Part shown: positions 1-56,039 of the stretch, piece by piece | Position numbering within the stretch: position 1 is the stretch's first letter | Layout: each line of letters opens with the position of its first letter | Source of the DNA: an uncultured bacterium | GTDB lineage: Bacteria > Cyanobacteriota > Vampirovibrionia > Gastranaerophilales > Gastranaerophilaceae | Assembly (NCBI GenBank): GCA_949296355.1 | Contig: CASFPS010000016.1 | Span: forward strand, 1-56,039 | Direction: 5' to 3' | DNA length: 56,039 bases | Notes under the pieces: generated by a model | What the model was told of the DNA's origin: nothing | The model's database searches: none | The model's input: only the letters and a program-made list of their open reading frames with translations | Position numbers and translations under genes: made by a program

Positions 1-32
1 TTCACAGGATATTTATATGTTACAATCTTATT

Positions 33-314
33 ATGATTAAATCTTTCAAATGTAAAGAAACAGAGAAAATATGGAATGAAAAGTTCTCTAAGAAACTCCC
101 GCAAGATATTCAAAAACGTGCGCTACAGAAACTAAGAATGCTCCATATCGCTTCTATTCTTGACGATTTAAAAATTCCGCCGAGTAATTGCCTTGAAATT
201 TTAACAGGTGACAGACAAGGGCAATACTCTATCCGTATCAATGACCAGTTTAGAATATGTTTCAGATGGTTGGACAATCATTCTTTTGATGTTGAAATAG
301 TTGATTATCACTAG
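33..314 (+). CDS. higB: HigB/RelE-family toxin of a type II toxin-antitoxin pair
   Basis: The 93-residue protein has the full pattern of the HigB branch of RelE-like ribosome-dependent mRNA endonucleases: an N-terminal KSFKCKETEKIW segment, KLPQDIQKRALQKLRML in the first helix pair, the ILTGDRQGQYSIRINDQFRICF core near residues 56-78, and the C-terminal VEIVDYH. Length is normal for the family. HigB-type toxins cleave mRNA on the ribosome and are neutralised by a HigA antitoxin encoded just downstream. Here that partner is damaged. No Shine-Dalgarno sequence precedes the ATG, but TACAAT at 21-26 lies seven bases before it, which would fit a leaderless mRNA; the -35 region is outside the window. 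Family identity is clear; activity is not shown. Confidence 0.88.
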   Translation: MIKSFKCKETEKIWNEKFSKKLPQDIQKRALQKLRMLHIASILDDLKIPPSNCLEILTGDRQGQYSIRINDQFRICFRWLDNHSFDVEIVDYH

Positions 315-414
315 GTTTTAGTTATTTATCTTAATAAACTTTTCTTGCAGGGTTGAAATTACGTGATACGTACTATATAATATAAATAGATGATACTTAT
401 ATGGAGATGTTTTC

Positions 415-670
415 ATGGCTGAATACATTGAATTAACAACTTACGCAAAATGCCTTAGCCAATGCAATATTTGTGCCGCCAAACAGAATACATCAGATTA
501 TTAAAGGTCAAAGAAGAATTACGGCAGATACAGATTTGCGTTTGACGACATACTTTGGGCTTTCTCAAGGATATTTCCTGCGTTATCAGGAAGATTATGA
601 ACTCAGGATAGCAAGACGCAATATTGCTGATGACATAAAAAAGATTAAGCCAATCCAAGCATTAGGATAA
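415..670 (+). pseudogene. higA: higA antitoxin, broken by internal deletion and frameshift
   Basis: An ATG at 415 with GGAG eight bases upstream begins MAEYIELTTYA, the usual HigA start, but this frame stops after 28 codons. The rest of a HigA/VapI-type Xre-family protein continues in another frame from about 437 (QLTQNALANAIFVPPNRIHQ, then RRITADTDLRLTTYFGLSQGYF) to the stop at 670. Compared with intact relatives, about 13-15 codons (the GEILKEEF...PLG part of helix 1) are missing at the junction, with a frame change. A shorter product could start at GTG 473 but would lack the front half of the helix-turn-helix. Either the pair is dead, or the surviving C-terminal part still binds toxin. Confidence 0.75.
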
Positions 671-684
671 TAATTAGTGAAAAT

Positions 685-879
685 TTACGCATACTCCAGC
701 CCCAGAACAATTCTCATGTTATAGTATTCCGTTGAGGACTCTTTCATAATACGGACAAGCTCGGTGTAAAGACTCATGCTTGACTTGACGGTTTTACCAG
801 ATAAGATATTCTTGTCAAAGAGTTTCAGAACAGTAACCTTGTCAATAATTTTATGAATATGTGGTTTTCCGGTACAACG
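685..879 (-). pseudogene. 3' remnant of an unrecognised gene
   Basis: On the minus strand an open frame of about 65 codons ends at TAA (685-687) and reads TGKPHIHKIID, then KVTVLKLFDKN, then SLYTELVRIMKE and finally RIVLGLEYA. The residue mix and a helix-rich pattern look protein-like, but there is no start codon with a ribosome site, and an in-frame stop precedes it. I do not recognise the family. It sits next to the broken higA, so it may be the tail of a gene lost with the toxin-antitoxin decay. It could also be a chance open frame. Confidence 0.3.
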
Positions 880-905
880 TTATAACTTTATTTTTGGAGA
901 ATTAG

Positions 906-1133
906 ATGAAAATAAACAAATTAGTTACCTCTTATGGTATTATCACAAATCCTGACAAACACATTGCCAAAATGGTTATAAAACAGCCATATTTAGCTAA
1001 ATTTATTATTGAAAAACCGATAGAAAAGGGACTCCAACAGCTTAAAGCTAGTGGTATACAGCTTATGCCGGTCAGTCCGGGTTTAGCACCAAAAACCTCT
1101 TCGCTTGGACTTAAAATCAACAAATTGATATAA
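906..1133 (+). CDS. small hypothetical protein
   Basis: A 75-residue protein starts at an ATG preceded by GGAGA about eight bases upstream, so initiation is credible. It begins MKINKLVTSYGIITNPDKH and ends LGLKINKLI; the middle is a basic, amphipathic stretch (KHIAKMVIKQPYLAKFIIEKP). No known domain, signal peptide or membrane segment is evident. Another protein in this window (14915) begins similarly, with MRINNVG, a short 'M-K/R-I-N' opening that may mark a lineage-specific group; that link is only a suggestion. It is monocistronic, followed by about 190 AT-rich bases. Confidence 0.5.
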   Translation: MKINKLVTSYGIITNPDKHIAKMVIKQPYLAKFIIEKPIEKGLQQLKASGIQLMPVSPGLAPKTSSLGLKINKLI

Positions 1134-1327
1134 CTTTGTGTTGGCAGGAAGGATGTGGTAAGTTTCAAGATTTACTGCACCCTACTCTCTCTGATAGATG
1201 AATTGTAAGTTGTTTTGTATATTATATTTCTAAAAATATAATCCTAATTTAGAAATTTATCATTTAGAAATATTAAATTAATTGCTCTTATGGCATTTTT
1301 GTAATATGATATTCAAGAGAGGTAGAA

Positions 1328-1441
1328 ATGGATTTTTTTAGAAGAAACAAAAAAGTTATAGTGGGGTTTATCTTTGCCGCAGTTGCTTTATGGCTGTTAG
1401 GCGGAACTGCTATTGTTGCAGTATTAAGCATGGGGAAATAA
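1328..1441 (+). CDS. 37-residue membrane peptide upstream of the M23 hydrolase
   Basis: A short gene has AGAGAGG ahead of its ATG. It encodes MDFFRRNKKVIVGF followed by one strong hydrophobic helix (about residues 11-34, ending VAVLSMGK): a positively charged N-terminus and one transmembrane segment. Its stop (1439-1441) lies two bases before the ATG of the M23 hydrolase, and its last codons supply that gene's GGGG ribosome site, so the two are very likely co-translated. Function unknown. A membrane peptide coupled to a peptidoglycan hydrolase could anchor or regulate it. The alternative is a plain translational leader. Confidence 0.6.
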   Translation: MDFFRRNKKVIVGFIFAAVALWLLGGTAIVAVLSMGK

Positions 1442-1443
1442 AG

Positions 1444-2556
1444 ATGGCGCCGAAGAAAATATTAACTTCATTAATATTTTTAGGTATTTTATTTAATACA
1501 GTTGTGTGCTGTAGCTCTTTTGCTGCGCAGGATTTGGAGGCGAAAAAGAAACAAACTCGTGCAAAAATTAATCATTTAAAATGGCTGGAGAGCCTTGAAA
1601 CGAACAAATTGTACAAGAACCAACAAAAGTTAGAGAATGCAACAAATTCCCTGCAGCAGTCTAAAACACAAATAATATCCGTGCAAAGAGAGCTGGATGA
1701 TATGCAGGTTCAGCTGGATAAAGCTGCTGCCGAGTACACAAGCTTAAATAATGTTCTTGCAATGCATATAAGGAAAGTTTTTAAAACCCAGCGAAAGGCT
1801 TTCTTTGAACTTCTAATTACATCAGAAGATATTAATATGCTTGTGGATAGAGTATATTATCAGAAAATAATACTCAAAGATGATTATACCCGTATGTCGG
1901 AAGCAAAACAAAAGGCGCAGGAAATTGCCATGCTCAAATACAATATAGAAGCAAAAAAACGAAATCTCGAACGCTCGGTGGCTTCTATAAACACGCAGCA
2001 GACTTATATTCAAAGAGCCATTGCCAAGAATGAGAGCATGATAAACAAGTTGAGAACTGACAGGGTTGCTTATCAAAAAGCTGAACGTGAGCTTGCAAAA
2101 CAATCTGCAAGCATAGGCTCTTACATAAACAGAACCGCAAAAGATACGGATTTGCAAGTAGCTTCCGGTTTTATTAAGCCTATTCAGGGCAGGATTACTT
2201 CACCTTTCGGCTGGAGAACCCATCCTATTTTTAACAGCAAGTCTTTCCACTCGGGTGTAGATATCGGCGGTCCTAATTTAGGCGCAATCAAAGCTTCTAA
2301 TTCAGGAAAAGTTATTTATTCCGGATGGTACGGCGGCTACGGAAAAGTTGTAATTCTTGAGCATGGTGTTGTAAACGGAAAACCTATGACAACACTTTAC
2401 GCTCATATGAATTCTATAGCTGTATCAAACGGGCAGCGGGTTGCAAAGGGTCAAACAATCGGTTATGAAGGTACAACCGGTTACAGTACAGGTCCTCATT
2501 GTCACTTTGAAGTAAGAGTTAACGGACAGCCTAATAATCCGTTGAATTATATTTAG
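1444..2556 (+). CDS. EnvC-like M23 peptidase (murein hydrolase or hydrolase activator)
   Basis: I chose the ATG at 1444 rather than an in-frame ATG at 1390, because 1444 has a GGGGAAA ribosome site and leads straight into a signal peptide (MAPKKILTSLIFLGILFNTV, cleavage near SSFAAQ). Residues about 30-225 form a long coiled coil, as in EnvC/NlpD-type activators. Residues about 240-370 are a LytM/M23 domain with FGWRTHPIF, the H-x3-D pair in SFHSGVDIGG, LYAHM, and HCHFEV. These are the four zinc ligands, so the domain may be a true endopeptidase; many EnvC proteins lack them and only activate amidases. It acts in the periplasm on septal peptidoglycan. It lies six bases upstream of the lptD-like gene, likely in one transcript. 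Confidence 0.9.
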   Translation: MAPKKILTSLIFLGILFNTVVCCSSFAAQDLEAKKKQTRAKINHLKWLESLETNKLYKNQQKLENATNSLQQSKTQIISVQRELDDMQVQLDKAAAEYTSLNNVLAMHIRKVFKTQRKAFFELLITSEDINMLVDRVYYQKIILKDDYTRMSEAKQKAQEIAMLKYNIEAKKRNLERSVASINTQQTYIQRAIAKNESMINKLRTDRVAYQKAERELAKQSASIGSYINRTAKDTDLQVASGFIKPIQGRITSPFGWRTHPIFNSKSFHSGVDIGGPNLGAIKASNSGKVIYSGWYGGYGKVVILEHGVVNGKPMTTLYAHMNSIAVSNGQRVAKGQTIGYEGTTGYSTGPHCHFEVRVNGQPNNPLNYI

Positions 2557-2562
2557 CAGGAT

Positions 2563-4755
2563 ATGAAATTGAAAAAAACACTAATCTCATTAATATTATT
2601 TTCTCTAATAATCGGTAATGCAGCGTATGCGGAATATTCATTTGTAGATTCTTCCGACTTCACGGGCGATGCCTTTTTTACCCCGCCGGCATTGCAGGAA
2701 AAACAGCAGGAAGCTGCAAGGCAAACAAATGATACGGGTGTAAAGCACTCGGTTCCTCCATTAAAGAAGCTTCGTTTAAAGATTAAAAAGAAATTAAATG
2801 AGCGGCATGCAAAAAAGTATGAGCTGGCTCCAACGGCTCCGCAAGAGGATGATGTTTACGCGGCAGGAACAGAAACTTCGGAGTATGCATCACAGGAAAT
2901 CAAGGATGACTTTGATGAGACAATGATGCCTGATGGATTTGAAGCAGATCAGGAGTCTGTTGAAGACAATAAGAAAGTAAAAAAACATTTCTGGCAGAGA
3001 AAGCCTAAGAAATCACAGGCAGAAATTCAGGAAGAGGAAGACAATATAATTCTTGACTGCGAAAATGTTGATTATGATACAGATAATTATTGTGTTGTAG
3101 CTAACGGTGATGCAGTTATTACTTTTGTCAAGCAGGATACCACGGTAAAGGCTGATAAAATAACCTATGACCGTATGAATAATACAATTAAGGCAGAAGG
3201 TAATGTAAGAATCTTAAAAAACGGTCAAACAATAAACGGTGAATATATTTTTGTTGATTTAAACGAAGAAAATGCGCTTATAGAAAAACCTATTGCCCAG
3301 ACTGCAACAGTAAGCATAAAATCAGACAAAGGGTATGTTTACGGCGACAGAATTATACAGGAACAGGGTGAATTAACCGTTGATAAATCTTTCCCGATAA
3401 ATTTCCGCTCAATAAATACCGGACCAATGATGTCTTCCATGATGGTTCCGGAAGAAGAGACGCTTTCTGATGACATGGAAAAAGGCAGAATTGCTCTTAA
3501 GGCAAAAAGTATCAAAATAAGCCAGAAGGGTGATTTAATAGTTGCCGATATAAAAAAAGCTGCTTTATTCCGTGGAGATAAGAGGATAATAAAACTTCCG
3601 CCGGCTAAAATATATACGAACAAAAATTTTGATTTTGCCGAAACTGCATCATGGGAATTGGGTTCAATAAGAGGTCTGGGTATGTATTTAGGACCTGGGC
3701 ATGTATTTGAAATTCCGGGCGGCTCTGTATTAAAAGTAATGCCTATTTTGAATTATAATCACGGATTCGGAATCGGCGGTATTGCCCGTTACAGCAGTGC
3801 TTCTAACTGGACTCAGGCAGCTTACGGTACGGCAGACAGCAAGTTCCTGATAAGAGGTAGACAAAAACTTGATGATCACTTATCTTTGCAATATGTAATG
3901 AATGACTACTCCAGAGAATGGTTTTTAGGCAGACGCCGTGCAAAGTATGGTGCAAGTATCGTTTATGAAAACGGGTATGCAAAAGAAGGTTTTCTTCTGA
4001 AAAACCAGATGTCGAGTTTTGCTCATCAGTTTGATTTTGGTTATTTTCAGGATATCGATGAGGATTCAAGCTACAAAGAACTTGGAGGTTCCGAACTTGG
4101 TACTACAAGAACAAGATACATGGCTCAGGTAAACCAGAATTTCTATTCATACAAAAATGAAGATAAGCAGACTGTGTTTACATTAGGTATCGTAGGACAG
4201 TTATCTGCAGCTTTGTACGGTACGGGTGATACACAGGTTATTGGTCGTATCGGTCCTAATATGCATATTCAATATAAGCGTTGGATGCAGGATATAGGTT
4301 ATTTCCATTCCGCTTATGAAGATAATACGCCAATGCCGGTTTATGATTCTTACAGATACGGAAAGTCTAATATATATGTAAGAGAATATATAAGGCTTAA
4401 TAAGTATTTAACACTTTCCTGGTTTGGTTCAATGAATATATCCAACGATTCTCCAAATGACAAAATGTTTCAGGAAAATGCGTTCTTTATCTCTGTAGGA
4501 CCGGATGATATTAAATTTAGTATCGGGTATGACTTTATCCGTGAAAATACCAGATTTATGGTAGAAGTCATGATGGATACCAAAGGAACGAAGGTTGAGT
4601 ATGACAGATTGGAAATAAAACAGGATAAGAAATCACAGAAGAAATCCGAGGATTACTCGGAAGAGCCGGAAAAAGATTTCCAGCAGCCGCAGAAGGCGCC
4701 TGTTCTCCAGCATGCAGTGGTAGAAGATGTAAAGAATATGGAAGATGTTTTATAA
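2563..4755 (+). CDS. lptD: LptD/OstA-like outer-membrane LPS assembly protein
   Basis: The 730-residue protein has a signal peptide (MKLKKTLISLILFSLIIGNA, cleavage after AYA). A charged low-complexity spacer rich in Lys and Glu runs to about residue 160. An OstA/LptA-type beta-jellyroll follows at about 160-270 (ILDCENVDYD, VVANGDAVITF, VKADKITYDR, TIKAEGNVRI). The rest is Gly/Tyr/Asp-rich and beta-barrel-like. This fits LptD, which receives LPS from the periplasmic bridge and inserts it in the outer leaflet. The long acidic-basic spacer before the jellyroll and the extra charged C-terminal tail are unusual. The partner ABC transporter genes lie elsewhere (lptB and lptF/G at 48-50 kb). Its 3' end overlaps the aldolase gene by 11 bases. 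Confidence 0.8.
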   Translation: MKLKKTLISLILFSLIIGNAAYAEYSFVDSSDFTGDAFFTPPALQEKQQEAARQTNDTGVKHSVPPLKKLRLKIKKKLNERHAKKYELAPTAPQEDDVYAAGTETSEYASQEIKDDFDETMMPDGFEADQESVEDNKKVKKHFWQRKPKKSQAEIQEEEDNIILDCENVDYDTDNYCVVANGDAVITFVKQDTTVKADKITYDRMNNTIKAEGNVRILKNGQTINGEYIFVDLNEENALIEKPIAQTATVSIKSDKGYVYGDRIIQEQGELTVDKSFPINFRSINTGPMMSSMMVPEEETLSDDMEKGRIALKAKSIKISQKGDLIVADIKKAALFRGDKRIIKLPPAKIYTNKNFDFAETASWELGSIRGLGMYLGPGHVFEIPGGSVLKVMPILNYNHGFGIGGIARYSSASNWTQAAYGTADSKFLIRGRQKLDDHLSLQYVMNDYSREWFLGRRRAKYGASIVYENGYAKEGFLLKNQMSSFAHQFDFGYFQDIDEDSSYKELGGSELGTTRTRYMAQVNQNFYSYKNEDKQTVFTLGIVGQLSAALYGTGDTQVIGRIGPNMHIQYKRWMQDIGYFHSAYEDNTPMPVYDSYRYGKSNIYVREYIRLNKYLTLSWFGSMNISNDSPNDKMFQENAFFISVGPDDIKFSIGYDFIRENTRFMVEVMMDTKGTKVEYDRLEIKQDKKSQKKSEDYSEEPEKDFQQPQKAPVLQHAVVEDVKNMEDVL

Positions 4756-5371
4756 GAATAAGTTAATTAATAAAATTATTAAATACGGAAAACTTTGCGG
4801 AGAGAAAAATTATTCTCCGGGGTATTCAGGCAATATTTCCGCAAGGTACAAAAACGATAATATGCTTATAACAACCTCCGGATCTTCTAACGGATATTTG
4901 ACGAAAAAGCATATTGTACTAACGGATTTTGACGGAAACAGTCTTGAGACGGGCAAGAAACCTTCAAGCGAGAAGTTTTTGCATGCAGGAATTTACAAAT
5001 TGAGACCGGAATTTAATTTTATAATCCATGTTCATGCACCTTATTTAAGCAGCTTTGCCTCTGCAGGTAAGGATTTGATGCAGCCTGTTATGGCTGAGAA
5101 TGTATTTTATTTTGGCGGCATTCCGCTTGCTGAATACGCACTTCCTTCAACGATGCAGCTTGTTGAAAATACTGTTAAATATTTTGATAAATATGATGCG
5201 GCTTTGATGGCAAACCACGGGTTTGTTGTCGGGTCAAAAACCATTGAAGATGCTTATATGAAGCTTGAGCTGGCTGAATCCTATGCGCAGGTGGTTTTGA
5301 ATACGGAAATCTTAGGCGGAGCTAAGACTTTAACCGAAGATGAAGCGAAGAAAATTTTGGATATGAGATAA
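4745..5371 (+). CDS. class II aldolase/adducin family protein
   Basis: The 208-residue protein has the class II (zinc) aldolase hallmarks: GYSGNISAR near residue 30, TTSGSSNG, KPSSEKFLH (catalytic Glu), IIHVHAPY (two zinc His) and ANHGFVV (third zinc His). The closest enzyme types are L-fuculose-1-phosphate aldolase, L-ribulose-5-phosphate epimerase and methylthioribulose-1-phosphate dehydratase (MtnB); sequence alone does not settle which. It starts inside the end of the lptD-like gene, so it is translationally coupled to it. It faces speE, whose by-product methylthioadenosine feeds the MtnB route, but no other salvage gene is here to support MtnB. A bidirectional terminator follows at once. 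Confidence 0.82.
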   Translation: MFYKNKLINKIIKYGKLCGEKNYSPGYSGNISARYKNDNMLITTSGSSNGYLTKKHIVLTDFDGNSLETGKKPSSEKFLHAGIYKLRPEFNFIIHVHAPYLSSFASAGKDLMQPVMAENVFYFGGIPLAEYALPSTMQLVENTVKYFDKYDAALMANHGFVVGSKTIEDAYMKLELAESYAQVVLNTEILGGAKTLTEDEAKKILDMR

Positions 5372-5376
5372 AAAAC

Positions 5377-5397
5377 GAGCCCTTACATAAAGGGCTC
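5377..5397. terminator. bidirectional Rho-independent terminator
   Basis: A perfect 8-bp stem GAGCCCTT/AAGGGCTC with a 5-base loop is flanked by A-runs on the left and ATTTT on the right. It serves the convergent aldolase (plus) and speE (minus) genes. Confidence 0.85.
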
Positions 5398-5407
5398 ATT
5401 TTAGATT

Positions 5408-6244
5408 TTATAACAATTCTTTTAAATAATTCGGAAGCGCAAATCTTGCATTGTGGTAATCTTTGTTATAGATTTTGCAAGTCTTTGTGATAGCTTCCCC
5501 TCTTCGTTCATCCCAGTAAGATAGCGGTTTAACTGTTTCTGAACAAAATGCCCACGCCCAGTATCCGCCAGGGTATGTCGGAATATTAGAAGTATATGTT
5601 GCACAAATCGGAAATACTTTTTTAAGAAGGTTGTACATTTTTTTTATTTCTTCTTTGTTTACAAAAGGTGATTCTGATTGTGCTGCCATAATTCCGCCGG
5701 ATTTAAGTGAACGTTTTACGTTTGTATAAAATTCTTCAGTAAACAAGCCTTCACCCGGTCCCATAGGATCAGTTGAGTCAATAAGTACAATATCAAACAT
5801 ATTTTCTTTGTCTTTAATGTATTCAATAGCGTCCTGAACCAGAATTTTACATTTAGGATTGTCCAGCTCGCAGGAAATTGTAGGAAGGTATTTTTTGCAA
5901 GCTTCAATTACCAGGCCGTCAATTTCACATAATACAACTTTTTCCACGGTATCGTGCTTAAGGACTTCTCTTACGGTTCCGCCATCGCCGCCGCCAATTA
6001 CAAGAACTGTTTTCGGGCATTTGTGGTGCATCATAGGTATATGTGCAATCATTTCATGATAGTGAAACTCATCACCTTCTGTTGTCATCATTAAATCATC
6101 AAGAGTTAAAATTTTCCCAAGAGAAGAATCTGTATCAATGATTTCAACTTTCTGGAAAGGTGACTGTTCGGAAAATAGAACTTCTTTTTGTTTAATAGCT
6201 ATACCAAACCCTGCCGGTGTTATTTCTTTATAGAATTCTGTCAT
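5408..6244 (-). CDS. speE: spermidine synthase (polyamine aminopropyltransferase)
   Basis: The 278-residue protein transfers the aminopropyl group of decarboxylated S-adenosylmethionine to putrescine in the cytosol. Motifs seen: SLGKILTLDDLMMTTEGDEFHYHEMIAH (typical N-terminal strand-loop), the nucleotide-binding VIGGGDGGTVREV, ILVQDAIEYI and the catalytic IDSTDPMGPGEGLF. Length and motif order are standard. Its ATG overlaps the stop of the upstream HIT gene by four bases (ATGA), so the two are co-translated. No speD lies in the window. Confidence 0.95.
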   Translation of the reverse strand: MTEFYKEITPAGFGIAIKQKEVLFSEQSPFQKVEIIDTDSSLGKILTLDDLMMTTEGDEFHYHEMIAHIPMMHHKCPKTVLVIGGGDGGTVREVLKHDTVEKVVLCEIDGLVIEACKKYLPTISCELDNPKCKILVQDAIEYIKDKENMFDIVLIDSTDPMGPGEGLFTEEFYTNVKRSLKSGGIMAAQSESPFVNKEEIKKMYNLLKKVFPICATYTSNIPTYPGGYWAWAFCSETVKPLSYWDERRGEAITKTCKIYNKDYHNARFALPNYLKELL

Positions 6245-6561
6245 AGTCTTATACTCCCTGCTAAAATATGTATATGCAGGTGGAAAACTTCCTGTCCTGC
6301 CTCTTTTCCCGTATTAATTACGGTTCTGTATGATTTAAGCCCGGCTGCTTTAGCAGCTTCTTTAACTGTCATCATAAGTTTACCAAGTAAAACTTCATCA
6401 TCCAGTTCATTTAAAGATTCAACGTGTTTTCTCGGAACAACGAGCAAATGCGTGTCAGCCTTAGGATTGATATCTTTAAACACAACTGCGTATTCATTTT
6501 CATACACAAATTCTGTATTGAAATCGCCGTTTATGATTTTGCAAAAAATGCATTCAGACAT
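6241..6561 (-). CDS. HIT-family (histidine triad) nucleotide hydrolase
   Basis: The 106-residue protein is a HinT/PKCI-type HIT protein: CIFCKIINGDFNTEFVYEN at the start, KADTHLLVVPRKHVESL in the middle and the histidine triad HLHIHIL near the C-terminus. These proteins hydrolyse adenosine phosphoramidates and related nucleotides. It is the first gene of a two-gene operon with speE (four-base overlap), a pairing with no obvious pathway logic. The first ATG is used; GGAGAGAA lies just upstream on the minus strand. Confidence 0.93.
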   Translation of the reverse strand: MSECIFCKIINGDFNTEFVYENEYAVVFKDINPKADTHLLVVPRKHVESLNELDDEVLLGKLMMTVKEAAKAAGLKSYRTVINTGKEAGQEVFHLHIHILAGSIRL

Positions 6562-6704
6562 GTTTTCTCTCCTTTTATCTTAAATATATTGTACCAAAAA
6601 CTTTTAAATTAATAGTATTTATCTTAATGAAACTTATAGATTATCCTCTTTGAGATATTCATTTATGTATTTTTATCAAATTATATTGTCGGAAAGGAGT
6701 TTTA

Positions 6705-7247
6705 ATGTCAACAGTAGAGCCAATAAGAAATAAGGAAGAGATAAAAAGAGTTGAAAATTTTTTAGCGCATCAAAGTCAGAGAAACTTGCTGCTATTTACT
6801 CTCGGTGTAAACAGCGGACTGAGAATTTCAGATCTTCTGGCGCTGAATGTAGGGGATGTTCGCAAGAGAACTTATATACAGCTTAGAGAAAAGAAAACAG
6901 GAAAATCTAAAAAATTTCCTATTAATGCAAAATTAAGACCAATGCTCGATAAATTTACACTAAGGCGAGATTTTGATGAACCGCTTTTTCTTTCAGCATA
7001 CCAGAACCGGCTAAACAGAGTCGCGGCGTATGCAATTATTAAAAAAGCCTGCGAATCGGCAGGTATAGAAGCCCGTATCGGGATTCATACAATGCGAAAA
7101 ACATTTGGCTATCATCATTATCAAAAGTTCAAAGACCTGGCTATTTTGCAAAAAATTTTTAATCATTCAAGTCCTCAGGTTACTCTTCGTTATATATGTA
7201 TAGAACAGGATCAGATAGAGAGCAGTTATAGTAATTTTGTTCTTTAG
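6705..7247 (+). CDS. tyrosine recombinase, catalytic domain only
   Basis: The 180-residue protein carries the phage-integrase catalytic set: Arg in NSGLRISDLLALN, Lys in EKKTGKSKKF, His-x-x-Arg in GIHTMRKTFGYHHY, a second His in IFNHSSPQVTLRYI and the Tyr nucleophile in that RYI. It lacks the usual N-terminal SAM-like core-binding domain of about 100 residues. The strong AAGGAG before the ATG and an intact frame indicate a real short gene rather than a truncation. Such stand-alone domains occur in Firmicutes and related gut bacteria, often as resolvase or integrase accessories. No att sites or phage genes adjoin it. Confidence 0.85.
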   Translation: MSTVEPIRNKEEIKRVENFLAHQSQRNLLLFTLGVNSGLRISDLLALNVGDVRKRTYIQLREKKTGKSKKFPINAKLRPMLDKFTLRRDFDEPLFLSAYQNRLNRVAAYAIIKKACESAGIEARIGIHTMRKTFGYHHYQKFKDLAILQKIFNHSSPQVTLRYICIEQDQIESSYSNFVL

Positions 7248-7277
7248 GATTGAAAAAAGTTATACTGCTTTATTTTG

Positions 7278-7286
7278 TGATATAAT
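7278..7286 (+). promoter_or_regulatory. extended -10 promoter of ugd
   Basis: TGATATAAT, an exact TGn-TATAAT extended -10 element, lies 28 bases before the ugd start codon. No good -35 sits 17 bases upstream, as is allowed with an extended -10. Confidence 0.6.
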
Positions 7287-7314
7287 AATATCTGTAGTAT
7301 AGAGGGTGGGCTGT

Positions 7315-8622
7315 ATGAAAATATGTGTTATAGGAACAGGTTACGTTGGTCTGGTTGCCGGTACTTGTCTTGCGGATATGGGAAATAATGTTATTTGTGT
7401 TGATAATAACGAAGAGAAATTAAAGTTATTGGAACAAGGTATTATTCCTATATATGAACCCGGTCTGGAAGAGCTTGTTAAATCAAATACAGCAGAAAAA
7501 CGTCTTGAATTTTCATCAGACTTAGCCGAAGCTGTAAAGAAATCAGAAGTATGCTTTATAGCAGTAGGTACTCCGCAGCGAGAGGACGGCTCGGCAGATT
7601 TGAGTTATGTTTTTGAAGTAGCAGAAGAGATTGCAAGAGCAATGAACGGATATAAAGTTATTGTAGACAAATCCACTGTTCCGGTCGGCACGGCAGAAAA
7701 AGTAACAGAAATAATCCGTAAGAATACAACGTATGATTTTGATGTGGTTTCAAACCCTGAATTTTTGAAACAGGGTAACGCAGTTGATGACTTTTTGCTT
7801 CCGGACAGGGTTGTAATCGGTTCAAATTCAGCCAGAGCAACTGCAATTATGCAGGAAATTTATTCTCCTTACCTTAGAACCGCTAACAGAATTGTTATAA
7901 TGGATGTAAAATCAGCCGAGATGACAAAATATGCTGCCAATTCTTTTCTTGCAACAAAAATTTCTTTTATGAATGAAATAGCAGCACTTTGTGAAAAGGT
8001 AGGCGCAAATGCAGAGATGGTAAGAATAGGCATGGCAACTGACGGAAGAATAGGAAATAAATTTTTGTTTCCCGGAGTCGGATATGGCGGAAGCTGCTTC
8101 CCTAAAGATGTAAAAGCATTGATTCAAACAGGCAGCGAGCATGGTTGTGAAATGATGATTGTAGAAGCTGTAGATAAGGTAAATAAGAGGCAGAAAGCTA
8201 ATTTTGTCAAAAAGATTACAAAAAGATTCGGGGAAAACCTTAACGGAAAAGCATTTGCTCTTTGGGGACTGGCGTTTAAGCCTAAAACGAATGACATGAG
8301 AGAGGCTCCTTCTATATATATTGTAGAAGAACTTTTAAAGCGCGGTGCAAAAGTTGTCGGATATGATCCTAAGGCAATGGATACTGCAAAGACAATTTTT
8401 GGCGGCAGAATAGAGTATGCAAAAAATTCTTATGAAGCGCTTAGAGGAGCTGATGCAATGCTTCTGCTTACCGAGTGGAATGAATTCAGACGTCCGGATT
8501 ATGATAAGATGGGAAATTTATTGAGGCAAAAAATAATCTTTGACGGCAGAAACCAGTATGACAGAACCAAGTTGGAGTCAAAAGGCTTTGAGTACCATAA
8601 TATAGGTGAGAAGGAAGAATAA
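7315..8622 (+). CDS. ugd: UDP-glucose 6-dehydrogenase
   Basis: The enzyme oxidises UDP-glucose twice with NAD to UDP-glucuronate, a precursor for capsule or LPS sugars. Motifs: the N-terminal Rossmann KICVIGTGYVGLVAG, VDKSTVPVGT, SNPEFLKQGNAVDDF, the catalytic Cys in GVGYGGSCFPKDV and the C-terminal GLAFKPKTNDMREAPS. Length is 435 residues, standard for the family. I chose ATG 7315 over GTG 7306 because GAGGGTGGG then acts as the ribosome site and the protein starts MKICVIG as in relatives. It is a single gene followed by tRNA-Ser. Confidence 0.96.
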   Translation: MKICVIGTGYVGLVAGTCLADMGNNVICVDNNEEKLKLLEQGIIPIYEPGLEELVKSNTAEKRLEFSSDLAEAVKKSEVCFIAVGTPQREDGSADLSYVFEVAEEIARAMNGYKVIVDKSTVPVGTAEKVTEIIRKNTTYDFDVVSNPEFLKQGNAVDDFLLPDRVVIGSNSARATAIMQEIYSPYLRTANRIVIMDVKSAEMTKYAANSFLATKISFMNEIAALCEKVGANAEMVRIGMATDGRIGNKFLFPGVGYGGSCFPKDVKALIQTGSEHGCEMMIVEAVDKVNKRQKANFVKKITKRFGENLNGKAFALWGLAFKPKTNDMREAPSIYIVEELLKRGAKVVGYDPKAMDTAKTIFGGRIEYAKNSYEALRGADAMLLLTEWNEFRRPDYDKMGNLLRQKIIFDGRNQYDRTKLESKGFEYHNIGEKEE

Positions 8623-8685
8623 GTATTTACAATAGAGTACGGTTCTAGTAGAATAAGAAAAGAATCTGCTCAGGCGAATAAGTAA

Positions 8686-8772
8686 AGAGGGGTGTCCGAG
8701 CGGTTTAAGGTGCAATCTTGGAAAGGTTGTGTAGGAGCAATTCTACCGTGGGTTCGAATCCCATCCCCTCTG
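8686..8772 (+). tRNA. tRNA-Ser (anticodon GGA)
   Basis: Acceptor arms AGAGGGG/CCCCTCT, discriminator G, the long variable arm expected of a class II tRNA (GTGTAGGAGCAATTCTACC), and GGTTCGAATCC in the T-arm. The anticodon loop TTGGAAA gives GGA. CCA is not encoded. Confidence 0.95.
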
Positions 8773-8805
8773 AAAAGCGGGCGGGCGCAAGCTTTGCCCG
8801 CTTTT
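8773..8805. terminator. bidirectional terminator between tRNA-Ser and the TolC-like gene
   Basis: The 10-bp stem AAAAGCGGGC/GCCCGCTTTT starts directly after the tRNA 3' end. It provides a T-tract on both strands, ending the tRNA (plus) and the efflux gene (minus). Confidence 0.8.
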
Positions 8806-8819
8806 GATTTGAATTTGAA

Positions 8820-10193
8820 TTACAGATTGTTATTTAAACTATACAAATCAACTCCGCCAAGTGCTTTGTAAAGTCCGATTGTTGAAATCAGCGTATTGAC
8901 CTTATTAGACACTTCTTCTTTACTTATCATCAAATAAGCTTCTTTCGCGTATAATACATCTAAATCACTTGCCGCGCCGATTGAATGTCTGTCATTCATA
9001 AGCGAAAAAGTCTGATTTTGGAGTTTTAAGCGCTCCGAGCTTTCGTTATAATTTTCTGACGCCTCGTTGTATGCAATAAGCCCGGTATTTATTTCCTTTA
9101 TTCCGTTAAGAATAGTCTTTTGATAACTATTTAGCGCTTCCTGATATTCAAACTTCTTTAATGTCAAAAGTGCAATCTTTCTTCCGCCCGAAAATAAATC
9201 CATTGACGGTAAAATTCCGGCATTAAAGAATTGAAACGCCGAATTAAACAGCGAGTCAAAATGGTAAGCGTTCAGACCAATTTGACCGAAAATAATAAAC
9301 TTTGGCAGAAATTCTCTTCTTGCAACTTTTATATCAAACCCGATACGTCTAATATTTGCTTCTTCCTGCAAAAAGTCCGGTCTTTTTGTTACGGCTTCTG
9401 TCGTAAATTTATCCGGAATACCGGTTAAAACAGAAATATTTTTATAACTTCCTCTTTCAATATTTCCGCCTGATTCTGAAAGATAAACAAGCAGGCTGTT
9501 TATTAGCGTATCTCTAGTTTTTATATTTTTGTTTCTTTCTTCACGCAGATTTGTAAGCATTCTCTCCTCAGCAAGGAGTTCGTTTATTGAACAAAGTCCG
9601 ATTCTGTATTTATCAGAAACTTTTGAAACTATGTCTTCCTGCGCTTTTATTAAATCTTCCTGAATTCTCAAAAATTCATCTGCTTTAATCAGGTTAAAAT
9701 AATCAGCCGCAAAATCGGAAGTCAGGGCAATATAAGTTGCGCGCTCTGCCTGCTTAACAATTTCAAGCTGCTCTTTTACGCTTTTTGTTTTTAGTCTGTT
9801 AGTACCCCATATATCAACTTCATAACCTGCAGTAAGCGGCAGATAATAGTTATATTGTGAATAGTTTGGTATCATCATGTTTCCGTACTGCTGGCGTGCG
9901 CCTCTTATATCCCTTGATAATTCGCCTGAAAACGATAATTGCGGCAGCTCGTTTGCAAATTGCATTTTTACGAGCTGTTCGTTTTCTTTAACTTTTAATG
10001 CGGCATTTTTCAGGTCATAATTCTTTTCATATAGTTTTAGAAGGTTATTGTTTAAATTTTCATCATTGAATTTTTTCCACCAGGTAAGATTCATGTATTC
10101 AATATTATTTTGAACATCATTCTGTTTTTTTGCAAAAGCCGGTGAAGTAAAGACTGTACATAATATTAAGGCTAATATAAAGACTTTTTTCAT
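8820..10193 (-). CDS. TolC/NodT-family outer-membrane efflux channel
   Basis: The 457-residue protein has a signal peptide (MKKVFILALILCTVFTSPAFA) and then the layout of RND/MFS outer-membrane factors. LTWWKKFNDENLNNNLLKLYEKN opens the mature part; two long helical repeats follow (VKENEQLVKMQFANELPQLSFSGELS and VARREFLPKFIIFGQIGLN), and the end is SIGAASDLDVLYAKEAYL. There is no lipobox. I chose the ATG at 10193 over one nine bases upstream, which lies too close to AAGGA to be used. It likely forms the channel for the EmrAB-type pump encoded about 1 kb away on the other strand. Its promoter may be the TATAATTATA region just upstream on the minus strand. Confidence 0.88.
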   Translation of the reverse strand: MKKVFILALILCTVFTSPAFAKKQNDVQNNIEYMNLTWWKKFNDENLNNNLLKLYEKNYDLKNAALKVKENEQLVKMQFANELPQLSFSGELSRDIRGARQQYGNMMIPNYSQYNYYLPLTAGYEVDIWGTNRLKTKSVKEQLEIVKQAERATYIALTSDFAADYFNLIKADEFLRIQEDLIKAQEDIVSKVSDKYRIGLCSINELLAEERMLTNLREERNKNIKTRDTLINSLLVYLSESGGNIERGSYKNISVLTGIPDKFTTEAVTKRPDFLQEEANIRRIGFDIKVARREFLPKFIIFGQIGLNAYHFDSLFNSAFQFFNAGILPSMDLFSGGRKIALLTLKKFEYQEALNSYQKTILNGIKEINTGLIAYNEASENYNESSERLKLQNQTFSLMNDRHSIGAASDLDVLYAKEAYLMISKEEVSNKVNTLISTIGLYKALGGVDLYSLNNNL

Positions 10194-10254
10194 AAAAACC
10201 ATCCTTAAAATTTCCTTGTGCTATAATTATATCACAAGGAATAAAAAAGTTTTT

Positions 10255-10274
10255 GTCGGGTTTCCGAACCCGAC
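10255..10274. repeat. short hairpin of a dispersed covarying family
   Basis: GTCGGG and CCCGAC enclose an 8-base loop; TTTTT precedes it, as at the sites near 20931 and 24152 in the complementary orientation. See the finding on the hairpin family. Confidence 0.6.
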
Positions 10275-10340
10275 CTACATTGAAAAAAGAAGATTTGATA
10301 TCTGAATAAAATATCGAGAGTGGTTGGGGCTGTACACCCC

Positions 10341-10818
10341 CTCACCCGAATTTCTAAATTCGCTTACGCTCATTAAGAAATTCTTCCCGTCTTGGATTAT
10401 TCGGGGTGTCGGAAAGTTCCCAGCTTTCCTCCACCTAACGGGCTAGGCAAAGCCGTCGCCCTACCGAAAATCCGCTCTCCCACAAGAGGGGAGAGGGGTA
10501 GGCGTTAATTGAGCGGCAGCGCGTGTTCATTCCCTAAGAGAGGGAAGCGGATTGCCGGCAGAGAGCGAAGGAGCTTTGCGGAAGCAAAGTCCGAAGGCTC
10601 GTTTATAGCCGGCAATCAAGCAGGTTATGAAGGGTGATAAAAAGGTTTGTGTATCAAGCGACCGATTGTCTGTCATTGCGAGGAGCGGGAGCGACGTGGC
10701 AATCCACACAATTATTGTCGTGTAAAACCCAAACTATAAACTTGACCCCTCTCCCGAATTTCTAAGCTCGCAAAATGCTCGCTAAGAAATTCTTCCCTCT
10801 CCCACAAAGGGGCGAGGG
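10341..10818. repeat. dispersed repeat field between the efflux genes
   Basis: Two copies of a repeat of about 50-70 bp (10341-10390 and 10745-10818) share CACCCGAATTTCTAA or CTCCCGAATTTCTAA, a variable middle, and TAAGAAATTCTTCCC. The GAATTTCT/AGAAATTC ends are inverted, so each copy can fold. Further copies lie at 16182-16255 and, reversed, at 41202-41276. A 'gtcattgcgaggagcg' element (10673-10708) of the kind scattered in many bacterial genomes also occurs, as at 41063, 41392 and 41490. No gene with a credible start is seen; open frames here are by-products of the repeats. Confidence 0.65.
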
Positions 10819-10827
10819 GACGTGCGC

Positions 10828-10904
10828 GCCCACCGGTAGTAGAGTCATCAGAGGATGGCAGGGCGTTAAAAAAATAACTGTAGAGGTATTATCAATGCCA
10901 TCCG
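10828..10904 (+). repeat. 77-bp direct repeat, copy 1
   Basis: It matches 11030-11106 at all but about two positions (from CCGGTAGTAGAGTCA to ATCAATGCCATCCG). A diverged, shorter copy lies between them at about 10930-10978. No coding sense. Confidence 0.8.
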
Positions 10905-11029
10905 TACAGAAATCAAAACGCCCGATGCAGCCCGCCGGTAGCAAAGTCAGCAGAGGGTGACAGGGAGTCAAAAAATAATAGAAGTTGGATGACTTATGTC
11001 ACCCGCTAAAAAACAAGACGCCAGATGCA

Positions 11030-11106
11030 GCCCGCCGGTAGTAGAGTCAGCAGAGGATGGCAGGGCGTTAAAAAAATAACTGTAGAGGTATTATCAATGC
11101 CATCCG
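11030..11106 (+). repeat. 77-bp direct repeat, copy 2
   Basis: Near-identical to 10828-10904. It ends 18 bases before the marR start codon, so the repeat forms the marR leader or overlaps its promoter. Confidence 0.8.
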
Positions 11107-11124
11107 ATAAGTAGAGTTAAAAAG

Positions 11125-11583
11125 ATGTATAGGGAATATTTAAAAGGAAGAATAGGTTCGTTAATATATATAACAGGTACGTTAATCCGCGGGTTTTCGA
11201 CCCAGACGTTTTGCGAGAAAAATTACGGGATTAGTCCGGATATGTACGTGATTTTGTATTTGCTGCTTGAAAACGAAGAAATTATGTACCAGAGACAGCT
11301 TGCGGAGATTATGTTTAAAGACAGAGCAAATATGTCGAGAATAATTGAGAATATGCGTAAGAAAGGGCTTCTGGAAAAAGTTCCGGAATCACACGGAAGA
11401 AAAATTTACAAACTTTTGGTGACGGAGAGGGGGAAAAAAATCTGGGAAACAGTTTTGCCTGTAGATAAGGATTTAAGAAGCACTATAACAAATGGTATTG
11501 ATGGAAAAGAGCTTGCAATAACATTTGCGACGCTTGAGAAGATGAATAAAAATATAAGAGATAAGGTTAAATTACAGATATAA
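11125..11583 (+). CDS. MarR-family transcriptional regulator
   Basis: The 152-residue protein has a winged helix-turn-helix typical of MarR: ILYLLLENEEIMYQRQLAEIMFKDRANMSRIIENMRKKGLLEKV for the DNA-binding helices, then a wing with RKIYKLLVTERGKKIW. Helices on both sides would make the dimer. MarR proteins usually repress the efflux operon they precede and are released by phenolic or drug ligands. Here the gene is followed after 11 bases by emrA and emrB, so autoregulation of this operon is the natural inference. The 77-bp repeat abuts its start. Confidence 0.88.
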   Translation: MYREYLKGRIGSLIYITGTLIRGFSTQTFCEKNYGISPDMYVILYLLLENEEIMYQRQLAEIMFKDRANMSRIIENMRKKGLLEKVPESHGRKIYKLLVTERGKKIWETVLPVDKDLRSTITNGIDGKELAITFATLEKMNKNIRDKVKLQI

Positions 11584-11594
11584 AGGAGAGGATT

Positions 11595-12578
11595 GTGGAA
11601 GAAGAAAAACATGATGACGGTATAATTGAACTGGAGGATGACCGTCCCGAGTATATGAAAAAAAGAGTGCTTGTTCCTGCTATAACGGGGCTTGTGTTTT
11701 TGATATGCGGTATATTTTACGGAATTCACACTATATATTATAAATCTACTGACGACGCTTTTATAGAAGGTCATGTAATAACGGTAGCGCCGAGGGTTTC
11801 AGGTCCTGTAATACATTTGAATATAGAAGATAATCAGGAGGTTAAGAAGGGGGATTTTCTTCTGGAGATCGACCCTAAAGATTATGAGGCAAAATTAAAA
11901 GAAACAAGAGCGAAGCTTGATGAAGCAAGGGCAGCACTTGTAAGCTCTGAGAATCAGGTTACAAAAACTTTGTCGGATTTAGAATTTGCACAGGCTGATT
12001 ATGATAGATATTCTAAGATGTATGACAAAGGAATTTCCTCAAAACAGGATTATGATGCGAGTTTGAATAAACTTACAGCTGCAGAATCAAACAGCAGGTC
12101 TGCAAAAGCTAAATATGATGAGATTAACGCTTCAATAAAAAGATTGGAAGCGGAAGTTGAACAGGACGAATTAAATCTTTCTTATACAAAGATATATGCG
12201 GTTCAGGACGGGAAAATAACAAACCGTACAGTTGAGCAGGGAAATTATGTTCAGGTAGCGCAGCCGATGTTTGCTATTGTTCCGGAGAAAATGTGGATAG
12301 TTGCAAACTTCAAAGAAACCCAGCTTGCTAATATGAAAAAAGGGCAGCCGGTTAAGATAAAGATTGATACCTTTGGCGGAAAGAAGTTTAAGGGCGAAGT
12401 TGACAGTATTCAGCGCTCGACCGGTGCAAGGGCAAGTCTTTTTCCGCCTGAAAATGCTGTCGGAAGTTATGTAAAAATTGTCCAGAGAGTTCCGGTTAAG
12501 ATTGTATTTACGGAAGATATTTCAGACTACAATATTGTTCCGGGAATGTCAGTAGTTCCGGAGGTTAAGGTCAAGTAA
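11595..12578 (+). CDS. emrA: EmrA-like membrane fusion (periplasmic adaptor) protein
   Basis: The 327-residue HlyD-family adaptor has a cytosolic N-terminus, one transmembrane helix at about 22-45 (VLVPAITGLVFLICGIFYG), a barrel-sandwich half (TDDAFIEGHVITVAPRVSGPV), a coiled-coil hairpin at about 95-200, and the second half with VEQGNYVQVAQPMFAIVP. It starts with GTG, chosen because AAGGAGAGG stands seven bases upstream. It bridges the inner-membrane pump EmrB to a TolC-type channel. Its stop overlaps the emrB start by one base (TAATG). Confidence 0.9.
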   Translation: MEEEKHDDGIIELEDDRPEYMKKRVLVPAITGLVFLICGIFYGIHTIYYKSTDDAFIEGHVITVAPRVSGPVIHLNIEDNQEVKKGDFLLEIDPKDYEAKLKETRAKLDEARAALVSSENQVTKTLSDLEFAQADYDRYSKMYDKGISSKQDYDASLNKLTAAESNSRSAKAKYDEINASIKRLEAEVEQDELNLSYTKIYAVQDGKITNRTVEQGNYVQVAQPMFAIVPEKMWIVANFKETQLANMKKGQPVKIKIDTFGGKKFKGEVDSIQRSTGARASLFPPENAVGSYVKIVQRVPVKIVFTEDISDYNIVPGMSVVPEVKVK

Positions 12579-14149
12579 TGGCAAAGGTCGTTTATAAACA
12601 CAAACCTGCGCCGTTGTGGCTGGTTGCGCTTTCAATACTTTTACCGACGTCGTTTTCCTGCCTTGCGACATCCGCTACTAACGTTGCAATTCCGCATATT
12701 TCAGGGTACTTCGGTTCAACTATTGATGAAGCTAACTGGATTATAACATCCTATATGATTGCAAACGCCTGCCTGATACTTATGTCGGGATGGTTAGAGG
12801 GGCTGCTCGGCAGAAAGAATTTTTTAAAGATTTTTATAGCAATTTTTACACTCGGTTCTTTAATTTGTGCAATTGCACCTAATCTGAATTTGATGGTTCT
12901 GGGAAGGCTTATTCAGGGGATTGGCGGCGGACCTATGACGCCTGTTTCTCAGGCAATTCTGCTTGCGGCTTTTCCTCCGGAAAAGAAAGGTATTGCAATG
13001 AGCCTGTACGGGCTTGCAGTAATGGTTTTTGCAATTCTGGGTCCGACATTCGGCGGATTTATTGTTGATAATTCAGACTGGCAGTGGATTTATCTTGTAA
13101 ATATTCCGGTCGGAATACTTTCAATTTCAATGGTGCACGCTAATATTGAGGATACTCCAAAAACCCGAAAGGGCGGCAAAACCGATTTTCCCGGCATGAT
13201 ATCTCTTGTTTTATGGCTTCTTTCTATGCAGGTTGTATTGGATAAAGGTCAGCAGTATAACTGGTTTGACTGCGGATGGATTTGCTGGCTTTCAGGTTTT
13301 TCTGTATGCTCTCTTGTGTTTTTTATTATAAGAGAGTTGGAATCAAGCGCGCCTTTGATAAATTTAAGACTGTTTAAAGATCGGAACTTTCTTATAGGAA
13401 CAATTTTAAGCCCGTCTATTAATATGATTATGTTTTCAACTGTTGTTCTTGTTCCCCAATTTTTGCAGAATTTAATGGGATATACGGCAATCTTAAGCGG
13501 ATATGCTCTTGCACCGCGTATTATATCATGTGTTTTAATGATGATTTTTATCAATCCGCTTATGAAAATATTTGATAACAGAATTCTGATTGCAATCGGA
13601 TTTTTCATACTCGGAGCATCCCTTCTTTTCTTCCTTAATCTTAACCTCTCCGTACCTTTTATCTATATTGCTTTGCCTCAGGTATTAATGGGAGTCGGGG
13701 TAATAATGACGTTTATTCCGGTATCTGCTCTTGTACTCGGAACACTTCCGAAAGCAGAACTTACAAACGGGGCAAGCCTGCACAATCTATGTAAAGCAAC
13801 TATGACAGCGGTTATTGCCTCTGTTGCTTCGACTCTTGTTGCAAGGCATTCCCAGATGCATCAGGTGTATCTGGTAGAAAACCTTTCAAATTTCAATCTC
13901 GTATTCCAACAAAAGTTTTCAGGGCTTTTGCATACGTTTATGGCAAATTCTTCAAGCTCTTTTGCAACTATAAAGACAAATTCTTATATTTACAAATCCA
14001 TGCTCGTACAATCACGTTTGATGTCCTATGTTGACGCATTTTCAATTTTTGCACTTATATCATTTTTACTGATTCCGCTCGCATTCTTCTTTAGAACCGA
14101 CAGTGCAAAAAAAGTTACCCATAGAGATATAAAAAATATTCAGACATAG
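12578..14149 (+). CDS. emrB: EmrB-like MFS multidrug transporter (DHA2, 14 TM)
   Basis: The 523-residue protein is a drug:H+ antiporter of the DHA2 family. It opens PLWLVALSILLPTSFSCLATS, shows TNVAIPHISGYFG, the motif A loop GWLEGLLGRKNF, and the motif C-like GRLIQGIGGGPMTPVSQA, and has about 14 hydrophobic segments. Length is normal. It is coupled to emrA by a one-base overlap and would expel hydrophobic toxins (for a gut bacterium perhaps bile acids or phenolics, which is inference) through EmrA and a TolC channel. The gene stops just one base before the convergent YkgJ gene ends. Confidence 0.92.
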   Translation: MAKVVYKHKPAPLWLVALSILLPTSFSCLATSATNVAIPHISGYFGSTIDEANWIITSYMIANACLILMSGWLEGLLGRKNFLKIFIAIFTLGSLICAIAPNLNLMVLGRLIQGIGGGPMTPVSQAILLAAFPPEKKGIAMSLYGLAVMVFAILGPTFGGFIVDNSDWQWIYLVNIPVGILSISMVHANIEDTPKTRKGGKTDFPGMISLVLWLLSMQVVLDKGQQYNWFDCGWICWLSGFSVCSLVFFIIRELESSAPLINLRLFKDRNFLIGTILSPSINMIMFSTVVLVPQFLQNLMGYTAILSGYALAPRIISCVLMMIFINPLMKIFDNRILIAIGFFILGASLLFFLNLNLSVPFIYIALPQVLMGVGVIMTFIPVSALVLGTLPKAELTNGASLHNLCKATMTAVIASVASTLVARHSQMHQVYLVENLSNFNLVFQQKFSGLLHTFMANSSSSFATIKTNSYIYKSMLVQSRLMSYVDAFSIFALISFLLIPLAFFFRTDSAKKVTHRDIKNIQT

Positions 14150-14150
14150 A

Positions 14151-14759
14151 TTATTGAGGATTTTTGGCGTTTTCTAAATCCACAAACCACTCAATAAGCG
14201 GTTTTTTGTCTCCAAATTGGAAATTAAATCCTCTTTCAAAATCAGGGTCAGTTAAAAATTCATACCCGATATTAAAAGCAACCGGCTCTTCTTTAACGCC
14301 GAGTTTTTTGTATTTTTCTTCAGATATGGTGTTGCTGCCATCCTCCAGAACATTGGAATAATTAAGCCCCTGAAAGCAGCAGAAAGGAGCTTTAATCTTT
14401 CCGTCGCTTCCGACAAACGGCAGCCCGAAGGTGCGGCAGACAATTCCCCTGTAATCATAAACTGCACAAACGTCATTAACTAAAAACGGGCAGTCATAGA
14501 GAAACTTTTCTCCTTCAAACTTCTCTCTATCTTCCATGGCTGATTTTAAATTGTCTACAATAGCTTTTTTTGTCTCAACATCAAGTTTTAAAGTTCCGAG
14601 CATCAGGTATTCAAATTCAATCTGCGAATACGGAAACTGGGCATTTTTGCAGCATTTTGCACACCCTTTTTTGCAGAATATATAAGGTTTCTGGCTCTCA
14701 AAAAATTTATCAAATTTTTTGCTGAGAAAATTTAAATATGTAATATAGTTTTCTATCAT
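14151..14759 (-). CDS. YkgJ-family cysteine-cluster (zinc/iron-chelating) protein
   Basis: The 202-residue protein contains the UPF0153/YkgJ cysteine pattern: CKKGCAKCCKN near residues 28-38, CPFLVNDVCAVYDYRGIVCRTFG near 105-127 and APFCCFQG near 135-142. Such domains bind a metal or Fe-S centre; the biochemical role is unknown. It has no signal peptide. The gene is alone and convergent with emrB, with a single base between the two stops, so the pair lacks a separate terminator. Confidence 0.8.
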   Translation of the reverse strand: MIENYITYLNFLSKKFDKFFESQKPYIFCKKGCAKCCKNAQFPYSQIEFEYLMLGTLKLDVETKKAIVDNLKSAMEDREKFEGEKFLYDCPFLVNDVCAVYDYRGIVCRTFGLPFVGSDGKIKAPFCCFQGLNYSNVLEDGSNTISEEKYKKLGVKEEPVAFNIGYEFLTDPDFERGFNFQFGDKKPLIEWFVDLENAKNPQ

Positions 14760-14914
14760 TTTATTTAACCTTATTATATCCCAAACCTCTTAAATCTCAT
14801 ACTAAAGTTATAGTGATTTTGCAAAAAATAATCCTCCATTCTAATGATTTATTTTCTTTTTAATATTGTTAATCTATAAATGTAAAAGAGTCTGAGAATA
14901 TAGAAAGGAATCGT

Positions 14915-15583
14915 ATGAGAATTAACAATGTAGGGCTTACCCCAAATCAAAAATGCGCTAATCCGTTCAAAACATCTCGCAATTCAACAACAAATCCATT
15001 CCAAAACGTAAATTTTGAAGGGAATACTTTGCAATTTGCCGATGTTTTTGAAGGATTTCAGCCAAAGAACACAAGCAAATTAAAAATGATTACATCCTCA
15101 GTTGCAGGAAGCATGACAAAATTACGCAACAGTATTACAGAACCTATTGTTAACTTCGTTAAGAGAATCGGTGAAGGACTTTCAAACGCATGGACTTATG
15201 CAAAGAATAAGAATGTTTCAGACCTTGCCGGTGTAAAAGCTATCAATGATGTTATGAATACTGATATTGTTGATATTGGTAAGGGACTCTCAAACTCTAT
15301 ATCAGGTATTGGTAAAGGAATTTCTGAAACGCTTAACACTGATGTAATGGAAATCGGTAAGGGAATTGGTGAAAAAATGTCTTTCCTTAATACCGATGTT
15401 ACAGAGATCCCTGTATGTAAACAGATTGCTCCTGTATGTCAAGGTATTGGTGAAAAATTAAGCGCTTTAATGAGCAAAATTCATAAAAATAATAATAAAA
15501 TTACAAAAGATACTCCGGTAGAAGATTTAAAAGCAATGTGGGAAAATGAAATAAAACTTGCTGAAGAAAAGGAGGCTGCATAA
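14915..15583 (+). CDS. hypothetical protein with internal 'IGKGI' repeats, likely lineage-specific
   Basis: The 222-residue protein is not recognised. It starts MRINNVGLTPNQ with AAAGGAA upstream, followed by a polar Asn/Thr-rich N-terminus containing NVNFEGNTLQF. Residues about 105-180 repeat a unit: NTDIVDIGKGLSNSISGIGKG, NTDVMEIGKGIGEKMSF, NTDVTEIPVCK, CQGIGEKLSAL. The repeats suggest amphipathic helices. No signal peptide. It overlaps the next gene by one base (TAATG), so the two products are probably made in fixed ratio and may work together. Confidence 0.7.
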   Translation: MRINNVGLTPNQKCANPFKTSRNSTTNPFQNVNFEGNTLQFADVFEGFQPKNTSKLKMITSSVAGSMTKLRNSITEPIVNFVKRIGEGLSNAWTYAKNKNVSDLAGVKAINDVMNTDIVDIGKGLSNSISGIGKGISETLNTDVMEIGKGIGEKMSFLNTDVTEIPVCKQIAPVCQGIGEKLSALMSKIHKNNNKITKDTPVEDLKAMWENEIKLAEEKEAA

Positions 15584-15939
15584 TGAATAAAAATGTAGCA
15601 GAAATTATTGACGCTCTTGCAGCGCATCAGGATAACGCTTCTATTGAAGTATTGGAAGAATTGGGAACAAATTCTCCTGATAATGAAGTCAGAGAATACA
15701 CTTCACGTGCTCTTGTAAGAAAAAATGTTCACGACTCTTTAAAGATTGTGATAGTTAATCAAGGTAAAGGTATAAACGACCTTTCACCTGCAGTTGCTAT
15801 GAGCACAATTAATGAAATCCTTTCTCTTAAAGACAAATCAGAAGTCGTAAAAATTCTGGATGATACAATCAATATGCATTCTGATGAATCCGTAAGAGAA
15901 AATGCACGTTCAGTAAAATCATTACTGGCATTGAGCTAA
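15583..15939 (+). CDS. small helical, HEAT-like hypothetical protein
   Basis: The 118-residue protein is all-helical in appearance, with paired segments resembling HEAT/armadillo units: NASIEVLEELGTNSPDNEVREYTSRALVRKN and LKDKSEVVKILDDTINMHSDESVRENARSVKSLLAL. No catalytic motif is seen. It is translationally coupled to the preceding IGKGI-repeat protein and closes the unit ahead of a strong terminator. HEAT-like folds usually bind other proteins, so a partner or chaperone for the upstream product is plausible but unproven. Confidence 0.65.
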   Translation: MNKNVAEIIDALAAHQDNASIEVLEELGTNSPDNEVREYTSRALVRKNVHDSLKIVIVNQGKGINDLSPAVAMSTINEILSLKDKSEVVKILDDTINMHSDESVRENARSVKSLLALS

Positions 15940-15957
15940 TGGTTAATTAATAAAAGA

Positions 15958-15980
15958 AGCCGCCTTTAATAAAGGCGGCT
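15958..15980 (+). terminator. Rho-independent terminator
   Basis: A 10-bp stem AGCCGCCTTT/AAAGGCGGCT is followed by TTTTTATTTA, ending the 14915-15939 operon. Confidence 0.9.
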
Positions 15981-16011
15981 TTTTTATTTAGAATTTTTAC
16001 TGGAAGCTATA

Positions 16012-16255
16012 GAGATTCTTCAAGCTAACGCCCTCAGAATGACGACAAACTAGGAGGTTTAGACTCAGAGCCAGGTGTATTTACCCCTCTGAATGACGGC
16101 ACTTTCGGAAGAAAGCCTGCAAGCATGCCGTCCTTCTGAACCCGATATCAATTAAAGGGTGAAAAATCCCTTAAACTAAAACCCCTCACCCGAATTTCTA
16201 AGTTCGCTAAACGCTCACTAAGAAATTCTTCCCTCTCCCGCAAGGGGCGAGGAGA
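16012..16255. repeat. dispersed intergenic repeats
   Basis: A 'gagattcttc...cagaatgac' element (16012-16045; related to 30250-30295) and a copy of the CACCCGAATTTCTAAG...TAAGAAATTCTTCCC repeat (16182-16255). No credible gene in this 450-bp gap. Confidence 0.6.
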
Positions 16256-16347
16256 TGAAAAAGACAATAACTTTATTTTATAAACACACATCATAAAGGA
16301 TGGAATGCACCAGACTTTACATGATATTTAATAATTAAATAAGAAGT

Positions 16348-16370
16348 GGCGGCGATTGAAAATCGCCGCC
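16348..16370. terminator. hairpin terminator after the autotransporter gene
   Basis: GGCGGCGATT/AATCGCCGCC, a near-perfect 10-bp stem. The T-run (ATTTTTT) lies on the plus-strand side, so termination of the minus-strand gene is less sure than of any plus-strand read-through. Confidence 0.6.
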
Positions 16371-16389
16371 ATTTTTTAACTATTATATC

Positions 16390-19300
16390 TTACTTACCTA
16401 ACAGGAAATTAAATCCGAGCTGGAAGCCGACACCGGTTCTGCCTACGTTTCTAAGAACAGCCTGCAGATATCCGGAGAATCTTTCGCCCCATCTCTTGTT
16501 GAAACCGAGACCGTACTGAATGTAGCCTCTTTCCATTTCAACCTGCGGAAGTCCAACATTGCCTGCGCGACCGCCTACAGCACCGTTTACATTATACATA
16601 TATTGTAAAGTACCGTAGATGCTGAAAGTTTCTTTTTCCCAGATTAAGTTAACACCCGGAGCTATGTTAACACCGTTCAACATTCCTGCCATCATACCCA
16701 TCTGACCATAATCAGAATGCCAGTTTTGCTGACCAAAGAAGTTGTATGCAGCCATTAAGTTCGGTTGTAATACCCAGTCTCTGTGGAATCTCCAGTTGTA
16801 AGCAAGTTTGGTTGCTGCACCTGCAAAGTAGTTGAAGGCATTATCAACATGTCCTGCAACATCCATGCTGTTTTCATAGACACCTCCGTATACCAAACCG
16901 CCTAATATAAAGTTATTTTTATACCATGTTCCTAAGAAACCTGCCTGACCGCCGTTCTGGTAAGCACCAATTCCAGGGTAAGCCTGGTGTGCGCCGTTAT
17001 AGCCTACATAAGCCGTTGGCATGAATTTCCAGCCGTTTTTGAGTTCTTTAAGCCCGAAATCAGCACCGATTAATGCGCCGTAAGCATTGTTTCCGACTCT
17101 TCCCAAGCCGCTTACATTCATATTCAGATTTTCAAATGTTCCGTACATTTTGTACCAGAGACCGCCGTCTTTACGGGAATATTGATACGGTGCAAAGAGA
17201 GGATTTGATGATGCGTATCTGTTTGCCATCATTCCTGAATATGCAATTCCGCCGTCTTCATCTTTGAAGCTTGGTAGAACCATTGAGTGAGTGAATAACA
17301 TATCATCAATTGCTAACTGGTTCATCCATTGTGCAACAGTAGCAACCTGACCTCTGAATACTTGCGGGTTAAAGTCTACAAGGTCAAGAGTGTAGTGTAA
17401 TCCGGTGCCGCTGCCTTTCTGGTTAAGCTGATAATAACCGATAGGAGTGAATTCGGTTTTTCTGGTAATTTCAATATTACCTTGAAGCGGATTTCCGTTT
17501 TCGTCAACAAATATATGATCCAATGTAATATGTCTGTCAATCGGCGCATCCCAACCGAAGATATCACCGTTTAAGCTCCAGTTATCAATTCTTGCGGTTC
17601 CATTGCCTGTCATTCTTGAAACTACAAACTGGTCATTGCTTGTGTAATGATTTCCGCGTGCGTGAATATCCATATTGAAATTAGTCTGGGTATCAATTGC
17701 AAGTTCCTCCGTTATTGAATGTTGAACTCTCTGACCGTTTGCAACATCAACCAGTGATGCGTGCATTATTCCGTCCTGATCAACAACACCTTTACCATTG
17801 ATACTGTTTAATGAGAATGTACCGTTTTTAACGATGAATGCTGAATTTTCATCAATGGTCATATCTCCGCCGGTGACAGAACCGTTTGTAAGTGTAAATG
17901 TTGAACCGTTTTCACCATCATCACCGGTATAAATATTTATTTTACCATTCTGAATAAAACTATTTTTACCGAGTGTTACCTGAGCATCATTATAAACATT
18001 CAACACACCGCCGGTTTGTTCCAAAGAAGCTGTTTGAGAATCATTAATCAATCCGTTAGCATTGATTGTACCCTGTTCATTTATAATCTTACCATCCCAT
18101 TTATCTGCGTTATCAAGATTTAATGTAGCAGCAGCAAGTGTAAGCTGTGAGTTTTGCTGAATATCAAGCGCTACAGCATCGGATATAGAGCTGCTGCCGT
18201 TAATAGTCAGCTTAGAGCCGCCCAGAAGATTTAAGTTACCGGAATCAGCTTTAATCTTAAAGTTTGGATCAGTTGTATTTCCGTAGTTTAATGTACCTTG
18301 ATCCTTTAATGTTATTACAGAATTAGCATCAAGCTGGTCGTTATTATCAATACCTACACGACCTTCACCGGTTATATTAATATTTCCTTCTGTTTCTATT
18401 CTAACCGCATTTTCAATATAGCTTCCGGTACTGATATTTAAATCGCCGGTACCGACATCTAATGTTCCGCTGTTAGCCTGCAGAGTTCCGTTTTGTGAAA
18501 GCCCGCTTATATCGAGTTTAGAATCTGTTTCTGTTGAACCTGCCGTTCCGAGAACAATTGTACCTGACCAGTCATCTTCGCTATTTAAGACAACACTGCC
18601 GCCGTTATTGATATTTAATGTAGAAGTATTCTCGATTTTTGTTGTGACATCTCCGGCTATTGAACTGCCGTTTCCGACAGTAAATTTACCTGTTGTTTGA
18701 CCGTCGGCACTTCCGATATTCAAAATCCCGCCGGTAATAGTTAGACTTCCGCCCGACGGAATACCTGTTTGAGTTTCCCAGTTAAGCGTACCATCTGATA
18801 CAGTGGAAGTTCCGCCGAAGAAAGTTCCCGTAACTGTTGTCTCTGCACCTGCAACTGACTGGGTAAAACTTCCCGTAAATTGCGAATTATTTCCGGCAAA
18901 AGTTGTGCTGCCTTCATTTATAATTTTACCGCTGCCGTCAATATTTCCTGTTACATTGTTATTTCCGCCGTATGTCCAGTCTCCGTCAATTGTTGTAGTG
19001 CTTGCAAATAAATTTGTATTGTTGTCTGTTGAAGCGGTTGTGACAGAACCTGCGTTATAAATACTGTTTGAGGCGTCGCCGCTTGCTGCGGAGAAAGTTA
19101 CATCCTGCAAGGAAGCAGTTGCATTTTGGGCATTATATAAAGCTCCGCCTTTTGCAGCCTTGTTCCCGCTGAATGTCGCCCCATTTACGTTAACGGTCGC
19201 TGTATTATAAATAGCTCCGCCGCTGTTTGTTGCAGAGTTTCCTGTAAAGCTGGAACCTGAACCTATTGTAATTGTTGTAGTATCAGCGCTTCCAGTACTG

Positions 19301-20067
19301 TTTATTGCCCCTCCGTTATTTGTTGCAGAGTTACCAGAAAATGAAGCAGTGTTTCCTATTTTAAGACTTGTATTTTCTATACTGATAGCACCGCCGTCGC
19401 CATTTTCAGCTTTATTATTCTCAAAATTAGCATTAGTACCGATTGTAACAAGACTCTTTGCGGGATCTGCTATATTAGAATTATTAATAGATAATCCTCC
19501 GCCTGATTTTGCAGAATTCTCTTCTACGTTTATATAATTTCCAATCTTAGTCTCACTATTTTGAATAAATACAGCTCCGCCAAAAGTTGTACCGTTTGCA
19601 GGTGTAGAGTTTTTGTAGAAATTAACATGATCACCAATAGTAAGCGTTGCATCTCCTACGTAAATAGCACCGCCAGAGTCACCGCCTGAAGGGTTAGCAC
19701 TGCTGTTTTCGACAAAAGAAGTGTAATCTCCAACGTATACAGATGTTCCGCCACTGTCATAACTGTTAATAGCTCCGCCACCGCCCCATGGGGAGCTGAT
19801 TGTATTTCCCTGAAAAGTTGTATGATTACTTTCAATACCGTCTCTTATAACAAGAGATCCCTTATTAAAAATACATCCGCTGGTAGCCCCCTTGTTGTTA
19901 GAGAATGTAAGACCATTCTGGATATACATTGTGTCGGATATTTCATTTGTTATAGCTTGAGATATTGCGCCGGATATACCCTCTGTTACATTTACATCTG
20001 CTGATTTCGCAGGCAAAAATGCCATACACCCGACCATTAGTGCAGTAATAAGCTTCTTCTTTTCCAT
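16390..20067 (-). CDS. autotransporter with Pmp-like GGAI repeats (type V secretion)
   Basis: The 1225-residue protein has a signal peptide (MEKKKLITALMVGCMAFLPAKSA). A repeat-rich passenger follows: to about residue 330 it is built on FSGNSATNNGGAINS, GGAIYNTATVNVNGATFSGNKA and relatives, the GGAI/FxxN style of Chlamydia Pmp proteins, and then on beta-helix motifs rich in Gly, Asn and Thr to about 900. A C-terminal beta-barrel (about 945-1225) includes WYKMYGTFENLNM and ends GFQLGFNFLLGK. The passenger probably folds as a beta-helix displayed outside the cell, perhaps for adhesion. AAAAGGAAATTT precedes the ATG. No cleavage or enzymatic motif is seen. Confidence 0.87.
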   Translation of the reverse strand: MEKKKLITALMVGCMAFLPAKSADVNVTEGISGAISQAITNEISDTMYIQNGLTFSNNKGATSGCIFNKGSLVIRDGIESNHTTFQGNTISSPWGGGGAINSYDSGGTSVYVGDYTSFVENSSANPSGGDSGGAIYVGDATLTIGDHVNFYKNSTPANGTTFGGAVFIQNSETKIGNYINVEENSAKSGGGLSINNSNIADPAKSLVTIGTNANFENNKAENGDGGAISIENTSLKIGNTASFSGNSATNNGGAINSTGSADTTTITIGSGSSFTGNSATNSGGAIYNTATVNVNGATFSGNKAAKGGALYNAQNATASLQDVTFSAASGDASNSIYNAGSVTTASTDNNTNLFASTTTIDGDWTYGGNNNVTGNIDGSGKIINEGSTTFAGNNSQFTGSFTQSVAGAETTVTGTFFGGTSTVSDGTLNWETQTGIPSGGSLTITGGILNIGSADGQTTGKFTVGNGSSIAGDVTTKIENTSTLNINNGGSVVLNSEDDWSGTIVLGTAGSTETDSKLDISGLSQNGTLQANSGTLDVGTGDLNISTGSYIENAVRIETEGNINITGEGRVGIDNNDQLDANSVITLKDQGTLNYGNTTDPNFKIKADSGNLNLLGGSKLTINGSSSISDAVALDIQQNSQLTLAAATLNLDNADKWDGKIINEQGTINANGLINDSQTASLEQTGGVLNVYNDAQVTLGKNSFIQNGKINIYTGDDGENGSTFTLTNGSVTGGDMTIDENSAFIVKNGTFSLNSINGKGVVDQDGIMHASLVDVANGQRVQHSITEELAIDTQTNFNMDIHARGNHYTSNDQFVVSRMTGNGTARIDNWSLNGDIFGWDAPIDRHITLDHIFVDENGNPLQGNIEITRKTEFTPIGYYQLNQKGSGTGLHYTLDLVDFNPQVFRGQVATVAQWMNQLAIDDMLFTHSMVLPSFKDEDGGIAYSGMMANRYASSNPLFAPYQYSRKDGGLWYKMYGTFENLNMNVSGLGRVGNNAYGALIGADFGLKELKNGWKFMPTAYVGYNGAHQAYPGIGAYQNGGQAGFLGTWYKNNFILGGLVYGGVYENSMDVAGHVDNAFNYFAGAATKLAYNWRFHRDWVLQPNLMAAYNFFGQQNWHSDYGQMGMMAGMLNGVNIAPGVNLIWEKETFSIYGTLQYMYNVNGAVGGRAGNVGLPQVEMERGYIQYGLGFNKRWGERFSGYLQAVLRNVGRTGVGFQLGFNFLLGK

Positions 20068-20103
20068 AAATTTCCTTTTCCCTTAATTCATCCCTTCAAA
20101 GAA

Positions 20104-20163
20104 GGGAGTACCCAATCATATAATATATTGTTAAGTGTACTCCCATCAGTTATTATGTGTCAA
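20104..20163 (-). promoter_or_regulatory. promoter of the autotransporter gene with an overlapping inverted repeat
   Basis: On the minus strand TTGACA (20158-20163) and TACACT (20134-20139) are 18 bases apart. Inverted arms GGGAGTAC (20104-20111) and GTACTCCC (20137-20144) overlap the -10 and the transcript start. They could be an operator or a leader hairpin. Confidence 0.45.
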
Positions 20164-20182
20164 GATATTAATAATATAATAA

Positions 20183-20755
20183 TTAAAATTTCTCAATAAA
20201 CAGTTCAAAATACCCCTGCGGGTGTTTACAAACAGGACAAACACATGGAGCTTCTTTTCCTATCTGGGTATGACCGCATTTTCTGCAAACCCACTGGGTA
20301 ACTTCTGGCTTCTTAAACAGAGCTTCATCTTTCAAAATCCCTGCAAGTGACTCAAATCTATGTGCATGTCTTTTTTCTATCTCCACAATATTGGAAAACA
20401 ATAAAGAAATCTCGTCAAAACCTTCATCCTTTGCAATTAAAGCCGCATCTTTGTACAAAGATTCCCACTCCTCACGCTCGCCTTCCGCTGCAGCAAGAAG
20501 GTTGTCAAATGTTTTTCCGAAAAAGAACGGATAAGAGCCAGAAACACCAAGATGTTTAGCATTCGGAATATATTTATAAAACAATTTTGCATGCTCCTCT
20601 TCATTCCCTGCTGTCTCAAGAAAAACCGCGCTTATTTTTTCATACCCTTCCTGTTTCGCAACTTTTGAATAAAACGTGTATCTGTTCCTTGCCTGTGATT
20701 CGCCCGCAAATGCATTCACCAGACATTGTAATGTTCTTGATTTATCTAAGTTCAT
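20183..20755 (-). CDS. rbr: rubrerythrin
   Basis: The 190-residue protein has an N-terminal ferritin-like four-helix domain with the di-iron ligands (NAFAGESQARNRYTFY, NEEEHAKLFY, IVEIEKRHAHRF) and a C-terminal rubredoxin-like knuckle (VCRKCGHTQIG, CVCPVCKHPQGYF). It reduces hydrogen peroxide to water in anaerobes. Length and order are canonical. The start has AAGGGAGGG upstream. It stands alone, upstream of the autotransporter but with its own promoter region. Confidence 0.95.
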   Translation of the reverse strand: MNLDKSRTLQCLVNAFAGESQARNRYTFYSKVAKQEGYEKISAVFLETAGNEEEHAKLFYKYIPNAKHLGVSGSYPFFFGKTFDNLLAAAEGEREEWESLYKDAALIAKDEGFDEISLLFSNIVEIEKRHAHRFESLAGILKDEALFKKPEVTQWVCRKCGHTQIGKEAPCVCPVCKHPQGYFELFIEKF

Positions 20756-20867
20756 AAAATTCCCTCCCTTATTTATTAAATAAATACTATAGAGGTTGAT
20801 GCCTTAATATTGCCCGATCCGGCATATCATGGGGTAGTTATCAAGTTCTCAAGTGATAAAAAGGGGC

Positions 20868-20995
20868 GAATGTATCTTATTAGTGACTAGTGAGTAGTGA
20901 ATCGTGAATAGATGTTTATACAGAAAATAGGTTGGGCTTCATCCCGACAAAAACTTAACCAGACAAAACTTTTGTGGAGCAAGCTCCACACTACT
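20868..20995 (+). repeat. left arm of a long inverted repeat pair
   Basis: About 128 bp matching 24105-24225 in inverse orientation at roughly 85-90 % by eye. It contains two hairpins, GTTGGG...CCCGAC and TGTGGAGC-AA-GCTCCACA. Confidence 0.8.
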
Positions 20996-21139
20996 TGCGG
21001 AGCAAAAAATTCATCCGTCTACAACTAAAGTTACAGGCAATTCACTCAAGAATTCTTTTTACCGGTGTCTTAAGTAACCGATTTTACCGGAGTTTTACGC
21101 CTCTTCTACACCATTTGTATGATTCTCAAACTAAAGTTG

Positions 21140-21166
21140 TAAAGTTCTGAAATTTCATGCCGATAA
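21140..21166 (+). promoter_or_regulatory. sigma-28 (FliA) promoter of flagellin
   Basis: TAAAGTTC (21140-21147), 11 bases, GCCGATAA (21159-21166): it matches the enteric sigma-28 consensus TAAAGTTT-N11-GCCGATAA at 15 of 16 positions. It lies 39 bases before the flagellin ATG. Confidence 0.85.
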
Positions 21167-21205
21167 CCAGAGAAGAAAGGCAAAGAAAATTGAAAGGAAT
21201 TTATT

Positions 21206-22324
21206 ATGGCGACATCAACAATCACAATTAACACAAACTTGGCGTCATTAACCTGCCAATCATACCTTAGAGGTGCAACAGCAGGTATGAATACAGCAAT
21301 GGAGAGATTATCAACCGGCTTCCGTATCAACTCCGCAGCTGATGACGCAGCAGGATACGCTGTATCCGCAGGAATGGAAGCTAAAATTAACGGTTATGAC
21401 ATCATTGAAACCAACGCTCAAATGGGGTTAGATATGTTAACCACAATGGAAGGCGTTCTCGGTATCATTAATGATTATTTACAAAGAATCAGAGACTTGA
21501 CCATGCAGGCAGCAAACGGTACTTACGGCTCTGCTTCTTTAGACGCTATCAACCTTGAAGTTCAGCAAAGAATGGATGAAATCGGTCGTCTTTGTGAAAT
21601 CACAGACTTTAACGATACCTATCTTTTAGACGGTTCAAGACAGGATGATATCAACCTGCAGGTAGGTTTGTATTCAGACAAAAGATGCGTTATCAAGATG
21701 GATCAATTCCTCTTTGACAGCGCAAAAGCAACTGTTATTTTCGGATTTAAAGCTAATAATGATAATATAACAGAACAAAGACCGGGCTATATTGATTTAA
21801 CCTATTCAGCTGATGAAAATCAATATGAATACAGAGCAAGAGTTCTTGATGAAAACGGAAAACCGGTACTCGACGGTAACGGAGATTATACATACCTTCC
21901 GGGTTCTTACCAGTCTGCATTAACCGCTGCTATGGCAGAAAACGGAACAGTTGTAGAAGGTGTAATTGAAGTATCAAAGCCAGGTACAGGCGGAGCAAAG
22001 ACAGTTTCAATTACAAATATGTGTAATGCAATCTACAGAAACGACAGTTCTGCACGTGAATTCATCACATTCATTGACGAGGCTATCGATAACGTATCTT
22101 TAAGATCTACAAAAATCGGTGCTTATATGAACAGATTGAATGCTGCAATTGATTCAACCGATGTTCAAAGAGAAAACTTGATTGAGGCTAACTCTACAAT
22201 CAAAGACGCTGACGTTGCAACAGAATCTTCAAATTATATCAAATACCAGATTCTGCAGCAGTCTACAGCAACACTGTTAGCAACAGCTAACCAGATGCCG
22301 TCTATTGCTTTGAACTTAATCTAA
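21206..22324 (+). CDS. fliC: flagellin
   Basis: The 372-residue protein has the conserved flagellin ends. The N-terminal D0/D1 domain covers about 1-145 (SLTCQSYLRGATAGMNTAMERLSTGFRINSAADDAAGYAVS, then LTTMEGVLGIINDYLQRIRDLTMQAANG). The C-terminal D1/D0 domain covers about 280-372 (STKIGAYMNRLNAAI, ANSTIKDADVATESSNYIK, and the end ATANQMPSIALNLI). The variable middle is short. AAAGGAA precedes the ATG, and a near-perfect sigma-28 promoter lies upstream. Flagellins are exported unfolded through the flagellar type III apparatus, so the cell should encode that apparatus elsewhere; no other classical flagellar gene is in this window. Confidence 0.95.
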   Translation: MATSTITINTNLASLTCQSYLRGATAGMNTAMERLSTGFRINSAADDAAGYAVSAGMEAKINGYDIIETNAQMGLDMLTTMEGVLGIINDYLQRIRDLTMQAANGTYGSASLDAINLEVQQRMDEIGRLCEITDFNDTYLLDGSRQDDINLQVGLYSDKRCVIKMDQFLFDSAKATVIFGFKANNDNITEQRPGYIDLTYSADENQYEYRARVLDENGKPVLDGNGDYTYLPGSYQSALTAAMAENGTVVEGVIEVSKPGTGGAKTVSITNMCNAIYRNDSSAREFITFIDEAIDNVSLRSTKIGAYMNRLNAAIDSTDVQRENLIEANSTIKDADVATESSNYIKYQILQQSTATLLATANQMPSIALNLI

Positions 22325-22378
22325 TAAAGTCGTAAAAAAGAAAAAATAATAATAGAGATAATAAGGTCCTTTCAATGA

Positions 22379-22403
22379 CCCTCAAAGTTCTGCGCTTTGA
22401 GGG
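22379..22403. terminator. terminator after flagellin
   Basis: A 9-bp stem CCCTCAAAG/CTTTGAGGG with a 7-base loop, followed by TTTGCCTTTT; it is also placed to end the minus-strand glutaredoxin gene. Confidence 0.8.
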
Positions 22404-22418
22404 TTTGCCTTTTGAAGA

Positions 22419-22649
22419 TTATATTATGGTTTTTAGATATTCAATGATATCATTCGACTCATACATTTGAATGTTTCTGTCTGTATCTACAAGAAACGGA
22501 ACCTGACGCTTTCCGCCCATCTGAATCAAAGCGTCTTCTGAAGCCTTGTCTGTAATATCAACTTTATGATACTTTATATCTTTATCATCCATAAATGACA
22601 TAACTTTCCTGCAATACGGACAACTTTCTAAAACGAACAAATCTAACAT
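22419..22649 (-). CDS. glutaredoxin-like thiol-disulfide protein
   Basis: The 76-residue protein has the redox motif CPYC (residues 9-12), QVPFLVDTD with the cis-Pro, and a C-terminal SNDIIEYL helix. This is a NrdH/glutaredoxin-size thioredoxin fold. It may reduce ribonucleotide reductase or protein disulfides. GGAGGGAA lies upstream of the ATG. It is a single gene between flagellin and panD, divergent from panD. Confidence 0.88.
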   Translation of the reverse strand: MLDLFVLESCPYCRKVMSFMDDKDIKYHKVDITDKASEDALIQMGGKRQVPFLVDTDRNIQMYESNDIIEYLKTII

Positions 22650-22763
22650 ATTCCCTCCTTTTTCTATATTTTAGAATAACAAAATTAAAAATCATTACCC
22701 GATAATTTACATTAACATGGATTTCTGTTTTTCCGTGTGATAATATAGGTAAGCGAGGTAGAT

Positions 22764-23117
22764 ATGTTAAGACAGTTTTTAAATTCAAAAATACACAGAG
22801 CCACGGTTACGGACGCTAATCTTAACTACGTCGGCTCGATAACTATTGATGAAGAATTTTTGGAAGCGGCAAATATCCTTGAATGGGAAAAAGTCGAAAT
22901 ATTAAATATAAATAACGGAGAAAGATTTCAAACTTATGCAATAAAAGGGAAAAGAGGCTCAAAGTGCTTCTGCCTTAACGGTGCTGCCGCAAGAAAAGCT
23001 CAGCCCGGAGATAAAATTATTATTGTAACTTACGCAGAACTTACGCCGGAAGAAATCAAAACACACAAACCGACAATCGTTCAGGTGGGAGAAGGTAACT
23101 CAATTGTCAGGCAATAG
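22764..23117 (+). CDS. panD: aspartate 1-decarboxylase (PanD)
   Basis: The 117-residue pyruvoyl enzyme converts L-aspartate to beta-alanine for pantothenate and coenzyme A. It shows [24 protein letters not shown] with the self-cleavage site Gly24-Ser25, Tyr/Lys active-site residues, the [17 protein letters not shown] block and the usual C-terminal tail. GCGAGG before the ATG fits a ribosome site. No panB or panC is nearby. A small frame overlaps its end (23104). Confidence 0.95.
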
Positions 23118-23253
23118 TAATTTAACTCCCAAAAGAAAAAAGAAGAAAAAGAAATTTGTTATTGATATTAACAAAATGGGAGTTAATATTGACAAAAACG
23201 AGTATTATGAAATCAAATTATCCAATTCTGCTTTTCCGGAACGCGGATTATGA
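23104..23253 (+). CDS. possible small basic protein overlapping panD
   Basis: A 49-codon frame from TTG (23104), eight bases after GAAGG, overlaps the last 14 bases of panD. It encodes a Lys-rich N-terminus ([17 protein letters not shown]) and then [20 protein letters not shown]. The stop lies one base before the stop of the convergent 23255 gene. The compact packing and the clean run between two genes argue for a real gene, but the TTG start and small size keep it uncertain. Function unknown. Confidence 0.4.
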
Positions 23254-23254
23254 T

Positions 23255-23938
23255 TTAATCTAATAATTGCACTCCGCAATTTGAACCGGTTCCGAAGTTT
23301 TGAATCCGGGAGCCTCCGCCGAACGGACGTGAATACGTTGAAGCGGATTGGGTTCCGTAAGTTGACGGGTAAGGATTTTGATTAAAGAATGAGTCTGCAA
23401 AAAACGGATCATTGTCAAAAGATGGTGAAATTCCAGTAGGCTGACCTCCGAAAAAGTTTCCGATTGTTCTGAAAAGTGAATTTTTAGTTCTTGTCGGCTG
23501 AGGACGTGAAAGAATTGCCGAGCGGACATTATCGTATCTCTGATTAATATCTCCGCTCTGTATTGCCCCGAATGCTTGCATTTCAAGTCTCTCTAATCTC
23601 TCTAAGTCACTTTCATTTTTGTAATTTTTATTAAGGGTATAACTTTCTAACGCCCCTATATCGGAAAACGAAGTTGTAAAGCCGGGGCTGTAGTACCTGT
23701 TATAACGATTATAGTAAGGAGAATTGTAGTAAGGTCTGTTATACCTGTTAATCACACGGCGCGGCGGTCTGCGGTAACTTTTTTGATATCTTTTATTTCT
23801 AAAACTTTTTCTATGATTAAATCCCCGGTTAAAACTGCTGTAAGCCGGACGCCTTGTACTGATTATTGCAGCTTCTGACGGCAGATAAAGCGGGGTTAAA
23901 AATGCAAAAATTATGAATGTAATAAAAAAACGACACAT
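23255..23938 (-). CDS. secreted Tyr/Asn/Arg-rich hypothetical protein
   Basis: The 227-residue protein starts with a signal peptide (MCRFFITFIIFAFLTPLYL, cleavage near PSEAA). It continues with a low-complexity Arg/Tyr/Asn/Pro-rich stretch, about residues 40-90 (RPPRRVINRYNRPYYNSPYY and NRYNRYYSPG). A helical segment with SDLERLERLEMQAFGAIQSGDINQRYDNVR follows at about 110-145, and a Ser/Gly/Phe-rich tail ends with CGVQLLD. Probably periplasmic or surface-exposed; function unknown. The motif LERLE-x2-xFG occurs in some cyanobacterial and melainabacterial secreted proteins, by my recollection only. Confidence 0.7.
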   Translation of the reverse strand: MCRFFITFIIFAFLTPLYLPSEAAIISTRRPAYSSFNRGFNHRKSFRNKRYQKSYRRPPRRVINRYNRPYYNSPYYNRYNRYYSPGFTTSFSDIGALESYTLNKNYKNESDLERLERLEMQAFGAIQSGDINQRYDNVRSAILSRPQPTRTKNSLFRTIGNFFGGQPTGISPSFDNDPFFADSFFNQNPYPSTYGTQSASTYSRPFGGGSRIQNFGTGSNCGVQLLD

Positions 23939-24104
23939 GATTGAATCCTCCGGAGATTATATTAATAGAGGGTGTGAAAAATATAAATTCTCCTGCCGGA
24001 CAACTTATAACAACAACCGGATATTAAACTTGCAGGTTAGCAGGTTTTTGTAATCTTTGATAAGCGAAACATTTTTGTTGCGGTAAATTAAAATTTACCA
24101 CAGT

Positions 24105-24225
24105 AGTAGTGTGGAGCTTGCTCCACAAAAGTTTTGTCTGGTTAAGTTTTTGTCAGATTGAAGTCTGACCTATTTTCTATATAAACATCTATTCACTACT
24201 CACTACTCACTAATAAGATACATTC
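24105..24225 (-). repeat. right arm of the long inverted repeat pair
   Basis: The inverse copy of 20868-20995. The corresponding hairpin here is GTCAGA...TCTGAC, paired differently from the left arm's GTTGGG...CCCGAC. Confidence 0.8.
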
Positions 24226-24373
24226 CCCCCTCTTCACACTTGAGTACAAGATCACTTGCTAACTGCCCAAAAATCCATTTACCCCCTTGCAAAAAAGTTA
24301 AAATTCTATTAAGATATATGTATTAATATTAAGAATTTCAAATTTTTGTAAAAACAAGTTAAAAGGTGGACAA

Positions 24374-25162
24374 ATGGCAGAGAATGAAGAATTGCAAGAG
24401 GCAGGTACAGAAGGAGAAGCGCGTCAGAAGATTTTAGTTGCTGACGATGAAGCAAGTATCAGAAGAATTCTGGAAACCCGTCTTAAGATGGTCGGATACG
24501 ACGTAGTTACGGCAGAAGATGGTGAAGAAGCCGTAGAAGTCTTTAATAAGACTAATCCTGATTTGGTAGTATTAGACGTTATGATGCCAAAGATGGACGG
24601 CTATGGCGTAACAAGAGAAATCCGCAGAACATCTGATGTTCCTATAATTATACTTACAGCTCTGGGTGATGTTTCTGAAAGAATTACAGGACTTGAGCTC
24701 GGTGCTGATGATTATGTAATCAAACCTTTCAGCCCGAAAGAACTTGAAGCACGCGTAAAAGCAGTATTAAGAAGAACAATTAGTAAAGATGTTATTATAC
24801 CGGCTTCTTCATCTGCTGCAGGCGCTTCTGCCGGAGGCAAAAATAATAAGAATATTATTACAACCGGTGCTATAAAGATTGATACAGCAAGACGTCAGGT
24901 TTACAGAAAAGGCGAACGCATTCGTCTGACAGGTATGGAATTCAGCCTGCTGGAACTTCTTGTAAACAATTCAGGTCAGGCATATTCAAGAAATGAAATA
25001 CTGCAGCATGTATGGTCATATCCTGCAGATCATAGAATTGATACCAGAGTTGTTGATGTTCATATTTCAAGACTTCGTTCAAAATTGGAAGCAGATCCGA
25101 CGAATCCGGAATTGATATTAACCGCAAGAGGTATCGGATATATGTTCCAGAGAATAAATTAA
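24374..25162 (+). CDS. rpaB: OmpR-family response regulator, RpaB/Ycf27 type
   Basis: The 262-residue protein has a 17-residue acidic N-terminal extension. A receiver domain follows with ILVADDEASIRRILETRLK, the phospho-accepting Asp in LVVLDVMMPKMDGYG, and GLELGADDYVIKPFSPKELEARV. A Gly/Ser/Asn linker leads to a winged-helix effector domain (GMEFSLLELLVNNSGQAYSR, VVDVHISRLRSKLE, ARGIGYMF). The receiver is strikingly like cyanobacterial RpaB, an essential regulator that binds HLR1 sites in response to redox and light stress. No kinase gene adjoins it. Exact HLR1-type direct repeats occur in promoters elsewhere in this window. AGGTGG precedes the ATG. Confidence 0.92.
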   Translation: MAENEELQEAGTEGEARQKILVADDEASIRRILETRLKMVGYDVVTAEDGEEAVEVFNKTNPDLVVLDVMMPKMDGYGVTREIRRTSDVPIIILTALGDVSERITGLELGADDYVIKPFSPKELEARVKAVLRRTISKDVIIPASSSAAGASAGGKNNKNIITTGAIKIDTARRQVYRKGERIRLTGMEFSLLELLVNNSGQAYSRNEILQHVWSYPADHRIDTRVVDVHISRLRSKLEADPTNPELILTARGIGYMFQRIN

Positions 25163-25177
25163 TTATAGAATATTGAA

Positions 25178-25208
25178 AAAGGCGCCGTGATTTTATCACG
25201 GCGCCTTT
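25178..25208 (+). terminator. Rho-independent terminator of rpaB
   Basis: GGCGCCGTGA/TCACGGCGCC (10 bp) extended by AAA/TTT, with a 5-base loop; a T-tract follows. Confidence 0.9.
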
Positions 25209-25265
25209 ATTATTTCTGCTTGCGTAAAATTTTTGATTTGATATACTAAAAGATGTCGGAAATAT

Positions 25266-25342
25266 GGCGGATATCGTCAAGTGGTTAAGACCTCGGATTG
25301 TGGTTCCGATATACGTGGGTTCGAATCCCACTATCCGCCCCA
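25266..25342 (+). tRNA. tRNA-His (anticodon GTG)
   Basis: Position -1 G (25266), acceptor GCGGATA/TATCCGC, discriminator C73 opposite G-1, encoded CCA (25340-25342), anticodon loop TTGTGGT, T-arm GTGGGTTCGAATCCCAC. All are hallmarks of a bacterial tRNA-His. Confidence 0.95.
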
Positions 25343-25354
25343 TTTTTAAGAATT

Positions 25355-25373
25355 GACCCTTCTGGGTCTTTTT
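25355..25373 (+). terminator. terminator after tRNA-His
   Basis: Stem GACCC/GGGTC with a TTCT loop, followed by TTTTTT. Confidence 0.8.
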
Positions 25374-25596
25374 TATTGCTATATTTGTGTTTCAGTTTAT
25401 TTGTATTTTAACAGGTTCTCCATCAATCACGATTTCCTTAATATATTTCATTATTGATATATAATTACATTTATAAATAAATCAACTTGAACATTGAAAA
25501 TATAACTACAGGGTAAAAGGAACTCTTTTCTAAAGGAAACTAACCGGCAATATCAATGTAGACCTCGGGTTAGCCCCGACTAGAAAGGATGCGTAT

Positions 25597-25686
25597 ATGA
25601 GCGATTTCAATTTAAGTTTATTTTTAATCTTTTTGATTTTGTGCATATTAAAAACGGCTCTTACTCGAAAGAATAAGAACCGTTAG
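25597..25686 (+). CDS. 29-residue hydrophobic peptide, putative type I toxin
   Basis: ATG 25597 is preceded by AAAGGA with a seven-base spacer. The peptide starts MSDFNLSLFLIFLILCIL, one transmembrane helix, and ends with the basic tail KTALTRKNKNR. That plan (short polar start, one helix, cationic end) matches membrane-acting type I toxins such as TxpA/BsrG or Fst-like peptides, though no residue-level homology is claimed. The last codons and stop lie in the hairpin that ends the convergent antisense RNA. It sits between tRNA-His and a restriction-modification pair. It could instead be a plain small membrane protein, but the surrounding RNA features argue for a toxin. Confidence 0.6.
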   Translation: MSDFNLSLFLIFLILCILKTALTRKNKNR

Positions 25687-25729
25687 ACCTCTACAGAGTT
25701 CCCGATAGTCTGACAAACTATCACCCTGT
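25648..25729 (-). ncRNA. putative antisense RNA antitoxin, about 80 nt
   Basis: A consensus promoter on the minus strand (25736-25764) predicts a start at about 25729. The transcript carries the GATAGT/ACTATC hairpin and ends in an 11-bp stem AACGGTTCTTA/TAAGAGCCGTT followed by TTTTT, at about 25648-25684. It overlaps the 3' part of the toxin mRNA and the end of its coding region, as in txpA/ratA. Its sequence repeats the toxin mRNA's 5' segments ACAGGGT and GGAACTCT, so it could displace the fold-back, and its GAGGTCTA also matches the leader's TAGACCTC (25559-25566). Confidence 0.6.
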
Positions 25730-25735
25730 GTTTTC

Positions 25736-25764
25736 ATTATAAATTATCATATTCTACTTTTCAA
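25736..25764 (-). promoter_or_regulatory. consensus sigma-70 promoter of the antisense RNA
   Basis: On the minus strand TTGAAA (25759-25764), exactly 17 bases, TATAAT (25736-25741). It is one of the best -35/-10 pairs in the window. Confidence 0.75.
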
Positions 25765-25840
25765 CCCCATTGATAAAATTTTCTATTCTGATATAAAGTA
25801 ATATTAGTTTATAAGAACATAAAACCGGATGTAAAGTTTA

Positions 25841-25907
25841 AGGGTTTGAGCAAACTCCTATCATCTGCCCCATTTTTAGAAAGAGCTTTATTGTAAGGCT
25901 CTTTTTT
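25841..25907 (+). other. decayed tRNA 3' end followed by a terminator
   Basis: GGGTTTGAGCAAACTCC then TCATCTGCCCCATTTTTAG (25842-25879) resembles the T-arm, acceptor and trailer of tRNA-His (GGGTTCGAATCCCAC... ATCCGCCCCATTTTTAAG). A terminator stem AAGAGC/GCTCTT and T-run follow (25881-25907). It reads as a degenerate second copy of the tRNA end, as left by integration or tRNA duplication. It lies 0.5 kb from the intact tRNA. Confidence 0.5.
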
Positions 25908-26024
25908 AGTTATAGTGAGCTTTTTTCGGGTTGTAACTTTTTTCTGGTTCAACTCTTTATTATCTTTAAATAGTAGTGTGGAGCTTGCTCTATGCGACTG
26001 AGGCAAGTATATTACAGCAATTTT

Positions 26025-26990
26025 TTATAAATTATTTTCCCATTGACAGTTGATTGTAATAATATTACTTGGAACTCCAACAAATTGTATATCGAATTTA
26101 AGCGACGGTTCTACAATGGTTGAAGCATTATGTATTCTAAAGGATAATGACCAGCCATTGTTTAAAAACATTTCTACTGTATTAGTTGAATTAGGCTTGA
26201 GTCTAAGTAATATTATTTCATCCGGTAAATCTGCAGTTGGTATAATAATCTTTGCTTTGCTGTTTTTGCCATTTTTATTTAATTCTCCTCTTAAATTAAA
26301 AGATTGAATTTCTGTAAGTCGTTTTCTATCAACGGATACTACTTTATAGAAATCCTTGATACCGAGTAAATATGAGATTAGACGTTGAGGTATTTGATTA
26401 TCAATTTTATTGGCTCTTTCTATTTCTTCCATAAAGGCATTCAACAATGGCAGATATACAGAGATTTCTTTATCATCCATATCGTGCCATGCACATCTTG
26501 CTTCTTTTAATTTACACAGATTCTCAAATACCGGCGAAATCTTTAACCAGTAATCATCGCAGCAAGGCAGACCGTACCATTTATTTCCAAAATCAATTTT
26601 AGCAGATAACCTGGAGTGCTTTGCTGCAAAATGATTGTGTTTCATTGATAGTCCAATATCCCAGGAAATTTCCTGTCTTTTTATAATAATATCCCGTACA
26701 TCTCCCGCTTCAGCATCACTATCTTTGTTAATTGATAATTCAACAACATCAGATTTAGACTCATTCTCTAGAATAAGAGGTTCTGCATCAAAAAGAAGAT
26801 TGATAAATGCCTTAGAAGCAAGGATTAATTTTTCTTGTTGCTCATTGCTTATTGCGAGCCAAGCTCTTTTTGATGCTTCAATAGATTTCTCATTTAATAC
26901 AACAGGTCTATATGCAGAAATACTGCTTTCTAATTCTTTAATGCAAGCATACTCAAATGCTCTGCCGTTATCGTTTGATCTATTACTCAT
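26025..26990 (-). CDS. HaeIII-type type II restriction endonuclease (GGCC)
   Basis: The 321-residue protein resembles R.HaeIII across its length: [20 protein letters not shown] at the start, [22 protein letters not shown] in the middle, then [11 protein letters not shown] and [25 protein letters not shown]. The family cuts GG^CC. Specificity is inferred from the close similarity of its partner methyltransferase to M.HaeIII. It overlaps the 3' end of the methyltransferase gene by eight bases, so the modifying enzyme is translated first. An intact frame suggests an active system. Confidence 0.9.
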
Positions 26991-27999
26991 AGGTAATATC
27001 CTCTAATTGTTGTTTTATTGCTAAAGCAATTTCGTATGCAAGATTTATGGGTACAGCATTACCAATCATTTTATATGCATCATTCACATTATTATAAATG
27101 AATTTGAAATTATCCGGAAAACCTTGAATTCTCGCAATTTCCCGTATTGTCATCCTACGATATAAATTCTCTTTACCTTTTTCAAATTCACATACATCAG
27201 TAGCTACTTTTACCATTTTGGGGGCTTGAGGATGAAGTTGGCACTGTCTTCCGGAAGCTTGCACTGTAAAAGCTTGTTCATTCCAGCTTTTTACACGGTT
27301 TCTGCTCATAAAAATAGGGCTATATGCTCCGGTAAAATATTCATTATTGTTTATCGCAACGGAATTGTGATAATTTTTTTCTATAGAAGGTACTGCAGTA
27401 TCTTTTAAATCCCATATAATGTCTTTTAATGTAATTTTTTTGTTATTTTCAACAGTAGAACCTTTTGGAAATTCAAATTTTATATTCAAATCTTTTCTAA
27501 AGCCAATATAAAAAACCCGTTTTCTTTCTTGCGCAACACCGTAATCTTTTGCATTAACTAAGTTTACGGTTACATCATAGCCTGCATCGTCAAACATTGC
27601 AATAATATTCTTTACGGCTTCATTATGCCTGTTAGAAAGCATTCCGGATACATTTTCTGCCAGAAAAAATTTGGGTCTTACAGCTTTTAAAATTCGAATG
27701 TATTCAAAAAACAATTTACCTCTCTCATCATTAATCCCCCGTAAAGTTCCTGCTTCACTCCAGGATTGGCAAGGCGGTCCTCCAATAATACCATCAATTT
27801 CATCTAGCTTTTCAAAAATACTGCTGTCTATTTTTCGTATGTCACCCTCTATAAGTTTTGTTTTAGGATGGTTTATTTTAAAAGTTTCATAAATGGTTTT
27901 ATCAAATTCATTAGCTATCGGGATTTCAAATCCTGCCATTTCAAAACCTAAGTCCAGCCCGCCGCATCCGCTAAATAAACTTATAAGTTTCTTTTTCAA
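26983..27999 (-). CDS. DNA cytosine-5 methyltransferase, M.HaeIII type (GGCC)
   Basis: The 338-residue enzyme shows all C5-methyltransferase motifs: [20 protein letters not shown] (I), [16 protein letters not shown] with the catalytic Cys (IV), FLAENVSGM (VI), [11 protein letters not shown] (VIII), [17 protein letters not shown] (target recognition) and [15 protein letters not shown] (X). The target region closely matches M.HaeIII, which methylates the inner C of GGCC. The start is TTG 27999: no in-frame ATG exists upstream before a stop, and AGAGGG lies at ribosome-site distance. TATAAT with a weak TTACT -35 precedes it. Confidence 0.93.
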
Positions 28000-28096
28000 C
28001 TCCCATCCCTCTTATCTTGTTTTGAATGTATATTAAACTATTTCTATTATAACAAAAATAATTATATTAAGTAAGCAGGGCTTTCCCCCGGCATTT

Positions 28097-28429
28097 CTAA
28101 AAAAACTTCTTTTTTCTTGAAAACTTTTTCTCTGCTTCAATCAACTTATATTTCTTTGGCTCTTTGTTTAAATACTTTTCCGGGTTGTGTCTCAACTTAA
28201 AAAAGTGCGGAATTTCACGCATCAGGTCTATAAATTTATACAGATCTTTTCCGGTTATTATGTATAAATAAGATTTTTTCTCATCTTTTTTCTTTATAAA
28301 AGACAAAAACTCGTTAGAATTTTCTCTTAGTTTCTGTCGAAAATGCTTAAGACGGTGCGGACGACCAGAAACTCTTATAAATTTCCCAAATGCAGGATTA
28401 TTAATTCTCTCTTGTAAATTTACTTGCAT
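28097..28429 (-). CDS. small basic hypothetical protein
   Basis: The 110-residue protein is rich in Lys, Arg and Phe. It starts MQVNLQERINNPAFGKFIRV and ends KKFSRKKKFF, with YLYIITGKDLYKFIDLM in the centre. The isoelectric point is clearly basic, so it could bind nucleic acid, but no motif shows this. It starts two bases after the stop of the TPR gene and uses that gene's GGGTAAAG as ribosome site, so both are one operon. The NNPAFGKF opening may be lineage-specific. It is not recognised as a known family. Confidence 0.6.
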   Translation of the reverse strand: MQVNLQERINNPAFGKFIRVSGRPHRLKHFRQKLRENSNEFLSFIKKKDEKKSYLYIITGKDLYKFIDLMREIPHFFKLRHNPEKYLNKEPKKYKLIEAEKKFSRKKKFF

Positions 28430-28431
28430 CT

Positions 28432-29874
28432 TTACCCGCTAATCAGTGACAAACAATTTGAATCATTAAACGCCTGTAGCGACGGTTTTATCTGAATTGC
28501 AGTAGAATAATCCTTTCTGAAGCCTTCTGTATCGCCAAGTTCTTTCCTTATAGCTGCTCTATAATAGTAAGCATCTGCATACTTTGAATTATTTTCTATA
28601 GCTTTATTTAAATCAGCAATTGCACCCTGTAAATCCCTTAAGACACACTTTTGAAGTCCCCTTATGTAGTAGCTTTCAGCAAGCTTAATGTTTGTAGTAG
28701 GGTTCTTCTTGATTGCCGTTGTCGTGATTACAGGAGCGTTAGGCGCTTGAACGGTTGCTACGCCTGCACTTATTGTATTAGCAGCGAGTTTTGGCTCTTC
28801 AGGCTGTTTTGGTGTTACAACGGTTTGAACTTTTGTCTGCTGTACAGGTTTTGATACAACCGGCTCCTTTTTAGGTGCAGGATTGTAAGCTATCTGCGGC
28901 TTGATTTCCTGTCTTATAGGTTCAGGTTTTATTTCTTCCCTTAATTCAGGCTTCTTCTCTACCTGCTGCTTGACCTGTTTTACCGGATTCTTAACTTCAG
29001 CGCTTGCAACCTGAATACTCTCTGATTTAACCGGCGAAGCCTGAACAAAATCAGGAACAACCCCTCTGACAGTCGGTATTGCTGCAATATAACTTTCATT
29101 AGACAACAAAGGTTTTACATTCTTGATAAATGTCTGCGTTTCAGCGAGCGCTATTGCCTGATCCAAATCTATTGCAGCACCTTCATTATCAAAATATAGT
29201 TTCTTCAAACGTCCTCTGTTTGCGTATGCTATACTGTCTTTCGGGTTTAATGCAATTGCCTGAGTATAGTCGCTTAAAGCGCCGACATTAAAGTTCATTC
29301 TCTTTTTAACAACGCCCCTGTTGTTAAAAGCTTCAGCGTCCTTCGGATTTAACTCAATTGCAATATTGTAATCCTCCAGTGCACCCTTATTATCATCCAG
29401 CATATATTTTAAATTTGCTCTGTTATAATAAACATCAGAGTAGTTTTTGTTAATAGAAATAGCCTTTGCATAATCTTCCATAGCGCCTTCAATATCGTTT
29501 AAGGCAACTTTCAAAACCCCTCTGTTATTGTATGCATATGCAAAATTCCTGTTAATGCCAATAGCCTTATTATAATCTGCCATAGCGCCATTAAGGTCAT
29601 TTATAAGCTGTTTTATATAACCTCTGTTTAAATATAATTCCGGATTATTAGGGCTGAGTTCAATTGCCTTATCAAAATCCTGAATAGCACCCTGTATATC
29701 CTGCTTCAAAAACTTCATCGAAGCACGGTTGGAATACGCAAGTGAAGCATTCGGATTCTCCTGAATCTGTTTAGTATATCTTTCTATTGATGTATCAATC
29801 GGAGTTTCAGCAAAAACAGAACTGTTAATGCTTAACAGAACTATAGCTGCAAGTATTATACAGATTTTTTTCAC
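28432..29874 (-). CDS. secreted TPR-repeat protein
   Basis: The 480-residue protein has a signal peptide (MKKICIILAAIVLLSINSSVFA). About six tetratricopeptide repeats cover residues 25-240 (AYSNRASMKFLKQDIQGAIQDFDKAIEL and close copies with the A-x-x-D-Y/F-x-K/T-A-I pattern). A Pro/Lys/Gln/Val-rich linker covers about 265-380, and one or two more TPRs follow at the C-terminus (YYIRGLQKCVLRDLQGAIADLNKAIE). It probably scaffolds protein complexes in the periplasm. The linker suggests a span across peptidoglycan or between membranes. It is co-transcribed with the small basic protein downstream. Confidence 0.85.
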   Translation of the reverse strand: MKKICIILAAIVLLSINSSVFAETPIDTSIERYTKQIQENPNASLAYSNRASMKFLKQDIQGAIQDFDKAIELSPNNPELYLNRGYIKQLINDLNGAMADYNKAIGINRNFAYAYNNRGVLKVALNDIEGAMEDYAKAISINKNYSDVYYNRANLKYMLDDNKGALEDYNIAIELNPKDAEAFNNRGVVKKRMNFNVGALSDYTQAIALNPKDSIAYANRGRLKKLYFDNEGAAIDLDQAIALAETQTFIKNVKPLLSNESYIAAIPTVRGVVPDFVQASPVKSESIQVASAEVKNPVKQVKQQVEKKPELREEIKPEPIRQEIKPQIAYNPAPKKEPVVSKPVQQTKVQTVVTPKQPEEPKLAANTISAGVATVQAPNAPVITTTAIKKNPTTNIKLAESYYIRGLQKCVLRDLQGAIADLNKAIENNSKYADAYYYRAAIRKELGDTEGFRKDYSTAIQIKPSLQAFNDSNCLSLISG

Positions 29875-30034
29875 GATACGTACTCCTTCATCAAGTTGGG
29901 TTCAGATAAATCTTAACACATAATAAATCTATATCAACATAATGTAAATAAATATATACACTCTGCTATATCTACAAGAGCATTTTTCGATTTCTTAATT
30001 CTCTTTTTTGTGGTATACTTATTCCGTACTTCAA

Positions 30035-30107
30035 GCCGATGTGGCTCAGGTGGTAGAGCAATTGATTCGTAATCAATAGGTCGGGAGTTCGAGTCTCCCC
30101 ATCGGCA
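30035..30107 (+). tRNA. tRNA-Thr (anticodon CGT)
   Basis: Acceptor GCCGATG/CATCGGC, discriminator A, D-arm GGCTCAGGTGGTAGAGC, anticodon stem ATTGA/TCAAT with loop TTCGTAA (CGT), T-arm GGGAGTTCGAGTCTCCC. CCA is not encoded. An extended -10-like TGGTATACT lies at 30011-30019. Confidence 0.94.
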
Positions 30108-30108
30108 G

Positions 30109-30335
30109 TTACTTTTTCTTTACTAAAAAGAAAAAGTAACCAAAAAGAAAAGAACTACTTTTCACCGGTATAAAACCTATAAGCTTATTGTGGATAGTCT
30201 CAAAAAAATGTAAGTTGGGTGAAACCCAACATTAACTCTTATTTAACAATAGTTAAAGAGATTCTTCGGACTCATGTCCTCTGAATGACAGTACGCTTGG
30301 AAGAAAAATATGTGGGTCGGGTTTACAAGCCCGAC
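30109..30335. repeat. palindromes and dispersed repeats after tRNA-Thr
   Basis: The stretch holds a long palindrome that may end the tRNA transcript (TACTTTTTCTTTA near 30110 against TAAAAAGAAAAAGTA, through 30139), a GTTGGGT/ACCCAAC hairpin (30214-30230), an 'agagattcttcgg...ctgaatgac' element (30250-30295, as at 16012), and a GTCGGG/CCCGAC hairpin (30316-30335). No gene in 30108-30358. Confidence 0.6.
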
Positions 30336-30358
30336 AATAACTTTAATCGGGAGGGTGT

Positions 30359-30982
30359 ATGAAAGTTTTATTAGTTAACGGAAGTTCACACAAAAACGGC
30401 TGCACTTATACAGCGCTCAACGAAGCTGCAGAAACTCTTAATAAAGAAGGAATTGAAACAGAGATTTTTCAACTCGGTAATCCTGAAATCCGTGATTGCT
30501 GCGGATGTCAGGGCTGTCGCGAGACTGGTAAATGTGTTTTTGAGGACGGAATTGTAAACGAATTTATTGAAAAAGCTAAATCTGCAGACGGGTTTATATT
30601 CGGAACCCCTGTTTATTATGCCCACCCGTCAGGAAGAATTCTCTCGTTTCTGGATAGAGTTTTTTATGCTGGCAGTTATGCTTTTGCATACAAACCCGGT
30701 GCTGCAATAGCTTCCGCAAGGCGTGCCGGAACTACTGCAAGTTTTGATGTTTTAAACAAGTATTTCACTATAAACAACATGCCGATAGTTTCATCATTTT
30801 ACTGGAACAATATCCACGGACGTGTTGCCGAAGATGCAAAACAGGATTTAGAAGGTTTGCAGACCATGAGAGCGCTCGGGCGCAATATGGCGTGGCTGTT
30901 AAAATGTATAGAAGCCGGAAAACATAACGGTATTACTAAACCTGAAGCAGAACAACGAGTTATGACTAATTTTATAAGATGA
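30359..30982 (+). CDS. NADPH-dependent FMN reductase / iron-sulfur flavoprotein-like
   Basis: The 207-residue flavodoxin-fold protein begins MKVLLVNGSSHKNGCTYTAL (FMN phosphate loop). It has a cysteine cluster CCGCQGCRETGKC at residues about 48-60, like the compact 4Fe-4S motif of Isf-type flavoproteins, and GTPVYYAHPSG for isoalloxazine binding. It probably reduces quinones or oxygen species in the cytosol of an anaerobe. GGGAGGG stands before the ATG. It lies seven bases upstream of an Lrp-type regulator and may share its transcript. Confidence 0.85.
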   Translation: MKVLLVNGSSHKNGCTYTALNEAAETLNKEGIETEIFQLGNPEIRDCCGCQGCRETGKCVFEDGIVNEFIEKAKSADGFIFGTPVYYAHPSGRILSFLDRVFYAGSYAFAYKPGAAIASARRAGTTASFDVLNKYFTINNMPIVSSFYWNNIHGRVAEDAKQDLEGLQTMRALGRNMAWLLKCIEAGKHNGITKPEAEQRVMTNFIR

Positions 30983-30989
30983 GGACAAG

Positions 30990-31472
30990 ATGAGAGAAGA
31001 ATTATTATCAGTTTTGGAAAAGAACAGCCGCATTGATTTAAAAGAGCTTGCCGTTCTCCTGGGGGCAGAAGAAATTGATGTAGCAAATGAGATTAAAAAG
31101 CTTGAAGAAGAAGGAATAATTTGCGGTTATCATACGCTTATCAACTGGGATAAGACTTCTATTGATAAAGTCTCGGCACTCATAGAAGTCAAAGTTACAC
31201 CGCAAAGAGGACAGGGGTTTGATAAGATTGCCGAGCGGATTTATAATTATCCGGAAGTAAGGGCGGTTTATTTGATTTCTGGCGGATACGACCTGCTTGT
31301 AACTCTGGAAGAAAAGACCTTAAGAGAGATTGCAAATTTTGTATCAGACAAACTCTCGACTTTAGACAGTGTTTTAAGCACTGCAACACATTTTGTACTA
31401 AAAAAATACAAAGATCACGGAACTGTTTTTGATAAAAAGCATGAAGACGAAAGGGAGATAATCACACCATGA
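30990..31472 (+). CDS. Lrp/AsnC-family transcriptional regulator
   Basis: The 160-residue protein has an N-terminal helix-turn-helix (ELLSVLEKNSRIDLKELAVLLGAEEIDVANEIKKLEEEGIICGYHTLINWDK) and a C-terminal RAM/AsnC ligand-binding domain (VSALIEVKVTPQRGQGFDKIAERIYNYPEVRAVYLISGGYDLLV). Such proteins sense amino acids. It overlaps the aminotransferase gene by four bases (ATGA), so it most likely controls that gene or senses its substrate. Confidence 0.93.
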   Translation: MREELLSVLEKNSRIDLKELAVLLGAEEIDVANEIKKLEEEGIICGYHTLINWDKTSIDKVSALIEVKVTPQRGQGFDKIAERIYNYPEVRAVYLISGGYDLLVTLEEKTLREIANFVSDKLSTLDSVLSTATHFVLKKYKDHGTVFDKKHEDEREIITP

Positions 31473-32632
31473 CAAAACCGCTTTCAGAAGTAGTGCAGAA
31501 CATAAAGCCGTCCGGAATCCGTAAGTTTTTTGATATAGTAAGCGAGATGAAAGACGCAATTTCATTAGGTGTCGGCGAACCTGATTTTGATACACCCTGG
31601 CATATCAGAGATGAGGGTATTTTTGCGCTTGAAAAAGGCAAAACTTTTTATACCTCTAATTCAGGTCTAAAAGAATTGAGAGAAGAAATTTGCAATTATC
31701 TTAAAAGAAAGCAAAATGTTGCTTATGACCCATTGAGTGAAGTTATTGTAACAGTTGGCGGCTCAGAAGCTATCGATATCGGACTTAGAGCACTTGTTAA
31801 TCCGGGAGATGAAGTTATAATCCCGCAGCCGTCTTATGTTTCTTATGAACCGTGTGCGGTTTTAGCAGGAGCAAAACCTGTAATAATTAATCTTAAAGCT
31901 GAAAACGAATTCAGGCTTACTCCGGAGGAGCTTCAAAGTGCAATTACTGACAAAACCAAGGTTTTAATACTTCCTTATCCGAACAATCCGACCGGGGCGA
32001 TTATGGAGCGTAAGGAGCTGGAAGAGATTGCAAAAATTATTATTGAAAATGATATTTATGTAATGTCGGATGAGATTTATGCGGAATTAACATACAAAGG
32101 TGAGCACGTTTCTATTGCGTCTCTGGACGGGATGAAAGAGCGTACAATTTTGATTAACGGATTTTCTAAGGCTTACGCAATGACGGGCTGGAGGCTCGGA
32201 TATGCTTGTGCGCCTAAAGAAATTATTAGGCAGATGACAAAAATTCACCAGTTTGCAATAATGTGTGCGCCGACTACGAGCCAGTATGCAGCGGTTGAAG
32301 CGTTAAAAAACGGAGACGATGATGTTGAATCAATGCGTCAGGCATACAATCAGCGGAGAAGGTTCCTTCTAAATGCCTTTAAAGAAATGGGATTAGAGTG
32401 TTTTGAACCTTACGGCGCTTTTTACGTTTTTCCTTGCATAAAAGAGTTTGGTATGACAAGTGAAGAGTTTGCGACAAGATTCTTAGAAGAAGAACGTGTT
32501 GCGGCAATCCCGGGGAATGCTTTCGGAGAAAGCGGCGAAGGGTTTTTGAGAATATCTTACGCTTACTCTCTGGATAATCTCAAAATTGCTATGGAGAGAC
32601 TTAAACGATTTATTGAAAAGCTAAGAGGCTGA
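31469..32632 (+). CDS. class I/II PLP-dependent aminotransferase (AspC/AlaT-like)
   Basis: The 387-residue aminotransferase of fold type I has NSGLKELREEICNYL, EVIVTVGGSEAIDIGLRAL, the LILPYPNNPTGAIM loop, MSDEIYAELTY with the PLP-binding Asp/Tyr, and the Schiff-base Lys in LINGFSKAYAMTGWRLGYA. The C-terminal Arg in EGFLRISYAYS binds the substrate carboxylate. It probably transaminates aspartate, alanine or aromatic amino acids; the exact substrate cannot be read. The first Met is used, overlapping the Lrp gene by four bases. Confidence 0.93.
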   Translation: MTKPLSEVVQNIKPSGIRKFFDIVSEMKDAISLGVGEPDFDTPWHIRDEGIFALEKGKTFYTSNSGLKELREEICNYLKRKQNVAYDPLSEVIVTVGGSEAIDIGLRALVNPGDEVIIPQPSYVSYEPCAVLAGAKPVIINLKAENEFRLTPEELQSAITDKTKVLILPYPNNPTGAIMERKELEEIAKIIIENDIYVMSDEIYAELTYKGEHVSIASLDGMKERTILINGFSKAYAMTGWRLGYACAPKEIIRQMTKIHQFAIMCAPTTSQYAAVEALKNGDDDVESMRQAYNQRRRFLLNAFKEMGLECFEPYGAFYVFPCIKEFGMTSEEFATRFLEEERVAAIPGNAFGESGEGFLRISYAYSLDNLKIAMERLKRFIEKLRG

Positions 32633-32651
32633 TTTTATTTTTTGCAATAAT

Positions 32652-32683
32652 AAAAAGCTCTGAAAATATTTTCAGAGCTTTTT
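32652..32683. terminator. bidirectional terminator
   Basis: A 32-base near-perfect palindrome: AAAAAGCTCTGAAAA facing TTTTCAGAGCTTTTT. It lies between the convergent aminotransferase and fabZ. Confidence 0.9.
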
Positions 32684-32704
32684 ATCTTTACAAATTATCA
32701 ATCC

Positions 32705-33184
32705 TTACTTTAAGGCAACTGTCATATCAGCTTCAATGCAGACTTTGCCGTCAACGTAACCTACGCCATGGCTCTTGCATATAGGACCTTTTGCCTTTAT
32801 GAGTTCTATATGCATTTCAAATTTGTCACCCGGTCTTACAATATTTTTGAATCTTACATTGTCAACGCCTGCGTATAATGTTAATTTCCCCTGATATTGA
32901 GGGAGGCACATTAAAACAGGAGCAGAACATTGAGCAAGAGCTTCAAGCTGTAACACACCTGGCATTACAGGATTACCGGGAAAATGTCCCTGAAAGAATG
33001 CTTCGTTCATAGTTAAATTTTTGTATCCTTTTGCGTATTTACCCGGAACACATTCAGTAATCTTGTCTACGAGCAAAAACGGGTATCTGTGAGGAATCAT
33101 TTCCATAATTTGCATCACATCAAAAGATAAAATATCTTCTCCTGCTTCATTTACGCCGACTTTTGTTCCAATCTCTTCTGTCAT
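32705..33184 (-). CDS. fabZ: 3-hydroxyacyl-ACP dehydratase FabZ
   Basis: The 159-residue hot-dog-fold enzyme dehydrates beta-hydroxyacyl-ACP in fatty acid synthesis. MEMIPHRYPFLLVDKI, FFQGHFPGNPVMPGVLQLEALAQ (catalytic His67 and Glu81) and FKNIVRPGD are all present. In many bacteria fabZ sits with lpxC and lpxD because both routes draw on 3-hydroxyacyl-ACP; here the order lpxD-lpxC-fabZ is kept with gaps of about 20 bases. In some phyla LpxC and FabZ are fused; here they are separate. GGAGAGA precedes the start. Confidence 0.96.
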   Translation of the reverse strand: MTEEIGTKVGVNEAGEDILSFDVMQIMEMIPHRYPFLLVDKITECVPGKYAKGYKNLTMNEAFFQGHFPGNPVMPGVLQLEALAQCSAPVLMCLPQYQGKLTLYAGVDNVRFKNIVRPGDKFEMHIELIKAKGPICKSHGVGYVDGKVCIEADMTVALK

Positions 33185-33208
33185 AAATCTCTCCTTTTAT
33201 ATTTATCC

Positions 33209-34045
33209 CTATATTTTAACTAACTTTGATTTTAATATTTGTGCAACTTTTGTATGTACGGCATGCCCTGCCTCTTTTACAAGAATCTGAGCCCGCATAT
33301 TGAGCGGTGAAACTCCTGTAAGATAAAAATCACCGAACAAATCCAGTATTTTGTGCTTGATAGGTTCATCTTTTGAGCGCAGCTCAGTTGTATAGCCTAC
33401 ATCTTTGAGTCCTACGGTGTTATCAATGGTAACGCCTTTTGCAAACCCGAGCATCTGGAATTTTTTAAGATCCTTATAGAACCCGAAAGTTCTGGCTTCA
33501 ATAATCTCTTTGAGATTATCATTATCCATTGTAACCCATCTTTCTCTTAAATCCGGATGGTCATAGTTTACGGCGTAAGTGATTCTAAGCTCTTTATCCG
33601 GAAGAACAACAAGGCTCGTCTTGCCGTTAAGGTAATAAACAGGCTCACTTACCGTATACAAATCCTTGTTTGCCCCCTCTATTCCTGCCTGATTGAATAA
33701 ATCAACCCAGACCTTAGAGCTGCCGTCAAATATCGGCATTTCAGTTTCTGAAAGGTACACATCTAATGAATCGATTCTACAGATTGCGCAGGCTGCTATA
33801 AAATGTTCACAAAGCATAACTTTGTATTTATAGTCGCCAAGCAAAGTTCTATGCTCCTTACTGCACAATGTAACACAATGATCCGTAGAATAAAGATTTT
33901 CTATGCATACATTAAACGGAGTTTCAGCACCTTTGGAAAAAATACGAATATGACCGCTGCTTGAAGGCTTTATTACCACCTCGCAGTTTTTATTCTTCAT
34001 TAAACCTTTTCCTGAGGTCTTTATCTCAGTTTTAATAGTACCCAT
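33209..34045 (-). CDS. lpxC: UDP-3-O-acyl-N-acetylglucosamine deacetylase LpxC
   Basis: The 278-residue zinc amidase performs the committed step of lipid A synthesis. Zinc ligands are visible as His81 in LCEHFIAACA, and His231 and Asp235 in KHKILDLFGDFYLTG; the catalytic His261 lies in EAGHAVHTKV. PIFDGSSKVW also matches. The N-terminal part diverges from E. coli but the length is normal. It is in an operon with lpxD (gap 17) and fabZ (gap 24) on the minus strand. Confidence 0.95.
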   Translation of the reverse strand: MGTIKTEIKTSGKGLMKNKNCEVVIKPSSSGHIRIFSKGAETPFNVCIENLYSTDHCVTLCSKEHRTLLGDYKYKVMLCEHFIAACAICRIDSLDVYLSETEMPIFDGSSKVWVDLFNQAGIEGANKDLYTVSEPVYYLNGKTSLVVLPDKELRITYAVNYDHPDLRERWVTMDNDNLKEIIEARTFGFYKDLKKFQMLGFAKGVTIDNTVGLKDVGYTTELRSKDEPIKHKILDLFGDFYLTGVSPLNMRAQILVKEAGHAVHTKVAQILKSKLVKI

Positions 34046-34062
34046 TTTACCTTTCCTTAATG

Positions 34063-35172
34063 CTATACAGTTGCCTTATTACCCTCATTTACCCCGTCTT
34101 CAAAAGAGCGTAAGAGCGGTTCATATTTTTTAAATTTAGTGATTAAATCACCGGCATCTTTCATAATTTTAAGCTGCTTAATGAATTCTTTTCTCGGAAC
34201 TGCAGGAGCGCCTACTACAATAGATTTAGCCGGGAAGCTCTTTGTAACACCGGCTTGAGCGGCAATAATAGTATCATCTCCTATGCTGATATGATCTGCA
34301 AGACCAGCCTGACCTGCAATTACAACTCTGTCTCCGATTACACAGCTTCCTGCAATACCGACCTGGGAAACAATCATACAACCCTTGCCGATTCTGCAGT
34401 TGTGACCGATCATAACAAGGTCGTCAATTTTTGTATTGTCGCCGACTGTTGTATTTTCAATTGTGCCTCTGTCAATTGCTGTATTTGCGCCGATTTCTAC
34501 GTTGTTGCCGATTTCAACCGAGCCTATAGAAGGTATTTTATAAATAACCTGTTCAATATCATTTTCTTTAATTTCACCGTCTTTGCGTGCCTGCTCAATG
34601 TTGTTAGGGTTTTCTGTTACGAAACTGAAACCGTCTGCACCAAGAGAAACGCCGTGGTGTAAAATAACTTTGTTTCCGACTTTTACTCTGTCACCTATGC
34701 ATACGGCAGGATGGAAGAAACAATCATTTCCGATTATAGCTCCGTTTCCGATATATCCGTTAGCAAGAATTTTTGTATTGTCGCCGATTTGAGCATTTTC
34801 ACCCACTACAACATTAGGTCCTAATGAAACATTTTGACCGAGTTTTGCTGAAGGGTGAACTGTTGCTGTCGGATGAACGCCTGAATTTACATGCGGCTCT
34901 TCATAAAACATTGTAATTAATTTCATCATTGCAAGACGCGGTCTTTCAACTTCAATGGTTGAAAATCCGTCTATGTTTACTCCCAGTGGAACAAGGGCTG
35001 CTTTTGCTTTGGTTTTGGAAAGGTTATTAATCTCATCTTCGCCGAGCGCAAGAGCAAGAGTATTTTCATCTGCTAATAGAGGAGGTGCTATATTTGTAAT
35101 AGCAACATCTTTTGCTTTAGAGAGCATACCGCCTGTAATTTGTGCAATTTGTTCCAATGTAAAAGTTTTCAT
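34063..35172 (-). CDS. lpxD: UDP-3-O-(3-hydroxyacyl)glucosamine N-acyltransferase LpxD
   Basis: The 369-residue enzyme adds the N-linked acyl chain of lipid A. An N-terminal uridine-binding domain (to about residue 100, with GGMLSKAKDVAITNIAPP) is followed by left-handed beta-helix hexapeptide repeats (VHPSAKLGQNVSLGPNVVVGENAQIG and on). The His-rich motifs HHGVSLGADGFSFV and DDLVMIGHNCRIG and a helical C-terminus complete it. I chose ATG 35172, as AAGGAG lies seven bases upstream; a longer in-frame start at 35202 lacks a ribosome site. Acyl-chain specificity is unknown. Confidence 0.95.
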   Translation of the reverse strand: MKTFTLEQIAQITGGMLSKAKDVAITNIAPPLLADENTLALALGEDEINNLSKTKAKAALVPLGVNIDGFSTIEVERPRLAMMKLITMFYEEPHVNSGVHPTATVHPSAKLGQNVSLGPNVVVGENAQIGDNTKILANGYIGNGAIIGNDCFFHPAVCIGDRVKVGNKVILHHGVSLGADGFSFVTENPNNIEQARKDGEIKENDIEQVIYKIPSIGSVEIGNNVEIGANTAIDRGTIENTTVGDNTKIDDLVMIGHNCRIGKGCMIVSQVGIAGSCVIGDRVVIAGQAGLADHISIGDDTIIAAQAGVTKSFPAKSIVVGAPAVPRKEFIKQLKIMKDAGDLITKFKKYEPLLRSFEDGVNEGNKATV

Positions 35173-35189
35173 ACATAAACTCCTTATAA

Positions 35190-35657
35190 TTATTTCAAAC
35201 ACTTATTAATAACGTTTGTAGTAGATTTACCCTGTACAAATTCGATAAATTCTACTTTTATGTTGTTCTTTTGAACAATTTCTCTCTCCGGAAGAGTTTC
35301 CAGAGTATAGTCAGCCCCTTTTGTATAAATGTCAGGTTTAATAGCTTCCAGCAATTTTGCGGGAGACTTCTCTTCAAATAATACCACATAATCAACAGAG
35401 CTCAAAGCATTTAATATTTCAGCTCTGTCTTCTTCACAATTTATCGGGCGGTCGTCCCCTTTTATGAGTTTTACGGAAGAGTCGGAATTAAGCATCACAA
35501 TTGAATAATCAGCTAATGACTTTGTTTTTTTTAGATATCTTACATGACCGACATGGAGAATATCAAAGCAGCCGTTTGTTGCAGCATAAGTTTTACCTTC
35601 CGCCTGCCCTTTTTGCACTATATTTACGATTTCTGTTTGTGAGACAAGTTCTCCCAA
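35190..35657 (-). CDS. RfaE2/HldE-C-type nucleotidyltransferase (heptose-1-phosphate adenylyltransferase)
   Basis: The 155-residue cytidylyltransferase-fold protein shows ATNGCFDILHVGHVRYLKKT (the HxGH motif), LNSDSSVKLIKGDDRPIN, YVVLFEEKSPAKLLEAIKPDIYTKGADY and FVQGKSTTNVI. This matches the free-standing second domain of HldE, which makes ADP-heptose from heptose 1-phosphate and ATP for the LPS core. The kinase half is not in the window. It is located between the asd group and lpxD in one minus-strand run. Confidence 0.9.
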   Translation of the reverse strand: MGELVSQTEIVNIVQKGQAEGKTYAATNGCFDILHVGHVRYLKKTKSLADYSIVMLNSDSSVKLIKGDDRPINCEEDRAEILNALSSVDYVVLFEEKSPAKLLEAIKPDIYTKGADYTLETLPEREIVQKNNIKVEFIEFVQGKSTTNVINKCLK

Positions 35658-35867
35658 CTATTTATTTCCTCTCATTTTTTCTATTGTCATCTGTATATTA
35701 TCTTTTATTCTTTCAAAATTTTCCGATAACGGCTGCCAGTATATCTTCTTTTCTACAGGCATTTCTTTTGGAAGTCCGCTTACTGTATTTATAGCCTGTT
35801 TTGCTTCTCTCATTTTTTTATTTGTAGGTCTTACAGTTACTTTATTTAAAATCTTTTCTACTTTCAT
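35658..35867 (-). CDS. small basic hypothetical protein
   Basis: The 69-residue protein starts MKVEKILNKVTVRPTNKKMREAKQAINTVSG and ends RIKDNIQMTIEKMRGNK. Its ends are basic and helical, with a short WQPLSENFERI segment in the middle. I prefer ATG 35867, one base after the asd stop with GGGG ten bases upstream, over TTG 35888 inside asd. Its stop directly abuts the start of the heptose adenylyltransferase, so it is part of the operon. The family is not recognised. Confidence 0.6.
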   Translation of the reverse strand: MKVEKILNKVTVRPTNKKMREAKQAINTVSGLPKEMPVEKKIYWQPLSENFERIKDNIQMTIEKMRGNK

Positions 35868-35868
35868 C

Positions 35869-36882
35869 TTAAAATAGCCCCATTTCAATAACTCTCTTAC
35901 AAATTCTAACGGTATTTAAAGCAGCTCCGATTCTCAAATTATCGGCAACACACCAGAGTGAAATTCCGTTATCAAAAGCCAGATTCTTTCTGATTCTTCC
36001 GGCAAAAACCGGATCAACTCCGCTTGCATCACGTGTTGTCGGGTATTCATAATTCTCCGGATTATCAATAACCTTTACCCCGTAAGCATTCTTTAGAATT
36101 TCTCTGACTTCATCCGGAGTAACATTTTTCTCAAATTCAATATCAACAGCCTCCGAATGTCCGTTAAATACCGGAACCCGGGCAGCTGTACAGGATATCT
36201 TTGTTGTGTCATCCAGATGAAGAATTTTTCTTGTTTCATTAACAACTTTCATTTCTTCTTTTGTGTAACCGTTTTCGCAAAATACATCAATCTGCGGAAT
36301 TACATTAAAGGAAATCGGTTTTTTGAAACATTTATTCTCAAACGGTTTACCTTCCAGATTAGCAATTGTATCATCTCTTAATTCATTAATAGCAGCAAGC
36401 CCGGCGCCTGAAACTGCCTGATAAGTTGATACAATCAGTCTTTTTATTCCGAATTTTTTCAAAGGCTCCAGAACAAGCATCAATTGGGAGGTTGAGCAGT
36501 TTGGATTTGCAATAATACCCTTATGCTTTCTTAAATCTTCATCATTAACCCCCGCAATAACAAGCGGAACATCTTTTTCCATTCTGAATGCAGACGAGTT
36601 ATCGATAATTAAACCGCCTCTTTTAACAATTTCCGGTGCAAAAAGTTTGCTTGTAGAGCCGCCTGCCGATGCCATAACGATATCAACATTGTCAAAAACA
36701 TCAGGAGTTGTTTCTTCTACAGTGTATTCCTTTCCTTTAAAAGTTATTTTGCTTCCTGCGCTTCTTGCGCTTGAAAGGAATTTTATACTCTCAAATTCAA
36801 TTCCTAATTCATCGGTAATCTTTGTAATTTCTCTTCCGACAACTCCGGTTGCGCCTAAAATTGCTATTCTTGGTTTTCTCAT
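35869..36882 (-). CDS. asd: aspartate-semialdehyde dehydrogenase
   Basis: The 337-residue enzyme reduces aspartyl phosphate to the semialdehyde for lysine, diaminopimelate, threonine and methionine. Motifs: AILGATGVVGREI (NADP loop), the catalytic Cys in NPNCSTSQLM, STYQAVSGAGLAAI and the active-site His in RVPVFNGHSEAV. It lies 11 bases after dapB on the same strand, so the lysine/DAP pathway genes are co-transcribed here, feeding peptidoglycan synthesis. Confidence 0.96.
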   Translation of the reverse strand: MRKPRIAILGATGVVGREITKITDELGIEFESIKFLSSARSAGSKITFKGKEYTVEETTPDVFDNVDIVMASAGGSTSKLFAPEIVKRGGLIIDNSSAFRMEKDVPLVIAGVNDEDLRKHKGIIANPNCSTSQLMLVLEPLKKFGIKRLIVSTYQAVSGAGLAAINELRDDTIANLEGKPFENKCFKKPISFNVIPQIDVFCENGYTKEEMKVVNETRKILHLDDTTKISCTAARVPVFNGHSEAVDIEFEKNVTPDEVREILKNAYGVKVIDNPENYEYPTTRDASGVDPVFAGRIRKNLAFDNGISLWCVADNLRIGAALNTVRICKRVIEMGLF

Positions 36883-36893
36883 CTTCCATCCTT

Positions 36894-37640
36894 CTACAAT
36901 ATATTATCTAACCCGTATACAAAGTTTTTGTTCTCATTCACGTATCTTACAGCTCTCAAAACCCCGTCCATATAGCATTCTCTGTTCATTGAATCGTGTC
37001 TGATTGTGAGAATCTGACCGCCTGAGCCGAATATAACCTCCTGTGAGGCAATATAGCCCGGAAGTCTGACTGAGTGAATATGTATGTTATTGTAAGATTC
37101 TGCACCTCTTGCGCCTTCAATTGTTTCAACTTCGGCGCAATTTCCGGCTGTGAAATCAGAATTCTCTTCCGACATCATTAAAGCCGTTTTAACCGCGGTT
37201 CCTGAGGGAGCATCCTTTTTCTGGTTATGGTGAAGTTCAATAATTTCTGCATTATTGAAATATTTTGAAGCCATTTTTGCAAATTTCATCATCAAAACCG
37301 CACCTGTTGAAAAATTTGGTGCAATAAAGCAGCCGAGCTTTTGAGCTTCTGAAAGCTTCTTCAATTCATCTATCTGCTCATCACTCAAGCCTGTTGTTCC
37401 GATAACAATACTGATTCCGTTATTTAAGCAGTAAAGAGCGTTCTCATATATTGATTTTGGCTGGGTAAAATCTATCAAAATATCTATTTTTACGGAGTCT
37501 TTTGCATCCTTGATTGTTGCAAATTCACCGTCTTTTATATCAATTTTCGCAACAAGAGTCATATCCTCAGCACTATTAACCGCCTTTATGACCTCCTGTC
37601 CCATTTTTCCGTTCGAACCGCATACTGCAATATTAATCAT
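36894..37640 (-). CDS. dapB: 4-hydroxy-tetrahydrodipicolinate reductase DapB
   Basis: The 248-residue enzyme carries the N-terminal NAD(P) loop CGSNGKMGQEV, IGTTGLSDEQI, APNFSTGAVLM, the catalytic HHNQKKDAPSGTA block and the C-terminal RHDSMNRECYMDGVLRA. It works in meso-diaminopimelate synthesis together with the asd gene that follows. AAGGAGAG precedes its ATG. A TATAAT on the minus strand at 37703-37708 may serve as its -10. Confidence 0.95.
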   Translation of the reverse strand: MINIAVCGSNGKMGQEVIKAVNSAEDMTLVAKIDIKDGEFATIKDAKDSVKIDILIDFTQPKSIYENALYCLNNGISIVIGTTGLSDEQIDELKKLSEAQKLGCFIAPNFSTGAVLMMKFAKMASKYFNNAEIIELHHNQKKDAPSGTAVKTALMMSEENSDFTAGNCAEVETIEGARGAESYNNIHIHSVRLPGYIASQEVIFGSGGQILTIRHDSMNRECYMDGVLRAVRYVNENKNFVYGLDNIL

Positions 37641-37731
37641 AATATACTCTCCTTGTACAAGTGCTTAAAGCCTAAAACCCTTGTCCGGTCTGCTTATCTC
37701 CTATTATACAACAAACAAAAAAGCAGAGAAT

Positions 37732-37746
37732 TGTAAATTTTTGTAA
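37732..37746 (+). promoter_or_regulatory. exact HLR1-type direct repeat (putative RpaB site)
   Basis: TGTAA-N5-TGTAA, on the minus strand GTTACAAAAATTTACAA. It fits the cyanobacterial HLR1 consensus (G/T)TTACA(A/T)(A/T)NN(G/T)TTACA(A/T)(A/T) in full. It lies upstream of a plus-strand small-RNA candidate and of dapB (minus). Confidence 0.55.
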
Positions 37747-37784
37747 CAAATATATACTGAATATGTTATAAATATATAAAATGT

Positions 37785-37875
37785 GGAATTATATAAGTAT
37801 AATCTCTTTTCTTTATTTTCTCCTCCACTCCTTTATCTAACGAGAGTTAATGCCGCAACAGATTGCGGCTTTTTG
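37785..37875 (+). ncRNA. small-RNA candidate with a CU-rich middle
   Basis: A plus-strand terminator, GCCGCAA-CAGA-TTGCGGC then TTTTT (37852-37874), has no gene before it: secA and dapB run on the other strand. Upstream, an A/T-rich core (ATGTTATAAATATATAA, 37763-37779) and the HLR1-type repeat form a possible promoter. The RNA would hold a TTATATAAGTATAA hairpin and CTCCTCCACTCC (37820-37831), which can pair with ribosome binding sites. The 5' end is a guess. Confidence 0.45.
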
Positions 37876-37886
37876 TTTTGGAAAAA

Positions 37887-40529
37887 TTACTGTTCGATGG
37901 TTTCCACGCCGTCATCACCGACAAACTGGATTCCGAACTTTGCTCTGAAGAGATATCTTACTGTATTGCTCTGGATTTCATACATCATTTTGTTGAAAAG
38001 GTCATAAGCTTCCTTTTTATACTCAATCAGAGGATCTTTTTGCCCGTAAGCTCTAAGCCCGATGCCGTCTTTGAGCATATCAATATTATGAAGATGGTCT
38101 ATCCACTGGTTATCAACAACTCTTAAGAGAATGTCTCTCTCTAACGAGCGCATTATGTTATTTTCAGAGAACAATTCCTGCTTTGTAAATGACGGGTCAT
38201 ACTGCTCGGAAATTGTATTATAGAATCCGATAATTTCTTCTTCGTGTTCTTTGTAAGCCTTCTGGGCAGCGTCTCTAAGTGAATCATATATTCTTGCAAA
38301 TCTCAAATTCTTGATATCATCGACATTAATATAAGAAAGCTGAGGTATGTTTGAGTGAAGCTCCTTGATAAGTGTCTGCAAATCCTCTTGAATGTATTCT
38401 TCCGGATTCATTTCTGGAGTTATATAACTCTTTAAGAGTCTGTCGATTTCCTTATCAATCATATATTCAATATCACTTCTCAAATCCTTACCCTCAAGGA
38501 CTTTGCGGCGTTGTGCATAGAATTTTTCTCTCTGGATATTCATAACATCGTCATATTGGAGTACGTTTTTACGTATATCAAAGTGATATGTTTCAACTTT
38601 CTTCTGTGCAGACTGAATTTGCCTTGAAATAAGCTTTGATTCAATAGCCATATCTTCTTCAACATTAAGCATATTCATCAAGCCGGTAATTTTGTCTCCG
38701 CCGAAGATTCTCATTAAGTTATCTTCAAGCGATAGGAAGAATCTTGTAGACCCAGGGTCTCCCTGACGTGCGGCACGACCTCTAAGCTGGTTATCAATTC
38801 TTCTGGATTCGTGTCTTTCCGTGCCTATTACATGAAGTCCGCCGAGTTCCACAACTTTTGCGTGTTCCTGCTCTGTAATTGCTCTGGCGTTTTTGAGCGC
38901 TGAATCCTTTAGCTCTTCATAATTAGGACTGTCAGGAGTAATATTGTGCTTTTCTAACTCTTCCTTGGCTAAGAATTCAGCATTACCGCCTAACAGAATA
39001 TCTGTACCGCGCCCTGCCATATTGGTTGCAATAGTTACAGCCCCGACTCGTCCTGCCTGAGCAATTATATAAGCTTCCTTTTCGTGCTGCTTGGCATTCA
39101 ATACATTATGTTTAATCCCTTTTTTAGTCAAAAGTGATGAAATGTATTCTGATTTTTCAATACTGACCGTACCGACAAGAACCGGACGACCTAATTTATG
39201 CTGCTCTATAATATCCTCTACAACCGCATTATATTTTGCTTTTTCTGTTTTATAAATGACATCAGGGTAATTAATTCTGATATCCGGCTTATTAGTCGGA
39301 ATAACAGTTACTTCGAGGTTATAGATTTTACCAAACTCTGCTTCCTCAGTCATTGCAGTACCCGTCATACCGGAAAGTTTAGGGTACAGTCTGAATAAGT
39401 TCTGGAAAGTAATGCTTGCAAGAGTCTGGGTTTCATCCTGAATTTCTACGCCTTCTTTTGCTTCAATTGCCTGATGAAGTCCGTCAGACCAGCGTCTCCC
39501 CGGCATTAAGCGCCCTGTAAACTCGTCTACAATCATTACTTCGTCGTCTTTAACAACATAATCTGTGTCTTTTATGAACAATTCTTTTGCCTTAAGAGCA
39601 TTCAGAAGGTCATGCGCGTACTGGTTGTTTATATCAAACAAATCTTTGCAGCCGATAATTTCCTGCGCTCTGTCAATACCGTCCTCAGTAAGGATAACGT
39701 TCTTATTTTTTTCATCAACTTCATAATCTTTATTCTTTTCAAGCTGAGGAGCAACTTTAGCCATAAGAGTATAAGTGTCTGCCGATTTTTCAACTCTGCC
39801 GCTAATAATAAGAGGAGTTCTTGCTTCATCTATTAAAATACTGTCAACTTCGTCTATAATTGCGTAGTTAAAAGGTCTCTGGACAAGCATTTCTTTTGAT
39901 GCTGCCATATTGTCTCTCAAGTAATCAAACCCGAACTCGTTGTTTGTACCGTAAGTTATATCACAAGCATAAGCAGCTCTTTTTCTGTTAAATTCATCCG
40001 CATCGTGCTGGTTGGAGAGAATAACACCAACACTTAAACCAAGAAATTTATAAATCTGTCCCATCCATTCGCTGTCACGCTTTGCAAGATAATCGTTAAC
40101 CGTAACAACGTGCACGCCTTTACCTGTAAGCGCGTTTAGATAAGCTGCAAGAGTGGCAACAAGGGTTTTACCTTCACCTGTTCTCATCTCGGCAATATGT
40201 CCGTTATGGAGAAAATATCCGCCGATTAACTGTACATCAAAGTGGCGCATATTTAAGACTCTTTTTCCGGCTTCTCTGACTGTTGCAAAAGCTTCCGGCA
40301 GAATTTTATCCAGAGCTTCTTTTTCTAAGAGTCTGTCTGCTTTTTCGTTATCAGAAGTCGGGCGTTTGGCAAGAATTGCCTTAAATTCGTCTGTCTTTGC
40401 CCTTAACTCTTCGTCTGTAAGTTTTGCAAATTCCGGCTCAAGCGCGTTGATGTGATCAATAATCCCTGAAATTTTTTTAACTTTTTTCTCATTAGGGTCG
40501 CCAATAAGCTTTAATAAAAAATTTATCAT
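37887..40529 (-). CDS. secA: preprotein translocase ATPase SecA
   Basis: The 880-residue motor drives Sec-dependent export. Seen: [20 protein letters not shown] (Walker A), [36 protein letters not shown] (DEVD box), [10 protein letters not shown]-like second RecA fold ([13 protein letters not shown]), [25 protein letters not shown], and the helical scaffold and wing domains to the C-terminus. I chose ATG 40529 with GGAGAGG upstream over a longer start at 40577. The C-terminal zinc-binding SecB tail (CxCxSx8CH) is absent, as in many bacteria. It appears monocistronic. Confidence 0.97.
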
Positions 40530-40607
40530 AATATCCTCTCCAATTACGAACATAATAACATAAACATAAAAAGGCAAAAGATATTCAGGCGGATAAAACT
40601 TGTACTA

Positions 40608-40623
40608 TGTAAATTTTTTGTAA
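40608..40623 (-). promoter_or_regulatory. HLR1-like repeat upstream of secA, with one extra base
   Basis: TGTAA-N6-TGTAA, 79 bases before the secA start on the opposite side. Spacing is one base longer than the HLR1 consensus, so this is weak. Confidence 0.25.
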
Positions 40624-40659
40624 CAATATGAAGTTTATTGTCCTGGCAAAGAGGCGCAA

Positions 40660-41500
40660 AATGTTCGTTTCACCCCCTTGAAAAAACACGTTCAACTCTT
40701 CAATCGGGGAAGGAATGCGCTTGCGTTGTCAAATCAACGTGTCTCCCTCGCCCCATTGGGGAGAGCGGATTTGCGGATACGGGTGAGGGGCTGAAAAATA
40801 TAAGTGTTTGAATGATTGCTGTTGGTTGCGAATTATTATTAGTTAATGGCAGGTAAAACCTGACTTACGCTTCTTGTGGAGCAAAATCCACACTACTATT
40901 TTCGTTCAATGAGCGCTGTCGCGGCTCTCTCCCTGAATGAGGAAGAGATGGAGAGGGTGATAATCATACAAAAAATCAGCACCCTTCCTAACCTTCCCTC
41001 ATATAGGGAAGGAATGCGCGCTGTCGTTCAATTAATCTCTTCTGTTTGTTAAAATTTACGTCATTGCGAGGGAATATCCATTCAGTCAGAAGCAATCCGG
41101 AACGAATTCTACGATTAAAAACAGGTTGTGTGAAACCCAACAATAACAATATGGATTGCCGCGTCGCTTCCGCTCCCCGCAATGACATCAAATTAGCGCG
41201 TACCCCTCGCCCCATTGGGGAGAGGGTAGAATTTGTTAGCGAGCTGTGCGAGCTTAGAAATTCGGGAGAGGGGCTGAAAAACTATCATTCCATACAACAC
41301 CCCTCTACCCCCTTCGGGTACTTCCCCCGCAAGGGGGGGCAGACGCGGCGACGCTCAATTAGCGTATATTCATTACTTTTTTAAATTCTCGTCATTGCGA
41401 GGGAACAGCCGTTTAGCCCGAAGCAATCCAGAACGAATTTCACAATTAAAAATAGTAGGTTGTGTGAAACCCAACAATAACAATATGGATTGCCGCGTTG
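40660..41500. repeat. 1 kb field of dispersed repeats
   Basis: Between secA and the sRNA candidate lie 'ccctcgccccattggggagag' blocks (40745, 41208), a reversed copy of the GAATTTCT...AGAAATTC repeat (41202-41276), a 'gtggagcaaaatccacac' hairpin (40876-40894), two 'gtcattgcgagggaa' elements (41063, 41392) each followed by GTTGTGTGAAACCCAAC (41125-41141, 41460-41476) and 'aacaataacaatatggattgccgcg'. Open frames here read through repeats and lack ribosome sites. I see no real gene. Confidence 0.65.
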
Positions 41501-41510
41501 CTCCCGCTCC

Positions 41511-41730
41511 TCGCAATGACGCCAAACTGGTAGGCTTACCTACTAACCCAAACATTTACCCTCGCAATGACGCCAAACTGGTAGGCTTACCTACTAACCC
41601 AAACATTCCTACTAACCCAAACATTTACCCTCGCAATGACGCCAAACTGGTAGGCTTACCTACTAACCCAAACATTTACCCTCGCAATGACACCCAGCCG
41701 GTAGTTTTACCTGCCAACCTAACCTTACAC
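41511..41730 (+). repeat. 51-bp tandem repeat array
   Basis: The unit TCGCAATGACGCCAAACTGG...AACCCAAACATTTACCC starts at 41511, 41562, 41631 and 41682 (the last copy diverged). The second unit contains an extra 18-base duplication of CTACTAACCCAAACATT. The unit begins with the 'cgcaatgac' part of a dispersed element, so the array probably grew by slippage at that element's edge. Confidence 0.85.
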
Positions 41731-41732
41731 AT

Positions 41733-41806
41733 AAAAAAAACTTCTCGAGGACGAGAAGCTAGGAAAATTAGTTAGGAAGGGATTTAGGGATTAAATTTTT
41801 TATATT
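41733..41806 (-). ncRNA. small-RNA candidate with C-rich single-stranded region
   Basis: On the minus strand a shared ATACTTTATA-type promoter (41815-41834) is followed by about 65 bases without a start codon and then by a textbook terminator: CTTCTCG/CGAGAAG (41741-41758) plus eight T. The body holds AATCCCTAAATCCCTTCC, unpaired and able to bind GGGA/AGGAAGG-like ribosome sites. An exact HLR1-type site lies 36 bases upstream of the core. Confidence 0.55.
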
Positions 41807-41814
41807 ATTTACAT

Positions 41815-41834
41815 CTTACATATATATAAAGTAT
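41815..41834 (-). promoter_or_regulatory. ATACTTTATA-type core promoter (minus strand)
   Basis: Minus strand ATACTTTATATATATGTAAG. It matches the cores upstream of 49992 (49925-49944) and 55846 (55803-55822) at 18 of 20 positions or more. Each has an HLR1-like repeat 35-37 bases upstream. Confidence 0.55.
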
Positions 41835-41870
41835 ATAAAACTTTCCTAATTTCACAACTTGTTAAAATCG

Positions 41871-41885
41871 TTACAAAACTTTACA
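41871..41885. promoter_or_regulatory. exact HLR1-type direct repeat, site A
   Basis: TTACA-N5-TTACA, within GTTACAAAACTTTACATA, a full HLR1 consensus match. It is 36 bases upstream of the minus-strand core promoter at 41815-41834. Confidence 0.55.
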
Positions 41886-41899
41886 TAGCTTCGCATTTT

Positions 41900-41914
41900 T
41901 GTAAACTTTTGTAA
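41900..41914. promoter_or_regulatory. exact HLR1-type direct repeat, site B
   Basis: TGTAA-N5-TGTAA, reading TTTACAAAAGTTTACAAA on the minus strand, again a full match. It lies just upstream of the sigma-28-like promoter of the 42001 gene, so the two sites could serve the divergent transcripts. Confidence 0.55.
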
Positions 41915-41931
41915 AAATTTTTGAAATTTAT

Positions 41932-41959
41932 TAAAGTTTTCGAATAAAAATGCCGTAAT
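41932..41959 (+). promoter_or_regulatory. sigma-28-like promoter of the 42001 gene
   Basis: TAAAGTTT (41932-41939), 12 bases, GCCGTAAT (41952-41959). The -35 is exact; the -10 differs from GCCGATAA at three places and the spacer is one base long, within the range allowed for sigma-D/FliA. Confidence 0.45.
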
Positions 41960-42000
41960 ACATATTAACAAGGGAAAAAAGTAAAGGACAAGTACACGCA

Positions 42001-43197
42001 ATGGGAATGGCAGCGTCACAAGCTAGATTATTAACGCTTACAGGCAGGCTTCATGATGTTGAGTATAAAGCTCAAAACATCGAGAGTCAGAAAATTGCGC
42101 TTGCAACCCAGAAAGATAAGCTGTACGAAAATTATATAGAAGCCTTGGATGCTAAAAAGATTCAAGTTGCATTTAACAACGGGGATGGAACCAAAAATTA
42201 TGTTGATGCGACTTTTGCTACTTTGTGTACTTATAACGAGAACAGATGTGCACAATATTCATTAACAGACAATAAGACCGGTAAGGTTATTGTGGATTCA
42301 CATACAGCAGAGGTTTATGAAAGTTACAATACCGACAAATATGCTTTTGCTTATGCAATGCTCGGTATGGACGGAGACTTTGGCTGGTATGATGAGGGCG
42401 GATATGGTACCGATAGAATGAATATGGGTATGGAAATAGGTATCGGGGTTTGTACTGAAGATTATGGCGATGGTCAGGCAGAGAACGGGAAATCCAATTT
42501 GTTTATGACAGATGTGGAGCGTACTGTATTTGATAATCACTATGATGAAAATGATAAATTAAAGAAAGCTTATGATAATCTGACAGAAACTTGTAATTCA
42601 GACAGTGCTTCCATGTCGGATCAACGCAATGCTTTAAATGAATTTAGAGATGTTCTGTATCAGGAATACGGTTCGGAAATTTATAAATACATGCGCTTAA
42701 ATAAGAATGAAGCATCAAATACAGACCCTGACTCTTCAACTGCAGAATTTAATAATGAGTATCCGGAGGAATATCCTCAAGCTGAGTTTGAGTATTATGT
42801 AAATTTGTTTGAAAAGATTCAGTCTGCCGGAGGCTGCCAGGAAATTGATCCTCAATATGAATCAGGAGATGAGGGCAATGAATGGCTTAACAATATGGTA
42901 ACAACCGGACGGGTTTCTATTGATATTTATAATAACAATAAAAATGAATGGCAGGAAACAAGTGTGGCTACAAGTACCAATCAAAATTTCCTGCAGGAAG
43001 TTGAGGATGAAACCGATCAAAAGAAAGCAGAAGCAGAGTATGAACACGAACTTGATATCATTAATACTAAAGACAGCAAGTTTGATCAGGATTTGAGTAA
43101 ACTGGAAACTGAAAGAACTTCTATTACAACAGAGATGGAGTCAATCCAAAAAGTAAGAGATGACAACATTGAAAGAACTTTCGGTATATTCAGTTAA
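42001..43197 (+). CDS. coiled-coil protein of unknown function, possibly flagellum-associated
   Basis: The 398-residue protein opens MGMAASQARLLTLTGRLHDVEYKAQNIESQKIALATQKDKLYENYIEALDAKK, an alpha-helical start that recalls the N-termini of flagellar rod, hook and filament proteins (ASQARLLTLTGR, then a long helix). The middle (about 60-270) is acidic and polar. The last 70 residues form another coiled coil (KKAEAEYEHELDIINTKDSKFDQDLSKLETERTSITTEMESIQKVRDDNIERTF). Helical ends around a variable centre are the plan of axial flagellar proteins. With a sigma-28-like promoter upstream this suggests, but does not prove, a flagellar role. AAAGGA is 14 bases from the ATG, a weak ribosome site. Confidence 0.6.
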   Translation: MGMAASQARLLTLTGRLHDVEYKAQNIESQKIALATQKDKLYENYIEALDAKKIQVAFNNGDGTKNYVDATFATLCTYNENRCAQYSLTDNKTGKVIVDSHTAEVYESYNTDKYAFAYAMLGMDGDFGWYDEGGYGTDRMNMGMEIGIGVCTEDYGDGQAENGKSNLFMTDVERTVFDNHYDENDKLKKAYDNLTETCNSDSASMSDQRNALNEFRDVLYQEYGSEIYKYMRLNKNEASNTDPDSSTAEFNNEYPEEYPQAEFEYYVNLFEKIQSAGGCQEIDPQYESGDEGNEWLNNMVTTGRVSIDIYNNNKNEWQETSVATSTNQNFLQEVEDETDQKKAEAEYEHELDIINTKDSKFDQDLSKLETERTSITTEMESIQKVRDDNIERTFGIFS

Positions 43198-43221
43198 TTA
43201 AAAAATCAAAAAGCGTAAATA

Positions 43222-44232
43222 TTAAGAGAAGTTTTCCCTTCCCCTTTTTCCCTTTCTTTGCCACTTGAAAAAGTGGTTTTTTCTTTGCTCATATTTTTTT
43301 AATTCTAATGTTTTTAATCTTATCTGCACATCTTCAAGCAGTTTTCTGTTTATGGAAAGCAGGTCTCCTACAACGGCAATTACACCAAGCTGTACGGCTG
43401 AAATCAAAAACATTGCCGCAAAAATCAGTGATTGTATATGACCGTTTCCTGAGCCCAGGGTAAAATAATATAAAAATCTCATCACCAGTATAATTCCGGC
43501 AATTCCAAGCAGACCTGCAATAGTAATAAAGAACCTGAACGGTCTGTAGACAATGAACATCCTGATAGTTGTTTTCATTGACTTGTACATATAATCAAAA
43601 ATGTTTTTAACCAGTCTTGAATCCCTGAGTTTCGGATTTACTCTTATCGGAACAGATATGACTTTCAGTCCTTTTGCATTAGCTTGTAAGAGGGTTTCCA
43701 TTGTATAGGTGTAGTTATCAAAAATATTTATTCTTATAGCCGCGTGTTTTGAGAACGCTCTGAATCCGCTCGGAGCATCTTGTACTTTTGTAGAGGAGAA
43801 AAGTCTTAAAATTGCGGAGCCTAACTTTTGCAAAATCTTCTTGAGAGGCGAGAATTCTTTTATAGAGAAAATATCACGCGCCCCGACTACAATATCGGCT
43901 TTGCCTTCAAGAATCGGTTTGACAATGTTTTCTATATCATCAGCGCAATACTGGTTGTCTGCGTCTGTATTTACTATAATATCTGCTCCGCGTTTTAATG
44001 CCTCGTTTAAACCGTTTCTGAAAGCATTTGCCAGCCCTTTATTAGGTTTAATATCAAGAACGGAAGCTCCCCAGCTCTTTGCTATTTCCGCCGAATTATC
44101 CGTAGAACCGTCATTTATAACAAGAACTTCTATTTCATCAATTCCGTCAACAGTTTTCGGTAAATCATTAAGCGTTGTTAACAGAGTATCTTTTTCATTG
44201 TAACAAGGTATTTGAATAATAAGCTTTGTCAT
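43222..44232 (-). CDS. membrane-bound family 2 glycosyltransferase (GtrB/DPM1-like)
   Basis: The 336-residue enzyme has a GT-A domain at 1-215 (IIQIPCYNEKDTLL, VINDGSTDNS, IIVNTDADNQYC with the DxD, and APSGFRAFSKHAAIR) and two C-terminal membrane helices (about 232-255 and 268-295) before a basic tail. Such enzymes usually load a sugar onto polyprenyl phosphate at the inner membrane. The divergent neighbour is an ArnT/PMT-like transferase, which uses polyprenyl-linked sugars; together they could modify LPS, a protein or a glycan. Sugar unknown. Confidence 0.87.
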   Translation of the reverse strand: MTKLIIQIPCYNEKDTLLTTLNDLPKTVDGIDEIEVLVINDGSTDNSAEIAKSWGASVLDIKPNKGLANAFRNGLNEALKRGADIIVNTDADNQYCADDIENIVKPILEGKADIVVGARDIFSIKEFSPLKKILQKLGSAILRLFSSTKVQDAPSGFRAFSKHAAIRINIFDNYTYTMETLLQANAKGLKVISVPIRVNPKLRDSRLVKNIFDYMYKSMKTTIRMFIVYRPFRFFITIAGLLGIAGIILVMRFLYYFTLGSGNGHIQSLIFAAMFLISAVQLGVIAVVGDLLSINRKLLEDVQIRLKTLELKKYEQRKNHFFKWQRKGKRGRENFS

Positions 44233-44270
44233 GTAAAATATTATATATAAATCGGGAGAGCAGGTAAAGA

Positions 44271-45713
44271 GTGTTTTATATAATAATACTGGGATTATTG
44301 CTGAGGCTTACTAACATAGTGAAGCCGGAGGGTTTGTGGAATGATGAGTATGTAAGCTGGTATGTATCTTCATTCCCGCTTTTTAAAGGTTTCTGGCAGG
44401 AGGTCGTTAAACAGTGCCACATGCCTCTGTATTATTTATATATAAAGCCTTTTGCTAATTGTTCGGATACAGTCCTGAGACTTACTTCCGTTCTTCCGGG
44501 AGTAATTGCTATACCTGTTATGTACCTTGCAGGGAAAGAGTATTCTAAAAAAGCCGGATATTTTGCCGCAATTATAACATCTGTTCTCTCTTTTCTTGTG
44601 TATTATTCTCAGGAAGTCAGGTTCTATTCGCTTCTGTTTTTATTTTCAGCGCTTTCGCTTTTGTTTACAATAAAGTATTTAAAAAAGAATGACTGGCAGA
44701 GTCTTGCAGGATATATTATCTCTAATATTCTTATTCTATCAACTCACATAATAGGGGCAGTTTATGTGTTCTTGTCTCTTTTGTATGTGGTTATAAAAAA
44801 GAAAAAGTTTTCAGTAGTTCTGATATTAATGTTTATTACAATTATTGCATTTTTAAAGCTTCCTGTTAACTTTTTGAGAATGATGCCGGCGTCCCAGTGG
44901 TGGGGAAGTTTTTCTTATACAAATATTCTATTCCTGTTCAGTGATTATTTTTCTCCTATTCTGACAAATAATGTAAATGCTCCGCCCGTGTTTTTCTACA
45001 ATAAATCGCTTGCCTTGTGGCTTACTGTACCTACACTTATTGCGTTAGCCGGCATGGCTGCGGGTATAAGACGCGGTTTGGCTCTTGTTGCGGCGGGAAC
45101 TGTTTTGGCTCTATCGGTTGCCGCTTCAATGGGAATACTGGTTTTTATAACAAAGTATTCTATAGAAATTCTGCCTATCATGATTCTGTTTGTTGCTCTC
45201 GGGTTTGACAGAATGAAACGTTCGGGAATAATTTTACTCTCCCTGTTTGTACTTTGTCATCTGGGTGCATATTTTACCCCTCATTATGTAACGAAACTTA
45301 AACGGTATGAGGGGCATAAAATTGTAGGAGATATTCTTAATAAGCAAAATTCTCAAAATATTTTGTTTACCTATTATGAGCCGGATAGGTTCTACCGTTA
45401 CGCAAATGTAGATAATAAAAAACTCTTATACATAAGTAAAAGCAACAGGCATATATATAAAGATAATCCGGCAGAAATTCTCTCTGAGATTCCTGCAGGA
45501 GAAAGCGTCTCCGTTGTATTTCTGGATAGTGTAAGTTTTTTTGATGATAAATTTATTTCTGCAAATAAAAATAATCCGAAAATTCCGGAGATGTTTCTTA
45601 CTTTTTCAGAAGTCAAAAATTCGCTTATAAAACGTCTGGACAAAGATTTTACGGATTATGAAGTATCAAGAGGCGGATACTGGACAGTGATTCGGGCTGT
45701 CAGGAAAATATAA
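44271..45713 (+). CDS. multi-spanning glycosyltransferase, GT39/ArnT/PMT-like
   Basis: The 480-residue protein begins with GTG (AGGTAAAGA just upstream) and has about ten or more membrane helices in the first 350 residues. The first periplasmic loop has GLWNDEYVSW, with the Asp-Glu pair typical of GT-C transferases (ArnT, PMT). A soluble C-terminal domain follows (residues 350-480). It would transfer a sugar from polyprenyl phosphate to lipid A, protein or polysaccharide on the periplasmic side. It is divergent from the GtrB-like enzyme that may make its donor, with 38 bases between the starts. Confidence 0.8.
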   Translation: MFYIIILGLLLRLTNIVKPEGLWNDEYVSWYVSSFPLFKGFWQEVVKQCHMPLYYLYIKPFANCSDTVLRLTSVLPGVIAIPVMYLAGKEYSKKAGYFAAIITSVLSFLVYYSQEVRFYSLLFLFSALSLLFTIKYLKKNDWQSLAGYIISNILILSTHIIGAVYVFLSLLYVVIKKKKFSVVLILMFITIIAFLKLPVNFLRMMPASQWWGSFSYTNILFLFSDYFSPILTNNVNAPPVFFYNKSLALWLTVPTLIALAGMAAGIRRGLALVAAGTVLALSVAASMGILVFITKYSIEILPIMILFVALGFDRMKRSGIILLSLFVLCHLGAYFTPHYVTKLKRYEGHKIVGDILNKQNSQNILFTYYEPDRFYRYANVDNKKLLYISKSNRHIYKDNPAEILSEIPAGESVSVVFLDSVSFFDDKFISANKNNPKIPEMFLTFSEVKNSLIKRLDKDFTDYEVSRGGYWTVIRAVRKI

Positions 45714-45726
45714 CTTTACAATTCTC

Positions 45727-45755
45727 TTGACATACAAATATGGTTTTGATAAACT
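45727..45755 (+). promoter_or_regulatory. promoter of the rplJ-rplL operon
   Basis: TTGACA (45727-45732), 17 bases, TAAACT (45750-45755), immediately before the L10 leader. Confidence 0.7.
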
Positions 45756-45767
45756 TCTAACATAATC

Positions 45768-45984
45768 GCAGACAGTTAGTATCCTTATGTTAGGATTTAA
45801 TCTGAAAAAGGCTAGCCGAGATTATCCAGGGGTGCCAAAGGCAGGGTAGGCGCAGGGTTCAGAAAATAGGCGTACTGAAATAACTGAGCCGGTAATTCCC
45901 GGAAAGCACTCAAAACTTAAAGAATATAAATAGCTTAAGTAATGTTGGATTTTGCGATTATAAAGAAGATTGCAAAATCTTTTT
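45768..45984 (+). promoter_or_regulatory. ribosomal protein L10 leader with attenuator
   Basis: CGCAGACAGTTAGTATCC...GGATTTAATC followed by GGCTAGCCGAGATTATCC has the layout of the L10 leader, which the L10-(L12)4 complex binds to regulate its own operon. About 130 bases later a Rho-independent hairpin, GATTTTGC (45948-45955) with GCAAAATC (45972-45979) and TTTTT, could act as the attenuator 90 bases before rplJ. That termination is the control point is inferred. Confidence 0.75.
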
Positions 45985-46073
45985 AATGTTTATAAAGGTC
46001 GATCGGAAAATAATCCGAAAATTATATAAAACTCTTTAAATAAGAGTATCTGGAAACACAAAAGGAGCAAAAA

Positions 46074-46595
46074 ATGTCAACAAAAGCTTTCAAACAAGAT
46101 AAGGTAGCACTTATCAAGGAAAAAATAGATAAAGCACAAGTTGCAATTGTTACCGATTATAACGGGTTGTCTGTTGAAGAAATCACAAAATTGAGACGTG
46201 CTCTTCAAAAAGACGGCGGTGACTATATGGTTACTAAAAATACCCTTGCAAAAATTGCTATTCAGGGCACTCCGTATGAAGTGCTTGCTGATGTAATGAA
46301 AGGATCAATAGCTCTGGCTTTTGGTTACAAAGATCAGGTAGCACCTGCAAAGGCTTTATCTCAATTTATTAAAGAAACAAAGAAATGCGAAATCCTTGCT
46401 GCAGCTATGGACGGTCAATTGATGTCTGCTGCTGAAGCAAAAGCGCTTGCAGATCTTCCTTCAAGAGAAGAACTTTACGCAAAAATGCTTGGATGCATCA
46501 ATTCACCTGCATCAGGTATCGCAAACTCTGTCAACGCTGTTATGTCATCTCTTGTTAGGGCTGTTGCAGCTGTCAGAGACCAAAAATCCGCTTAG
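46074..46595 (+). CDS. rplJ: 50S ribosomal protein L10
   Basis: The 173-residue protein forms the base of the L7/L12 stalk. It shows KEKIDKAQVAIVTDYNGLSVEEITKLRRALQKDGGDYMVTKNTLAKIA, LKGSIALAF-like (MKGSIALAFGYKDQ) and the C-terminal helix that binds L12 dimers (LPSREELYAKMLGCINSPASGIANSV). AAAGGAGC precedes the ATG. It is controlled by the leader upstream and followed by rplL after 109 bases. Confidence 0.97.
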   Translation: MSTKAFKQDKVALIKEKIDKAQVAIVTDYNGLSVEEITKLRRALQKDGGDYMVTKNTLAKIAIQGTPYEVLADVMKGSIALAFGYKDQVAPAKALSQFIKETKKCEILAAAMDGQLMSAAEAKALADLPSREELYAKMLGCINSPASGIANSVNAVMSSLVRAVAAVRDQKSA

Positions 46596-46704
46596 GGCGG
46601 GGCTGGGTAAATATATATTTAGCAGTTTTTTAACTACTAATCTATAATTACTCAAAAAAAACAAAATGTATTACAACTCAAATTAGAATAAAAGGAGAAA
46701 AACA

Positions 46705-47079
46705 ATGAGTATTGAAGCAATTTTAGAATCAATTGAAAAATTAACTTTATTAGAAGCTGCTGAATTAGTAAAAGCTATGGAAGAAAAATTCGGCGTATCT
46801 GCTGCAGCCCCTGTTGCAGTTGCTGCTGCTCCTGCTGCCGCTGCTGCTCCTGCAGAAGATGCTGATGCAGCTGTAAACGTAATCTTAGCTTCTGTTCCTG
46901 CTGATAAGAAAATCGCAGTTCTTAAAGAAGTTAGAACTATTACAGGTCTTGGCTTGAAAGAAGCTAAAGATTTAGTAGAAGCTGCTCCTAAAGCTGTTAA
47001 AGAAGGCATCAAGAAAGATGAAGCTGAAGCTCTTAAGAAACAGCTTGAAGCTGCCGGTGCTACTGTTGAAATCAAGTAG
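46705..47079 (+). CDS. rplL: 50S ribosomal protein L7/L12
   Basis: The 124-residue stalk protein has an N-terminal dimerisation helix ([25 protein letters not shown]), an Ala-rich hinge (residues about 33-50) and a conserved C-terminal domain ([44 protein letters not shown]). It recruits translation factors. AAAGGAGAAAAA is the ribosome site. The Ala-rich hinge produces a long open frame on the other strand, which is not a gene. Confidence 0.98.
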
Positions 47080-47094
47080 TTTGACATTATTTAT

Positions 47095-47137
47095 AAAAAT
47101 GACGGTTGAAATTTTCAACCGTCATTTTTTTATATTT
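47095..47137 (+). terminator. terminator of the rplJ-rplL operon
   Basis: AAAAATGACGGTTGAAA faces TTTCAACCGTCATTTTTTT, a stem of 15 or more base pairs with a tiny loop; it is also usable by the convergent minus-strand operon. Confidence 0.9.
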
Positions 47138-47143
47138 AAAAAT

Positions 47144-47959
47144 TTATTTTTTCTTGACTATCATAAACGATTTTAGCGCTCTTCCTGTTCCGCCGTCTTT
47201 CTGGTTAGAAACAACAGAAATTTTCTTATAGTTTAAAGAAGTAGAGCTGCCTCCGTCAAAAGCCATTGCACTGTCAAGGTTATATTTTGCGCATAAATCC
47301 CTGGCTTCATATATATCCATAGGATGTTCATCCGTTACGATAAAAATGTGGACTTCCTGTTTTCCCTCTTCCAGCGACTTAAGCCCGATCAGAGTTCTTG
47401 CAGTTTTGTGTAAAACAGAAGCGGATTCTCTTACAACATTTCCGGCTTTGTCTTTAACAAGAAATAGTTCTTCCTCTAATCTCAGATTAGGAAGCAGCTG
47501 CGGACCTCCCTGGGCGGAAGTTTGGACTGAACATAAAAAATCTACTTTTGAATTGTGCTGCGCAATTTCATATTTAAATTTTCCGTCGCAGTCAAGAACC
47601 CTGAATTCGGTTCGGTTTAGAATTTTGTTCAAATTTTTCCTTAAAACAGGGTTTGACAGCATATTGGGATTGAAAATCGGATCTTCAACAACCTGTCCGT
47701 CGTTTACAATGTAGGACATTGTTTTCTGATTTTCCGGATCAAAATATCCCGCATTTATTGTAAGCTCTGAGTCTGAATTGTTATGTGCTTCCCTGTTTGT
47801 AATCAGAGTAGGAGAAGATACAAACTGGATTTGTTTTTTTATTTTTTCTCCGGATAAGACAATGTGATAAATCCCATCGTCATAATTGACTTCTATAGGA
47901 GCAGCATAAACACTGCAGGCAGAAAACAGCATAAATAGTAACAGAATTAATTTTTTCAT
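47144..47959 (-). CDS. secreted phosphodiester glycosidase (NAGPA-like) family protein
   Basis: The 271-residue protein has a signal peptide (MKKLILLLFMLFSACSVYA). Its fold motifs match the phosphodiester glycosidase / DUF2233 family: NAGYFDPENQKTMSYIVNDGQVV near the front, ARTLIGLK, IFIVTDEHPMD, and the signature MAFDGGSSTSLNY near the C-terminus. Family members cleave sugar-phosphodiester bonds such as the cap of mannose-6-phosphate or cell-wall glycans. Its start follows the LptF/G-type permease stop by one base. That link suggests it trims LPS or another exported glycolipid, but this is inference. Confidence 0.82.
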   Translation of the reverse strand: MKKLILLLFMLFSACSVYAAPIEVNYDDGIYHIVLSGEKIKKQIQFVSSPTLITNREAHNNSDSELTINAGYFDPENQKTMSYIVNDGQVVEDPIFNPNMLSNPVLRKNLNKILNRTEFRVLDCDGKFKYEIAQHNSKVDFLCSVQTSAQGGPQLLPNLRLEEELFLVKDKAGNVVRESASVLHKTARTLIGLKSLEEGKQEVHIFIVTDEHPMDIYEARDLCAKYNLDSAMAFDGGSSTSLNYKKISVVSNQKDGGTGRALKSFMIVKKK

Positions 47960-47960
47960 A

Positions 47961-49085
47961 TTATAAATCCCTTGATTTGTAAAAAGCTATAATTGCGCAT
48001 AAAAATGCAAATGGCGGAAATGCAGCCGTAACAAGAGGCGGCAGAACACCTTTTTCTGCCAGAAGGTCAAAAAACGGCAGAGTAATATAATAAACAAATA
48101 TACATCCGATTGCAATCGTAAACCCGATTAATCTTTGTTCTCTCGGTTTACTGAATCCCAGCAGGCAGCCGAGAATTGCAAGAAGTACACACACAAACGG
48201 ATGGAAAAATCTTTGCAGATACTTGTTGCACATAAGCCTGTAATCTTCGTCCAGATTGGCTTTTTTTAGTAAATCAACATAATGCTTCAAATCTTTGTTG
48301 GTTATATCACGATCCCTTTTAGTTGAGTTAATCATAATTGTATAAGCATCTTCGGCATCTTCACCGTTAAGAATATACTCTTTGTCTTTTTTAGTTATTT
48401 GTTTAAAAATTCCGTCTTCGCTAATATTATAAGATGTGACATTTTCTAGAATCCAGCTTGGTTTACCTTTTGTATCAAGCCCTTTATGCCCGATTTCTGC
48501 AACAAGAATATTATTAAGCCCGTGCAGATCGTCAAAAACCTGTTTAGAGAAGTTTAGAACAATAACATTTGTCATTTCACCCTGAAAAAATCTCGAGACA
48601 ATAACTGCCTGTTCAGGATGGTTATTCTCATCTTTTTTAGTATATATATACTGGGTCAAAGAAGAACCGCCTTTTATTTCCTGTAATTTCTGACAGGTGT
48701 ACGGAATCCATTTGTCATAAGTTAAAAAACAAAGATATGTTACAATAAAGCTCAACACCAGAAGCGGTCTGAGGATTCTGGAAAACGACATGCCGACAGC
48801 CCTGAATATAGTTAGTTCAGAATCTTTACTGAGTTTGTCAAACGTAAATAAAGACCCGAGCAGAAGCCCGACAGGAAAAGCTTTACCGAGGATTTTCGGA
48901 AGTTCATATACAAGAACCAGAACCCCTGTTTTTACGGTATATTGGTGTGACAATATTTTTTTAATTGTGCTTAAAAGCATTTCAGGTGCAATCCAGACAA
49001 TCGTAAATAATAAAATTGCAACGATTGTTGTGATGAGAACCTGTGTAAAAATGTATCTGTCATATACAGTGAAAAGTCGTTTCAT
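47961..49085 (-). CDS. LptF/LptG-family LPS export permease
   Basis: The 374-residue inner-membrane protein has the YjgP/YjgQ pattern: RLFTVYDRYIFTQVLITTIVAILLFTIVW with the first helix, LLVYELP-like region (VLVYELPKILGKAFPVGLLLGSLFTFDKLSKDSELTIFRAVG), a periplasmic jellyroll from about 130 to 285, and three C-terminal helices. I chose ATG 49085, one base after the lptB stop, over an earlier in-frame start at 49142 that overlaps lptB. Gammaproteobacteria need both LptF and LptG; only one such gene is seen here, so either it is a homodimer or the partner is elsewhere. Confidence 0.87.
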   Translation of the reverse strand: MKRLFTVYDRYIFTQVLITTIVAILLFTIVWIAPEMLLSTIKKILSHQYTVKTGVLVLVYELPKILGKAFPVGLLLGSLFTFDKLSKDSELTIFRAVGMSFSRILRPLLVLSFIVTYLCFLTYDKWIPYTCQKLQEIKGGSSLTQYIYTKKDENNHPEQAVIVSRFFQGEMTNVIVLNFSKQVFDDLHGLNNILVAEIGHKGLDTKGKPSWILENVTSYNISEDGIFKQITKKDKEYILNGEDAEDAYTIMINSTKRDRDITNKDLKHYVDLLKKANLDEDYRLMCNKYLQRFFHPFVCVLLAILGCLLGFSKPREQRLIGFTIAIGCIFVYYITLPFFDLLAEKGVLPPLVTAAFPPFAFLCAIIAFYKSRDL

Positions 49086-49086
49086 C

Positions 49087-49812
49087 CTACAGTTTGAAAT
49101 CCTTCCCGAGATAGAATTCTTTTGCGACAGGGTCATTTGCAACGTCAGTACTTTTGCCCTGAATTTTTATCTTTCCGTCAAATATAACGTAAGCCCTGTC
49201 AGTAATTGACAGAGTTGCTTTCGGGTTGTGGTCGGTAATAAGCACACCAAGCCCTTTTTCTTCGGATATTTTTCTTATGTTATCTTTAATTTCGCCAATC
49301 GCAATCGGGTCAATACCGGCAAAAGGTTCATCCAGAAGCATGAAATCCGGGCTGGCTGCAAGTGCACGGGCAATTTCTACACGTCTGCGCTCACCGCCTG
49401 AGAGTGCTACTGCAGGAGATTTTCTCAGTTTTAACACCCCGAATTCTGTAAGCAGTTCTTCCAGCTTCATTTTCTTTTCATTGACAGTAAGTTTGTCATT
49501 CATTTCAAGAACCAGCTGGATATTATCTTCAACTGTTAATTTTCTAAAAATAGAATTTTCCTGCGGAAGGTAGCCAATCCCTTCTTTAGCTCTTAAATTC
49601 ATCGGCCAGGCAGTAATCTCTTTATTATCAATAAAAACGCTGCCTGTATTAGGCTTAACTAAACCTACAATCATATAAAATGTTGTAGTCTTTCCGGCTC
49701 CGTTAGGACCCAAAAGACAAACGACCTCACCTTTATCCATATAAAATGAAACATCGTTTACAACGCTTCTGTCTCCGTATATTTTGACTAAATTCTTAGC
49801 TTCAATTCTCAT
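49087..49812 (-). CDS. lptB: LPS export ABC transporter ATP-binding protein LptB
   Basis: The 241-residue ATPase has Walker A (LLGPNGAGKTTTFYMIVG), the LptB-type Q-loop YLPQENSIFRKLTVEDNI, signature LSGGERRRVEIARALA, Walker B FMLLDEPFAGIDPIAIG and the H-loop ITDHNPKATL. I chose ATG 49812 (MRIEAKNLVKIYG) with GGGAGAG upstream. It powers LPS extraction with the LptF/G-type permease, whose gene follows after one base. An HLR1-like repeat lies about 60 bases upstream of its start. Confidence 0.95.
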   Translation of the reverse strand: MRIEAKNLVKIYGDRSVVNDVSFYMDKGEVVCLLGPNGAGKTTTFYMIVGLVKPNTGSVFIDNKEITAWPMNLRAKEGIGYLPQENSIFRKLTVEDNIQLVLEMNDKLTVNEKKMKLEELLTEFGVLKLRKSPAVALSGGERRRVEIARALAASPDFMLLDEPFAGIDPIAIGEIKDNIRKISEEKGLGVLITDHNPKATLSITDRAYVIFDGKIKIQGKSTDVANDPVAKEFYLGKDFKL

Positions 49813-49872
49813 CCCGGTCTCTCCCGATAGCTTATTTATATAATGATACAACAAAAGCTTTCAATAATAAAT

Positions 49873-49944
49873 TGTAAACTTTTGTTAAGAATTCCTTTAA
49901 AAATATCAATTTTACTAAATACAAATACTTTATAAATATGTAAG
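49873..49944 (+). promoter_or_regulatory. two-part promoter: HLR1-like repeat plus ATACTTTATA core
   Basis: TGTAA-N5-TGTTA (49873-49887; one mismatch to the repeat), 37 bases, then ATACTTTATAAATATGTAAG (49925-49944), 47 bases before the 49992 start. Same order and spacing as at 41815-41885 and 55753-55822. Confidence 0.55.
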
Positions 49945-49991
49945 GTTAAAAAGGTTATTCTAAATACCTGAAAATTTAGTAGGAGGTCATT

Positions 49992-50891
49992 ATGTCATAT
50001 CCGTTTGGCATAACAGGAATAGGTTACAATCCATATATGAGCGGTCTGGGGATGCTGGGGTTATCCGGCGGCGGTACATACAGTTCATATTATAATCCGG
50101 CATTTATGGGATATGGCGGAATGGGAATGATGGGGATGTACCCTGCTTATATGCAGCAGATGAATCAGACATATCAAAATATGGAGAAGTCTCAATTAAA
50201 TCATGCCGGAGCAATGCATGAACTCTTGCTGCAGAATAAAACCAATGCATTTATAGCAGAAGACAGGGCTTTATTTGAAAAAACAATGGAAGACAGAGGA
50301 CTGCAAACATCTATTGTAAACCTTGCGGAAAAAATCAGAGAAGGTGATTCAGACGGTGTTTGTGAAGAATATGATAAAATAAAAGCTACAATATATCAGA
50401 AGTACAACTCATATTTTAAAGAAAATACCAATTTAGATCCTGCAGAAAGTGTAAGGAAAGTAATTGAAGACATGTATGCTGCAATTATCTCTAAAAAATC
50501 AGGAGAAACCGTTAGTCTTAGAAATGATATAAAAAGATTTGGCGAAACTGCTTTTATGCACGGATTTAACGAAAAATTCTTCGGTAAAAAAGATTATCAT
50601 AATAAATATACAGAAGAAACTATAAATTATGTATTCGGTACAAGAATTGATAATAAGGGCGGTAAAGACAGAATGGAAAAAATCGGCGGCGGTGCGGCAA
50701 GAGTTGCGGAAGGTGTAACATCTGCAGCAGCAGGTTATGGAATCGGTATAGGTCTTGCTGCATTAGGAAAAGTCATAAATCCGTTTGGAATTTGCAAAAA
50801 ATTAGGTTTAAGCGGAACTCATAAATTAGGTAAATGGGCAGCAGTGGCAGCTCTTGGTGCAGATGTTATATGGCAGTTGACAAGAGATTAA
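49992..50891 (+). CDS. hypothetical protein with Gly/Met/Tyr-rich N-terminus and hydrophobic C-terminus
   Basis: The 299-residue protein is not recognised. Residues 1-55 are a low-complexity Gly/Met/Tyr stretch (MSYPFGITGIGYNPYMSG, then NPAFMGYGGMGMMGMYPAYM). About 55-220 is helical and polar with TNAFIAEDRALFEKTMEDRGLQ. About 232-295 contains a Gly/Ala-rich hydrophobic hairpin (VAEGVTSAAAGYGIGIGLAALGKV... KWAAVAALGADVIW) that could insert in a membrane, like glycine-zipper proteins. There is no signal peptide; the AGGAGG ribosome site is strong. Its promoter belongs to the shared two-part type, so it is probably co-regulated with the 55846 gene. Confidence 0.65.
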   Translation: MSYPFGITGIGYNPYMSGLGMLGLSGGGTYSSYYNPAFMGYGGMGMMGMYPAYMQQMNQTYQNMEKSQLNHAGAMHELLLQNKTNAFIAEDRALFEKTMEDRGLQTSIVNLAEKIREGDSDGVCEEYDKIKATIYQKYNSYFKENTNLDPAESVRKVIEDMYAAIISKKSGETVSLRNDIKRFGETAFMHGFNEKFFGKKDYHNKYTEETINYVFGTRIDNKGGKDRMEKIGGGAARVAEGVTSAAAGYGIGIGLAALGKVINPFGICKKLGLSGTHKLGKWAAVAALGADVIWQLTRD

Positions 50892-50920
50892 AATATTTCC
50901 CCTCCTATTAATCTTATATC

Positions 50921-50946
50921 GGGCTTAGAATATTTATTCTAAGCCC
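50921..50946 (+). terminator. terminator of the 49992 gene
   Basis: GGGCTTAGAATA facing TATTCTAAGCCC, followed by TTTTC. Confidence 0.88.
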
Positions 50947-51010
50947 TTTTCGAATTTAAGTAAAAAGGATTGAAAGGTCACCGGATTTAGAATTGTATTT
51001 GTTACGTAAA

Positions 51011-51110
51011 TCTTGTAGTTTTACCTTCCCCTCTAATACATTTACCCCCTGTTTAGAAGGACATTAAGCTTGTAGTTTTACCTTCCTCCTCTAATACATT
51101 TACCCCCCCC
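51011..51110 (+). repeat. two direct copies of a ~38-bp repeat
   Basis: CTTGTAGTTTTACCTTCC then CCTCTAATACATTTACCCC occurs at 51011-51050 and again at 51068-51110, ahead of tRNA-Gln. A C-run of nine follows the second copy. Confidence 0.7.
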
Positions 51111-51150
51111 CTTGACAGTTGGGCTTGATATTTTATTATAGAAAGAGTGA

Positions 51151-51226
51151 TGGGGCGTCGCCAAGTGGTAAGGCAGCTGGTTTTGGTCCAGCCATCCCGG
51201 AGGTTCGAATCCTTCCGCCCCAGCCA
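51151..51226 (+). tRNA. tRNA-Gln (anticodon TTG)
   Basis: Acceptor TGGGGCG/CGCCCCA, discriminator G, encoded CCA (51224-51226), anticodon loop TTTTGGT, T-arm GGAGGTTCGAATCCTTCC. TTGATA and TTATAG upstream may be its promoter. Confidence 0.95.
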
Positions 51227-51227
51227 T

Positions 51228-51262
51228 AAAAAGCCTTCAAGACAAATGAAGGCTTTTTATTT
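51228..51262 (+). terminator. terminator after tRNA-Gln
   Basis: AAAAAGCCTTCA facing TGAAGGCTTTTT with a 7-base loop, then ATTTTAT. Confidence 0.9.
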
Positions 51263-51340
51263 TATAATCAGCCATCATTAATTTCTGATTTGTTGTTAAT
51301 GTATTTTAATGTCCGGTTTGTTGTATATATAATAAAACGT

Positions 51341-51364
51341 CGGTTGGGCATACCTGCCCAACCG
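51341..51364. repeat. hairpin of the covarying dispersed family
   Basis: CGGTTGGGCA facing TGCCCAACCG, ten base pairs with a 4-base loop; it shares the GTTGGG/CCCAAC core with the site at 30214. Confidence 0.6.
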
Positions 51365-51408
51365 ATTGATTTGAATTTTCAGGCGTGTAGCTATAATTGA
51401 CTATAATT

Positions 51409-51437
51409 TTGCCAGTTTATTCATTTTGAGTTAAAAT
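51409..51437 (+). promoter_or_regulatory. promoter of nadD, predicting a leaderless mRNA
   Basis: TTGCCA (51409-51414), 17 bases, TAAAAT (51432-51437). The start codon comes seven bases after the -10, and no ribosome site is present. Confidence 0.55.
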
Positions 51438-51444
51438 TATTTTT

Positions 51445-51990
51445 ATGAAAATATGTATTTTCCCGGGCACATTTAATCCTATTCACGAAGCTCATCTTAA
51501 GATGGCTGAATTTGCGCTTACAAATTACGGATTTGATAAAGTAATTTTTATTCCTTCATACATGCCGCCGCATAAAGAGTTGAATAGAAATCTTGCAAAA
51601 CACAGGTTCAACATGGTAAAACTTGCAGCTGCTGCTAATCCTAAATTTGAAGTCTCGGATATTGAGTACAAAAATGAGGGAAAATCGTATTCTCTAATTA
51701 CAATCAAAAAAATAATTGCTGAATATAAAATTAAAGAGAAACTGAATTTCCTTATAGGAACCGACGCTTTTGAAAAAATAGATAGCTGGTATAAAGCCGA
51801 TGAAATCAAGCCACTTGTTCATTTTATAGTTTTCCCGCGCGGGGTAAAGCTTTCAGACAAATCCGGATGGGATTATGAAATGGCACCGCTTAAATTTTTA
51901 GATATTTCATCCACTGATATCAGAAAATCACATAATGAGACAATTAAAGAAGTAAAGGAATATATAGAAAAAAATGACCTGTACGTATGA
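51445..51990 (+). CDS. nadD: nicotinate-nucleotide adenylyltransferase NadD
   Basis: The 181-residue enzyme makes deamido-NAD from NaMN and ATP. It shows CIFPGTFNPIHEAHLKMAEFAL (the HxxH of the (T/H)IGH family), FIPSYMPPHKE, FLIGTDAFEKIDSWYKADEI and the C-terminal LDISSTDIRKS. Length is slightly short but complete. No ribosome site precedes the ATG, and a promoter ends seven bases upstream, so the mRNA is probably leaderless. It overlaps yqeK by 17 bases. Confidence 0.94.
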   Translation: MKICIFPGTFNPIHEAHLKMAEFALTNYGFDKVIFIPSYMPPHKELNRNLAKHRFNMVKLAAAANPKFEVSDIEYKNEGKSYSLITIKKIIAEYKIKEKLNFLIGTDAFEKIDSWYKADEIKPLVHFIVFPRGVKLSDKSGWDYEMAPLKFLDISSTDIRKSHNETIKEVKEYIEKNDLYV

Positions 51991-52537
51991 ATACATAAAT
52001 AACTGGCTAAAAGCAAATTTAACTCCTGAACGTTACGAGCACTCGCTCGGGACGGCAGAGTGTGCAAGAGAACTTGCTGAAAGATTCGGGGTTGATAAAG
52101 AAAAAGCATATTTTACAGGCTTAATTCACGATTGTGCAAAGTGCTTGCCTTCAAGAGAGACAGAGGATATTATAAAAAATCATCTTAAATTAGAAGATGG
52201 TGAATTGTGCAGCCCCAAAACGCATCACGCGCCTGTCGGAGCTTATGTTGCAAAAAAAGAGTTCGGAATAGATGACGAAGAAATATTATCTGCAATCCGC
52301 CGGCATACAATAGGAAAAGTTAATATGACAACTTTTGAAAAAATCATATTTCTTGCAGATAAACTGGAAAACAGAACCCGCCCGTGCGAGATTTGCGAAC
52401 CTATACGAAAAGCTCTGGATTGCGGGCTGGATGCGGCACTTTTGTTATGCTATAAAAACACTATTAAAAGTCTTGTAGACAGAGAATTAAGAATCTGTAC
52501 AGCTACAATTGATATATATAACAGTTTGCTCAAATAG
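51974..52537 (+). CDS. yqeK: YqeK-type HD-domain phosphohydrolase (symmetrical Ap4A hydrolase)
   Basis: The 187-residue protein has HD-domain ligands in YEHSLGTAECARELAERFG, FTGLIHDCAKCLP (the HD pair), HHAPVGAYVAKKEFGI and IRRHTIGKVNMTTFEKIIFLADKLE. YqeK enzymes split diadenosine tetraphosphate into two ADP. The nadD-yqeK pair is widespread, so the context supports the call. It starts inside the end of nadD (17-base overlap). Confidence 0.93.
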   Translation: MTCTYEYINNWLKANLTPERYEHSLGTAECARELAERFGVDKEKAYFTGLIHDCAKCLPSRETEDIIKNHLKLEDGELCSPKTHHAPVGAYVAKKEFGIDDEEILSAIRRHTIGKVNMTTFEKIIFLADKLENRTRPCEICEPIRKALDCGLDAALLLCYKNTIKSLVDRELRICTATIDIYNSLLK

Positions 52538-52554
52538 ATAAATCATTGTATAAT
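52526..52554 (+). promoter_or_regulatory. promoter of the 52561 gene, predicting a leaderless mRNA
   Basis: TTGCTC (52526-52531), 17 bases, TATAAT (52549-52554). ATG 52561 is at the expected transcript start, and there is no ribosome site. The -35 overlaps the end of yqeK. Confidence 0.55.
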
Positions 52555-52560
52555 TAGATT

Positions 52561-53709
52561 ATGAGGACGAGGTTAGCTGGATTATTGTTAATAAGCGTGT
52601 TGTTCATGAACACAGCTCTTGCTGATGTTCCGTTTCAGGGGCATGCAGAATTTGACGACGAATACACTGAACTTGATAAGAAAATGTATACCGGAAAAAC
52701 CGAAACTCTTGAGAAAAGAGATGTAATTGAAATGACGGTTTCTCAGGTTCTGGACGGCTCATTCTCGCTTGAGGGCGACGAATTTTTTGCGGAAGTAACA
52801 AATGATGTTGTCGGTGATAAAGGGATTATTATTCCGAAAGGTACGGTTGCACACGGTACAATTACCCAGACAAGCGAAGCTAAAAGACTCGGAAGAGACG
52901 GACATTTAAGTTTGAGTTTTGACTATCTTGTAACTCCTGACGGGAGAGAAATTCCTATAGAAGGGCATATGTCTACGAAACTTCATCCGATAAAAGCCGC
53001 AACTAAAATAATTGCAACGGATATCGGATATACAGCGGTCGGCGGGCTTGCCGGCGGCTTATTTGCAGCTCAGGCTCTCGGCTTGGAAGCTGCAATTGCA
53101 TCTCAAGGTTATACCCTCGCCGGCGGGGCGGCTATCGGAAGCACAATCGGGCTTGGAATGGCTCTTTATAGAAAAGGTAAAAATGTCCTCATAGCACCGG
53201 GCGATGAAATTAAGGTCAGAATTTTATCAGACGTAGAACTTCCTGTATACAGAGATGATGCTCTAAAGCAAAAAGAACTCAATTACCCGGGGCTTGATAT
53301 AAGAATTGCTAATATTTTGTATGAAAAGGATCCGTTTGGAGAAGTTAACACAATAACTCTGTCGTTATCAATATCTAATATGTCAAAAAAGGCAATTTCA
53401 GGCATGGATCTGGCTTTAATGAATGATTATAATGCTGTATACAACGCTTCTATTTTTGGTGATACGAAGCTCCTCTTTTCTCAGCTTAAGCCGGGTGACA
53501 GGTACGCCGGAAAAATTTCTTTTGCCGTCAGTAATGTAAAACAGTCTTTCTGGCTTATAGTGAACGACAGAGCGACAAACAAGCCTCTTGCAAAAATTTC
53601 TCTTGATAATGCGTATAAAAATATGTCAAAAGACATAAAGAAACGCAACGCAAAAATGCGCAAAGGCAAAAAGAATTTCTATAAAGAAGAAGGTCCTTTT
53701 GATATATAA
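52561..53709 (+). CDS. secreted or periplasmic hypothetical protein
   Basis: The 382-residue protein has a signal peptide (MRTRLAGLLLISVLFMNTALA). A beta-rich domain follows (about 50-140, with VTNDVVGDKGIIIPKGTVAHGTI). A Gly/Ala-rich hydrophobic stretch at about 158-205 (TAVGGLAGGLFAAQALGLEAA, GGAAIGSTIGLGMALYRKG) resembles a glycine zipper. VLIAPGDEIKVRILSDVELPV comes next, and a C-terminal beta domain (about 255-350) ends in a Lys-rich tail. GTxxHGTIxxxxxxxRxGR.G resembles the conjugal transfer TrbI/VirB10-like 'stable, pI-shifting' beta fold seen in other envelope proteins, but I cannot name a family. No ribosome site precedes it. Confidence 0.65.
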   Translation: MRTRLAGLLLISVLFMNTALADVPFQGHAEFDDEYTELDKKMYTGKTETLEKRDVIEMTVSQVLDGSFSLEGDEFFAEVTNDVVGDKGIIIPKGTVAHGTITQTSEAKRLGRDGHLSLSFDYLVTPDGREIPIEGHMSTKLHPIKAATKIIATDIGYTAVGGLAGGLFAAQALGLEAAIASQGYTLAGGAAIGSTIGLGMALYRKGKNVLIAPGDEIKVRILSDVELPVYRDDALKQKELNYPGLDIRIANILYEKDPFGEVNTITLSLSISNMSKKAISGMDLALMNDYNAVYNASIFGDTKLLFSQLKPGDRYAGKISFAVSNVKQSFWLIVNDRATNKPLAKISLDNAYKNMSKDIKKRNAKMRKGKKNFYKEEGPFDI

Positions 53710-53741
53710 AAACAGAGCTTTGACTGCTTGCTATTTATCCC

Positions 53742-54287
53742 TTAGTCAAGGTCATAATGCAGCATTGAAACAACCTTTACATCGTTGTTTTCTATTTTTT
53801 CACGACCTTTCAGCGGATCAAGTTCTATAATAAAAGCAGCTGCAACTACTTCGGCTCCGACCCGTTTTACAAGATTGCACGCTGCAACCGCAGTACCGCC
53901 TGTTGCAAGCAAATCATCAATAACAAGGACTCTGTCGCCGCTTTTAAGAGCATCCGCATGCATTTCAATTGTATCCGTACCATATTCAAGCGAATATGTT
54001 TCCTTAATTGTCTCTGCAGGCAGTTTATTAGGCTTTCTTATAGGTATAAATCCGACATTTAATTTATGCGCAAGCGCGGCGCCGAAAATAAACCCTCTTG
54101 ATTCAATCCCTGCTATATAATCTATTTTTTCGTTTCCAAAATTCTCTGCAAGATATTCTATACATAAGTTAAAAGCCTTTGCGTCCTTGACTATAGTTGT
54201 TACATCAAGAAATAAAATTCCCTTCTTAGGAAAATCAGGCACTTCTCTAACGTGTTCTCTTACATACTGAAATTTATCACTTTCCAT
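53742..54287 (-). CDS. apt: adenine phosphoribosyltransferase
   Basis: The 181-residue enzyme salvages adenine to AMP with PRPP. It shows VREVPDFPKKGILFLDVTTIVKD (the dimer and substrate region), GIESRGFIFGAALAHKL, PIRKPNKLPAETIKE with the flexible loop, and the PRPP motif VLVIDDLLATGGTAVAACNL. Length is typical. GAGG stands before the ATG. It may share a transcript with the GT2 gene upstream on the same strand (32-base gap). Confidence 0.96.
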   Translation of the reverse strand: MESDKFQYVREHVREVPDFPKKGILFLDVTTIVKDAKAFNLCIEYLAENFGNEKIDYIAGIESRGFIFGAALAHKLNVGFIPIRKPNKLPAETIKETYSLEYGTDTIEMHADALKSGDRVLVIDDLLATGGTAVAACNLVKRVGAEVVAAAFIIELDPLKGREKIENNDVKVVSMLHYDLD

Positions 54288-54319
54288 CTATTTATACCTC
54301 ATTAATGTTATTGTAAAAT

Positions 54320-55675
54320 CTAAACGCTTATCACTTCCGGTTCTGCAGCTTCTTGAAGCGTATTTTCTTCCAGCGCTAAACCGTGAGCTGTTTTGCCCCA
54401 GTTTAAATCTTTCTTGCAGAATAATATTTTACCACAAATAAAAAGTTCCATAGGAAACCATATAATAAGGAAGTAAACTGTTGTTTCAAAAGCTTGCTTA
54501 AGGGCTCTCATTCTCGGAACATGGTCATATTTCCGGAGGCTGTATCTTATTGCAAAAATGAAGCCTAAACCCACAACAGATGATACTACAAGAGATGACC
54601 ACAAAACGTTATGCAGGCTGTACGGGTCAATTTTGTCCGTCAGAAGTTTAACAATCCTGAAAAACACTTCCATCATAAACCATAAAGGCATTATAAACTG
54701 GGTAATATAAATAGCCATATCAAGCCTTGCACGAAGAGACATTTTTCTTGATTTCATTGCTTCAAAGAAATATTCCAGATATCTGCGGATAGTTCCTTCC
54801 AGCCATCTTCTCCGCTGCCTGAAGAGAGGTTTTAAGCAAACAATACCTTCTTCATACACAAGAGCATCAGGACAAAATCTAACGTCCCAGCCTTTTATAT
54901 GCAGCCTTGTAGACATATCTAAATCGTCAGTAATAGTATAATTATTCCATCCGTCAATATCTTCAAGCGCTTGTCTTTTAATTAATTCGCCGTTCCCTCT
55001 AAGCTCAACAGCCCCTTTTACGGCATCTCTTCCGACCTGTAAATACGTATCCAGAGTGTATTCATTATTTTGGCATCTTGTCAAAAGGTTAACATCTTTA
55101 TTTCTGATAATCTTTCTGGCTTGAACTGCTCCAACATCTGCCGGTTCAAGTTTGGGAACTAATTTATTTAAGAAATCCGGCTCTACTGTTGCATCTGCGT
55201 CAAATACAAGAATAGCTTCACCCTTTGCAATCTTAAATGCATCGTTTAAAACCGCTGATTTCCCGGGAAATGCCCCCTGTTCTCTTATAAGCGCCTTTAC
55301 ATTTTCATGTCCGGCTTCTAAGTCCTTAATAATTGAAGCGGTATTATCCGTACTTCTGTCATCAATTACAATAACTTCAAAAGCCGGATAATCCATTTTT
55401 AAAATGTTCTCAACAGTATTTGAAATAACATACTCTTCATTATGTGCTGGTATCATTACCGAGACAAAAGGCTTGTAACTCTCATTCACAACCGGCGGAT
55501 GCTTTTTAAGCTTCCTTTTCTGGTACTTTGTGGCAGCTATGGAATACAAGCCGTAAGTCACCATACACACACATAAAATAACGAAACCTACAATTGTATT
55601 TACATAATTCTGAAATACATATAAAAATACGCCAAGACACGATAATATTATAAATAGAAGTATTCTTTCTCTCAT
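54320..55675 (-). CDS. processive family 2 glycosyltransferase, membrane-bound (PgaC/BcsA-like)
   Basis: The 451-residue protein has two N-terminal membrane helices and then a GT-A domain with VSVMIPAHNEEYVISNTVENIL, VIVIDDRSTDNTA (first Asp), LVFDADATVEPDFL (DxD), YTITDDLDMSTRLH (TED-like catalytic base) and QRRRWLEGTIRRYLEYF (Q-x-x-R-W). At least three C-terminal helices follow. This is the plan of synthases that polymerise and export beta-linked polysaccharides such as poly-N-acetylglucosamine. The product is unknown; no pgaA/B/D-like partner is nearby. GGGGAG precedes the ATG. Confidence 0.88.
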   Translation of the reverse strand: MRERILLFIILSCLGVFLYVFQNYVNTIVGFVILCVCMVTYGLYSIAATKYQKRKLKKHPPVVNESYKPFVSVMIPAHNEEYVISNTVENILKMDYPAFEVIVIDDRSTDNTASIIKDLEAGHENVKALIREQGAFPGKSAVLNDAFKIAKGEAILVFDADATVEPDFLNKLVPKLEPADVGAVQARKIIRNKDVNLLTRCQNNEYTLDTYLQVGRDAVKGAVELRGNGELIKRQALEDIDGWNNYTITDDLDMSTRLHIKGWDVRFCPDALVYEEGIVCLKPLFRQRRRWLEGTIRRYLEYFFEAMKSRKMSLRARLDMAIYITQFIMPLWFMMEVFFRIVKLLTDKIDPYSLHNVLWSSLVVSSVVGLGFIFAIRYSLRKYDHVPRMRALKQAFETTVYFLIIWFPMELFICGKILFCKKDLNWGKTAHGLALEENTLQEAAEPEVISV

Positions 55676-55752
55676 AATCTCCCCAGCAATAATAAAATTA
55701 TATCAAAAACATTAACTTTTATTTCAAAATAATGAAAAAAATAAACTCAATT

Positions 55753-55822
55753 TTACATTTCTTAACAAAAGAGGTTAAAAAAGGCAATTTTTTTAAAATG
55801 AAATACTTTATATATACATAAG
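55753..55822 (+). promoter_or_regulatory. two-part promoter: HLR1-like repeat plus ATACTTTATA core
   Basis: TTACA-N5-TAACA (55753-55767, one mismatch), 35 bases, then ATACTTTATATATACATAAG (55803-55822), 23 bases before the start of the last gene. Confidence 0.55.
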
Positions 55823-55845
55823 AGATATTTAAGAGAGGACAAAAG

Positions 55846-56039
55846 ATGTTATTCACTACAGAAACAATTTCAAACGAAGAAATCAAAACATTAGACAACT
55901 TCTTTAACGAGTTTGAAAATGTTGAAACCGCTGCTGTAGAAGAAACAGAATCACCGGTTTCTAAATACATCACCTCTCTTGTAAGCTCTTGCTACGCAAA
56001 ATCTGTTAACGATATTGCTAACACAAAAATCGGTAACAA
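55846..56039 (+). CDS. hypothetical protein, cut by the window end
   Basis: Sixty-four codons are visible from the ATG at 55846, with AGAGAGGAC upstream. The part seen is acidic and polar: MLFTTETISNEEIKTLDNFF, then ENVETAAVEETESPVSKYIT and SLVSSCYAKSVNDIANTKIGN. There is no signal peptide or known motif. The frame runs off the window. It is listed because of its ribosome site and because its promoter belongs to the shared two-part type found upstream of 49992. Confidence 0.6.
   Translation, partial: MLFTTETISNEEIKTLDNFFNEFENVETAAVEETESPVSKYITSLVSSCYAKSVNDIANTKIGN

Follow-up and report, generated by a model that had tools for sequence, protein, structure and literature searches.

The window, a 56,039-nucleotide stretch of a genome of the Gastranaerophilales type, a non-photosynthetic sister lineage of Cyanobacteria, contained a divergent promoter region between a minus-strand small RNA (41819-41733) and a plus-strand gene (42001-43197) for a leaderless acidic protein of 398 aa. 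Two intergenic sites in this region matched the 18-bp HLR1 consensus KTTACAWW-N2-KTTACAWW (KTTACAWWNNKTTACAWW). Site 1 (41870-41887, plus strand; GTTACAAAACTTTACATA) and site 2 (41898-41915, minus strand; TTTACAAAAGTTTACAAA) had 0 mismatches each and opposite orientations, as in the original prediction, whose coordinates were those of the 15-bp cores. Each site served its own promoter. Measured from start to start, site 1 preceded the CTTTATA of the minus-strand small-RNA promoter by 54 bp, and site 2 preceded the TAAAG of the 42001 gene's sigma-28 promoter by 32 bp. Repeats, some interspersed and some in tandem, were present between secA and the small RNA (41050-41720), in the form of CGTCATTGCGAGG palindromes and TACCTACTAACCCAAACATT units.

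The core pattern TTACA-N5-TTACA occurred three times in the window, always in intergenic DNA, with 0.24 expected, which agrees with the well under one originally anticipated; 0/100 dinucleotide shuffles reached 3. The excess extended to the whole genome, with 77 exact occurrences against 18 of the reversed pattern used as control. Spacings N3 to N7 pooled gave 151 occurrences, and only N5 was enriched (77), so that the other four spacings averaged 18.5, the background level. The repeat period was 10 bp, as in HLR1; a WalR-like period of 11 bp (N6 spacing) was rejected, as it was not enriched in the genome and remained within the background average. The HLR1 excess was present in 34/34 genomes of the genus examined, and was less pronounced in the majority of other genera and families.

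The sigma-28 (FliA) promoter of the 42001 gene (TAAAGTTTTCGAATAAAAATGCCGTAA; 41932-41958, plus strand) was a perfect match, TAAAGTTT-N12-GCCGTAA at 41932, and the sigma-28-like promoter first proposed is thus real. In the orientation of the 42001 gene, site 2 was TGTAAACTTTTGTAAA, with TAAAGTTTTCGAATAAAAATGCCGTAA 32 bp from the start of the site. In 30 promoters of this gene within the genus (that of the window included), HLR1 was in register in 30/30 (20 exact, 2 with 9/10, 7 with 8/10 and 1 with 7/10 bases). The proximal TGTAA was kept in all 30 and the distal half had often decayed to TATTAAG. The sites were retained in relatives, so that the loss which would have refuted the original prediction was not seen. 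The distance from HLR1 to the sigma-28 promoter was 32-33 bp in most of these promoters and 43-44 bp in eight, which is one helical turn more and the same face of the helix.

The same composite recurred across the genome, where a sigma-28 promoter followed 24/77 HLR1 sites, at a distance of 32-33 bp (44 bp in one case). Strict sigma-28 promoters (TAAA(GTTT), N11-12 and a GCCGATAA-type -10) numbered 29 in the genome and 2 in the control. An exact HLR1 was in register in 22 of the 29, with about 0.002 expected by chance from the site density (estimate), and four further listings, two of which were one locus at two contig ends, had 8-9/10 bases in register; almost every member of the strict set has a putative RpaB site. 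The flagellin gene of the window (21206-22324) was an exception to nearly all other strict sigma-28 promoters, with a sigma-28 promoter (region 21139-21205) that had no HLR1. When the gap was left free from 8 to 38 in relatives, 84/86 parsed composite matches had a gap of 17, 18, 28 or 29 (control patterns, 0). A wider survey of 292 genomes required only the proximal half-site (control total, 2), and found the composite in every sampled genome of the genus (6-33 each). Most of the family's other genera had it in small numbers, and a neighbouring family had it once; none was found in the remaining sampled genomes, five of them within the class and the rest being all those from outside it.

The minus-strand small RNA was borne out as a conserved element of 87 nt with an intrinsic terminator and an inferred 5' end. 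Its C-rich, single-stranded core (AUCCCUAAAUCCCUUCCUAACUAAUUUUCC) was nearly invariant. One copy was present in 59/65 congeners and none was seen outside the genus; Rfam families gave no match even at E ≤ 1. The putative promoter (41822-41857, minus strand) consisted of TTGTGAAATT (-35-like) and TATACTTTATATATA (-10-like), and site 1, in its own sense, lay 54 bp before CTTTATATATA, with TGAAATT at about +31. HLR1 was 54 or 55 bp before the small-RNA -10 in 28/28 loci with a readable core (15 perfect, 5 with 9/10 and 8 with 8/10 bases), compared with about 0.6% of random positions at ≥8/10. The position of the small RNA varied among relatives (divergent to the gene, in tandem, or at another place), and the HLR1 register was kept even where the small RNA did not adjoin the gene. 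The pair was back to back in 6/30 orthologous regions only, because the small RNA moves among relatives, and HLR1 moves with it; the pair is therefore best described as two independent promoters. The back-to-back arrangement in one divergent region thus stood for the adjoining exact sites of the window, but not as one double site. Pairing of the small RNA with the leaders of sigma-28 targets was tried and was not significant (p = 0.16).

The remaining 53 HLR1 sites were without a sigma-28 promoter. A TTTATA-type -10 was in register in 13 of them (1-2 off register), and the combination of GTTAT at +33 and GTGGAAT at +51/52 in 4 (0 off register), the latter including the third site of the window and a flagellin gene. 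The -35-like element started at about +33 in all core promoter types, as would be expected if RpaB touches a part of the polymerase that is unchanged across sigma factors. No recognised core promoter was in register at 27/53 sites, part of which are background (about 18 expected by chance). HLR1 spanned about -69 to -50 from the predicted starts, an estimate in approximate agreement with the range of -66 to -45 from which RpaB activates in photosynthetic cyanobacteria (PMC13421787). The third exact HLR1 of the window (37730-37747, minus strand; 0 mismatches) was intergenic between dapB and secA, and in sense orientation was followed by a class C promoter that reads the plus strand, with GTTAT at +33 and GTGGAAT at +51. 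This GTTAT/GTGGAATTA core promoter (37730-37790) had no evident gene on the plus strand, opposite the 3' end of secA; an unannotated plus-strand transcript is possible.

The presumed regulator, rpaB, was itself in the window (24374-25162, plus strand). Its product scored 355.2 bits with NF045944 (NCBIfam equivalog cut-off 330), and 221 with the YycF model (cut-off 340). Homologs of RpaB were present in 283/292 genomes of the phylum. In a comparison with nine presumably photosynthetic homologs that came from other families of the phylum, 61-62/81 residues of the DNA-binding domain were identical, and the recognition-helix segment DTRVVDVHISRLR(S/A)KLE had only one S/A difference. With the ortholog in the window, the 10-bp period and the retained recognition helix, the reading of the sites as HLR1 bound by RpaB is supported as far as sequence goes. 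FliA was also encoded in the genome (232 bits; cut-off 189.6). Retention of RpaA, RpaB and NblS by Melainabacteria without photosynthesis was noted in 2013, with the remark that they "may have another function" (PMC3787301). In a literature search, those papers on RpaB and Melainabacteria that were consulted mentioned gene presence only, with no report of RpaB sites or targets there, and no paper was found that joined Gastranaerophilales with a sigma factor.

An exact HLR1 was also located upstream of fliA (C8:92505-92519; L072:3006-3020), between a TATATAT -10-like sequence and the fliA start, which is a repressor-like position. Not all sites therefore need be activating. RpaB may control fliA itself, and this site hints at a more complex circuit.

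The 42001 protein belonged to no Pfam or NCBIfam family, and its orthologs were mostly from Candidatus Gastranaerophilales or Melainabacteria. In the structure model (pLDDT 86.5), long helices at the N and C termini flanked a globular central part. Flagellar axial proteins have this layout and may be related. The match with the flagellin core (Z 8.7 over 107 residues) was within the score range of unrelated coiled coils, the VIA-align rows contained flagellin cores together with unrelated coiled coils, with similar Z values, and Foldseek gave no match with E ≤ 0.001. A set of 21 sigma-28 targets was mostly acidic and without a hydrophobic N-terminal segment, and a Pfam/NCBIfam scan of 20 sigma-28 targets gave mostly no family, with weak EF-hand, LysM and RHS-repeat matches. 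Large leaderless acidic proteins, mostly without a Pfam family, were under the composite promoter at L047, L048, L050, L056, L063, L087, L094, L108 and L110. They may form a secreted set; export of the targets through the flagellar apparatus is a guess.

Taken together, both sites are probably RpaB sites, each the activator site of its own divergent promoter, and RpaB would be a sigma-independent global co-activator in the genus. A dimer of RpaB would occupy each direct repeat, with the repeat centred near -60 from the predicted start and its downstream half-site some 16-18 bp upstream of the -35 element. The bound protein would then contact RNA polymerase, probably at the C-terminal domain of the alpha subunit, placed on the A/T-rich spacer. 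In the plus direction RpaB would assist transcription of the 42001 gene by FliA polymerase, and in the minus direction that of the small RNA by another holoenzyme. Since dozens of promoters, with core promoters of at least three kinds, shared this geometry, RpaB would not be tied to one sigma factor, and would activate RNA polymerase from a constant position with any of them.

Activation is favoured by the helical phase of the predicted sites and by their location upstream. The opposite effect, with the sites acting as RpaB repressor or insulator elements that shut both promoters when RpaB is phosphorylated, is unlikely; cyanobacterial RpaB does repress from sites overlapping -38 to +23 (PMC13421787), and the HLR1 upstream of fliA is in such a position, but both sites of the window and the class A, B and C sites genome-wide were fully upstream of the -35 element and helically phased, as is typical of an activator and not needed by a repressor. 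Slightly less probable still is binding by another regulator of the OmpR family, to which a direct repeat of period 10 is common. The genome encoded three further OmpR-type regulators, of which the two examined scored 213 and 199 bits with the RpaB model (cut-off 330) and had different recognition helices, whereas RpaB keeps the cyanobacterial recognition helix and HLR1 is the known RpaB site.

The genome is A/T-rich and the intergenic region upstream had interspersed repeats, so that chance A/T-rich repeats or a mobile repeat carrying TTACA pairs could be thought of as the source of the sites. Such an origin is highly improbable given the shuffle and reversed-pattern controls, the single enriched spacing, the fixed register between unrelated flanks, and the conservation of half-site bases across congeners. 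Activation by RpaB from each site thus remains the preferred reading.

The predicted system resembles the RpaB/HLR1 regulon of PCC 6803 and PCC 7942 in its orthologous regulator, 18-bp motif, 10-bp period and estimated activating distance, and in the presence of a small RNA (PsrR1 in those strains) in the target set. It differs in that no photosynthesis targets were seen; the putative targets were sigma-28 genes for leaderless proteins of no known family, and a different small RNA. A single fixed register to the core promoter was shared here by several promoter types, and the half-site favoured TGTAAC, the distal half being degenerate. PsrR1 of Synechocystis is likewise a small RNA under RpaB control, which is predicted here, but the present small RNA had no Rfam match and was found in this genus only. 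WalR (YycF) of Firmicutes, of the same OmpR subfamily, also binds a direct repeat; its consensus has TGTAA half-sites with an 11-bp period, whereas only the 10-bp period was enriched here. The flagellar regulons of sigma-28 (FliA/SigD) share FliA and the core promoter TAAAGTTT-N11/12-GCCGATAA. In most descriptions sigma-28 promoters require no activator, whereas here nearly all strict sigma-28 promoters had a response-regulator site in register, the flagellin of the window being without one.

The presence of HLR1 at a fixed distance before dozens of promoters suggests what RpaB does in a lineage without light use, and indicates that the HLR1 code is in use where light plays no part. The fixed register delimits a regulon in a concrete and testable way, and offers a clear example of a single response regulator that would serve several promoter types from one position. 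More tentatively, and with less likelihood than the reverse, RpaB in Gastranaerophilaceae could be an obligatory gate on a sigma-28 regulon turned from motility to large leaderless proteins exported via the flagellar type III apparatus, with the small RNA in the same circuit. If so, the cyanobacterial "high-light" regulator would have descended from, or been recruited into, a light-independent surface and secretion programme.

What the first reader, a model, noticed from the sequence alone, without database searches (positions are those of the whole stretch)
49992..50891. Gly/Met/Tyr-rich protein with a glycine-zipper-like tail under the shared promoter
It combines a disordered G/M/Y head, a helical body and a hydrophobic Gly/Ala hairpin, without a signal peptide. 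Together with the 55846 gene it may form a regulon of the HLR1/ATACTTTATA promoter. The mix resembles secreted pore-forming or phase-separating proteins, but no family is recognised.
Basis: partly seen in the sequence, partly recalled or inferred. Interest (0 to 1): 0.5.

Follow-up and report, generated by a model that had tools for sequence, protein, structure and literature searches.

The report
Conserved gut-cyanobacterial protein under RpaB-type promoter
A conserved protein of unknown function in gut-dwelling, non-photosynthetic relatives of cyanobacteria sits under a promoter shared with many other, mostly unknown genes, and the promoter often carries the binding motif of a regulator that in true cyanobacteria controls the response to light.

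Summary
The ORF 49992-50891 is real: a 299-aa, single-copy protein found in 31 of 34 genomes of its genus and, by profile, in 42 more of the same family. The genome is a Candidatus Gastranaerophilales-type MAG, so non-photosynthetic Cyanobacteria. The Gly/Met/Tyr head, helical body and lack of a signal peptide are confirmed. The 'glycine zipper' exceeds composition in only 1 of 29 close and 8 of 20 distant homologues.

The shared promoter is the real find. A model of its core finds 53 sites in this genome. HLR1, the RpaB site of cyanobacteria, stands before 21 of the 28 sites used for the model (at most 3 in 200 shuffles), always 52-57 bp upstream, but before only 6 of the 25 others. The window encodes RpaB (24374-25162), whose role in these bacteria was left open in 2013.

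Most downstream proteins scanned are unknown; 0 of 38 have a hydrophobic N-terminus, against 21 of 81 controls. I infer, without proof, an RpaB-controlled set of Sec-independent envelope or exported proteins. Pore formation and phase separation are not supported.

The parts
49992..50891 (+). the gene: 299-aa protein with Gly/Met/Tyr head (about residues 1-50), helical body (about 51-235) and Gly/Ala-rich tail (about 230-299)
   Evidence: ORF and translation; 31 of 34 genus genomes; AlphaFold2
49871..49888 (-). HLR1-type element ATTGTAAACTTTTGTTAA, 1 mismatch to KTTACAWWN2KTTACAWW on the minus strand
   Evidence: consensus from PMC13421787
49906..49911 (+). TCAATT, the '-35-like' box of the shared core
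   Evidence: alignment of 27 sites; position checked
49926..49946 (+). TACTTTATAAATATGTAAGGT, shared core; ACTTTAT..GTAAGGT is kept in all 34 distinct upstream regions of close homologues
49981..49986 (+). ribosome-binding site AGGAGG
   Evidence: sequence
55752..55769 (+). HLR1-type element TTTACATTTCTTAACAAA (1 mismatch) of the second promoter
55777..55827 (+). second copy of the promoter core, E 4.6e-10
55846..56037 (+). second gene under the promoter, cut by the contig end; a near-identical 5' end lies at the edge of contig C34
41809..41859 (-). third copy of the promoter core (E 4.0e-9), followed by no ORF within 120 bp but by a hairpin with a run of T (by eye): candidate small RNA
41870..41887 (+). 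perfect HLR1 element of that promoter
24374..25162 (+). RpaB response regulator (NF045944, 355.2 bits against a cut-off of 330), the presumed HLR1-binding protein

Best explanation
The gene is a core member of a large promoter-defined gene set in gut Cyanobacteria without photosynthesis. RpaB binds HLR1 about 55 bp upstream of a fixed promoter core (GCAATT or TGAAAT, about 16 bp, then ATACTTTATATATATGTAAG) and activates transcription. The product is made without a Sec signal: its disordered Gly/Met/Tyr head, or part of it, serves as an export or targeting segment, the helical body is the folded unit, and the Gly/Ala-rich tail lies against or in a membrane. It most likely leaves the cytoplasm through the flagellar-type (type III) exporter that these bacteria carry and works at the cell envelope. 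Shown: gene, conservation, promoter core, HLR1 enrichment and position, presence of RpaB. Inferred: RpaB binding, activation, export route, membrane contact.
For: Core in 34 of 34 distinct upstream regions of close homologues and HLR1 (2 or fewer mismatches) in 33 of 34, against 8% in shuffles. In 20 of the 42 distant homologues a core of the same shape in 20 of 20 (2.4% in shuffles), HLR1 with 2 or fewer mismatches in 11 of 20. In this genome 53 core sites, 27 of 53 with HLR1 against at most 5 in 200 dinucleotide shuffles; the 21 of 28 among the model's own sites all start 52-57 bp before the core. The HLR1 region was not part of the model. HLR1 with up to 1 mismatch: 135 in the genome against 40 for the reversed pattern. 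RpaB over its curated cut-off. 0 of 38 proteins under the core have a hydrophobic N-terminus against 21 of 81 others, and their N-termini are rich in N, S, T, H, W and poor in K, I, R. One (L140) joins an aromatic head to a glucosaminidase domain without a Sec signal. FlhA, FlhB and FliH families found by Pfam; FliP, FliQ and FliR recognised by eye only.
Against: No expression or binding data. Outside the sites used for the model, HLR1 with 2 or fewer mismatches is before only 6 of 25 core sites (shuffles: mean 0.7, at most 4), and only 2 of these 6 at the usual offset; L140 belongs to this weaker class. HLR1 also stands before genes without this core. The gene does not lie near the export genes found. 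Flagellins are present (7 matches in this genome), so the exporter is already explained by flagella. The tail is only weakly hydrophobic in this protein. The gene was not found in 3 of 34 genus genomes. One site (L131) precedes a protein that by eye has a Sec signal although it passed the hydropathy cut.
Confidence: 0.38

Rival explanations
1. Same regulation, but the protein is not exported: it is an internal membrane-associated scaffold, with the low-complexity head making weak self-contacts and the tail lying on the inner membrane.
For: No signal peptide; not beside the export genes found; low-complexity head; hydrophobic tail in 16 of 20 distant relatives.
Against: A protein under the same core with a similar aromatic head, a peptidoglycan-hydrolase domain and no signal peptide (L140) needs a way out, which favours export for heads of this kind; the link is loose, as L140 is in the class of sites with weak HLR1.
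Confidence: 0.33
2. The promoter family is real, but RpaB is not its regulator: an alternative sigma factor or another regulator reads the core, and the HLR1-like repeats belong to it or serve only some sites.
For: 26 of 53 sites lack HLR1 at 2 or fewer mismatches, 19 of them among the 25 sites outside the model. The core is unusual and could be a sigma signature; the genome has 8 Sigma70_r2 hits and 4 OmpR-type C-terminal domains.
Against: Where present, the repeat fits the published RpaB consensus at 0-1 mismatch in 17 of 53 sites. RpaB is over its curated cut-off; two of the three other OmpR regulators were scanned and are not, the third was not scanned.
Confidence: 0.22
3. The protein is a type III translocator-like or holin-like pore former, inserting its Gly/Ala tail as a hairpin.
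For: Size, no Sec signal, helical body, Gly/Ala tail; zipper-like spacing beyond composition in 8 of 20 distant homologues.
Against: Zipper spacing exceeds composition in 1 of 29 close homologues and the tail is weakly hydrophobic here. No family match and no Foldseek match at E<=0.001. Not in an export locus.
Confidence: 0.1
4. Low-complexity ORF without function; conservation and promoter are chance.
For: Low-complexity head; no known domain.
Against: 31 of 34 genus genomes and 42 genomes of other genera of the family; the 20 distant ones read keep the architecture and the promoter core.
Confidence: 0.01

Closest known systems
RpaB/HLR1 regulon of photosynthetic cyanobacteria (PMC13421787 and PMC6331805, passages seen)
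   Same: Same regulator family (NF045944 over cut-off), same 18-bp direct repeat in either orientation, and a place upstream of the promoter that would roughly fit the published activating position (-66 to -45) if transcription starts about 12 bp after the A of ACTTTAT (not mapped).
   Different: Targets found here are mostly unknown proteins and short transcripts, and the repeat is joined to a long fixed promoter core.
RpaA, RpaB and NblS of Melainabacteria (PMC3787301 and PMC4040986, passages seen)
   Same: The same gene in the same group of bacteria.
   Different: The passages seen report that the regulators are present, and the first says they 'may have another function'; they give no target genes or sites.
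FlgJ-type peptidoglycan hydrolases exported by the flagellar machine (recalled)
   Same: L140 has a glucosaminidase domain (PF01832), recalled to be the FlgJ domain, without a Sec signal.
   Different: L140 carries an aromatic-rich head and sits under this core; the finding's protein has no such domain.
Type III translocators such as the SctE/SctB classes (recalled)
   Same: Similar size, helical body, no Sec signal, hydrophobic segment (recalled traits).
   Different: No family or clear fold match, no export locus beside it, weak tail hydrophobicity in this member.

Membership tests
RpaB/HLR1 regulon | HLR1 direct repeat KTTACAWW-N2-KTTACAWW in the promoter | tested here: met
   1 mismatch here; 33 of 34 distinct upstream regions of close homologues with 2 or fewer mismatches against 8% in shuffles; for the wider gene set 27 of 53 sites, 21 of 28 and 6 of 25 by class
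RpaB/HLR1 regulon | an RpaB orthologue in the genome | tested here: met
   window 24374-25162, NF045944 355.2 bits, cut-off 330
RpaB/HLR1 regulon | HLR1 at -66 to -45 from the transcription start for activation | tested here: inconclusive
   offset from the core is nearly fixed (28 of 37 matches with 3 or fewer mismatches start 52-57 bp before it), but no transcription start is mapped
RpaB/HLR1 regulon | binding by RpaB and response to it | not testable with these tools
   needs purified protein or a mutant
Type III translocator or effector | no Sec signal | tested here: met
   0 of 29 close homologues reach a 19-residue mean hydropathy of 1.6 in the first 40 residues
Type III translocator or effector | gene linked to the export apparatus | tested here: not met
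   neighbours are lptB-like and lptF/G-like genes on one side and tRNA-Gln and a nadD-like gene on the other (protein names by eye); the export genes found lie on contigs C4, C30, C15
Type III translocator or effector | export abolished without the exporter | not testable with these tools
   needs a mutant
Glycine-zipper membrane protein | G-x3-G-x3-G-type spacing beyond composition | tested here: inconclusive
   1 of 29 close homologues and 8 of 20 distant ones at p<=0.05 against shuffles
Known protein families (Pfam, NCBIfam, PHROGs, PADLOC) | a match over the curated cut-off (Pfam, NCBIfam) or any match (PHROGs, PADLOC) | tested here: not met
   among 29 homologues one member has one Pfam hit at E 0.0063

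The most novel reading that the evidence does not exclude
In gut Cyanobacteria without photosynthesis, the regulator known for light and redox control, RpaB, runs a large regulon of Sec-independent exported proteins, envelope enzymes and small RNAs. The low-complexity Gly/Met/aromatic heads are the export signals, read by the flagellar-type exporter (possibly helped by its second FlhA or the stand-alone FlhA C-domain), and the protein of the finding is a conserved structural member of the set.
Probability: 0.18. Interest if true: 0.85.

Novelty: new variant of a known kind. Interest (0 to 1): 0.6.

Why it matters
RpaB and NblS were reported in these non-photosynthetic bacteria in 2013, with the remark that they may have another function (PMC3787301, passage seen). 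A list of 53 promoter sites, 27 of them with an HLR1 motif, gives named candidate targets, so the question of what the regulator does apart from light control becomes testable. The same list picks out dozens of uncharacterised genes of a gut bacterium that may be expressed together.

Tried and rejected
Families, PDB sequences and folds gave nothing for the protein: Pfam, NCBIfam, PHROGs, PADLOC, PDB by sequence and by profile (best E 0.85 and 0.82), Pfam on 29 members, Foldseek on both models with 0 matches at E<=0.001. VIA-align on the body put a helical segment of polynucleotide phosphorylase first (Z 8.8, 2.7 A, 75 residues); the tool warns that Z below about 13 may mean only a common arrangement in helical proteins, so I make nothing of it.

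I tried to link the gene to an exporter by presence and absence. It did not discriminate: FHIPEP was found in 56 of 57 genomes and flagellin in 55 of 57, so flagella alone explain the exporter. L047 and L074 were tested as paralogues and rejected (BLASTP E 0.15 and 4.2).

Limits. The counts per genome come from a model trained on this genome: 15-44 sites at E<=1e-5 in each of 34 genus genomes, 0-5 in the 23 others; distant homologues have a slightly different core, so the drop outside the genus is partly the model. The N-terminus test left out 15 of 53 sites: L136, L138, L150 and L112 (doubtful frame or start), L121 (under 58 aa) and the 10 without an ORF call; its 81 controls come from the window and loci L095-L097 only. 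In one search two loci with two sites each were read at the wrong site; one search repeats the count with 53 distinct sites and gives the same totals. The 37 weaker matches (of 90) were not examined. The zipper and head measures are simple composition tests of my own; no disorder, signal-peptide or transmembrane predictor was at hand.

Literature: Gastranaerophilales with 'type III secretion' gave 2 papers (listing only), with 'regulon' 0; Melainabacteria with 'flagella' 47 papers, 15 listed; RpaB with HLR1 12 papers; RpaB with Melainabacteria 4 papers and with Vampirovibrionia 1. Of those 4 I saw passages of 3 and only the listing of PMC5877343. That no RpaB targets are in print for this group rests on these searches of one open-access library.

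Full report
What it is. The window is one whole contig (G000:C16) of a 2.09-Mb genome in 41 contigs. The nearest named records are Candidatus Gastranaerophilales MAGs, one of them 99% identical over the protein. The ORF at 49992-50891 starts with ATG behind AGGAGG and codes for 299 residues. A search with this protein finds one match in its own genome and strong matches (E 1.7e-22 or better) in 31 of 34 genomes of the genus, own genome included; among the 23 other genomes, 22 of other families of the order and one of another order of the class, the best is E 0.0024. With a profile of 29 close homologues, 54 of 192 genomes of the order match at E<=0.01: 12 in the genus and 42 in other genera of the same family; all 54 are in that family. 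Many of the 42 are weak (E down to 0.004), but the 20 I fetched all encode 230-335 aa proteins with a Gly/Met/aromatic head and most have a hydrophobic tail.

Anatomy. In the 29 close homologues the first 60 residues are 53% Gly, Met or Tyr and 3% charged, the body 16% Gly, Met or Tyr. None of the 29 has a signal-like N-terminus by hydropathy. The tail is Gly/Ala-rich. Among the close homologues it is only moderately hydrophobic (9 of 29 reach a 19-residue mean of 1.6) and its Gly spacing is not beyond shuffles in 28 of 29; in 20 distant homologues 16 are hydrophobic by this measure and 8 have zipper spacing beyond composition. Sequence, profile and fold searches found no relative of known function.

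The promoter. In 38 homologous loci there are 34 distinct upstream regions (3 duplicates and 1 short one left out). All 34 hold ACTTTAT..GTAAGGT, and 33 of 34 hold an HLR1 repeat with 2 or fewer mismatches, where shuffles give 8%. Of 20 distant homologues, all 20 keep a core of this shape (2.4% in shuffles), 11 hold HLR1 at this level; several others have two half-sites at a different spacing (by eye).

The core was then used to search the genome. The pattern ACTTTATNNNNATGTAAGGT gives 16 matches with up to 2 mismatches against 1 for the reversed pattern; the shorter ACTTTATATATATGTAAG with up to 3 mismatches gives 32 against 15. A sequence-only model of 52 positions, built from 27 sites, gives 53 sites at E<=0.0023 and 90 at E<=10. 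Of the 53, 28 are the model's own sites and one near copy; 25 are others, two of which one search had listed. The HLR1 region was not part of the model. In it, 27 of 53 sites show HLR1 with 2 or fewer mismatches and 17 with 0 or 1; 200 dinucleotide shuffles never gave more than 5 sites. Split by class, it is 21 of 28 (shuffles at most 3) and 6 of 25 (shuffles mean 0.7, at most 4); the 21 all start 52-57 bp before the A of ACTTTAT, of the 6 only two do. A window 300 to 248 bp upstream gave none of 53 below 3 mismatches. So HLR1 belongs firmly to the strong sites, this gene's among them, and only loosely to the rest. Nor is it restricted to this core: 135 matches with up to 1 mismatch in the genome against 40 for the reversed pattern, and 12 of 82 genes of the window and three loci have one with 2 or fewer mismatches within 180 bp upstream, this gene and three genes facing one of the window's sites among them.

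The regulator. The consensus KTTACAWW-N2-KTTACAWW and the activating position -66 to -45 are from PMC13421787 (passages). The window gene 24374-25162 is RpaB by NCBIfam (355.2 bits, cut-off 330); two other OmpR-type regulators score 213 and 199 on that model, and a third was not scanned. That RpaA, RpaB and NblS occur in these bacteria was reported in 2013 and 2014, with the remark that they may have another function (PMC3787301, PMC4040986; passages). Binding of RpaB to these sites is an inference from sequence.

The other genes. Of the 53 sites, 43 are followed by an ORF start 18-73 bp after the A of ACTTTAT; two more stop at a contig edge just after a start codon, and eight have no ORF within 120 bp, some of them followed by a hairpin with a run of T (by eye). 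Twenty of these proteins were scanned with Pfam, six of them cut by the end of the stretch held; two pass a curated cut-off: an HD domain (L137) and a glucosaminidase domain behind an aromatic head (L140). Ten proteins scanned with NCBIfam, nine of them behind these sites, gave one weak hit, L149 with TIGR02594 at 28 bits against 70.6. In 38 proteins none has a hydrophobic N-terminus by the hydropathy cut, against 21 of 81 controls, though L131 looks to have a Sec signal by eye; N, S, T, H, Q and W are enriched near the N-terminus while K, I, R, V and C are depleted. Five of 38 have more Gly, Met, Tyr, Phe and Trp in the first 70 residues (0.40-0.53: L113, L123, L127, L139, L140) than any of the 81 controls (mean 0.19, maximum 0.37); L123 is this gene. 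The start of L047 looks like that of this protein, but BLASTP does not make them homologues (E 0.15).

Export. The genome has FlhA, FlhB and FliH families by Pfam, a second full-length FHIPEP and a stand-alone FHIPEP C-domain; FHIPEP is found in 56 of 57 genomes examined. Flagellin is present in 55 of 57, so the exporter is explained by flagella, and nothing shows that it carries this protein. The argument for export is indirect: hardly any Sec signals in the group, and in one member a peptidoglycan-hydrolase domain that would be of no use in the cytoplasm.

Verdict. The promoter grows into a large set of sites, and for the strong half a plausible known regulator; the pore and phase-separation ideas find no support. 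The mechanism (RpaB activates; the protein acts Sec-independently at the envelope) is my best reading at 0.38 overall, with the regulatory half much better supported than the export half.

Noticed in passing
   Followed up: partly
L095:8845-10935 (+), G000:C30: Second full-length FHIPEP (696 aa) with a FliH-family gene before it; a copy of the promoter core with HLR1 (2 mismatches) and no ORF lies just behind it at C30:13968-14018.
   Followed up: partly
41809-41859 (-) and loci L109, L122, L135: Promoter copies followed within about 150 bp by a hairpin and a run of T (by eye) and no ORF: candidate small RNAs. Rfam finds only tRNAs in the window at gathering scores.
   Followed up: partly
55752-56039; L090; L054, L055: Pairs of near-identical promoter plus gene starts at contig edges (C16 and C34; C20 and C36): multi-copy genes that seem to break the assembly.
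   Followed up: no
L136, L138, L143, L150: Four sites precede genes with a similar N-terminus in one frame (INPVLYQNELGKF-like): a multi-copy family with a conserved leader.
   Followed up: no
L140:623-1660 (+), G000:C2: Aromatic-rich head joined to a glucosaminidase domain (54.1 bits, cut-off 30.2) with no Sec signal, under the same core.
   Followed up: partly
24374-25162 (+): The rpaB gene itself has an HLR1-like repeat (2 mismatches) within 180 bp upstream: possible self-control.
   Followed up: no
21206-22324 (+): Flagellin gene in the window (PF00669 match at 21227-21637); 7 flagellin matches in this genome.
   Followed up: no
L083:1542-1895 (+), G000:C8: 118-aa Ser/Gly/Cys-rich small protein under the promoter with a perfect HLR1.
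   Followed up: no
L131, G000:C1:18371: One site precedes a protein that by eye has a Sec signal, an exception to the rest.
   Followed up: no
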